This document shows, in pieces, positions 1 to 38,822 of a DNA stretch of 38,822 bases (position 1 is the first letter of the stretch; the number at the start of each line of letters is the position of its first letter). The translations under genes were made by a program, and so were the position numbers. The notes below the pieces were generated by a model. The model made no database searches. It saw only the letters and a list, made by a program, of their open reading frames with translations, and had not been told where the DNA came from. The DNA is from Chloroflexota bacterium (GTDB lineage: Bacteria > Chloroflexota > Dehalococcoidia > UBA2979). The stretch is from positions 1 to 38,822 of the forward strand of contig VXTU01000141.1 of the NCBI GenBank assembly GCA_009837285.1, read 5' to 3'.

Positions 1-1148
1 GCACGGTGCTGCTCGGCGCCGACGGCGCCGCGGGCGAGGTCGCGCTGCGTGTGTTCAACTTCGCCGTCTGCGACTTCGGCGACGACATCGAGGTCTTCCC
101 CGCCGGGACGGAGGCCATCGTCTTCGATGAGGTTCGCGAGGCCGACTGCGAGACAGCCGCCGAGGACGCGACGCTCGAGCCCGATGACGCTGGCGACGAC
201 CCCGATCCCGACGCAACCCCGGACGACGCCACCGAGGAGGAGCCCGACGCAACCGCACCCCCGGACGACTCGGCCGACGATGCCGCAGGCACGCCGCCCG
301 CAGATGAGGCGACCGACGAGGAGCCGACGGACGACGAGGGTGAACTCCTCGCCTACCGAGTCCAGGTCGCCGGGGCCGACGGGGTGACGGGCTTCGTCGC
401 GCCGGACGACACGCACGCCTTCCTCGAACCCGGCGAGGGGCGCGAGGCGCCCGAGACGCCTGCCGAGGACCTTGGTGAGCGCGGAGAGATCGAGGACGCT
501 CTCGGGAAGCAGTTCGGTCGCTTCGAGGTGCTCGAGTTCGCCTCGGTCTCGGCGGTCGTCTCCACGCAGGCCGTCCGCAACGCGACCATCGCCGTCGGGG
601 TCGCGGCGGTGTTCATCATGGCCTACATCATCTTCGCGTTCTCGAGCGTGCCGAGGCCGGTGCGCTACGCCTCCGCGGCGATCGTCGCGCTGGCGCACGA
701 CACGATCATCGTGCTCGGCGCGTTCTCGCTCTTCGGGAAGGTGTTCGAGACGGAGATCAACCTGATGTTCGTGACCGGGCTGCTCACCATCATCGGCTTC
801 TCCGTGCACGACACCATCGTGATCTTCGACCGCGTGCGAGAGAACGTGCGCATCGCACCGCAGGCCCGGCTGGCGGACAACGTCAACGCAGCGCTGGTGC
901 AGACGCTCGGCCGCTCCCTGAACACCTCGATCACGCTGCTGTTCACGATCCTCGCGCTGCTGTGGCTGGGCGGATCGACGATCCAGTCGTTCCTCGTCGT
1001 GCTGCTGGTCGGTGTGATCGCGGGAGCGTATTCGAGCATCGGCATCGCGGCGCAGGTGCTCGTGGCGTGGGAGGAAGGCGACTTCTCGCGGTTGATCGGC
1101 CGTTTCCGGCGTGGGGCCGAGTCGGGCGAGGAGCCCGCGGCGACGTAG
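1..1148 (+). CDS. secF: Protein translocase subunit SecF, 5' end cut by the window edge
   Basis: SecF is an inner-membrane partner of SecD that uses the proton gradient to help SecYEG export proteins. The open frame runs in from the left edge, so TM1 and the true start are missing. The diagnostic segment GFSVHDTIVIFDRVREN lies about 265 residues into the visible part, among roughly five hydrophobic helices (visible residues about 192-360). The usual end of the periplasmic P1 domain is seen just before TM2 (EIEDALGKQFGRFEVLEF). Ahead of it lie more than 150 residues, including about 65 that are almost only Asp, Glu, Pro, Ala and Thr, which typical SecF does not have. The frame ends at TAG. secD is expected just upstream, outside the window. 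Family assignment is secure; the nature of the insert is not. Confidence 0.93.
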   Translation, partial: TVLLGADGAAGEVALRVFNFAVCDFGDDIEVFPAGTEAIVFDEVREADCETAAEDATLEPDDAGDDPDPDATPDDATEEEPDATAPPDDSADDAAGTPPADEATDEEPTDDEGELLAYRVQVAGADGVTGFVAPDDTHAFLEPGEGREAPETPAEDLGERGEIEDALGKQFGRFEVLEFASVSAVVSTQAVRNATIAVGVAAVFIMAYIIFAFSSVPRPVRYASAAIVALAHDTIIVLGAFSLFGKVFETEINLMFVTGLLTIIGFSVHDTIVIFDRVRENVRIAPQARLADNVNAALVQTLGRSLNTSITLLFTILALLWLGGSTIQSFLVVLLVGVIAGAYSSIGIAAQVLVAWEEGDFSRLIGRFRRGAESGEEPAAT

Positions 1149-1172
1149 CCGCGCAGCTCCTCAGCCGAGCGG

Positions 1173-1295
1173 CTATGCCAAGAGGTACATCGCCGTGAGC
1201 ATGATCGCCCCCGAGACGAAGTTCGTCGCAACGACGAGTCCCGCCATCTGGATTCGGAATCGCCGGAGTTCATACCGCAGTTCGGCTTGCGTCAC
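1173..1295 (-). CDS. 40-residue single-helix membrane protein
   Basis: A GTG-started frame encodes 40 residues: a charged N-terminus (MTQAELRYELRRFRIQ) followed by one hydrophobic helix (MAGLVVATNFVSGAIML) up to the stop. A strong Shine-Dalgarno (GGGAGGGG) sits about 5 bases before the GTG. The gene begins 13 bases after the stop codon of the DMT-type transporter, in the same direction, so it looks like the last gene of the selB operon. I do not recognise the family. It could be an accessory subunit or regulator of the transporter next to it, but that rests on position only. Confidence 0.55.
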   Translation of the reverse strand: MTQAELRYELRRFRIQMAGLVVATNFVSGAIMLTAMYLLA

Positions 1296-1307
1296 GATCG
1301 CCCCTCC

Positions 1308-1823
1308 CTAGCGCCAGCGCACGATCACGACGCCGCCAAGCACCACCAGTACGCCCACCACCCGCAGCAGCGTCACGCGTTGCGCGTCGTTCCCGAACGC
1401 GCCGTAGTGGTCCATCACCAGCGCGCCCGCGAGCGTCCCGGCCGTCACAGCGCTGAACAGCAGCGCCACGCCCAGCTTCGGCGCGAGCGCCGCGCCGCCG
1501 ACGATGAACGCCGCGCCGAACAGGCCCACCACCGCGAGGTACGCGCTCGGCCCGTGGAACCCGAGGACGAGCACGCCCACCGAGATCAGGCCGATGACGA
1601 CGAAGATCCACCAGCGGTCGAACGGGATCGGCAGGTCGACCATGTCGCCCCGGGCGCTGCGAATGGCGAGCACCGCGGCGATCCCCGCCACGGTGCCGAA
1701 GATCGACAGCCAGCCGGCTTCGACGGCCCCGCGGTCGCGCCCGATGGCGCCGAGCATCGCGACCTGCACGGACGCGCCGACGCCGAGCATCAGCGCGAGG
1801 CCGAGTTGGAGGAATTGCGTCAC
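1308..1823 (-). CDS. DMT-superfamily transporter of the YdcZ/DUF606 type
   Basis: A 171-residue integral membrane protein of about five helices. The pattern fits the short DMT family known as YdcZ/DUF606: an N-terminal helix with GASVQVAMLGAIGRDRG, and a C-terminal DHYGAFG segment followed by TLLRVVGVLVVLGGVVIV. Such five-helix proteins are about 140-170 residues and are thought to work as dimers or paired subunits; substrates are mostly unknown. I chose the GTG at 1821-1823 because the protein then starts directly before the first helix, and because the GTG overlaps the selB stop codon by four bases (GTGA), implying translational coupling. The longer open frame upstream is read inside selB. 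The small membrane gene follows 13 bases downstream. Confidence 0.8.
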   Translation of the reverse strand: MTQFLQLGLALMLGVGASVQVAMLGAIGRDRGAVEAGWLSIFGTVAGIAAVLAIRSARGDMVDLPIPFDRWWIFVVIGLISVGVLVLGFHGPSAYLAVVGLFGAAFIVGGAALAPKLGVALLFSAVTAGTLAGALVMDHYGAFGNDAQRVTLLRVVGVLVVLGGVVIVRWR

Positions 1824-3670
1824 GCGGGAGTCCTCGCCAGTACGCGCTCGTCGCCGCGGCGTCGCGTGACGCCGTCGCGGTCCAGGCGCTCGAGCATTGC
1901 CTGCGTGGCGCGTCGGTTGGTGCCGATGGCGTCGCGCAGTTGCGCCAGCGTCGCGGAGCCCTGCGCCTCGATCAAGGCGACGACGGTCCGCGACACCTCC
2001 GCGAACGCACCGGCGGCGAGCATCACGCCGTCCCCGCAGTCCACGATCTCGCCGCGGTCTTCGAGGAACGCCGCCAGTTCGGCCTCGATGTCGATGCGCG
2101 GCGGGCTGACCCCGCCCGCCGCGAGCGTCGCGACGGCCTCCTCGGCGGCCCTCCGTTGCGCGGCGGTGGGCTGCGGCGACCACTCCGCGCGTCGCACGCC
2201 GCCCGCCTCCGCCACAACGCCCGGCGCGAGCGCCGGCAACACCGCGTCAAGCACCCCTGCGTCGAGGCCGAGGCGCGCGCGCAGTTCCTCGCCCGACATG
2301 ACCCGGCGCAGGGGGTGCTCGCGCTCGTAGGCCTCGAGCGCACGCTCGGCGCGCGTGCGAAGCCGAGCTGCCCCCGCCGCGCTCAGGTATCGCGCCTCGG
2401 CGCCGTCGAGCGTCATCACGTCGCCGCGCTCCACGAGCGCCTCGATAGATCCGGCGAGGGCATCGCCCTCGGCGTCCGCGTGGCGTGCGAGCTCCGCGAG
2501 TGTCGCGGGCTCGACGCGTTCGAGGACCGCCAGGACGGCTTCGTCAGAGCTGCCCGCCGCGAGCGCGCGCAGGCGCTCGACGGCGGCAGGGTCGGTGCGG
2601 CGGTGACGGGGTGTGTTCACGGCAAGCACGCGCCCGCCGCCGAGCGTGCGGTCCGAAACCCGGACGACGAACAGGTCGCCCGGCGCGGTGGCGATGGGCG
2701 GCGCGAGCTGGATCTGGCACCACCCCTCGCTGCCCGCGGCGACCTCGTCCGCGCCCAGGACCCGGAGGCGGCCCTGCGTCTCGGCCGCGCCGAGGTGCAC
2801 CGTCACGCGGAGGTTGTGGCGCAGCGCGCGCTCGGGCAGGACGCGCAGCACCGCATCGATCGTGCGCGCCACGCCGACCTGTCCGGGCGGCGCCAGCACC
2901 TGCCCGCGGCGCAGCTCGTCCGTGCCGACGCCCGCGAGGTTGATCGCGACGCGCGTACCGGGCTGCGCCTCGTCGACCTGCTGCTGGTGGGTCTGGAGCC
3001 CGCGAATGCGCGCCGAGGGGCCGCCTGGGACGGCCTCGAGCGTCTCGCCCGCGCGCAGCGTCCCGTCGAGCAGCGTGCCAGTCACGACCGTCCCGAAGCC
3101 CTGCATGGTGAAGACGCGGTCGATGCCGAAGCGCGGCCGGCCCACGTCGCGCGGCTCCGGCGTGCCTTCGAGGGCCCCGTCCAGCGCCGCCCGGAGCGCG
3201 TCGAGGCCCTCGCCCGTCGCGGCCGAGGTGCGGACGATGGGCGCCCCGCCGAGCGTCGTCGGCGCCAGCTCCTCGCGCAGCTCCTCCTCGACGAGTTCGA
3301 GCCACTCCTCGTCGGGCGCGAGGTCGACCTTCGTGAGCGCGACCGCAGCGTGGCGCACGTCGAGCAGGTCGAGGATCTCGAGGTGCTCGCGCGTCTGCGG
3401 CATGACCCCCTCGTCGGCCGCGACGACGAACAGCGCGAGGTCGATGGCGCCGACGCCCGCAAGCATGTGGCGCACGAAGCGCACGTGCCCGGGGACGTCG
3501 ACGATGGAGACCTCGCGGCCCGAGGGCAGGGTCATCCACGCGAAGCCGAGCTCGATGGTGAGCCCGCGCTCGCGCTCCTCCTGCAGCCGGTCGGGGTGGA
3601 TGCCGGTGAGCGCCTCGATGAGCGCGGACTTGCCGTGGTCGACGTGGCCGGCGGTGCCGATGACGTACAT
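1820..3670 (-). CDS. selB: Selenocysteine-specific elongation factor SelB
   Basis: SelB is the GTPase that carries Sec-tRNA to ribosomes stalled at a UGA followed by a SECIS hairpin. The 616-residue protein has G1 GHVDHGKS (residues 8-15), G3 DVPGH (58-62) and G4 TKVD (113-116). EF-Tu-like domains 2 and 3 follow (about 175-340). The C-terminal third has the winged-helix repeats that bind SECIS RNA, ending in a typical last wing ([20 protein letters not shown]). Length and order match bacterial SelB. The ATG has no Shine-Dalgarno, but TAGACT lies 6 bases upstream, suggesting a leaderless transcript. The stop overlaps the next gene. No selA, selD, tRNA-Sec or selenoprotein gene is visible in the window, so the rest of the pathway must be elsewhere. 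Confidence 0.96.
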
Positions 3671-3676
3671 GCGGCG

Positions 3677-3682
3677 AGTCTA
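3677..3682 (-). promoter_or_regulatory. Candidate -10 box (TAGACT) for leaderless selB transcript
   Basis: TAGACT on the minus strand ends 6 bases before the selB ATG. There is no purine-rich ribosome-binding site in between, so a start at or next to the A of ATG is likely. No convincing -35 was seen. Confidence 0.4.
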
Positions 3683-3767
3683 GCGGCGATGCCGCCGAGA
3701 GGCAGTTGCCGCGGCGCGCCGGGTGGGCGAGGCTGCGCGAGGACAACCGACGCGGAGGGAGCACACG

Positions 3768-3800
3768 ATGCGCATCGCGGACGCTGGGGCGGCATTGTGA
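3768..3800 (+). CDS. 10-codon leader ORF overlapping the start of the deacetylase gene
   Basis: An ATG with a strong Shine-Dalgarno (GGAGGGAG, about 6 bases before it) opens a frame of ten codons, MRIADAGAAL, then TGA. The TGA overlaps the GTG start of the deacetylase-like gene in a GTGA arrangement. The downstream GTG has only a weak purine stretch of its own, so ribosomes may load on this mini-ORF and re-initiate. The peptide has no regulatory-looking residues such as a run of one amino acid. Translation is inferred from the ribosome-binding site only. Confidence 0.4.
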   Translation: MRIADAGAAL

Positions 3801-4837
3801 CCGTCGCGTTCAGCACGGACCAGATCTACTTCGCGCACCAGCCGCCGGGCGGCGTCCAGCACCCGGAGCGCTCGGACCGCCTCGCGTCGATCCTCCAGCA
3901 GCTCGACACCACCGGCCTGCTCGACCGTATGGACCACCTCCCGGAGCGCGACGCGACCGACGAGGAGCTGCTGGCCGTCCACACGCGCGATCTGCTCGTG
4001 ATGGTCGACGCACACGCCGCCGCGGGCGGCGGGTGGGCCGACCCCGACACCTTCATCGGGCCGTCGTCGCCTGCCGCCTCACGTCGCGTGGCAGGCGCCA
4101 CGCTCGCCGCGACGGACGCCGTGCTCGACGGTGCGGCGACGAGCGCCTTCGTCGCTGCACGGCCACCGGGGCACCACGCGACGCGGGAGCGCGCGATGGG
4201 GTTCTGCCTTTACAACCAGGTCGCGGTGGCCGTGCAGGCAGCCCTCGACCGAGGGGTGGAGCGCGTCGCCGTCGTCGACTGGGACCTGCATCACGGCAAT
4301 GGGACGCAGGCGATCTTCGACGGCGAACCGCGCGTGCTCTACCTCAGCACGCACGCGTACCCGTTCTACCCCGGCACCGGCGCCGTCGAGGACCGCGGGG
4401 TCGGCGAGGCTGTCGGGACGAAAGTGAACATCCCGCTCCCCGGCGGCGCGGGCGACGCTGCGTTCCAGGCGGCGTACGGGCAAGTCGCCGTCCCGGCCCT
4501 CGAGGCGTTCGGGCCGGAGCTGGTGTTCGTGTCGTGCGGGTGGGACTCGCACGCGCGCGACCAACTCGGACCGCTCGCCGTGTCGACGGGCGGGTACGCA
4601 GCGGTCGCGCGGATGATCGTCGATGCCGCGAACCGGCTGTGCGATGGACGGCTCGTGGCCGTCCTCGAAGGTGGCTACGACGAGCACGCGCTGGCGCACT
4701 GCTCACAGGCGCTCTGCGAGCTGCTGCTCGGCGACGAGCCGTCTCCCGACCCGCAGCAGGGGACCGGGAAGCCCGAGCTCGTCACGAACATCGACACGGT
4801 CATCGCCGCGGCGCGCACGGTGGCGGGGCTGGACTGA
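3797..4837 (+). CDS. Histone-deacetylase-family amidohydrolase (AcuC / acetylpolyamine type)
   Basis: A 346-residue zinc hydrolase of the HDAC/AcuC/acetylpolyamine amidohydrolase superfamily, which removes acetyl groups from lysine side chains or polyamines in the cytoplasm. The active-site His pair is in RPPGHHA (H126, H127). The zinc ligands are D163 and H165 in DWDLHHGNGTQ and D250 in CGWDSHARDQLG. The glycine-rich loop EGGYDEHAL near the C-terminus is also intact. The start is the GTG at 3797, which gives the normal N-terminus (VTVAFSTDQIYFAHQ); the much longer open frame upstream is only the shadow of selB on the other strand. The gene is divergent from selB, follows a 10-codon ORF and converges with the zinc-ribbon gene. 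The natural substrate cannot be told from sequence. Confidence 0.9.
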   Translation: MTVAFSTDQIYFAHQPPGGVQHPERSDRLASILQQLDTTGLLDRMDHLPERDATDEELLAVHTRDLLVMVDAHAAAGGGWADPDTFIGPSSPAASRRVAGATLAATDAVLDGAATSAFVAARPPGHHATRERAMGFCLYNQVAVAVQAALDRGVERVAVVDWDLHHGNGTQAIFDGEPRVLYLSTHAYPFYPGTGAVEDRGVGEAVGTKVNIPLPGGAGDAAFQAAYGQVAVPALEAFGPELVFVSCGWDSHARDQLGPLAVSTGGYAAVARMIVDAANRLCDGRLVAVLEGGYDEHALAHCSQALCELLLGDEPSPDPQQGTGKPELVTNIDTVIAAARTVAGLD

Positions 4838-4847
4838 GCGTCGGGGG

Positions 4848-5132
4848 CTACTCGATCGTTCGGGACTCGCTGAGCGTGTCGTGGCGGCCGCAGGCGGGGC
4901 ACTCGTCGGGGACCTCGGAGCGCGGGACGTCACCGCCGAGGAGCTGCGAGAGACCGAGCCAGATATCGTCGCGGAGCTGGAACGACGCGGCGATGCGGCC
5001 GCGTGGGCCGCGCGTGGCGGCGCGCAGCTCCTCCTCGACGCGCCGCTGCGCTTCGGCGGGGCTCATGGGCCGCGAGGAGCGGACGAGCACCTCGCGGCGG
5101 CAGCTGGAGCAGCGGTAGACATCGATCGGCAC
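4848..5132 (-). CDS. Small zinc-ribbon protein of unknown function
   Basis: A 94-residue protein with two CxxC knuckles, YRCSSC near the N-terminus (C8, C11) and ECPACG near the C-terminus (C78, C81). They bracket a charged, probably helical middle (AEAQRRVEEELRAA). The layout suggests one zinc ribbon formed by the two ends. The GTG at 5130-5132 is chosen because it keeps the first CxxC and has GAGG about 8 bases upstream. It starts 22 bases after the hemW stop, so the two are probably co-transcribed. I do not recognise a named family. A nucleic-acid-binding or metal-handling role is possible but unsupported. Confidence 0.7.
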   Translation of the reverse strand: MPIDVYRCSSCRREVLVRSSRPMSPAEAQRRVEEELRAATRGPRGRIAASFQLRDDIWLGLSQLLGGDVPRSEVPDECPACGRHDTLSESRTIE

Positions 5133-5154
5133 GGATGGCCTCGCGGCGACGGCG

Positions 5155-6363
5155 TCAGGGCGCCGCGGCCGGTTCGGTGTCCGGCAGCAGGTCGACGAAC
5201 ACTTCGTTCGCAAGCAGCAGGCCGCGGCTCGTGAGGCGCAGGCGTCCGTCCCGGTCCTCGAGCAGTCCGGTGCGGAAGTGGCGCTCGATCGCCTCGCCGA
5301 ACGCGGCCTCCGGCGGCTCGCCGAAGCGGTCGGCGTACTCGAGCCGCGAGACACCCTCGAGGAGCCGCAGGCCCAGGATGAGCGCGTCGGCGCGCAGCGT
5401 GGCGTCGTCGGGCGTCTCGCCGCCGGCGATCTGCTGCAGCGTGCCGCCCCCGGTGGCTGTGCGCTCCTCGTGGGACGCGTTGACGAGCTCGACGTAGCGC
5501 TGCGGCGAGTCGACGTTCGCGAGGCGCTGCCCGGCGAAGAACGAGTGCGCCCCCGCGCCGACGCCGATGTAAGGCTCGGCGCGCCAGTAGACGAGGTTGT
5601 GGCGGCAGAAGTGGCCGGGCCGCGACCAGTTCGAGATCTCGTACTGCTCGTACCCCGCGAGGGCGAGCCGGTCGCGCGTCCACTCGTATTGCTCGGCAAC
5701 CACGTCGGGGTCCGGCTCGGAGAGTTCGCCCTTCTGGACCTGGTAGTACAGCAGCGTGCCCGGCTCGACGGTCAGCGCGTAGCACGAGAGGTGCTCCGGC
5801 GCGAGGTCGATCGCCCGCTCCAGCGTGCCCTGCCAGCGTTCGAGGGGCTGGTCGATGAGCCCGAAGATGAGGTCCATGTTGACGTTGTCGAACCCCGCCG
5901 CCTGCGCCGCGTGGACCCCCTCGACGGCGCGCTCCGCGCTGTGCTGCCGGTCGAGCAGCTCGAGCTCGTCGTCGTGGAGCGACTGCACGCCGATCGAGAG
6001 GCGGTTGATGCCAAGCGCGCGCAGGCCCTCGAGGTGCTCCTGCGTCAGCTCCGTGGGGTTTGCCTCAAGGGTCCACTCGGCGTCCGGTGCCACGTCGTAC
6101 TGGTCCCGCAGACCGCGAATGATCGTCTCCATGTCAGTGAGCGCGGTGAGGCTCGGCGTGCCGCCACCGAGGAACACCGTCTCGACGCGGTGGCTGCGCG
6201 CGGCTGGGGCCCACAGCTCCAGCTCACGCACGAGCGCGGGCGTGTAGTCCGGCACGAGGTGGTCGAGGCCCTCGTACGAGTTGAAGTCGCAGTAGCCGCA
6301 CTTGGCTGTGCAGAACGGGATGTGCAGGTAGAGCGACAGCGACTGCGCTTGCGGCTGGGTCAC
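5155..6363 (-). CDS. hemW: Radical SAM heme chaperone HemW
   Basis: The 402-residue protein belongs to the HemN/HemW radical SAM family. The cluster motif CTAKCGYCDF (C18, C22, C25) is followed by the GGGTPS segment and the NPTELT and SIGVQS stretches typical of the group; a HemN-like C-terminal domain fills the last 130 residues. HemW binds heme and is thought to deliver it to respiratory enzymes. Many members are annotated as oxygen-independent coproporphyrinogen oxidases. I prefer HemW because the protein starts almost directly at the LYLHIPFC segment and lacks the extra N-terminal region of true HemN. The GTG start has GAGG about 8 bases upstream. It is divergent from aspS and followed by the zinc-ribbon gene. 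Confidence 0.88.
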   Translation of the reverse strand: MTQPQAQSLSLYLHIPFCTAKCGYCDFNSYEGLDHLVPDYTPALVRELELWAPAARSHRVETVFLGGGTPSLTALTDMETIIRGLRDQYDVAPDAEWTLEANPTELTQEHLEGLRALGINRLSIGVQSLHDDELELLDRQHSAERAVEGVHAAQAAGFDNVNMDLIFGLIDQPLERWQGTLERAIDLAPEHLSCYALTVEPGTLLYYQVQKGELSEPDPDVVAEQYEWTRDRLALAGYEQYEISNWSRPGHFCRHNLVYWRAEPYIGVGAGAHSFFAGQRLANVDSPQRYVELVNASHEERTATGGGTLQQIAGGETPDDATLRADALILGLRLLEGVSRLEYADRFGEPPEAAFGEAIERHFRTGLLEDRDGRLRLTSRGLLLANEVFVDLLPDTEPAAAP

Positions 6364-6507
6364 GGGGGACCTCGATGCTCACGCCGCCCCGGATCGGCAG
6401 GTCGGGCGGCCCGGTCAGCGTACAGGCGCGGCAGGGTGTGGGGAACGCGTCGAGGCGTGGCGTCACACCCCTACCCCGGCTCCCCCGCCCGTGCGAGACT
6501 CGATTGC
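6364..6507. promoter_or_regulatory. Divergent hemW / aspS intergenic region
   Basis: This 144-base gap must hold promoters for both genes. On the minus strand TTCCCC, a 17-base spacer and TACGCT form a weak -35/-10 pair for hemW (about 6414-6442). On the plus strand GAGACT (6495-6500) lies 7 bases before the aspS ATG, where no Shine-Dalgarno is present, hinting at a leaderless aspS message. Both calls are tentative. Confidence 0.35.
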
Positions 6508-8334
6508 ATGCTACGCACCCATGCCGCGGGGACACTCCGGATCGAGCACGCCGGCGAGCCGGTCACGCTCGCCGGGTGGGTGCACCGCCGCCGCGACCAC
6601 GGCGGCCTCATCTTCGTCGACCTGCGCGACGCGTCCGGCCTGGTGCAGGTCGTGTTCCACCCCGAGGACGCCCCCGAGGCCTTCGAGGTCGCGTCGCAGG
6701 TACGGAGCGAGTACGTGCTCCAGGTCGAAGGTGAGGTCGTGGCCCGCCAGCCAGGGACCGAGAACCCTGACCTCGACACCGGAGCCATCGAGGTGGCCAC
6801 GCGCAGCGCGGCGATCCTCAACGCGGCGCTCACGCCCCCCTTCCCCATCAACCAGGAGACGAACGTCGACGAGGCGACACGGCTGCGATACCGCTACCTG
6901 GACCTGCGCCGCGACCGGATGGCGCAGAACCTGGTGCTTCGGCACCGCGTCATCGCGTTCATGCGGCGCTTCCTCAACGACCGGGGCTTCCTGGAGGTCG
7001 AGACGCCCGTGCTCGGCCTCGCGACGCCCGAGGGGGCGCGCGACTACCTCGTGCCGAGCCGGGTGCACCCCGGCGACTTCTACGCGCTGCCGCAGTCGCC
7101 GCAGCAGTGGAAGCAGCTCCTGATGGTGGCCGGCGTGGAGCGCTACTTCCAGATCGCCCGCTGTTACCGCGACGAGGACCTGCGCGCCGACCGCCAGCCT
7201 GAATTCACCCAGCTCGACCTCGAGATGTCATTCGTCCACGAGGACGACATCCTCGGGCTCATGGAGGAGCTGTACGGCGGCCTCGCCGCCGAGGTCGCGC
7301 CTCAGCTCGACACGCCGAGCCCGTTCGTGCGCATGACCTACGCGGAGTCGATGGAGCGCTACGGCTCCGACAAGCCGGATCTGCGCTTTGGCATCGAGAT
7401 CAGCGACCTGACCGACATCGTGCGCGACAGCGAGTTCATGGTGTTCCGCCGCGCCATCGAGGCCGGGGGCCGCGTGCGCGGCTTCGCCGTGCCCGGCGGC
7501 TCCGACACGCCGCGCCGCGGCGCCGACGCGCTCGAGGCGCTCGCGAAGGAGAGCGGCGCCGGCGGCCTCGTCTGGATCGTGTACGAGGAGGACGGCTCGG
7601 TACGCTCGCCCGTCGCTCGCTTCTTCGAAGAGGAGGCGCTGGCGGCGCTGGCGTCGGCGTGTGGGGCGTCGAACGGAGACATGCTGCTCATCGTCGCCGA
7701 CCAGGACGCGGTCAGCTCGCGCGTGCTCGACGTGCTCATGCGGCGCGTCGCCGAGGACCGCGACCTCGCCGACCCGAACGTGCTCGCGTTCGCCTTCATC
7801 ACCGAGTTCCCGATGTTCGAGTGGGACGACCAGGGCCAGCGCTGGAGCGCGATGCACCACCTCTTCACCGCCCCCTTCGAGGAGGACCTGGAGCTGATGG
7901 AGGACGACCCGTCGGCTGCGCGGTCGCGCGCGTACGACCTCGTCTGCAACGGGCAGGAGATCGGCTCGGGCTCCATCCGAATCCACCGCCGGGAGCTGCT
8001 CTCGCGTGTGCTGCGGCTGCTGGACCTCGACGAGTCGGAGGCGGAGGAGCGCTTCGGGCACATGCTCGAGGCGTTCACGTACGGTGCGCCGCCGCACGGC
8101 GGCATCGCGCCCGGGCTCGACCGCACCGTCGCGCTGTTCGCCGGCGAGCGCGATATCCGCGAGGTGATCGCGTTCCCCAAGACCAAGTCGGCGACGGACC
8201 CCCTCACCGGCGCACCCGCAAGCGTGCGCGGCGACCAGCTGAGCGAGGTGCACATCGCCCTGACGCCGGAAGCCGAGGCGGCGCAGGCACAACGCGACGA
8301 GAACGTGCGGGAAGAGATAACGAATGACGTATGA
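6508..8334 (+). CDS. aspS: Aspartyl-tRNA synthetase (bacterial type)
   Basis: AspRS charges tRNA-Asp in the cytoplasm. The 608-residue protein has the N-terminal OB-fold anticodon domain (WVHRRRDHGGLIFVDLRD), class II motif 1 and 2 regions (RYLDLRR; YFQIARCYRDEDLRADRQPE), the bacterial GAD insertion (about 280-420) and motif 3 (GLDRTVALFAGERDIREVIAFP). Length matches bacterial AspRS. Residue 31 is His in the RRRDHGG loop; enzymes specific for tRNA-Asp such as that of E. coli have Leu there, and His is associated with non-discriminating enzymes that also charge tRNA-Asn for GatCAB. That specificity is inference. The ATG at 6508 gives the normal N-terminus. A dyad overlaps the stop codon. Confidence 0.97.
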   Translation: MLRTHAAGTLRIEHAGEPVTLAGWVHRRRDHGGLIFVDLRDASGLVQVVFHPEDAPEAFEVASQVRSEYVLQVEGEVVARQPGTENPDLDTGAIEVATRSAAILNAALTPPFPINQETNVDEATRLRYRYLDLRRDRMAQNLVLRHRVIAFMRRFLNDRGFLEVETPVLGLATPEGARDYLVPSRVHPGDFYALPQSPQQWKQLLMVAGVERYFQIARCYRDEDLRADRQPEFTQLDLEMSFVHEDDILGLMEELYGGLAAEVAPQLDTPSPFVRMTYAESMERYGSDKPDLRFGIEISDLTDIVRDSEFMVFRRAIEAGGRVRGFAVPGGSDTPRRGADALEALAKESGAGGLVWIVYEEDGSVRSPVARFFEEEALAALASACGASNGDMLLIVADQDAVSSRVLDVLMRRVAEDRDLADPNVLAFAFITEFPMFEWDDQGQRWSAMHHLFTAPFEEDLELMEDDPSAARSRAYDLVCNGQEIGSGSIRIHRRELLSRVLRLLDLDESEAEERFGHMLEAFTYGAPPHGGIAPGLDRTVALFAGERDIREVIAFPKTKSATDPLTGAPASVRGDQLSEVHIALTPEAEAAQAQRDENVREEITNDV

Positions 8335-8344
8335 TCCTCATACG
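8328..8344. promoter_or_regulatory. Perfect 7-bp dyad overlapping the aspS stop
   Basis: CGTATGA and TCATACG flank a 3-base centre (TCC), and the left arm contains the aspS TGA. The dyad is AT-richer than its surroundings and has no T-run after it, so an operator for the following transport operon seems at least as likely as a terminator. Function is unknown. Confidence 0.35.
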
Positions 8345-8363
8345 CGACTCGCTCCCCCCACAG

Positions 8364-8379
8364 CCGGAAACCGTTCCGG
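8364..8379 (+). terminator. Small hairpin between aspS and the ABC operon
   Basis: CCGGAA, a 4-base loop (ACCG) and TTCCGG form a perfect 6-bp stem. No U-tract follows. It could be a weak terminator after aspS or a leader hairpin of the transport operon. Confidence 0.3.
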
Positions 8380-8425
8380 AGACTACGTGCGTATCTTCTA
8401 ACGACGCATCGAGCGGAGGCGCTCT

Positions 8426-10144
8426 GTGAGTGGACAGAACCGGGTCATCGTCCTGCTGCTGGGGGTTCTCGCGGCCCTCGTGATTGTGGTCGGCGGGCTC
8501 TCCGCCGTGCTGCTGCTCGGCGGCGGCGAGGAGGGGACCACGACCACCGCGACGACAGACGAGGGGGGCGGCCTCACCACGACGACGGACGGCGACGGTG
8601 ACGACGGCGAGACCGCAGGCCTCGACACCGGCGGTGACGATGCCGAAGACGCGAGTGGCCGGCTGCGACTCGCCGGCTCCGACCCCGTCACGATGGACCC
8701 CCACGTGGCCGGTGACTCCGGGTCCGCCGAGTTCATCGTCGAGATCTTCAGCGGCCTGCTGACCATCACGCCTGAGCTCAACATCGAGCTCGACCTCGCC
8801 GAGTCATTCGAGGTCTCCGACGACGGGCTCGTCTACACGTTCACGCTGCGCGACGACATCTTTTTCCACCAGGGCCGCCGCGTGACCGCGGAGGACGTGC
8901 AGTGGTCACTCGAGCGCGCCGCATCGCGCGAGCTCGCCTCGCCGACGGCGCTGGGCTACCTCGGCGACATCATCGGTGTGCGCGAGCGCTTCTACGAGGG
9001 CGCGGAGAGCATTACCGGCATCGAGGTCATCGACGACCGCACCATCCAGTTCACGATCGACGCGCCGAAGCCGTACTTCCTCGCGAAGCTCACCTACCCC
9101 ACGGCGTTCATCGTCGACCGCCAGCAGATCGAGGCGAACCCGCGCGGCTGGACGCGCCGGCCCAACGGGACGGGCCCGTACCGGCTGCAGGAGTGGCGAC
9201 TGGGCCAGCGCATCGTGCTGCAGGCCAATCCCCGCTACCACCTCGGCGCGCCCTCGATCCGCGAGGTGCTGTACGAGCTTTCCGGCGGTTCGACGCTGAC
9301 GCGCTTCGAGAACGGGGAGCTGGACATCGCCTTCATCAGCGTGAACGACATCGACCGTGCGCGTGACCCGGAGAGCGACATCGGGCCGCTCTACCAGGTG
9401 TTCCCGCAGTTCACGATCTCGTACCTCGCGCTCAACACGAACGTCCCGCCGTTCGACGACGTGAACGTGCGCCGCGCGCTCGGCTTCTCGATCGACCGCA
9501 CGCTGATCGCCGAGGTCACGTTCAACAACATGCTGGCGCCGGCGACGGGCATCCTCATGCCGCAGTTGCCGGGCTACACGCCAGACGACAAGACGTTCCA
9601 GTTCGACCCCGACGAGGCGCGACGGCTGCTGGCGGCCTCGAAGTACGGCTCGCCGGAGAACCTCCCGGAGATCGTGCTGACCGAGGTCGGCGGTGGCGCC
9701 GAGGGGCGCATCGACACGCAGGCGTTCATCCAGCAGTGGCGCGAGGAGCTCGGCATCGAGGTCCGCATCGAGCAGACCGACTTCGCGACGATCCTCGCCC
9801 GGCAGGACGAGGGCAGCCTGCAGATGTTCAACGCCGGTTGGATCATGGACTACCCGGACCCCGAGGACATCCTGGACCTCAAGTTCTACTCCGGGTCCGC
9901 GCTCAACGACGTGAACTACAACAACGCCGAGGTCGACGCCATCCTCGAGGAGGCCCGCGTCGAGCAGGACGCCGGGCGCCGACTGGAGCTGTACCAGCAG
10001 GCCGAACTCCTGATCATCGAGGACGCAGCGTGGCTGCCGCTCTACTTCTCGCAGGCGCACGTGGTGATCAACGCAGACGTCGAGGGCTGGTTCGAGCCGC
10101 CGATGGTGATCCCGCGGCTGCGATTCGTGCAGGTCAACCGCTAG
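8426..10144 (+). CDS. ABC transporter substrate-binding protein, family 5 (peptide/nickel type)
   Basis: A 572-residue extracytoplasmic solute-binding protein of the DppA/OppA family. The N-terminus has one hydrophobic helix (about residues 7-31) without a lipobox cysteine, so the protein is probably held by an uncleaved anchor. A flexible Thr/Asp/Gly-rich linker (about 34-75) follows. The mature domain shows family hallmarks: SDPVTMDPH near its start, LAESFEVSDDGLVYTFTLRD, GTGPYRLQEW and VRRALGFSIDR. The GTG start has GGAGG about 8 bases upstream. It opens an operon with two permease genes. Substrate, probably a short peptide or similar, cannot be read from sequence. Confidence 0.92.
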   Translation: MSGQNRVIVLLLGVLAALVIVVGGLSAVLLLGGGEEGTTTTATTDEGGGLTTTTDGDGDDGETAGLDTGGDDAEDASGRLRLAGSDPVTMDPHVAGDSGSAEFIVEIFSGLLTITPELNIELDLAESFEVSDDGLVYTFTLRDDIFFHQGRRVTAEDVQWSLERAASRELASPTALGYLGDIIGVRERFYEGAESITGIEVIDDRTIQFTIDAPKPYFLAKLTYPTAFIVDRQQIEANPRGWTRRPNGTGPYRLQEWRLGQRIVLQANPRYHLGAPSIREVLYELSGGSTLTRFENGELDIAFISVNDIDRARDPESDIGPLYQVFPQFTISYLALNTNVPPFDDVNVRRALGFSIDRTLIAEVTFNNMLAPATGILMPQLPGYTPDDKTFQFDPDEARRLLAASKYGSPENLPEIVLTEVGGGAEGRIDTQAFIQQWREELGIEVRIEQTDFATILARQDEGSLQMFNAGWIMDYPDPEDILDLKFYSGSALNDVNYNNAEVDAILEEARVEQDAGRRLELYQQAELLIIEDAAWLPLYFSQAHVVINADVEGWFEPPMVIPRLRFVQVNR

Positions 10145-10153
10145 GGGCCGATC

Positions 10154-11185
10154 GTGGCGGGCTACATCATCCGCCGTCTGCTGTGGCTGCCGGTCATCCT
10201 GGGGATCGTCTCGTTCGCGACGTTCTCCATCGCCCGCTTCGGCCCCGGCGACCCGGTGAGCATCGCCGCCGGCCAGCTCCGCGACCCCGATGTGCTCGAG
10301 CGCGTCCGGGCTGAGCGCGGCCTCGACGGCACGGTGGTGGAGCAGTACCTGCGCTGGCTCGTCGGGGACCTCTATCCGGGTGGCTCAGGCAGCGGCGCCA
10401 TTCGCGGCGACTTCGGCGAGTCGTTCATCCAGCAGGGCTTCTCCGTCAATGAGCTCATCCGCAGCAAGATGGCGATCTCCGCCCAGCTCGGCTTCCTCAC
10501 GCTCGTTACCGTCTTCTCGGTCGGCATCCCGCTCGGGCTGTTAGCCGCGAGGTTCAACGGGACGTGGATCGACCCGTTCGTGATCGCGTCGCTACTGTTC
10601 CTGACGTCCGTGCCGGTGCTGGTGATCATCCCGCCCGCGCTGTGGCTGTTCGCGTCGCAGCTCGACATCCTCCCGGTCGGCGGCTGGGGCGGCGAGGGAC
10701 TCGACGGCATCTTCGACATCTGGTGGATCGGCGGCGTGGTCGCCGTCCCGATCCCGGACCCGCACATCTACCTGCCGCTCTTCGTGCTCTCCATCGGGGG
10801 CTTCGCGGGCGTCGCGCGGCTCGTGCGCATCACTGCGCTCGAGGTGTTGAGTGAGGACTACGTCCGCACGGCTCACGCGAAGGGGCTGAAGGAGACGACC
10901 GTCGCGTTCAGGCACGTGCTCCCGAACGCGCTGTTGCCCGTGATCACCGTGATCGGGTTCGCGCTCGTCGGGATCCTCGAGGGCGCGTTCTTCACCGAGA
11001 CGCTGCTCGGTATCCCCGGCATCGGCCGCTTCGCGTTCCAGGCGGTACAGAGCCGCGACTACGACGTGATCCTCGCGATCACCGTGATCCTCTCCACGGC
11101 CTTCGTGCTCGCCAACCTCGTGGTCGAGATCGCCTATACGTGGATCGACCCGCGCGTGCGGCTGGGTGAGGCGATCAACGCGTGA
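10154..11185 (+). CDS. ABC transporter permease, DppB/OppB type
   Basis: A 343-residue inner-membrane subunit that forms the channel with the DppC-type partner encoded next. The N-terminus (YIIRRLLWLPVILGI) and the FGPGDPV segment are standard for the DppB branch. The EAA loop that contacts the ATPase is visible as EDYVRTAHAKGLKETTVAFRHVLPNAL, followed by a long hydrophobic stretch with LLGIPGIGRF. The loop before the second helix is long and glycine-rich. The GTG start is 9 bases after the binding-protein stop and the gene overlaps the next by four bases (GTGA). Confidence 0.94.
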   Translation: MAGYIIRRLLWLPVILGIVSFATFSIARFGPGDPVSIAAGQLRDPDVLERVRAERGLDGTVVEQYLRWLVGDLYPGGSGSGAIRGDFGESFIQQGFSVNELIRSKMAISAQLGFLTLVTVFSVGIPLGLLAARFNGTWIDPFVIASLLFLTSVPVLVIIPPALWLFASQLDILPVGGWGGEGLDGIFDIWWIGGVVAVPIPDPHIYLPLFVLSIGGFAGVARLVRITALEVLSEDYVRTAHAKGLKETTVAFRHVLPNALLPVITVIGFALVGILEGAFFTETLLGIPGIGRFAFQAVQSRDYDVILAITVILSTAFVLANLVVEIAYTWIDPRVRLGEAINA

Positions 11186-12147
11186 CGACGACGCGCACCG
11201 ACGTCGACTACGGCGGCGAAGCGACTGGGACGCCAGCCGGCGCATGGACGCAGCTCTGGCAACGGCTGCGCCGCAAGAAGCTGGCGATGATCGGCCTCGT
11301 CATCATCGTCATCATCTACACGTTCGGCATCGGCGCGAACTGGCTCGCCCCCTACAGCTTCACCGAGCAGGACCTGCTCCGCGGCCTCGAAGGACCGACG
11401 TCCGACCACTGGCTCGGCACCGACCGGCTCGGCCGCGACATGCTGAGCCGCGCGATCTACTCGGCGCGCACGACGGTGATCATCACCGCGCTCGTGATCG
11501 TGACGGGCGGACTGATCATCGGGCCGACCCTCGGCCTCATCGCGGGCTACCGCGGGGGCCGCACCGACGGCGTGATCGGGCGCGTCGGCGACGTCTTCAT
11601 CTCGCTGCCCGGCCTGCCGATGCTGATCCTCATCAACGCCTCGCTCTCCCCGCGCGTGGTCGAGGCCACGAAGTGGCTCGAGGCGAACTCCTTCCTGAGC
11701 GGGCTCGTGGAGAACGGGGTGCCCTCGTACTTCACTGTATTCGGCGCGCTGTCGCTGTTCTTCTGGGTCGGGAGCATGCGCATCATCCGCGCGCAGGTGC
11801 TGCAGATCCGCGAGCGCGACTTCGTGACCGCGTCGGTGGCGATGGGAGCGACGACCTCGCACATCATCTACCGGCACCTGCTGCCCAACGTGTCGTTCCT
11901 GCTGATCCTCGGCGCCTCGACGGCCCTGGGCTCTGTCGCGGGGTCCGAGCTGCTCCTGACGTGGTTCGGTGTGGGTGTGCAGCCGCCGGTCCCGTCGTTC
12001 GGGGTGATGATCTTCGAGGCGGGGAGCGTGCGCACGTTCTCCGCGCACCCGCACCTGCTGATCGTGCCCTCGATGTTCGTGGTCGCGCTGCTGTACGCGT
12101 TCGCGCTGTTCGGCGACGCGCTCAACGACGCCGTACGGGGACGGTGA
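11182..12147 (+). CDS. ABC transporter permease, DppC/OppC type
   Basis: A 321-residue partner permease. It has the short cytoplasmic N-terminus and first helix of the DppC branch (RRKKLAMIGLVIIVIIYTFG), then HWLGTDRLGRDMLSR, the hallmark before the core helices. The EAA loop is RDFVTASVAMGATTSHIIYRHLLPN. The GTG overlaps the stop of the first permease. No ATPase gene (DppD/DppF type) follows, because trigger factor begins 140 bases later. The ATP-hydrolysing subunits must come from another locus or be shared between systems. Confidence 0.94.
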   Translation: MTTTRTDVDYGGEATGTPAGAWTQLWQRLRRKKLAMIGLVIIVIIYTFGIGANWLAPYSFTEQDLLRGLEGPTSDHWLGTDRLGRDMLSRAIYSARTTVIITALVIVTGGLIIGPTLGLIAGYRGGRTDGVIGRVGDVFISLPGLPMLILINASLSPRVVEATKWLEANSFLSGLVENGVPSYFTVFGALSLFFWVGSMRIIRAQVLQIRERDFVTASVAMGATTSHIIYRHLLPNVSFLLILGASTALGSVAGSELLLTWFGVGVQPPVPSFGVMIFEAGSVRTFSAHPHLLIVPSMFVVALLYAFALFGDALNDAVRGR

Positions 12148-12287
12148 GCCGCTGGCGACCAGGTGGCTGCGAGCGCCCCCGGTGAGACGGTGGCGCACAG
12201 GGCTCGCCGACCCATAATCTGACTACCGGGCGCACGGCCACCGGCCTCGCCCGACGAACCGGTCCACCGCACTCCGAGGCGAGGTCC
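12148..12287 (+). promoter_or_regulatory. Intergenic region upstream of tig
   Basis: 140 bases without a gene. CATAAT at 12213-12218 is a good -10 candidate, with a start expected near 12225. No clear -35 matches at 16-18 bases upstream. I see no strong hairpin terminating the transport operon. Confidence 0.4.
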
Positions 12288-13817
12288 ATGCCAGTCACCG
12301 CTGAACGGCTCCCACGCTCCCTCGTGTCCATGGAGATCGAGGTCGAGGACGAGCGCCTGGAGGGTGCGCTGGACCGGGCCGTCCGCAAGGTCTCGCAGCA
12401 GGTGCGCATCCCGGGCTTCCGCCCGGGCAAGGCCCCGCGCCACATCGTGGAGAACATGGTCGGCCGCCCCGCGCTGCTACAGGAGGCGATCGAGGACTTG
12501 CTGCCGGGCCTCTACAGCGAGGCGCTGGAGGAGCAGGAGATCGACGCCGTCGGCGAGCCCGAGATCGACCTCAAGTCGACTGAACCGCTCGTCGTCACCG
12601 CCATGGTGCCCGTCCGACCCACCGTCGACATCGGCGACTACCAGTCGCTGCGCGTCCCGCGCGACGAGGTGACGGTCACCGACGATGACACCGAGGAGGC
12701 GATGGTCAGCGTGCGACGCCGCTACGCGATGCTCGAGCCCGTCGACCGCGCGGTCGAGTGGGAGGACACGGTCCGCGTCGACGTCTCCGTGACGGTCGAA
12801 GGACAGGGCGAGCCGCACGTCGAGGAGGGCGCGGAGTTCCGCGTCTCCGAGGACGGTCTCGTCTCACTGCCCGGCTTCCTCGACCACCTCGTCGGGCTGG
12901 AGCGCGGCGGACCGCACGAGTTCGCGTTCGACCTGCCGGAGGACTACCCGGCGGATGAGCTCGCCGGCAAGACCGCGAGCTACACCGTCACCCTCCACGA
13001 GGTGAAGCAGGAGGTCCTCCCGGACCTCGACGACGACTTCGCCCGCTCGCTGGACGAGGAAGGCATCGAGAACCTCGAGCAACTCCAGGAACGCATCGCC
13101 GAAAATGTACGCGTCCGGATCGAGGCCGAGAACGAGGCCGCGTACCGCGACGAGGTGATCGACCTGCTCCTCGCCACCGCCGACCTCGACTACCCCGAGG
13201 TGTTGGTGGAGCGTGAGATCGACCGCCTCGTGGACGAGCAGTCCAACCACGCCTTCCACGAGCGTGAGACGTTCGACCAGTGGCTCGAGGCCATCGGCCA
13301 GACGGAGGACGAGGTGCGCGACGCCCTGCGCGAGCAGGCGGACCTGGTCCTGCGCCGCGGCCTCGTCGTCGGTGAGCTCGCCGACCGCGAGAGCATCGAG
13401 CCGATGGAGCAGGACGTCCAGGCCGAGATCGACGAGCTCGTCGAGTCCATGAGCGGCGGCAGCACGGACCTCGAGGAGCGCGCGACGCTGCGCGGGCTGC
13501 TCGACACCGAGGAGACACGCGGCCAGATCACGACGCGCCTGCTCACGACGCAGACGCTGGAGCGGCTGGTCGAGATCGCCTCGCAGCCGGACGAGATCGA
13601 GCCTCGATCACCGCGCCGCCGCAGCCGGCGCCGGCGCGGCGCGCGCGGGGGCGACGCCGACGAGGCGACGGCCGAGGCCGAGGACGCGACCGCCGATGAT
13701 GCAGTCGCCGAGGACGACGCCGAGGCCACGGCCGGGGACCCCGGGGATGCGCCCGGCGGCGATGCAGCCGATAGTGGATCTAGTGAAGACGACGACCGGG
13801 ACGGCGACGACGCGTAG
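12288..13817 (+). CDS. tig: Trigger factor with charged C-terminal tail
   Basis: Trigger factor is the ribosome-bound chaperone that meets nascent chains at the exit tunnel. The ribosome-binding signature GFRPGK is at residues 43-48, followed by the FKBP-like PPIase domain (about 150-245) and the long helical chaperone domain (about 250-430). The 509-residue protein exceeds the usual 430-450. The extra part is a short Arg-rich patch ([16 protein letters not shown]) followed by about 55 residues dominated by Asp, Glu and Ala. The ATG has GAGGCGAGG about 4 bases upstream. clpP and clpX follow in the same direction, a common arrangement. Confidence 0.96.
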   Translation: MPVTAERLPRSLVSMEIEVEDERLEGALDRAVRKVSQQVRIPGFRPGKAPRHIVENMVGRPALLQEAIEDLLPGLYSEALEEQEIDAVGEPEIDLKSTEPLVVTAMVPVRPTVDIGDYQSLRVPRDEVTVTDDDTEEAMVSVRRRYAMLEPVDRAVEWEDTVRVDVSVTVEGQGEPHVEEGAEFRVSEDGLVSLPGFLDHLVGLERGGPHEFAFDLPEDYPADELAGKTASYTVTLHEVKQEVLPDLDDDFARSLDEEGIENLEQLQERIAENVRVRIEAENEAAYRDEVIDLLLATADLDYPEVLVEREIDRLVDEQSNHAFHERETFDQWLEAIGQTEDEVRDALREQADLVLRRGLVVGELADRESIEPMEQDVQAEIDELVESMSGGSTDLEERATLRGLLDTEETRGQITTRLLTTQTLERLVEIASQPDEIEPRSPRRRSRRRRGARGGDADEATAEAEDATADDAVAEDDAEATAGDPGDAPGGDAADSGSSEDDDRDGDDA

Positions 13818-13871
13818 CCGCCCCGTGCAGGAACAATCGACAGGCACCGCCTGGCACGGAAGGACACCGCC

Positions 13872-14513
13872 TTGACGGTCTCGCCCATGAACGTCGTGCC
13901 GATGGTCGTGGAGACCACCGCGCGCGGCGAGCGCGCCTACGACATCTACTCGCTGCTCCTCAAGGAGCGCATCATCTTCCTCGGGACGCCGATCGACGAT
14001 CACATCGCCAACATGATCGTCGCCCAGCTGCTCTACCTGGAGCGCGAGGATCCCGACCGCGACATCAACATGTACATCCACTCGCCGGGCGGCGTGATCA
14101 CCGCCGGCCTCGCGATCTACGACACGATGAACCTGATCCGCTCCGACGTGTCGACCATCGCCGTCGGCGCGACAGCCTCGATGGCGACGGTGCTGCTCTC
14201 GGCCGGCGAGAAGGGCAAGCGCTACGCGCTGCCGAACGCCACCGTGCACATGCACCAGGCCATGGGCGGCGCGCGCGGTCAGGCCTCGGACATCGAGATC
14301 GCGGCGCGCGAGATCCTGCGCAACAACGAGATCATCCGTAATATCTTGTCCGAGCGGACGGGGCAGGACATCGATCGGATCCGCATGGACACCGACCGCG
14401 ACTTCTACCTCAACGCCGACCAGGCGTTGGAGTACGGGATGATCGACGAGATCCTGCAGAAGCCCGACGACGGCAGCTCCACTGCGAGCAGCAACGGGAG
14501 CGGCATCGGCTAG
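13872..14513 (+). CDS. clpP: ATP-dependent Clp protease proteolytic subunit ClpP
   Basis: ClpP forms the tetradecameric serine-protease chamber fed by ClpX. The catalytic serine is S103 in GATASMA, the histidine H128 in HMHQ, and the aspartate lies in RMDTDRD (about 173), so the triad is complete. Family segments [18 protein letters not shown] and GKRYALPNA are clear. The usual HQP after the catalytic histidine reads HQA. I prefer the TTG at 13872 as start because GGAAGG lies 8 bases before it. An in-frame ATG at 13887 lacks a well-placed Shine-Dalgarno and would shorten the processed N-terminus by 5 residues. clpX starts 32 bases downstream. Confidence 0.96.
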
Positions 14514-14545
14514 CGTCGCGACCCGGCGGGGGCGCTGGGGGAAGC

Positions 14546-15832
<1,287 letters not shown>

Positions 15833-15858
15833 CCTCCGGCCGCTGCGCGAGGGGCCGT

Positions 15859-17943
15859 CTACTCCGCGGTCAGCGTCGCGCGATACGCCTCGAACTGCTC
15901 GTAGAACTCCTCGATGGTGAGACCGAAGGCGCCCTCGAACGCCTCGTCGCGGCTCGTGGCGTCCGGGAGTCGGCGATAGTAGTCGAAGATGGCGGGGTCG
16001 CCCGCGTGGTCGGCCAGCCACTCGACGGCGAGGAAGCCGAGGGCCTTCGTGGGCCACTGGCCCACGGCTCGGGCGCCATCCGGGTTTGAGACGTCCAGCA
16101 GTGTGACCGAGTTGAAGACCGCAGCAGTCACCGCGAGCTCACGGAACTCGTCGGCCACCAGAATCCCGGCGTGTTCGCCGTACTCGGTCTCGGCGTATGC
16201 CATGGCTCCGTCGTCGAACCAATCCGGAGCTCTGCCAGAGACGCTGCCCGTCGCGGGAATCGGCTGTTTGTGAGCGAGCTCACGTACGATCCCCCAAACG
16301 TAGACGTAGTCGAGCGGGAGCGCCTCACCGCAGTACTGCACCGCGATCACAACGACGCCGTACAGCGGCGCGCGCTTGCAGCTGCGAGAGTCATGCCAGC
16401 CCGGAACGGCGGCAAGAGCGGCCGCGGCGTCGGGCGCGACGTAGAGCGTGAACTCTGTGGCCTCAGCCTCGAAGCGATCGGTGAAGAACCGGCGCACGCC
16501 AGCGAACTGAGTAGTGATCGCGGCGGCCCGATCGTCTGAGACTCCCTCGAGCACCACAAGCACCGGATCGCTCCCCGCATCCGTGAGGTGCGGGAACGGC
16601 GGGAAGGCTTCGGCTCGGTAGGCAGCGAAGTGCTCATAGAAGTCAGCAGCGCTGATCCCGAAGGCTGCTTCGAATGCACGGCGCCAGTCGGCCGTCTCGC
16701 TATTAAGCCGGAAGAATTCGAAGAGGGCTAGGTCGCCGGCGCGATCGGTGAGTCGCTCCACAGCGAGGAATCCAAGGCCCCACGTCACGTTCGCGTTCGT
16801 CCCGCGATTCTCTCCGGGTCCAAAAGCCTTCAGCGGCAGCGCGGTCCGCCTTGCCCAGATCAGCTGCTCTCCGCGATATCTGCTGTGCGAATAGCCCGGG
16901 CTCTCTGACGCCTCCCGGTACGCACCGAGCGCGTAAGTCTGTGCCCCATCCACCAGCCACTTGGGGCCTCGGTCGTGATGCGTTCTGCCGGGGATCTCGA
17001 ATAGGAGCGCACGGATGTACTCCAGGGCCCGCGAGGAAAGGCCGCAACGCAGGACATGGATGCTGGCAGACGCAAGGTCCGTCCGCCCGCAGAAGCGCTC
17101 ATCGAAGACTCGAGGGCCAAACACCGCTCGGTAGATCGACGCAACATCGCTCACATCGGCGCCGATGTATTGATGCGGCCCTCTGGCGGCGGCCCCGAAG
17201 CGTAGCGCGAAGAACTCCCTGAGGCGTTCGTACTCGGCCACCAGGTCCGCCTGACTGTCGCTGGGGACGTCGCCGAGGAAGGTGAGTGGGGGTGCCGCGT
17301 TACCGGGCTGCCACCAGCCGACTGATCTCGATACTTCGATGAAGATGGCGTCACCTTGATTGAGGGTTGGTGAGGTTGCGGTCGCGCGCAGCGTTGGTCC
17401 GCGGAGGCGATACCGCTGCGCCGACGCATCCCAACTCCATGCGCGCAAGAGGGAATCACCGATGCGGGCCAGGGCGTCCGCGATTGGCGTGCCGTCGTTG
17501 CCCGACCAGGCCACCAGGCTCCGCCCTGGATGCAACGCGACCATGACATCCTCGTCCGACACATCCCGTGTCCAATCGAAGGTCGAGTCCCCGCCGAGCC
17601 GCAGCCACAGCCCCGCCCCTGTCGTGAGCCTCGACAGCTGTTGGTGGCTGCCGCGCCGAGCGTGCCAGTACGCCTGCTCCTCCGCGTCCCACGCGGAGAC
17701 TTGGCGCAGCGCCGGAATTGCGTCGAACAGCTCCGAGGTCGGCGTGTCTGGACCGACCCACCCGACGAGGTTCCAGCCGGGGTAGAGCACCGTCGTGATC
17801 GTGTGGTCGTCGTATGTCCCGCCTGCGCCGGTCGTGGCGCTGGCGTGTTCCGGCGTGGCGCCCGCACCGAGCGCAAGCAGTACGAGTGTTGCGAGGAGCG
17901 CACGCCGGACGTGATGAAGCATCAGCCGACGTGACATCGTCAT
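15859..17943 (-). CDS. Secreted protein with two PGWNLVGW-type modules and two degenerate peptidase-MA-like modules (copy A)
   Basis: A 694-residue protein with a signal peptide (about 1-36, cleavage after HASA). Two modules of about 85 residues follow, each starting PGxxLVxW (PGWNLVGW near 54, PGRSLVAW near 140). Then come two modules of about 230 residues with the outline of Peptidase MA gluzincins: an RxFFxxRF-like helix, a YVAPDA-like strand, a Cys pair (C-x14/15-C), a W-rich slot (PKWLVDGAQTYA, PDWFDDGAMAYAE) and a closing FGxxxxxFYExFxAYRA helix. No HExxH is present. The nearest remnant is RELAH in module 2, so catalysis is doubtful. It is translated after copy B through an ATGA overlap. 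Role unknown; a surface binding or scaffold protein is possible. Confidence 0.72.
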   Translation of the reverse strand: MTMSRRLMLHHVRRALLATLVLLALGAGATPEHASATTGAGGTYDDHTITTVLYPGWNLVGWVGPDTPTSELFDAIPALRQVSAWDAEEQAYWHARRGSHQQLSRLTTGAGLWLRLGGDSTFDWTRDVSDEDVMVALHPGRSLVAWSGNDGTPIADALARIGDSLLRAWSWDASAQRYRLRGPTLRATATSPTLNQGDAIFIEVSRSVGWWQPGNAAPPLTFLGDVPSDSQADLVAEYERLREFFALRFGAAARGPHQYIGADVSDVASIYRAVFGPRVFDERFCGRTDLASASIHVLRCGLSSRALEYIRALLFEIPGRTHHDRGPKWLVDGAQTYALGAYREASESPGYSHSRYRGEQLIWARRTALPLKAFGPGENRGTNANVTWGLGFLAVERLTDRAGDLALFEFFRLNSETADWRRAFEAAFGISAADFYEHFAAYRAEAFPPFPHLTDAGSDPVLVVLEGVSDDRAAAITTQFAGVRRFFTDRFEAEATEFTLYVAPDAAAALAAVPGWHDSRSCKRAPLYGVVVIAVQYCGEALPLDYVYVWGIVRELAHKQPIPATGSVSGRAPDWFDDGAMAYAETEYGEHAGILVADEFRELAVTAAVFNSVTLLDVSNPDGARAVGQWPTKALGFLAVEWLADHAGDPAIFDYYRRLPDATSRDEAFEGAFGLTIEEFYEQFEAYRATLTAE
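15875..16044 (-). repeat. Direct repeat, 3' end of copy A (matches 17956-18125)
   Basis: About 170 bases at the 3' end of copy A match the same part of copy B at an offset of 2081 bases, without gaps and with scattered mismatches. It encodes the closing FYEQFEAYRAT segment and the LGFLAVEWLA helix. Confidence 0.75.
17681..17803 (-). repeat. Direct repeat, 5' end of copy A (matches 19750-19872)
   Basis: About 122 bases encoding the first PGWNLVGW module are strongly similar to the same region of copy B. The stretch between the two conserved ends is far more diverged. Confidence 0.7.
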
Positions 17944-19997
17944 GGCGCTCCCAGGGTGGCGCGGTACGCCTCGAACTGCTCGTAGAACTTCTCGAGCGTG
18001 AGGCCGAAGGCGCCCTCGAACGCTTCACCACGGCTCGTGGCTTCCGGGAGGCGGCGGTAGTAGTCGAAGATCGCGGGGTCACCGGCGTGGTTGGCCAGCC
18101 ACTCGACAGCAAGGAAGCCCAGCGCACCTCCGGGGAACGCAATCGAGTCGAAGATAGTCGCCGTCTCCAGGGGATCGGGGGATCGTCCTGCGGCCGAGAC
18201 TGCCCGGTCCCGGTAATCGATGTACGACGTTTGGTCGGTGTCGTCTGCGTACACGGCGCGTACGTACAATTGCGATCCCACGTTGAACCATCGGGGAACC
18301 GAGGTGACGTGGTGGATGGAGAGTTCATCTCGAACGCCGAGGTAGTACATGTAGTCGAAGCCTCCCGGGGCGTCGGTGCACAGATCCAGAGGGAGGTCCA
18401 CGACGCCCCAGGACGGAGCCAACCAACAATCTGTCGGCACGTACGGCCTGACCAGTTCGGTCTGAATGCTCTCGGCGTTGGGTGCGACGAACATCGTGAA
18501 TTCGGTCGTCGCCTCAAAGCGGCTGGCGAAGAACCGGCGGACCGCTTCGAATTCCTCGCGGATAGCTTCGCCATCTTGCTTCGGCACGCCGTCAAGCATG
18601 ACGAGGACGGGTTCTTCGAGATCGTCGACAAGGTGAGGGAGCGGCGGGAAGGCCTCAGCGCGATAGGCCTCGAAGGAGGCATAGAAGTCTTCAACCGCCA
18701 TGCCGAAGACGGTTGCGAACGTGCCCCGCCAGTCGGCTGTCTGGCGAAGCTGCCGCAAGTACTCGAATAACGCGGGTTCCCCGGCGATCCCGAGCAGGTG
18801 CTCGATCGCGAAGAACGCGACTCTCCTCTCTTCGGGCGACAGAGGTATGATCACGCCAGACGTCTCCACGGTCTCAAGCTCGCTCAACGCTACGGTGACG
18901 CGCCGTCCGTCCACGAGAGCGTTCGCTCGCCACCGTCTGTCCAACGGTTCGCTGGCCTCGGCATAGGCGGTCTCGGCGTAGAGCCCGGCGGCTCCCACGA
19001 GCCAGTGCGGCATTGGCACGGCGGGCAAGCTGCCGAGCCAGCGCCATGCGCTGGGGAGATGGAAGCGAAGATTCTCCGCGAACTCGGGTACCAGCGAGAA
19101 CTCCGGCCCGAACACATCTCTGCCCGACGACGTATTCGGGTACGTACACGCGAGGACGCGCTTACTCACGCGACTACTGATACTCGTGTGGCAGTAGGTA
19201 CCCATGCTGCTGAAGGCGAAGTCGAGTTCAGGGACGTAGACATTCCGGAGCAGTTCGACGTTAGGTGCGATGTACTGGAGCGGACCCGGTGTGACAATGC
19301 CGAACCGCTCGACGAAGAAGTCCTTTACGCGCTCGTACTGACCCAGGATCGCGGCGCGCGTGTCCGCTGGAACGTCTCCGAGGAAGACGACCGCGTGGTC
19401 GCTCGTGCCTGTCTGCCACCAGTTGACCGCAGCGCCCACCTCAAGCCAGAGAGCGTCGCCACGACCGAGTTCGGCGTCCCCGAATCGATATGCCGCGAAC
19501 CGCTGGGCCTTTGAATTCCACCGATAGGCCGCCGTGGCCACCCGGCTCACGGAGGTGACCCCGCCATCAGCGGCGATCGCAACCAGGTTGATTCCCGGAT
19601 GGAGACGTACTGCGAAGGCGTCCGGCCCCACGTTTCGGCTCCACTCGACCGTCGAGCCGCCGCCGATCCGGAGCCAGATCCCCATACCGCGTGAGAGGGA
19701 CGACAGCTCGTCGTACTTGTCTCGCCGCGCATGGAGGTAGGCCTGTGCCTCGGCGTCCCACGCCGAAACCTGTCGCAGCGCCGGGATCGCGTCGAAGAGA
19801 TCCGAGGTCGGCGCCTCAGGGCCGACCCAGCCAACGAGGTTCCAACCGGGATAGAGCACCGTGGTGATCGTCTCGCGCCCGTGCCCTTCATCCGCGCCGG
19901 ACGATGCGACTGCGGCGCGGGGAGACACCCCCACACCCGAGGCGAGGAGTGCTACGAGCAGGGCGAGCAGCACTCCTCGACGACTATGTATGGGCAA
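17940..19997 (-). CDS. Secreted protein with two PGWNLVGW-type modules and two degenerate peptidase-MA-like modules (copy B)
   Basis: A 685-residue paralogue of copy A with the same order: signal peptide (about 1-32), PGWNLVGW and PGINLVAI modules, then two modules with C-x14/15-C pairs and W slots (PHWLVGAAGLYAE, PRWFNVGSQLYVR). The HExxH position reads VRDELSIHH in the second module and has no trace in the first, so copy B is further from an active gluzincin than copy A. The start is TTG at 19995-19997, with AAGGAG 7 bases before it. A nearby ATG upstream is out of frame. It is the first gene of the pair and divergent from tlyA. Both copies look somewhat less GC-rich than neighbouring core genes. 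Confidence 0.72.
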   Translation of the reverse strand: MPIHSRRGVLLALLVALLASGVGVSPRAAVASSGADEGHGRETITTVLYPGWNLVGWVGPEAPTSDLFDAIPALRQVSAWDAEAQAYLHARRDKYDELSSLSRGMGIWLRIGGGSTVEWSRNVGPDAFAVRLHPGINLVAIAADGGVTSVSRVATAAYRWNSKAQRFAAYRFGDAELGRGDALWLEVGAAVNWWQTGTSDHAVVFLGDVPADTRAAILGQYERVKDFFVERFGIVTPGPLQYIAPNVELLRNVYVPELDFAFSSMGTYCHTSISSRVSKRVLACTYPNTSSGRDVFGPEFSLVPEFAENLRFHLPSAWRWLGSLPAVPMPHWLVGAAGLYAETAYAEASEPLDRRWRANALVDGRRVTVALSELETVETSGVIIPLSPEERRVAFFAIEHLLGIAGEPALFEYLRQLRQTADWRGTFATVFGMAVEDFYASFEAYRAEAFPPLPHLVDDLEEPVLVMLDGVPKQDGEAIREEFEAVRRFFASRFEATTEFTMFVAPNAESIQTELVRPYVPTDCWLAPSWGVVDLPLDLCTDAPGGFDYMYYLGVRDELSIHHVTSVPRWFNVGSQLYVRAVYADDTDQTSYIDYRDRAVSAAGRSPDPLETATIFDSIAFPGGALGFLAVEWLANHAGDPAIFDYYRRLPEATSRGEAFEGAFGLTLEKFYEQFEAYRATLGAP
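17956..18125 (-). repeat. Direct repeat, 3' end of copy B (matches 15875-16044)
   Basis: Partner of the repeat at the 3' end of copy A, aligned without gaps. The near identity here contrasts with the diverged middle of the two genes. Confidence 0.75.
19750..19872 (-). repeat. Direct repeat, 5' end of copy B (matches 17681-17803)
   Basis: Partner of the repeat at the 5' end of copy A, encoding the first PGWNLVGW module. Confidence 0.7.
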
Positions 19998-20115
19998 CGT
20001 GCTGCTCCTTCATGCAAAGACAGCAATCGGGTTCACAGGATGATACGCACCTCAGCCGTGAATAGTTCCACCTGCACGGAGAGCGCGGTCGGAAGCGGCT
20101 GGGACGGTTGCGCGC

Positions 20116-20121
20116 TATCCT
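20116..20121 (+). promoter_or_regulatory. Candidate -10 box (TATCCT) upstream of tlyA
   Basis: TATCCT ends 9 bases before the tlyA ATG and no Shine-Dalgarno lies between, so a leaderless or nearly leaderless transcript is likely. The same hexamer precedes the GNAT gene. No -35 was recognised. Confidence 0.4.
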
Positions 20122-20130
20122 CGAATCCAG

Positions 20131-20895
20131 ATGACCATCACCCCCGCCCGACGCACGCGCGCTCGCCCGCGTCTTGACGTAACACTCGTCGAGCGCGGCC
20201 TCGCGCCGTCTCGCGAGCGTGCGCGAGCGCTCGTGCTCGCACGCGACGTGCGTGTCGACGGCGAAGTGGCCACGCGGCCCGCGCAGCCGGTGACGGCGGA
20301 CGCAGCCATCGAGGTGCGCGAGCCGCCGCCGTACGTGAGCCGGGGCGGCGAGAAGCTCGCGCACGCCCTCGACAGCACCAGGCTCGACGTGCGCGGCCTA
20401 CGCTGCCTCGACGTCGGCGCGTCGACCGGGGGGTTCACCGACTGCCTGCTCCAGCGCGGAGCGCGTGAGGTCGTGGCCGTCGACGTCGGCTATGGGCAGC
20501 TGGCGCAGCAGCTCCGCGACGACCCGCGCGTCGAGGTGCGCGAGCGCACGAACGCCCGCACCCTTGAGCCGCTCGACCCGTTGGCCGACCTCGCGGTCGT
20601 CGACGTGTCGTTCATCTCGCTCACGCTCGTGCTCCCGGCCGTGCTCGACTCGCTGCGACCGGGCGCCGACGTACTGGCGCTGGTGAAGCCGCAGTTCGAG
20701 GCGGAGCGCGCCGACGTGCAGCGCGGTGGCGTGGTGCACGACGCCGAGGTGCATGCCCGCGTCGTTGGGCGTGTGGCGTTGTGGGCCATCGAGCGAGGCG
20801 TGCGGGTGCGCGGGGTCGTGCGGTCACCGCTGCGGGGCCCCGCGGGGAACCGTGAGTTCTTCGTGTGGCTGCGGGCGCCGGAGGGCTCCTCGTGA
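20131..20895 (+). CDS. tlyA: TlyA-family rRNA 2'-O-methyltransferase (S4 plus FtsJ domains)
   Basis: A 254-residue protein with an N-terminal S4 RNA-binding domain (about 14-70; LDVTLVERGLAPSRERARAL), then an FtsJ/RrmJ-type SAM-binding domain. The linker RGGEKLAHAL and the SAM motif LDVGASTGGFTDCLLQ are diagnostic; VDVSFISL and LVKPQFEA follow. Family members methylate ribose 2'-OH groups of ribosomal RNA, the basis of capreomycin sensitivity in mycobacteria, and some are annotated as hemolysins. The ATG lacks a Shine-Dalgarno. The stop overlaps the nadK GTG by four bases. In many bacteria recN follows nadK, but it is absent here. Confidence 0.93.
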   Translation: MTITPARRTRARPRLDVTLVERGLAPSRERARALVLARDVRVDGEVATRPAQPVTADAAIEVREPPPYVSRGGEKLAHALDSTRLDVRGLRCLDVGASTGGFTDCLLQRGAREVVAVDVGYGQLAQQLRDDPRVEVRERTNARTLEPLDPLADLAVVDVSFISLTLVLPAVLDSLRPGADVLALVKPQFEAERADVQRGGVVHDAEVHARVVGRVALWAIERGVRVRGVVRSPLRGPAGNREFFVWLRAPEGSS

Positions 20896-21803
20896 CCGCC
20901 GGGAACGGCGTGGGCGCGATCGAGCGGTGCGGGGTGTGCTACCACCCCGACGTGGCCGGCGCGGCCGAGCTTGCGAAGCGGCTGTGCGACCAGGCCGCCG
21001 AGACCGGCTGCGACGTGTGGATGGCCGCGCTCGAGCGCGACGGCGCCGCGCCGCCCGACGACGGCCCCGTCGCCACCCAGCTTCCCGGCACCGACCTGCT
21101 CGTGTGCGTCGGCGGAGACGGCACCGTGCTGCAGGCGTCCGGCCTGGCCGCCGAGCACGGCATCCCCGTCTTCGGCGTGCGCATGGGTCGCCTCGGCTTC
21201 CTCGCCGAGGCCACCGAGGGCGAGGCCGAGGCCGCCCTCGCGCTCATCCTGCTGGGCCAGGGACGCATCGAGGAGCGCGCGATGGCGCAGGCCTCGGTCA
21301 TCGACGAACACGGCGAGGGCGAGGCGATGCACGCCCTCAACGACGTCGTCATCGGCCGCAACCGGCTCGGCCGTACGGTGACGGTGGGGCTGAGCGTCGA
21401 CGGCGTGCTCCTGGCCGAGTACCGCGCGGATGCCGTCGTGGTCGCCACCGCGACGGGCTCGACGGGGTACACGCTCGCGATCAGCGGGCCGATCCTGTAC
21501 CCGACGTCGAGCGAGCTCATCGTCGGCGCGGTCGCGCCGCACCTGTCGTACGGCAACGCGCTCGTCGTGCGCGGCGAGACGGATGTGCGGCTGCAGATGG
21601 CGCGCGGCTACGAGGCGCTGATGACGGTGGACGGTCACCACGAGCACCCCGTGCCGTCGGGCACGGTCGTGCGCGTCACGCGCTCACCGCGTGTCGCGCG
21701 GTTCATCCGGCTGGGCGGGGAGCAGCAGTTCTACGCCAACCTCGCGCTGCGCATGGGCTGGCTCCGCATCGACCACCAGCTCACCACCGACGACACCGAG
21801 TAG
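20892..21803 (+). CDS. nadK: NAD kinase
   Basis: NAD kinase phosphorylates NAD to NADP in the cytoplasm. The 303-residue protein has the GGDGT motif at 74-78, the NDVVIGR segment, and ATGSTGYTLAISGPI, which forms the substrate site. Length is typical. I use the GTG at 20892 because it overlaps the tlyA stop (GTGA) and has GGAGGG about 6 bases upstream. A slightly longer reading frame exists but begins inside tlyA. It is coupled to tlyA and ends 54 bases before the GNAT gene. Confidence 0.95.
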   Translation: MTAGNGVGAIERCGVCYHPDVAGAAELAKRLCDQAAETGCDVWMAALERDGAAPPDDGPVATQLPGTDLLVCVGGDGTVLQASGLAAEHGIPVFGVRMGRLGFLAEATEGEAEAALALILLGQGRIEERAMAQASVIDEHGEGEAMHALNDVVIGRNRLGRTVTVGLSVDGVLLAEYRADAVVVATATGSTGYTLAISGPILYPTSSELIVGAVAPHLSYGNALVVRGETDVRLQMARGYEALMTVDGHHEHPVPSGTVVRVTRSPRVARFIRLGGEQQFYANLALRMGWLRIDHQLTTDDTE

Positions 21804-21845
21804 CGCCCATCGCGCCGGGGTGATGCCTGTCGAGCGCGGTGGTTC

Positions 21846-21851
21846 TATCCT
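21846..21851 (+). promoter_or_regulatory. Candidate -10 box (TATCCT) for leaderless GNAT gene
   Basis: TATCCT ends 6 bases before the ATG at 21858, a spacing that places transcription start at the ATG. There is no ribosome-binding site in the interval. Confidence 0.42.
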
Positions 21852-21857
21852 GTGTGT

Positions 21858-22394
21858 ATGGCTGTGGAGATCGAGTACCCCTCGCCGCTGACCGAAGGCG
21901 TGGTCGTGGACCGCGCGCGGGTGGGTGATGTCGATGGCATCACGGACCTCGTGAACTTCTGGGCGGCGCGCGGCGACATGTTGCCGCGCACCAAGGGCGA
22001 GACGTACGAGAACCTGCGCGACTTCTTCGTGATCCGCGAAGGCGGCGAGGTCGTTGCGTGTGGCGCGCTGCACATCGTGTGGGCGGACATCGCCGAGCTT
22101 AAGTCGCTCGCTGTCTCCGAGGACTGCCAGGGGCGTGGGTACGGCCAGCACCTCGTGCGCGCGTGCGTCGAGGAGGCGAGCCGGATGGGCCTCGACCGCG
22201 TCTTCGCGCTGACCTACAAGCCGGAGTTCTTCGAGCGGTTCGGCTTCATCCAGGCGGACGTGATGGCGCTGCCGCGCAAGGTGTGGAACGAGTGCTACCG
22301 CTGCCCGAAGTTCCCTGGCTGCAACGAGATCGCGATCACGCTCGACCTCACCGGCCGCACGGCCGAGCCCGTGGCCGCCGCAGCCGCGCTGTGA
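21858..22394 (+). CDS. GNAT N-acetyltransferase, short N-acetylglutamate-synthase-like
   Basis: A 178-residue GNAT protein. The acetyl-CoA loop is EDCQGRGYGQHLV. The N-terminus (VVVDRARVGDVDGITDLVNF), the GDMLPRTKGETYENLRDFFV segment and the closing ERFGF...KVWNECYRCPKFPGCNE motif with its three Cys match stand-alone acetyltransferases often annotated as N-acetylglutamate synthase (COG1246), the first step of arginine synthesis. No other arginine gene is nearby, so the substrate is uncertain and I give no symbol. The ATG at 21858 is chosen over the GTG two codons earlier because of the -10 box spacing. The stop overlaps the Nudix gene start (GTGA). Confidence 0.85.
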   Translation: MAVEIEYPSPLTEGVVVDRARVGDVDGITDLVNFWAARGDMLPRTKGETYENLRDFFVIREGGEVVACGALHIVWADIAELKSLAVSEDCQGRGYGQHLVRACVEEASRMGLDRVFALTYKPEFFERFGFIQADVMALPRKVWNECYRCPKFPGCNEIAITLDLTGRTAEPVAAAAAL

Positions 22395-22945
22395 CGTCCG
22401 AGGCCGAGCTCCCCGAAGTCCTCAGCTCTGAACGCGTCTACGAAGGCCACGTCTTCGACATTGACCACGACGCGATCCGCTTCCCCGATGGCGTCGAGGC
22501 GATGCGCGCGACCGTGCGGCACCCCGGCGCGGTCGCCCTCGTCGTCATCAACGGCGACGGGCGCTGGCTGCTCGTCGAGCAGTACCGCCACCCGGCGGGC
22601 AGGCGGCTGCTCGAGATCCCGGCGGGCACGCGCGAGCCGGGCGAGGCGCCCGACGTGACCGCGCACCGCGAGCTGCGCGAGGAGACGGGCTACGACGCGG
22701 ACTCGCTCGTGCGCATCGGCGGGGCGTGGATGGCGCCCGGGTTCACCTCGGAGTACATCGACTTCTACCTCGCGACGGGCCTGCGCGAGTCGCCGCTCTC
22801 GACCGGCGACGAGGAGGACCTGTCGGCCCCGATCCCGTACACGCGCGAGGCGATTGAGGCCGCCGTCGCAGCGGGCGAGATCGAGGACGCGAAGACCCTC
22901 GTGGCGCTGCAGTTGTACGCGCTCAGTGAGCGGATGCAGGGGTGA
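22391..22945 (+). CDS. Nudix hydrolase, ADP-ribose pyrophosphatase type
   Basis: A 184-residue Nudix protein. The Nudix box is complete: GTREPGE, seven residues, then RELREETGY (G-x5-E-x7-RE-x2-EE-x-G). The upstream strand WLLVEQYRHPAGRRLLEIPAG and the GFTSEYIDFYLATGL segment are typical of ADP-ribose pyrophosphatases (NudF/YffH group), which split ADP-ribose into AMP and ribose 5-phosphate. The GTG at 22391 overlaps the GNAT stop, so the two are coupled. With nadK just upstream, two nicotinamide-nucleotide-related enzymes lie close together, although they belong to separate transcription units. Confidence 0.9.
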   Translation: MTSEAELPEVLSSERVYEGHVFDIDHDAIRFPDGVEAMRATVRHPGAVALVVINGDGRWLLVEQYRHPAGRRLLEIPAGTREPGEAPDVTAHRELREETGYDADSLVRIGGAWMAPGFTSEYIDFYLATGLRESPLSTGDEEDLSAPIPYTREAIEAAVAAGEIEDAKTLVALQLYALSERMQG

Positions 22946-22968
22946 GTCGCTCGTCGCACCGTGTGCGC

Positions 22969-22997
22969 TTGACCATGACCGCACCCCCGGCAATAGT
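22969..22997 (+). promoter_or_regulatory. Promoter of the frdABCD operon
   Basis: TTGACC (22969-22974), a 17-base spacer and AATAGT (22992-22997) make the best -35/-10 pair in the window. Transcription would start near 23004, giving a leader of about 50 bases ahead of frdA. Confidence 0.6.
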
Positions 22998-23053
22998 CAG
23001 CGTCGCCACGGGCCGCGAGGCGCCCGGGCGGAGTGCGGCGTAAAGGGGCAGCC

Positions 23054-24814
23054 GTGGCAGACGACCTGCAACACGACATCCTCATCGTCGGCGGCGGCGG
23101 CGCGGGTCTCCGCGCCGTGATCGCGGCCGCCGAGGCGCACCCCGACCTCGACATCGCGATGGTCTCCAAGGTCTACCCGATGCGCAGCCACACGGTCTCC
23201 GCCGAGGGCGGCGCTGCGGCTGTGATCAAGGACAACGACAGCCTGGACGAGCACATCCACGACACCATCAGCGGCGCCGACTGGCTCGCCGACCAGGACG
23301 CCGTCGAGCTGTTCGTGAACGAGGCCCCTCGCGAGATGATCCAGCTCGAGCACTGGGGCTGCCCGTGGAGCCGCGAGGAGGATGGCAGCGTCGCCGTCCG
23401 GCCCTTCGGCGGGATGCGTATCCGCCGCACGTGGTACGCGGCCGACAAGACCGGGTTCCACATGCTCCACGCGCTGTTCCAGACCTCGCTCAAGTACACC
23501 GCCGTCAAGCGCTACGACGAGTGGTTCGCGACGCGCCTGCTCGTCGAGGACGGGCGCTGCCAGGGCGTCATCGCGATCGAGATGCGGACCGGCGAGGTCC
23601 ACGCGATCCGGGCCCGCTCGGTGATCATGTGCACCGGCGGCGGGGGCCGCGTGTTCCCGTTTACCACCAACGCCGCGATCAAGACCGGCGATGGCATGGC
23701 GATGGCCTACCGCGCCGGCGTCGCGCTCAAGGACATGGAGTTCGTCCAGTACCACCCCACCGGCCTGCCCGGCACCGGCATCCTCATCACCGAGGCGGCC
23801 CGCGGCGAGGGCGGCATCCTGGTCAACACCGAAGGCCGGCGCTACCTTGAGGACTACAACCTCGGTGAGCCGGTCCCCATCGACGACCCGCGCCACCCGC
23901 AGCTTCGCACGATGGAGCTGGGCCCGCGCGACAAGCTGTCGCAGGCGTTCATGAAGGAGCAGGACGCCGGCCGCGTCTACTCGGGCGAGTACGGCACGTA
24001 CACCCACCTCGACGTGCGGCACCTCGGCGAACAGCTGATCATGGAGCGCATCCCGTTCGTGCGGGAGCTGGCGAAGAACTACGCCGGCATCGACCCGGTC
24101 CACGAGCCGATCCCGGTGCGCCCCGTCGTCCACTACATGATGGGCGGCATCCACACCAACACGAACGGCGAGACGAGCCTGCCGGGGCTGTTTGCCGCCG
24201 GCGAGTGCGCCTGCGTCAGCATCAACGGCGCGAACCGCCTCGGCTCCAACTCGCTGACCGAGTTGCTTGTGTTCGGCCGTCGCGCCGGGCTCTCCGCCGC
24301 CGAGTTCGCGCGCGAGCACCCCGACCTCGACGCCGATGCGCTCGAAGCGCAGCGCGCCGACGAGGAGGCCTCGATCGCCGCGCGCTTCCGCACGCCGCGC
24401 GACGGCGGCGAGCGCCTCGCCACCATCCGCCGCGAGCTCAACTCGACGATGGAGGAGGGCGCGGGCGTCTATCGCGAGGAGTCCGGCATCCGGGCCACCA
24501 CCGAGAAGGTCGCCGAGCTCAAGGAGCGCTACGAGAACGTCGCCATCGACGACCACAGCAAGAGCTTCAACACCGAGCTCACCACCGCGATCGAGCTCGG
24601 CTTCCTCCTCGACGTCGGCGAGGCGGTCGCGCACTCGGCGCTCGAGCGCACCGAGTCGCGCGGCTCGCACCAGCGCACGGACTACCCGGACCGCGACGAC
24701 GACGGGTTCCTGAAGCACTCGCTCGCGTTCCGCACGGACGGCGCGCCGCGCATCGAGTACGCCGGCGTGACGATCACCAACTGGCCGCCGGCCGAGCGGA
24801 CGTACGGGAACTAG
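23054..24814 (+). CDS. frdA: Fumarate reductase / succinate dehydrogenase flavoprotein subunit
   Basis: The 586-residue FAD subunit interconverts succinate and fumarate. It has the dinucleotide fold [10 protein letters not shown], the His that binds FAD covalently (H46 in [11 protein letters not shown]), and the active-site stretches [23 protein letters not shown] (in part) and [15 protein letters not shown]. The segments [31 protein letters not shown] and [14 protein letters not shown] are, from memory, very close to E. coli FrdA rather than SdhA. Direction in the cell is not fixed by sequence. With FumC and MDH nearby it may run as succinate dehydrogenase. The GTG at 23054 has AAAGGGG about 5 bases upstream. 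It heads frdABCD. Confidence 0.95.
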
Positions 24815-24828
24815 CGACGGGAGGCCTC

Positions 24829-25602
24829 GTGACCACCGAGACGATGACCGACCAGCGCACAGTGACGCTCGAGGTGTTCCGCTACCACCCCGACACGGAC
24901 TCGGAGCCTTCGTTCCAGAGCTACGAGGTGCCGTACCGTGAGGAGTGGGTGGTCCTCGACGCGCTGAACTGGCTCAAGGACGAGGTCGACGGCACGCTGA
25001 GCTACCGCTGGTCGTGCCGCATGGGGGTGTGCGGCAGCTGCGGGACCATGGTCAACGGCTACCCGCGCCTGACCTGCAACGCGTTCCTCCGCGAGTTCCT
25101 CCCCGGGCCGATCCGCGTCGAGCCGCTGCGCGGCTTCCCCGTCGAGCGCGACATGGTGACGGTCCTCGACGACTTCATGGAGAAGCTCACCGACGTCAAG
25201 CCCTACATCATCCGCGAGGAGGAGCAGTCGCTCGACGAGGGCGAGTACCGCCAGTCGCCGTCGCAGCTCGCGGACTACAAGCAGTTCAGCATGTGCATCA
25301 ACTGCACGCTCTGCTACGCGGCCTGCCCCGTCTACGAGCACGAGGACGACTTCCTCGGCCCGGCCGTGCTGGCGCTGGCGCAGCGTTACAACCTCGACTC
25401 GCGCGACCAGGGCAACGAGCAGCGACAGCAGCTCATCTGGGCCGACGAGGGCATCTGGGACTGCACGTTCGTCGGCGAGTGCAGCGAGGTCTGCCCGAAG
25501 GACGTCGACCCGGCGGCCGCGATCCAGCAGGCCAAGGTCGACGCGACGAACAACTTCTTCATCTCGTTCCTGCCGTTCACGCCCCCGGGGATGGGTCGCT
25601 AG
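24829..25602 (+). CDS. frdB: Fumarate reductase / succinate dehydrogenase iron-sulfur subunit
   Basis: The 257-residue electron-transfer subunit carries three clusters. [2Fe-2S] is in CRMGVCGSCG...C (C63, C68, C71, C83), [4Fe-4S] in CINCTLCYAACPVY, and [3Fe-4S] in the region starting CTFVGECSEVCPKD. It passes electrons between the FrdA flavin and the quinone site at the membrane subunits. The GTG start has GGGAGG about 5 bases upstream and lies 14 bases after frdA. Confidence 0.95.
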   Translation: MTTETMTDQRTVTLEVFRYHPDTDSEPSFQSYEVPYREEWVVLDALNWLKDEVDGTLSYRWSCRMGVCGSCGTMVNGYPRLTCNAFLREFLPGPIRVEPLRGFPVERDMVTVLDDFMEKLTDVKPYIIREEEQSLDEGEYRQSPSQLADYKQFSMCINCTLCYAACPVYEHEDDFLGPAVLALAQRYNLDSRDQGNEQRQQLIWADEGIWDCTFVGECSEVCPKDVDPAAAIQQAKVDATNNFFISFLPFTPPGMGR

Positions 25603-25604
25603 CT

Positions 25605-25994
25605 ATGCCCGGGCCGCTCCCGCGAGCCAAGTCGAACGTGTGGTGGAACCGCGGCTGGCCGTACCGCGTCTTCCTGCTGCGCGAGCTGTCGGCAGTTGCC
25701 GTCGCGGTCTACATCGTGCTGCTGCTCGTGCTCGTCTCGCAGGTGCGGGAGGGCCGGGGCGCGTTCAACGACCACCTCGACCTGTTGGAGAGCCCGCTGT
25801 TCTGGATCATCCACGCGGTGATCCTCGGCTTCGCACAGCTGCACACCTCGACGTGGTTCCGCGCGGTGCCGAAGAGCATGCGCGTGAAGCTGGGCGGACG
25901 AGTGGTGCCCCCGGAGGCGATGATATTCGGGATGTACGCCCTGTGGGTCGGCGCGTCACTCGTGGTGCTCGCGGCCTTCCTGGTCGAGTGGTAG
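25605..25994 (+). CDS. frdC: Fumarate reductase membrane anchor subunit C
   Basis: A 129-residue three-helix protein. YRVFLLRELSAVAVAVY and QLHTSTWFRAVPKSM correspond well to the E. coli FrdC segments around the quinone-site Glu and the LHTKTWF motif. The Glu is kept here (E27). It anchors FrdAB and forms the menaquinone site with FrdD. In this type (type D) the membrane part carries no heme. The ATG comes 2 bases after the frdB stop, and no separate Shine-Dalgarno is evident. Confidence 0.88.
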   Translation: MPGPLPRAKSNVWWNRGWPYRVFLLRELSAVAVAVYIVLLLVLVSQVREGRGAFNDHLDLLESPLFWIIHAVILGFAQLHTSTWFRAVPKSMRVKLGGRVVPPEAMIFGMYALWVGASLVVLAAFLVEW

Positions 25995-26003
25995 GGGGCT
26001 GTC

Positions 26004-26333
26004 GTGCGACCCTCGAATGAGCCGTTCTGGTGGGCGATGTTCGGCGCGGGCGGCATGATCACGGCGCTACTGCTGCCGGTCCTGATCATCCTCACGGGCT
26101 TCGTCGTCCCCGCCGGCGGCGTCGACTTCAACCAACTCGACACCCTGTTCAACAACCCGCTCGTGCGGCTCATCATCCTCGGCGTGGCGTTCCTGTCGTT
26201 CTTCCACGCGGCGCACCGCATCCGGCACACGCTCAAGGACCTCGGCCTGCGCTCCGTCGCGACGCCCCTCGCGGTGCTCTGCTACGCTGCCGCCCTTGCC
26301 GGGACGATCTGGGCCGCGCTGGTGGTGCTGTAG
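26004..26333 (+). CDS. frdD: Fumarate reductase membrane anchor subunit D
   Basis: A 109-residue three-helix protein. The start NEPFWWAMFGAGGM matches the E. coli FrdD opening (EPVFWGLFGAGGM, from memory). FFHAAHRIRHTLKDLGL matches the second-helix end, where FrdD has a HRMHHAMHDL segment. Together with FrdC it completes a four-subunit quinol:fumarate reductase. The GTG start is 9 bases after the frdC stop. A small membrane-protein gene follows 34 bases later. Confidence 0.88.
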   Translation: MRPSNEPFWWAMFGAGGMITALLLPVLIILTGFVVPAGGVDFNQLDTLFNNPLVRLIILGVAFLSFFHAAHRIRHTLKDLGLRSVATPLAVLCYAAALAGTIWAALVVL

Positions 26334-26367
26334 CCCCCGCCGCCGTCCGAGGACAGCGAGGGACTCC

Positions 26368-26544
26368 ATGACCGACCGAGTGACTCAGCTCTTCACGGCC
26401 ATCGGCGCGGGCGTCGTGGTCGGCGTGATTGTCGGCCTGCTCCTCGAGCTCGCCGCCGACCCGCCTTCCTTCGTCACCGGCGGCGTCGCCGGCGTCCTCG
26501 GCGGCGTCATCGCCGTGTTCGTCACATCGAGGCGAAGTTCGTAG
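26368..26544 (+). CDS. 58-residue two-helix membrane protein
   Basis: An ATG with GCGAGGGA about 5 bases upstream opens a 58-residue frame. It holds two hydrophobic helices (AIGAGVVVGVIVGLLLELA and a Gly/Val-rich one) joined by a short PPSF turn and ending RRSS. It follows frdD by 34 bases in the same direction and is probably the last gene of the operon. I know no family for it. Any tie to fumarate reductase is by position only. Confidence 0.6.
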   Translation: MTDRVTQLFTAIGAGVVVGVIVGLLLELAADPPSFVTGGVAGVLGGVIAVFVTSRRSS

Positions 26545-26558
26545 CGCCGATCTTCGCC
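26531..26558. terminator. Inverted repeat between convergent operons
   Basis: GGCGAAG (26531-26537) and CTTCGCC (26552-26558) form a 7-bp stem around a 14-base loop that contains the stop of the small membrane gene. It sits exactly where the frd operon and the leftward gene cluster meet, so a bidirectional terminator is plausible. No T-run accompanies it. Confidence 0.4.
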
Positions 26559-26565
26559 GCGCCCG

Positions 26566-27813
26566 CTACTCCCCGTACGCGACGGCGTCGAGGTCCTCGA
26601 TCCGCTCGTCCGCGGTGAAGCGCCAGATGCCGATGTGGCCCCGCACCAGGTCGCCGTGCTCGTCCCAGTCCAGCGACACGGCCGCTCCCTGGTAGTCGAC
26701 TGCGCCGCCCTCGCGGAGTACCTCGAGCGCACGCGCGACACCGTCCGCCCCCGCGATCACGACCTCGCCGGGCGCCGCACCGACCCAGCGCAGGTGGTCG
26801 CGGATGGCCCCGCCGTGCAGGCTGCCGGCGGCCTCGGCGGCGAGCGCGAGGGCGATGGCGGCGTCGTAGGTCTCGCGCACGTACGGGGTCACCGGCAGCT
26901 CGCCGTACGCCTCTCGGTACGCGGCGTCCCACGCCGCCTGCGACTCGGTATTGGGGCGAGCGACGCCCGCAGTCCCGTACATCCCGCCGAGGCGGTCCCC
27001 GCCGATCACCTGGACGAGCGCCAGCCGGCGCGCGGCATCGCCGAACACGAACTGGTCGTACAGGCCGGCGTCGAGCGCCTCGCGAACGATCGTCTCCGCT
27101 TCATCCGCGAAGGTGATCACGACCAGCGCCTCGGCGTCGCCGGTCTCCCGAAGCTCGGGGAGGTAGGTCTCGGCCTCCGGCTGGACCGCCACCGCCGTGA
27201 TGTCGCCGTCCCAGGCAGCCGCAAACGTCTCGTAGAGCCCTCGGCCCCACGCATCGTCGCGGTAGACGACGCCGACGCGCTCGAAGCCGCGCTCACGGGT
27301 CAAGCGCGCCAGGACCGGGCCCTGCGCGACGTCCGAGAGCGCGGTGCGGAAGAAGAAGTCGCCGTCGTCGGCCGTCGTCAGCATCGGCGAGGTCGCCGAC
27401 GGGCTGATCATCGGGATGCCGGCCGGCCGCGCCACCTGTTCGGCGACCGGGATTGAGTTCGCGCTCGAGCTGGGGCCGACGAGCGCGTGGACGCCCTCGA
27501 CCTCCACGAGCCGTCGCGCGACTTCGACGGCGGTGTCCGGGTCGGACGTCGGGTCGGCCAGCACGTAGGTCACCGGACGTCCGAGGACGCCCCCGGCGTC
27601 GTTGATGTGTCGTATCGCGAGGTCGAAGCCCTGCCGGCGCACCATCGACGCCTCGGCCACACCCTCGCCGGTGTCGAGCAGCAGGCCGATCTTCAGCGGC
27701 TCCTGCTCGTCGCCGTCGTCGCCCGCGCACGCAGCCGCGAGCGTCAGCGCGGCGAGGAGCAGCGCCGAGGCGAGCAAGCGCGGCGCGGCGACGGTACGGC
27801 CTCGGAGGTTCAT
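26566..27813 (-). CDS. LivK-type branched-chain amino acid / amide ABC substrate-binding lipoprotein
   Basis: A 415-residue type I periplasmic binding protein. It has a lipoprotein signal with LAAAC (C29), then LKIGLLLDTGEGVAEASMVR, NDAGGVLGRPV and the ligand-region GPSSSANSIPVAE typical of the LivJ/LivK and amide-urea group. No permease or ATPase gene is nearby, so it is an orphan. The ATG at 27813 gives a standard signal peptide. A TTG five codons earlier, 4 bases from the fumC stop, is an alternative, and neither start has a strong Shine-Dalgarno. It lies 19 bases downstream of fumC and is probably co-transcribed. Ligand unknown. Confidence 0.88.
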   Translation of the reverse strand: MNLRGRTVAAPRLLASALLLAALTLAAACAGDDGDEQEPLKIGLLLDTGEGVAEASMVRRQGFDLAIRHINDAGGVLGRPVTYVLADPTSDPDTAVEVARRLVEVEGVHALVGPSSSANSIPVAEQVARPAGIPMISPSATSPMLTTADDGDFFFRTALSDVAQGPVLARLTRERGFERVGVVYRDDAWGRGLYETFAAAWDGDITAVAVQPEAETYLPELRETGDAEALVVITFADEAETIVREALDAGLYDQFVFGDAARRLALVQVIGGDRLGGMYGTAGVARPNTESQAAWDAAYREAYGELPVTPYVRETYDAAIALALAAEAAGSLHGGAIRDHLRWVGAAPGEVVIAGADGVARALEVLREGGAVDYQGAAVSLDWDEHGDLVRGHIGIWRFTADERIEDLDAVAYGE

Positions 27814-27832
27814 CGGTAGGTCGTCCAAACGC

Positions 27833-29233
27833 CTACGGGTGGGTCATGTCCTCGGGCCGCACCCACTCGTCGAACTCGGCGTCCGTCACGTAGCCGAGCG
27901 ACACCGCCGCCTCACGCAGCGTCGAGCCGTGGACGTGGGCGTGGTGGGCCACCTCGGCCGCGCGGTCGTAGCCGATGCGCGGGCTCAGCGCCGTCACCAG
28001 CATCAACGAGGACTCCATGAGCTGCTGGATGCGCTCGCGGTTCGGCTCGATGCCGGCCACCATGTTGTCGGTGAACGACACCGCAGCGTCGCCGAGCAGG
28101 CGGATCGACTGCAGTGTGTTGAACACGATCACCGGCTTGAAGACGTTGAGCTCGAAGTGGCCGGTGGCGCCGCCGACGTTCACGGCGACGTCGTTGCCGA
28201 TGACCTGCGCGCAGACCATCGTGAGCGCCTCGGACTGTGTGGGGTTCACCTTGCCCGGCATGATCGAGGAGCCCGGCTCGTTGGCCGGCAGCATCAGCTC
28301 GGCGAGCCCGGCGCGCGGGCCGGAACCGAGCAGCCGCACGTCGTTCGCGATCTTCATCAGCGAGGCGGCCACGGTCTTGAGCTGCCCCGACATCTCGACC
28401 TGCGCGTCGTGCGCGGCGAGCGACTCGAACTTGTTCGGCGCGGTCACGAACGGCAGGCCGGTGATGCCCGCGATCTCCGCCGCGACGCGCTCGGCGTACT
28501 CGGGGTGCGCGTTGAGGCCGGTGCCGACGGCGGTGCCGCCGAGGGCGAGCTCGTGGATGCGCGGCAGCGCCCCCTCGACGCGCGCGATCGAGTTCTCGAC
28601 CTGCTTCACGTAGCCGGAGAACTCCTGGCCGAGCGTAAGGGGCGTCGCGTCCATGAGGTGCGTGCGGCCGATCTTGACGATGTCGTCGAACTCGGCCTGC
28701 TTCGCCGACAGCGCGGCGTGGAGGTGGCGCAGGCCGGGGAGGAGGCGGTGCGTCGCCTCCTCGGCGGTCGCGATCGACATGGCGCCCGGGAACACGTCGT
28801 TCGAGGACTGCGACATGTTGACGTGGTCGTTGGGGTGGACGGGGTCCTTGGAGCCAAGCTCGCCACCCAGCATCTCGGTGGCGCGGTTCGAGATGACCTC
28901 GTTGGCGTTCATGTTGGACTGGGTGCCGGAGCCGGTCTGCCAGACGACGAGCGGGAAGTGGTCGTCGAGGTCGCCGTCGATGACCTCCTGCGCGGCGGCG
29001 CGCATGGCGTCGGCGCGCTTGGAGTCGAGCTTGCCGAGGGCCTCGTTCACGGTGGCGGAGGCGTGCTTGACGATGCCGAGGGCGCGGATGATGGAGCGCG
29101 GCATGCGCTCGGTGCCGATCTTGAAGTTCTGAAGCGAGCGCTGGGTCTGCGCCCCCCAGTACACGTCGTTCGCCACCTCGATGGCGCCCATGCTGTCGGT
29201 CTCGGTGCGGGTGGGTGCTGCGGTCGTCGTCAT
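27833..29233 (-). CDS. fumC: Class II fumarate hydratase
   Basis: FumC hydrates fumarate to malate and needs no iron-sulfur cluster. The 466-residue protein carries the superfamily signature [11 protein letters not shown], the substrate segment [13 protein letters not shown] and the catalytic His region [33 protein letters not shown] near 115 is typical of fumarases as opposed to aspartases or argininosuccinate lyases. The ATG at 29233 is chosen because TAGGAG lies 8 bases upstream and the homologous N-terminus starts shortly after. It is 11 bases downstream of the unknown gene. Confidence 0.95.
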
Positions 29234-29244
29234 CTCATGTACTC

Positions 29245-30042
29245 CTAGGCTCTGCGGTCTCTGATGTGAACTTCCGGTGGGTTGTCTACCGACCATTCGA
29301 GCGCCTGGTTATGAAGTTGCGCTGCAGCGCTCGTGTTAGCACCAGTGACTTCATCTACTAAGCGCGCGATTGCGTATAGGAGTGCGGCCAGCGTCGGAAC
29401 TAGGTGCCGCGCAGCAATCTCGGACAGTTTCGTGGTCCGCATGCCGAGCAGCACCTCAAGTTGCGGGGAGTCAGCACGGACCGCGTCGATCGCGAGATCG
29501 GAGAGTGCGTGCGAGTAGAGGATATTCTCCGTATCGCGGAAAAGGCGGAACGCCTCCAGCGCGTTGTCGTCGTACCAGCGGGGTAGAGCTTCTGCCATCA
29601 CCTTCCTATCGGGCCAGGTACCGACGGGCCACTTCTTCCCTTCGGAGTAGTCCTGCATACACTGTTCGGCCGCCTCAGGGTCGTTTTCTGCCCAGATAGC
29701 TGCGACAACTCCTTCAGAGATGAAGCGGGGCACTAGGAGCGCCGTTCGCGGGAATCCTCGCCTGAGCTGCAGAACGGCGCTCACCGCCGCATTCCAAGAC
29801 TGCGAGAGCATGAAGACCCGGAACTTCTGGCTGTCACTCAGATGCTCGCCGCTAAGCGAGCTGAGCTTGCTCGAGGACTCATCCAGCATCGCACCCAACA
29901 AGCGGTTAGCGTCACGGTTCTGTGCTACAAAATCCCGCTCCGCGTTATCCTCGATCTCCCTCTGTGACAATAGGGGCTGTCCTCCTCGGGCGACGTCGCA
30001 GAGTCCAGCTTGGTCGACCCGCGTCATCTGATGTTGTGTCAC
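29245..30042 (-). CDS. Unknown protein inserted between mdh and fumC
   Basis: A 265-residue soluble, helix-rich protein with no signal peptide. [27 protein letters not shown] followed by [21 protein letters not shown] faintly recalls DUF5677-like proteins, but I cannot assign it. Base composition differs from its neighbours: three 60-base rows counted by hand gave 55-62% GC, while one fumC row gave 77%. The GTG at 30042 overlaps the mdh stop by four bases. An ATG five codons later is an alternative start. Sitting unbroken within a TCA-cycle operon, with different composition, it may be a late arrival by transfer. Function unknown. Confidence 0.65.
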
Positions 30043-30977
30043 TCCCTTGGCGTCGCCGCCACGAGCTCCAGCACCGCCTCGCCAGCAGCCACCATCCCCG
30101 CCGCCTCAGACTCGCTCAGCGGCGACTCGTAGATCTCGAGGATGCCGCCCGCGCCGAGGAGGACTGGGGCGCCGACGTAGGCGTTCTCGATGCCCCACTG
30201 GCCCGTCAGCAGCGTGCAGCACGGGAGGACGCGGCGCTCGTTGCGGAGGATGGCGTCGACCATCTCGATGGTCGCGGCGGCGGGGGCCGTGAAGGCCGAT
30301 CCCGTCTTGAGCAGGCCGACGATCTCCGCGCCGCCCTTCGTCGTGCGGTCCACGACCGCGTCGATGCGGTCCTGCGCCATCAGCGCGGTCAGCGGCACGC
30401 CGCCAACGGTCGCCGAGGAGACGATCGGGACCATCGTTGCCTCCGTGTGGCCGCCGAGCACCCACGCCGAGACGTCGCGCACCGACACGCCGAGCTCCAT
30501 CGCGATGAAGGTGCGGTAGCGCGTGCTGTCGAGCATCCCGCCCTGGCCGACGACGCGCGCGGCCGGGAGGCCGGTGGCCTCGAGGGCGACGTGGCACATC
30601 GCGTCCATAGGGTTGGCGAAGATGATGAAGGTGGCGTCCGGCGAGTGTTCGATGGCGCTCCCGACGACACTGCGCACGATGCCGGCGTTGGTGCCGAGCA
30701 GGTCTTCGCGCGTCATCCCGGGCCGCCGCGGCACGCCCGAGGTGACCACGACGACGTCGGAGCCGGCGGTGTCGGCCCAGTCGTTGGTGCCGCTCACGCG
30801 GACGCTGGTGCCGACCCACGGGGAGGCTTCCTGGATGTCGAGCGCCTTGCCCTGCGGCAGCCCCTCGACGATGTCGATGAGGGTGACGTCGGCGTAGCCG
30901 CGCGCGGCGAGGATCTGCGCCATGGAGGTGCCGGTGTTCCCGGCCCCGACAATCGTGACTTGCTTGCGCTCTGACAA
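30039..30977 (-). CDS. mdh: Malate dehydrogenase, LDH-like family
   Basis: MDH oxidises malate to oxaloacetate with NAD. The 312-residue protein has the Rossmann motif VGAGNTG, the NAD-selecting Asp after it (TLIDI), the specificity loop PRRPGMTREDLL with the malate-binding Arg residues, and FANPMDAMCHVA. The catalytic-His motif, normally GGHGDTMVP, reads GGHTEATMVP, one residue longer; the His itself is kept. The start is TTG at 30975-30977 with AAGGGA about 8 bases upstream. No ATG or GTG offers a complete Rossmann start. It precedes the unknown gene with a GTGA overlap and follows icd by 153 bases. Confidence 0.93.
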   Translation of the reverse strand: MSERKQVTIVGAGNTGTSMAQILAARGYADVTLIDIVEGLPQGKALDIQEASPWVGTSVRVSGTNDWADTAGSDVVVVTSGVPRRPGMTREDLLGTNAGIVRSVVGSAIEHSPDATFIIFANPMDAMCHVALEATGLPAARVVGQGGMLDSTRYRTFIAMELGVSVRDVSAWVLGGHTEATMVPIVSSATVGGVPLTALMAQDRIDAVVDRTTKGGAEIVGLLKTGSAFTAPAAATIEMVDAILRNERRVLPCCTLLTGQWGIENAYVGAPVLLGAGGILEIYESPLSESEAAGMVAAGEAVLELVAATPRE

Positions 30978-31018
30978 CGTGCTGTCCCTTCGTGCGGGCG
31001 CGCCCCCGTGCCTGCGAT

Positions 31019-31034
31019 GCGGGCAAGGGCCCGC
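31019..31034. other. GC-rich hairpin between icd and mdh
   Basis: GCGGGC, loop AAGG, GCCCGC. It lies in the 153-base icd-mdh gap and would be part of the mdh leader if transcription reads through. There is no T-tract. Confidence 0.3.
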
Positions 31035-31093
31035 GGGGGACGTGCGTGTGCGTGCTTCGTGCGGTTCGCAATTCCGGGTTGATGTCCCGGGCA

Positions 31094-31110
31094 GCCGCCG
31101 GCGGCCGCCG
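31094..31110 (-). terminator. Strong GC palindrome just after icd
   Basis: A 12-base palindrome GCCGCCGGCGGC (31094-31105) overlaps a second one ending at 31110. It is 20 bases downstream of the icd stop, where an RNA-stabilising 3' hairpin or a weak terminator would be expected. No U-tract follows. Confidence 0.35.
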
Positions 31111-31130
31111 CCAGGGTTCAGTTGCTGCTT

Positions 31131-32351
31131 CTAGCTTGCCATCTCGCGGTTCAAGCGGTCGACGATGCGGTCGAAGAACTGGCGCGTGTTGAGCCACTCG
31201 ACGTCCGGGCCGATGTTGATCGCCAGGTCGCGCGTCATGTCGCCCGACTCGACAGTCTCGATGCAGACGCGCTCGAGCGTGTCGGCGAAGTCCTCGACGT
31301 CCTGGGTGTTGTCCATGCGGCCGCGGTACCGCAGCCCGCGCGACCACGCGAAGATCGAGGCGATCGGGTTCGTCGAGGTCTCGTTGCCCTGGAGGTGCTG
31401 GCGGTAGTGGCGCGTGACCGTGCCGTGCGCCGCCTCGGCCTCGACCGTGTTGCCGTCGGGCGTGAGCAGCACGGAGGTCATGAGTCCGAGCGAGCCGAAG
31501 CCCTGCGCGACCACGTCGGACTGCACGTCGCCGTCGTAGTTCTTCGCCGCCCAGACGAAGCCGCCGTCCCACTTGAGGGCCTGCGCGACCATGTCGTCGA
31601 TGAGTCGGTGCTCGTAGGTGAGGCCCGCCTCGCCGAAGCGCCCGGCGAACTCGGCGTCGAAGACCTCCTGGAAGAGGTCGCGGAAGCGGCCGTCGTAGGC
31701 CTTAAGGATCGTGTTCTTCGTGGCGAAGTAGAGCGGCAGGTCACGGTCGAGCGCGTAGGTCATGCACGCGCGCGCGAAGCCGCGGATCGAGTCGTCGAGG
31801 TTGTACATCCCCATGGCGATGCCGCCACCCTCGGTGAAGTCGAAGACCTCGCGCTCCTCGGGCGCGCCGCCGCCGGCAGGGGTGAAGGTCATGGTGAGGC
31901 GGCCGGGGCCGGGCACGACGAAGTCGGTGGCGCGGTACTGGTCGCCGAAGGCGTGACGGCCGATGACGATCGGCTTTTCCCAGCCGGGCACGAGCCGCGG
32001 AATGTTGCTCATCACGATCGGCTCGCGGAACACGGTCCCGCCGAGGATGTTGCGGATGGTGCCGTTGGGCGAGCGCCACATCTGCTTGAGGCCGAACTCC
32101 TCGACGCGGTCCTCGTCAGGGGTGATGGTGGCGCACTTCACGCCGACGCCGTGGCGCTTGATGGCCTCGGCGGCGTCGATGGTGATCTGGTCCGAGGTCG
32201 CGTCGCGCGACTCGATGCCGAGGTCGTAGTACTCGAGGTCGACGTCGAGGTAGGGAAGGATCAGCTGTTCGCGGATCCACGCCCAGATGATGCGGGTCAT
32301 CTCGTCGCCGTCGAGCTCGACGATCGGGTTCTGCACGTTGATCTTTGCCAT
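31131..32351 (-). CDS. icd: Isocitrate dehydrogenase (NADP), eukaryote-like homodimeric type
   Basis: The 406-residue enzyme oxidatively decarboxylates isocitrate to 2-oxoglutarate. [21 protein letters not shown] at the N-terminus, [19 protein letters not shown], and [20 protein letters not shown] are characteristic of the subfamily II (IDH1-like) enzymes, which differ from the E. coli Icd type. [10 protein letters not shown] and [12 protein letters not shown] mark the cofactor end, and NADP use is the family norm. The ATG at 32351 has GAGGGG about 5 bases upstream. It follows pccB by 70 bases. Confidence 0.95.
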
Positions 32352-32421
32352 CAGGCCCCCTCGTTGGTGCTCGCGAGCCGAGCGCGGGTGCGTACGGTTC
32401 CGGCGGCCGGACCGCCCAGGC

Positions 32422-33966
32422 TTAGAGCGGGATGTTCCCGTGCTTCTTCGCCAGCGGTGACTCTGCCTTGCGTTGCAGCATGCGCAGCGCCTGCGCGATG
32501 CGGGCACGCGTGTCTCGTGGATCGATCACGTCGTCGACGTAGCCCTTGGCGGCTGCGATGTACGGGTGCTCGATGCGCTCCTGGTAGTCGGAGACGAGCT
32601 CCGCGCGTACGGCGTCCTCGTCCTCGGCGGCCTGGAGCTCGCGGCGGTTGATGATGTTCACCGCCTGGCTCCCGCCCATGACGGCGATCGCCCCGCCGGG
32701 CCACACGAAGTTGATGTCGGCGCCGAGGTGCTTGGAGCCCATCGCCACGTAGGCGCCGCCGAAGCCCTTGCGCGTGATCACGGTGATGAGCGGCACGGTC
32801 GCCTCGGCGTAGGCGTACAGCAGCTTCGCGCCGTGGGAGATGATGCCGCCGTACTCCTGCGCCACGCCCGGCAGGTAGCCGGGCACGTCGACTAGCGTGA
32901 CGACCGGCACGTTGAACGAGTCGCAGAGGCGCACGAACCGCGCCGCCTTGCGCGACGAGTCGATGTCGAGCACGCCGCCGAGGTACATCGGCTGGTTCGC
33001 CACGACGCCCACGGTCTGGCCGCCGATGCGCCCGAGGCCGACGACGATGTTCTGCGCGAAGAACTCGTGGACCTCCATGAAGTCGCCGTTGTCGAGCAGC
33101 CGCTCGATCACATCGCGCACGTCGTAGGGGATGGCGTCGTCCTCGGGGACGATGTTCAGGATGTCGTCGAGGGTGCGGTTGGGGTCGTCGCCGGTGTCGA
33201 CGAACGGCGGGGACTCGACGTTGTTGGCGGGCAGGAATGAGAGCAGCCGCCGCACCTCGTCGAGGCAGGCCTGCTCGTCGTTGAACGCAAACTGCGAGAC
33301 GCCGGACTTGGCGGCGTGCGACATCGCCCCGCCGAGCTCCTCGAAGCTGGTCTCCTCGCCGGTGACGCTCCGGATGACGTCGGGGCCGGTGATGTACATC
33401 TGCGCGGTGCCCTCGACCATGAACACGAAGTCCGTGATCGCCGGGGAGTAGACGGCGCCGCCCGCGCACGGCCCCATGATCACGCTGATCTGCGGGATCA
33501 CGCCCGAGCCGTGCACGTTGCGCAGGAAGATGTCGCCGTAGCCGGCGAGGGAGTCGACGCCTTCCTGGATGCGGGCGCCGCCTGAGTCGTTGAGACCGAT
33601 CATCGGGACGCCGGTCTTGAGGGCGAGGTCCATGACCTTCGCCATCTTCTCGCCGACCACGGTCGAGAGTGAGCCGCCAAACACGGTGAAGTCCTGCGCG
33701 AAGACGCAGACCGGGCGGCCGTCGATCTGCCCCCAGCCGGTGACGACCGCGTCGCCGTAGAAGCGCTGGCCCGCGCCGTCCTCACCCCATTCCACGCCGA
33801 GGGCATCGAGTTCGTCGAACGTGCCGGGGTCGAGGAGCTGGTCGATGCGCTCGCGCGCGGTGAGCTTGCCGCGCTCGTGCTGGGCGTCGATGCGTGCCTG
33901 ACCGCCGCCCAGGAGGCCGCTCTGCTTGCGTTCGGCGAGTTCCGCCAGGCGGTCTTCGTGGCTCAC
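32422..33966 (-). CDS. pccB: Acyl-CoA carboxylase carboxyltransferase subunit, propionyl-CoA type
   Basis: A 514-residue beta subunit that transfers CO2 from biotin to propionyl-CoA (possibly also acetyl-CoA), making methylmalonyl-CoA. The N-terminus [20 protein letters not shown], the crotonase-fold site [16 protein letters not shown] and the C-terminal [22 protein letters not shown] are typical of PccB/AccD5. The GTG at 33964-33966 gives the normal start. It overlaps the TGA of a 10-codon ORF and has no clear Shine-Dalgarno of its own. The biotin carboxylase alpha subunit is not in the window. Confidence 0.92.
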
Positions 33967-33995
33967 TGCCGGGCCGCCGCGTGTCGAGTCGTCAT
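33963..33995 (-). CDS. 10-codon leader ORF overlapping the pccB start
   Basis: ATG at 33995 opens [10 protein letters not shown], then TGA, which overlaps the pccB GTG as GTGA. The distance from this ATG to the pccB start is 29 bases, the same as for the mini-ORF before the deacetylase gene. A GAGGGGCGG stretch lies about 12 bases upstream, a loose ribosome-binding site. Whether it is translated is unknown. Confidence 0.3.
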   Translation of the reverse strand: MTTRHAAARQ

Positions 33996-34018
33996 GGTCG
34001 TACGGTTCCGCCCCTCGT

Positions 34019-34037
34019 CGCGGCCCCGGGGGCCGCG
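34019..34037. other. Perfect 9-bp inverted repeat upstream of pccB
   Basis: CGCGGCCCC and GGGGCCGCG flank one G. It could fold as a hairpin in the pccB leader or be a protein-binding dyad. It lies in the 184-base gap between the LysM gene stop and pccB, which otherwise shows no clear promoter. Confidence 0.35.
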
Positions 34038-34150
34038 GAAGCGCCGCACACACGGTGAAGCCCGCGGGCGGCGCGAGCGTCCGTAGTATCGGGGGATTCG
34101 CGGCGCAGCGCCAGACCACGCCCGACCAGGGACGGGCGGGGTGGCGGGGC

Positions 34151-34804
34151 CTACGGGATGATCAGCTCCTCGCCCACGAACAGGTTGCTCAGGCCGTCGA
34201 CGGTGGTGCCGTTGGCCGCCGCAAGCTCCTCGAGGGTGACGTCGAACTGCAGCGCGATGCCGTAGGCGGTGTCGCCGGCCAGCACGACGTAGATCCGCGC
34301 GCCCGACTCGTCGGTGGTGGTCTCGCCCCCGGAATCACCGGCGTCTTCGCCATCGTCTGCGGCGTCTGCCTCGGAGTCGGCCGCGTCGCTGCCCTCGGGG
34401 ACGTGCCCCGGCCGAATGGTGAGGACCTGGCCGACGAAGATCAGCGCCGCGTCCTCGATGTCGTTGAGCTCCATGATCGCTTCGATGGTCGTGTCGAACT
34501 GCGTGGCGATGGCGCTGAGGGTGTCACCGGGTTCGACCTCGTACTCGACCTCATCCCCGGAGGCGGTGGTCTGACCCGTCTCGGCGGTCGCCTGCGGGGT
34601 CGCGGTGGCCACGATGGTGGGCGCGGGGACGCTCGCGTAGGGCGTGGCGGTGGGGATCGGCGTGGATTCGGTGGTGGTCTCGGCCGGCTCCTCTTCGTCG
34701 TCGTCATCGCCGCCGCAGCCTGCGGCGACGATTGCGGCGCTCGCGAGCAGCGCAATGGCGAGCCCGAGTCGCAGCGACAGCCATCGAGAACGGATCAGGT
34801 GCAT
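34151..34804 (-). CDS. LysM-repeat lipoprotein
   Basis: A 217-residue exported lipoprotein. The signal ends in the lipobox VAAGC (C30), followed by an acidic and Thr/Pro-rich linker to about residue 85. Two LysM domains are visible: EYEVEPGDTLSAIATQFDTT (about 87-131) and IYVVLAGDTAYGIALQFDVT (about 171-217), joined by an Asp/Ser/Glu-rich linker. LysM binds N-acetylglucosamine polymers such as peptidoglycan. There is no catalytic domain, so a cell-wall-binding or structural role is likely. A -10-like TACGAT lies 26 bases before the ATG. The Thr/Pro linker style is common in Chloroflexota. Confidence 0.87.
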   Translation of the reverse strand: MHLIRSRWLSLRLGLAIALLASAAIVAAGCGGDDDDEEEPAETTTESTPIPTATPYASVPAPTIVATATPQATAETGQTTASGDEVEYEVEPGDTLSAIATQFDTTIEAIMELNDIEDAALIFVGQVLTIRPGHVPEGSDAADSEADAADDGEDAGDSGGETTTDESGARIYVVLAGDTAYGIALQFDVTLEELAAANGTTVDGLSNLFVGEELIIP

Positions 34805-34830
34805 AGGCGGCTAACCATCCGAGCCCGCTC

Positions 34831-34836
34831 ATCGTA
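34831..34836 (-). promoter_or_regulatory. Candidate -10 box (TACGAT) for the LysM lipoprotein gene
   Basis: TACGAT on the minus strand, 26 bases upstream of the ATG. The same hexamer precedes the M28 gene. No -35 was recognised. Confidence 0.35.
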
Positions 34837-34872
34837 CCGTAGCCCAACGAAGCGCGGCAAGTATGGCGTGCG

Positions 34873-36225
34873 TTATCCGCCCGGCTCGGCCAGGAGTTCG
34901 CGCAGCAGCTCCGACGAGACCTCGAGGAAGATCGCCAGGTCGTCGCGGAATACCGTGTCGATCGTGTCCATGGACGTATGGATGAACTCGGAGCCCCCGC
35001 TATGCACCGTGATCGCGGGGACGCCCGCCTCCTCGAAGATCACGTGGTCGGAGGCGGCCCCAAGCGGGAAGTCACCCGGGAGGATGCCGTAGCCGAGCCG
35101 GTCGGCCACGTCGGCCGCGCGCGCCGAGAGCGCGGCGGTGGAGGGGATGAAGCGCGGCCCGTCGTTCGCCCGCTGCCCGATGCGCGCCACCATGTCGAAG
35201 TTCAGCAGGAACAGCGCGTCGGACACGTCGTGCGCGTCGACGAACGCCTGCGAGCCGTGCAGCCCGACTTCCTCGGCGCCGAAGGCGATCACGCACAGGC
35301 CCTCGGCGCGGTGGGTGCGCGCCAGCTCGATGATGAGCGCCGTCCCGGAGGCGTTGTCGTTCGCGCCCGGACCATAGGGCACCGTGTCGTAGTGCGCGCC
35401 GAGGTAGCCACGGCACTCGCCATTGCGCCCCACCACATTCTGCGACGTGAGCGAGCGGCTCCCGACCTCGGCGGTGACGGTGACGGGCGTTCCGTCCTCT
35501 GACAACGCGCGTAGGGGCTCGCGCGCCTGTCCACGCACGCCGATCACGGGGATCGTCACCCCGGCCAGCTCGCCGAGCGTGCCGCCGAACAGTCCGGGCT
35601 CGCTGTTGACGATGACGACACCGATCGCGCCCGCGTCCTGCGCGGCGCGCGCCTTGTCGCGGAACGGGATCAGGCCCCGGTCGAGGAGCGCGATCGCTCC
35701 GTCGACGTCGGCGTCCCGGAAGGCCTCGGGAGACCCTAGCCCCGCATGCACGAGCGCGCCCGTGGCCGTGCCGTTGCGCGAGCCCGCCAGAGCGAGCGCC
35801 TGCATCGAGGGGCCTTCGCCCGTGGCGGCGAGGGTGGAGTGGTCTCCGCGGTAGCTCGTCTCGAACTCCTCGAGTTGTACGACATAACCTGCTTCACGCA
35901 GCTGTGCGGCGATGTACTCGGCCGCTTCGCGCTCCTCCTCGGTGCCGGCGGGCCGGATGCCGATATCGACGACGAGCGTTCGCATGTCCTCGTATGCACG
36001 GTCGACGTCCGGGTCGCTGAGCTCCGGTACGCCGAATGGATCCGGCGGTGGGCTGGGCTCGGGAGTCGGCGTGGGCGGCATCGGCGTGGGCGTCGACGTT
36101 ACCGTGGCGGTCGGCGTGCTCGCGGGTGCGGTGGCGACTGCGGCGGGACGTTGGTCACCGCCGCACGCCGCGAGGAGCAGTGCGGCGAGCGCGAGCAGGA
36201 GCAAGCGGCGTGCGAAGTACGTCAT
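34873..36225 (-). CDS. M28-family zinc aminopeptidase lipoprotein with PA domain
   Basis: A 450-residue exported peptidase. The lipobox is LLAAC (C21), then a Thr/Pro linker to about residue 65. A PA (protease-associated) insert spans about 130-250 (ALLDRGLIPFRDKARAAQDAGAIGVVIVN). The M28 catalytic core has the two-zinc ligands: His in GAHYDTV, Asp in GANDNASG, the EE pair in FGAEEVGLHGS, Asp in NFDMV and His in EFIHTSMDTID. All appear present, so it should be active on peptides outside the cell. The ATG has GAGGGTGAG just upstream. It lies 68 bases ahead of the LysM gene. Confidence 0.92.
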   Translation of the reverse strand: MTYFARRLLLLALAALLLAACGGDQRPAAVATAPASTPTATVTSTPTPMPPTPTPEPSPPPDPFGVPELSDPDVDRAYEDMRTLVVDIGIRPAGTEEEREAAEYIAAQLREAGYVVQLEEFETSYRGDHSTLAATGEGPSMQALALAGSRNGTATGALVHAGLGSPEAFRDADVDGAIALLDRGLIPFRDKARAAQDAGAIGVVIVNSEPGLFGGTLGELAGVTIPVIGVRGQAREPLRALSEDGTPVTVTAEVGSRSLTSQNVVGRNGECRGYLGAHYDTVPYGPGANDNASGTALIIELARTHRAEGLCVIAFGAEEVGLHGSQAFVDAHDVSDALFLLNFDMVARIGQRANDGPRFIPSTAALSARAADVADRLGYGILPGDFPLGAASDHVIFEEAGVPAITVHSGGSEFIHTSMDTIDTVFRDDLAIFLEVSSELLRELLAEPGG

Positions 36226-36303
36226 CTCACCCTCGACGGGCGCGCCGGACTGATGATGGTGGTGGGAGAGAGCGACGGGGGGTGGCCGCCGCTACTGCCT
36301 TCG

Positions 36304-36309
36304 ATCGTA
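36304..36309 (-). promoter_or_regulatory. Candidate -10 box (TACGAT) for the M28 gene
   Basis: TACGAT on the minus strand, about 78 bases before the ATG, in a 129-base gap that otherwise shows nothing. It is identical to the box before the LysM gene. Confidence 0.3.
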
Positions 36310-36354
36310 CGACAGAATCGCGGCCGCGTGGGCCGTTCAGCGCGGCTAGGGTCG

Positions 36355-36810
36355 CTAGCGTGGCTTCCGCGAGCCGAACCAGCGGCGGATGCGCGCCGCG
36401 AGGGTCTCCGAGCTGTACGAGATCGTGCGCCCTCGCCACTGCTGGGTGCGCTCACCGGGGCCCTTGCCCCCACCGAAGAGCAGCAGCGCGCCGCTGGCGA
36501 CGAGCAACGCCACGCCGGCGAACAGCACCCACTGACCGAGCCCGAACCCGCGGAAGAAGAACGACCCGAGGATCAGGAGGAAGCTCAGGAGGAGCAGCTG
36601 CGACAGCGACACTCGCGACAGCTCCCGCGCGATCGCGCGCTGCCGCGCGGAGACGACATCCCCGACGCGTCGCAGGTGGCGGCGTATCGTGCGGTTCCGG
36701 CGCCGCTCGGGTGTCGGGAACTGCTCGATCTTGTCGAGGATCTCGTTGATCTCGCGCTCGAGCCGGTCCTTGTCGTCGGGCATCAGCGGAGTCCCCGTCG
36801 CGGTATCCAT
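36355..36810 (-). CDS. Two-helix membrane protein with charged N-terminal helix
   Basis: Up to 151 residues. A charged, probably coiled N-terminal part (DKDRLEREINEILDKIEQF, then an Arg-rich stretch) leads to two hydrophobic helices (LSQLLLLSFLLILGSFFF and WVLFAGVALLVASGALLLF), and a short basic tail ends RRWFGSRKPR. The ATG at 36810 overlaps a possible -10 box (TACAAT, 36809-36814). If that box is used, the true start is the second ATG at 36783, which has GGGGA about 9 bases upstream and gives MPDDKDRLE. No family recognised. Confidence 0.65.
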   Translation of the reverse strand: MDTATGTPLMPDDKDRLEREINEILDKIEQFPTPERRRNRTIRRHLRRVGDVVSARQRAIARELSRVSLSQLLLLSFLLILGSFFFRGFGLGQWVLFAGVALLVASGALLLFGGGKGPGERTQQWRGRTISYSSETLAARIRRWFGSRKPR

Positions 36811-36884
36811 TGTAGCAGTCGCCTCGGTGAAGGGACGCGCCAGGCCCCGGGTCGGCGAGCCGCGCGCAGAGCTCGCGGTTCACC

Positions 36885-38498
36885 TCAGCGCGGCGATACC
36901 CCGCGGGCCGCCGCACTTCCCCATCCGCCGCCCCCCGGCGTCTCGACGCGCACACGGTCGCCGGCCTCGACCTCGACCTGCGCCCGCGCGGCCAGCTCCT
37001 CGGTCGTGCCGTCGGCTCGGACGAGCACGTTGCGGCCGGGCTCGCCGTCGTCGCCGCCCGCCAGCCCCCACGGGGCGAAGCCGCGGCGCTCCGTGACGAG
37101 CGTGACCGTCGCGCGGTCCTGGAAGGCGTACTCGCGCACCAGGCCGTCGCCGCCGCGGTGCAGGCCGTCACCGCCCGAGCCCGCGCGCACCTCGTAACGC
37201 TCGACGGTGAACGGGTAGGCGAGGGGGAGCGCCTCGATGGGCGTGTTCATGGTGTTCGTCATGTGCGTGTGGACCGCCGGTCGTCCATCGCGTCCGGGGC
37301 CCGCACCGGCGCCGCCGGCGATGGTCTCGTAGTACGCGTACGGGCGGCTGCGCGCGCGGTCATAGCCACCGATGGTGACGTTGTTCATCGTGCCCTGCGA
37401 GGCCGCCGGGATGCGGTCGGGCAGCGCCGAGGCAAGAGCGCCGAGCGCCACGTCGGTGATGCGCTGCGAGGCCTCGACGTTGCCCGCCGAGACCGCGCGC
37501 GGCGGCCCGGCCGCGACGACCGACCGCTCGGGCAGTGTGAAGCCGACCGGTCGATAGCAGCCCTCGTTGGTCGGCACGTCGGGCCCGGCGAGGCAGCGGA
37601 TCACGTAGTAGCAGGCGGAGCGCGTCACGGCGGCGACGGCGTTCAGCGATGAGCGCTCGCTCTCCGGGTCGGTGCCCGTGAAGTCGAAGTGCACGCCGTC
37701 GCCCTCGACGGTGAGCGCGAGGCGGAGGTAGAGCGCGTCGGCGCCGGGCGGAGGGTCCTCCATGCGGTCCTCGAAGCGGTAGGTGCCGTCGGGGATGTCG
37801 GCGATGACGGCGCGGATACTCCGCTCGCCGTGGTCGAGGAGCGCTGCGTAGCGCTGCGCGAGTCCGTCCTCGCCGAAGCGCTCGGCCGCGGCCTGCACGC
37901 GCCGAGCGCCGAGCGCCGTCGCCGCGAGCTGCGCGCGCAGGTCGCCGCGTCGCTCGTCCGGGGCGCGCGAGTTGCGCACGAACAGCGCGAGCGCCGACTC
38001 CTCGGGCACCCCGGCCCGCACGAGCCGGATCGGCGGGACGACGATGCCCTCCTGCAGCAGCTCGGTCGCGACGGGCATCGAGCCGGGCGCCATGCCGCCG
38101 ACGTCGGCGTGATGGGCGCGCGTCGCGACGAAGCCGATGAGCGCGCCCGACGCTCCGAACACCGGCGCGACGGTCGTGAGGTCGGGGAGGTGCGTGCCGC
38201 CCAGGAAGGGGTCGTTGACCGCACAGACGTCGCCCTCCTCGAACGGCCCGAGCTCCATCACCGCGAGCACCGAGGCGGGCATGGAGCCGAGGTGCACCGG
38301 CATGTGCGCGGCCTGCGCGACCATGGCGCCCTCGGGGTCGAAGACCGCGCACGAGAAGTCCCGGCGCTCCTTGATGTTCGGCGAGTAGGCGGTGCGGCCG
38401 AGCGCTTCGCCCATCTCCTCGGCGATCGAGGACAGCACTGCGTCCGCGATGGCGAGGTCGGCGGCGGACAACTCGGGGAGGTCGCTCGGTGTGGTCAT
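36885..38498 (-). CDS. hyuB: Hydantoinase B / oxoprolinase-type subunit
   Basis: A 537-residue HyuB-family protein, partner of HyuA. SSIAEEMGEALGRTAYSPNIKERRDFSCA at the N-terminus, HMPVHLGSMPASV, VNDPFLGGTHLPDLT and AHHADVGGMAPGSMP are family hallmarks. GGDGLHRGGDGLVREY and VETPGGGGWG close the protein. HyuAB pairs cleave N-methylhydantoin, 5-oxoproline or related rings with ATP; acetone carboxylase subunits are more distant relatives. The substrate cannot be read here. The ATG overlaps the TGA of the hyuA 3' end (ATGA), confirming a coupled pair. Confidence 0.92.
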   Translation of the reverse strand: MTTPSDLPELSAADLAIADAVLSSIAEEMGEALGRTAYSPNIKERRDFSCAVFDPEGAMVAQAAHMPVHLGSMPASVLAVMELGPFEEGDVCAVNDPFLGGTHLPDLTTVAPVFGASGALIGFVATRAHHADVGGMAPGSMPVATELLQEGIVVPPIRLVRAGVPEESALALFVRNSRAPDERRGDLRAQLAATALGARRVQAAAERFGEDGLAQRYAALLDHGERSIRAVIADIPDGTYRFEDRMEDPPPGADALYLRLALTVEGDGVHFDFTGTDPESERSSLNAVAAVTRSACYYVIRCLAGPDVPTNEGCYRPVGFTLPERSVVAAGPPRAVSAGNVEASQRITDVALGALASALPDRIPAASQGTMNNVTIGGYDRARSRPYAYYETIAGGAGAGPGRDGRPAVHTHMTNTMNTPIEALPLAYPFTVERYEVRAGSGGDGLHRGGDGLVREYAFQDRATVTLVTERRGFAPWGLAGGDDGEPGRNVLVRADGTTEELAARAQVEVEAGDRVRVETPGGGGWGSAAARGVSPR

Positions 38499-38822
38499 CG
38501 TCTCTCCAGCAGCAGGTTGCCTTGTCCGTCCACGGTCGCGGCCCAGCCGGGCGCGATCACGGTCGTCGAGTCGAGCTGCGCGACGAGCGCGGGGCCGTCG
38601 AGGAGGTCGCCGGGCCGCAGCGACGCGCGGTCGACGAGCTGCGTCCGCAGGCGCTCACCGCCGAACCACGCCTCGACGCTGACCGCGTCGGTAGCCTCGC
38701 CCGCAAAGGTCGGCTCCGGCGCGGTCGCGCCGGTGGCGGCGCCTGCAGTGGTGGCGGGTGGTACCCCCCCCCACCGCGCCCCCGCGGGGCGGGGGGCCGC
38801 ACCCGCCGCGGGGGGGGGCGGG
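38495..38822 (-). CDS. hyuA: Hydantoinase A / oxoprolinase-type subunit, C-terminal fragment
   Basis: The minus-strand frame entering from the right edge encodes the last 85 or so reliable residues of a HyuA-type protein. VEAWFGGERLRTQLVDRASL, GDLLDGPALVAQLDSTTVIA and PGWAATVDGQGNLLLERR are typical of its C-terminal domain. The ATP-binding N-terminal part lies outside the window. The frame is lost in the G/C homopolymer sequence beyond about 38760, which may be unreliable. The stop overlaps the hyuB ATG. Confidence 0.85.
   Translation of the reverse strand, partial: PPPPAAGAAPRPAGARWGGVPPATTAGAATGATAPEPTFAGEATDAVSVEAWFGGERLRTQLVDRASLRPGDLLDGPALVAQLDSTTVIAPGWAATVDGQGNLLLERR
38761..38822. other. 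G/C homopolymer-rich window end
   Basis: The last 62 bases are almost only G and C, with runs of up to nine of one base, unlike any other stretch here. The hyuA reading frame becomes implausible in it. This looks like low-quality assembly at a contig edge. Confidence 0.5.

Follow-up and report, generated by a model that had tools for sequence, protein, structure and literature searches.

The window, by which we mean the whole 38,822-nucleotide stretch of Chloroflexota DNA that was analysed, encodes two tandem paralogues, A and B, that by their sequences are pseudopeptidases: the catalytic residues of a zinc metallopeptidase have been lost from their large modules, and the scaffold that carried these residues is still under selection. 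An earlier note, made from the letters of the window, had described two tandem paralogues here, each with two PGW modules and a pair of larger ones behind a signal peptide. The open reading frames are real, and both genes fit this description, with the same order in A and B: a hydrophobic N-terminal signal peptide, as judged from the sequence, then two PGW modules of ∼85 residues and two gluzincin-like modules of ∼240 residues (Table 1). The stop codon of B overlaps the ATG of A as ATGA, so the two proteins are probably co-translated. No RNA family was found at the A/B locus.

Table 1. Features of the A/B locus, with positions given in the window.
Feature	Position	Strand	Details
clpX	14546-15832	plus	flanks the A/B pair; name is a reading of the translation
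gene A	15859-17943	minus	694 aa; ATG start; signal peptide
A module 2, dead gluzincin-like	15862-16587	minus	HExxH slot YVYVW 16294-16308 (residues 546-550); Glu slot WFDDG 16207-16221
A module 1, dead gluzincin-like	16591-17313	minus	HExxH slot LEYIR 17011-17025; Glu slot WLVDG 16945-16959
A tandem PGW modules, approximate limits	17293-17802	minus	PGWNLVGW 17758-17781; PGRSLVAW 17506-17529
gene B	17940-19997	minus	685 aa; TTG start, AAGGAG upstream; signal peptide
B module 2, dead gluzincin-like	17943-18632	minus	HExxH slot YMYYL 18339-18353; Glu slot WFNVG 18276-18290
shared tract in gene B	18100-19380	minus	96% identity with a gene from a congeneric species (L055/G002); probable recombination tract
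B module 1, dead gluzincin-like	18636-19418	minus	HExxH slot PEFAE 19074-19088; Glu slot WLVGA 18990-19004
B tandem PGW modules, approximate limits	19386-19871	minus	PGWNLVGW 19827-19850; PGINLVAI 19575-19598
tlyA-like gene	20131-20895	plus	flanks the A/B pair on the other side; name is a reading of the translation

An active gluzincin requires the HExxH zinc motif and a Glu as third zinc ligand, and both are missing from all four large modules of the window. The four modules are mutually homologous (A1 versus A2, E ∼1e-19; A2 versus B2, E ∼1e-53). Alignment places LEYIR, YVYVW, PEFAE and YMYYL in the HExxH slots of A1, A2, B1 and B2, which agrees with the absence of the motif reported earlier, and the third-ligand Glu is replaced by Asp in A1 and A2, by Gly in B1 and by Val in B2. 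The pentapeptide RELAH (A residues 554-558; 16270-16284), previously put forward as the best HExxH remnant, is rejected by alignment with active modules: it sits eight residues downstream of the true slot of A2 and aligns with the "DELA" of active HEYFHVLQDELA. Two recurring features that the note had pointed out, a C-x14/15-C pair (C285/C300 and C522/C538 in A; C269/C284 and C524/C540 in B) and a closing FYExFxAYRA motif, were located in each of the four modules.

Modelling and profile comparisons place the large modules in the gluzincin / Peptidase MA superfamily by homology. The AlphaFold2 model of A (658 residues, pLDDT 89.3, pTM 0.87), when searched against PDB structures, matched M1, M61 and M9 collagenase entries with E-values of 3.5e-6 to 1e-3, as expected from the gluzincin fold proposed in the earlier note; the best match was to M1 aminopeptidases (3.5e-6), followed by clostridial and Vibrio-type M9 collagenases and one M61 aminopeptidase. 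We note that the TM scores are low (about 0.2-0.35) and the rmsd high because a multi-domain query was aligned whole, and the fold argument rests on E-values and probabilities. In the model, the HExxH and WLxEG slots fall on two successive helices, in the manner of gluzincins. A profile of dead modules aligns with one of active modules over 236 columns (E = 5e-51), and a profile of 22 active modules matches an M1 zinc metallopeptidase (E = 0.0017); the dead-module profile gave no significant match in the PDB. No unrelated characterised family appeared in profile searches, where the main Pfam signal was Peptidase_MA_2 together with other gluzincins, and weak matches to VHP, flavodoxin and eCIS_core were also seen. 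In every module with a listed bit score, the Pfam gluzincin score is under the curated cut-off. PF13485 (Peptidase_MA_2; gathering cut-off 32.4 bits) gave 19.8 bits for A as a whole, 22.1 bits for A2 and no match in B, and PF01752 (M9 collagenase; cut-off 26 bits) gave at best a listed 18.9 bits, in an active relative, and no match in A or B. The family has its fold and its weak PF13485 and M9 matches in common with the gluzincins M1, M61, M9 and Peptidase_MA_2, and its active paralogues likewise carry HEYFH and WLxEG on successive helices. Unlike known gluzincins, the paralogues also possess a PGW tandem and a conserved pair of Cys residues, and the window modules lack the zinc ligands and score below the listed Pfam cut-offs.

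The two PGW modules claimed for each protein are present in both A and B and are modelled with a repeated topology. The PGW module has no Pfam model, and its fold matched no PDB structure at E ≤ 0.001, so that any role assigned to it is a guess. At the same threshold, the sole structural match to the PGW tandem was A0A8D9C8P8, a 587-aa "putative hemin binding protein" of an uncultured marine phage (E 3.1e-5, TMq 0.59, 11% identity), in which the reference to hemin is annotation only. A phmmer match of A residues 100-139 (window 17527-17646) to designed beta-trefoil proteins (E 3e-7) is taken as chance because a 47-row profile of the PGW family matches nothing in the PDB.

An iterated profile built from the window modules recovered 55 full modules in related genomes. 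The survey for an active HExxH relative that the earlier note had recommended was successful: HEYFH-bearing modules were found, some of them in the same genome, which encodes a 966-aa protein with the pattern active-dead-dead. A second collection holds 86 modules; the 42 with H, E and H in the slot positions are called active here, and the remaining 44 dead. In the active class, the Glu, Gly and Ala of EGxA are invariant beside the HExxH residues used to select the modules; in the dead class, the ligand columns have variability percentiles of 82 to 98. Jointly, the six catalytic columns of the dead modules exceed random sets (p = 0.00015 against all columns, p = 0.005 against neighbouring columns), values that are optimistic because three of the six columns serve to define "dead" and because the sequences, being related, do not count as independent. 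The mean column entropy of the whole module is equal in the two classes (2.38 and 2.42 bits), and the columns freed from constraint in dead modules are almost exactly the catalytic ones. The Cys pair is present in 39/44 dead modules versus 17/42 active ones. Nei-Gojobori counts gave dN/dS values of 0.23-0.57 in eight pairs of dead modules and 0.26-0.42 in four pairs of active modules, with 0.34 for one active/dead pair and 0.21 for the PGW region of B. The dead modules are under purifying selection and the genes are not decaying. A further protein of the window's own genome, L038 (G000:C72), carries HEMAH and a C-terminal hydrophobic stretch and is probably a distant, membrane-anchored, active relative.

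Catalysis was lost several times, since the module tree needs at least eight changes between the active and dead states, six of which are forced by well-supported branches. A single clade next to active modules, supported at only 84/97, holds most of the dead class (36 modules). The first modules of L058 (active) and L073 (dead, YEYFL) are sisters with support of 100/99, and both genes have neighbouring sequence that matches the window on its tlyA side. Among the 27 multi-module proteins, 14 are active-dead, three dead-active, two active-dead-dead and eight all dead; 19 of them contain a single active module, eight lack one, and two active modules never occur together. Elsewhere in its genome, the 1503-aa protein L057 has the order PGW-dead-dead-PGW-dead-dead and looks as if an A/B gene pair had fused.

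Taken with the evidence above, these architectures suggested to us that A and B may be secreted pseudopeptidases that use a dead protease scaffold for binding outside the cell, a proposal to which we give an even chance. A gluzincin module would have been duplicated downstream of two PGW modules in a secreted protein. One copy would have lost catalysis early, with every copy dead in this lineage, and the scaffold would have been kept under selection after the loss. A and B would be exported through the signal peptide, the PGW modules could serve as an anchor or glycan binder, and the dead modules, stabilised by disulfides, would act independently as binders of an extracellular peptide or protein; where the host is a sponge, mesohyl proteins and debris are candidate ligands. 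With the earlier note, we infer repurposing for binding or structure. The closest functional precedent is carboxypeptidase D, whose inactive third domain binds ligand and may present substrate (PMC11266112). That protein (M14) also has tandem peptidase domains, one of them inactive, in a single secretory-pathway chain (PMC11266112), but it belongs to another fold family and is eukaryotic and membrane-anchored, whereas A and B are without any active domain.

The main rival, to which we allow a modest chance, is a non-catalytic role for A and B, as subunits or regulators that form dimers with the HEYFH proteins of the same genome or present substrate to them. Active and dead modules share a chain in 19 of the 27 multi-module proteins, and dead modules therefore probably first served an active neighbour; the 966-aa active-dead-dead protein is a possible partner of this kind in the same genome. 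However, neither A nor B itself contains an active module, and none was seen in the adjoining genes of the window.

Variation between clpX and tlyA bears on a second alternative. By its flanks, L073 is the nearest relative of the window (92.4% identity over 12000-16035 and 89.6% over 19636-24000), and its single gene at the locus matches A and B at 72-79%, only at the ends and in the PGW region. L055 has two genes at the locus, the second of which carries the tract that matches gene B (1.28 kb; G002:C38:5893-7173), with flanking genes only 76-80% identical. Compared with L055, gene B has a dS of 0.98 in its 5' PGW part but only 0.09 in module B1, and no such tract at this identity was present in the other family genomes examined. 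The simplest reading is that the segment is probably a recombination tract between species; assembly collapse is unlikely as its source because the tract is not identical and its substitutions are scattered throughout. Such differences between the alleles of close species, and a tract common to two of them, would also suit a structural surface coat that diversifies under phage or host recognition and for which the protease scaffold is merely a convenient stable fold, and the family is multi-copy and, by its signal peptides, secreted. We consider such a coat unlikely, as dN/dS is well under 1 in all regions tested and no S-layer or anchor motif was identified in A or B. Slightly less likely still is that clpX-tlyA is a recombining variable-protein locus of sponge symbionts, at which the dead scaffold serves as a diversifying binding domain, the ex-catalytic positions form its variable ligand site and different species trade alleles.

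It is very improbable that the modules retain a changed catalysis based on another metal site or another chemistry. A1 and B1 do keep the Glu of the HExxH slot, and A1 and A2 have Asp as third ligand, but no dead module has both histidines together with the third Glu, no conserved replacement residue occurs at the ligand columns, and a Tyr at column 184 of the active modules is lost as well. That A and B are recent pseudogenes in decay would account for the missing catalytic residues but is scarcely credible given intact overlapping frames, the low dN/dS of the dead modules and the age of these modules, which form clades common to different genera.

The best-studied pseudopeptidases are eukaryotic. 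Few bacterial examples are discussed in PMC11266112. The present family is retained in many secreted copies by a bacterial lineage that apparently consists of sponge symbionts; some copies pair active and dead modules in one chain and others are fully dead. This natural series of active/dead pairs offers a direct way to study the purpose of a dead protease module. No collagenases were reported in a survey of about 1200 reef-sponge MAGs (PMC8163846); with scores under the Pfam cut-offs, the predicted-active, weakly M9-like paralogues could be missed by annotation of that kind. The papers searched described no secreted gluzincin family from sponge Chloroflexota.

Of 393 genomes from the class to which the window belongs, 95 carry the PGW tandem, and PGW modules also turn up in a few other phyla (L091, L094 and L096 are examples of PGW carriers). 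A single-sequence scan of genome contigs gave no match, and the family loci were found by an alignment-based scan. Named loci with both PGW and gluzincin modules come from the bins SB066x/SB0675, APA, IRC, COS, RHO, jk18x and p16x. One jk18x bin appears by name in work on Ircinia sponges from the Caribbean (PMC9531527); APA, IRC, COS and RHO fit, by abbreviation only, sponge genera of PMC8163846, and the SB and p16x bin names were not found in the papers searched. The distribution is suggestive of restriction to sponges, and is to be read as such because the scan patterns were derived from close relatives. Two family members, L053 and L054 (G030:C58 and G030:C157), are split by in-frame stops or frame breaks, through either sequencing error or decay. 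Three contigs labelled Gammaproteobacteria or Gemmatimonadetes (L058, L064 and L075) carry this Chloroflexota module family and are probably misbinned; L058 also matches the tlyA side of the window at 83%.
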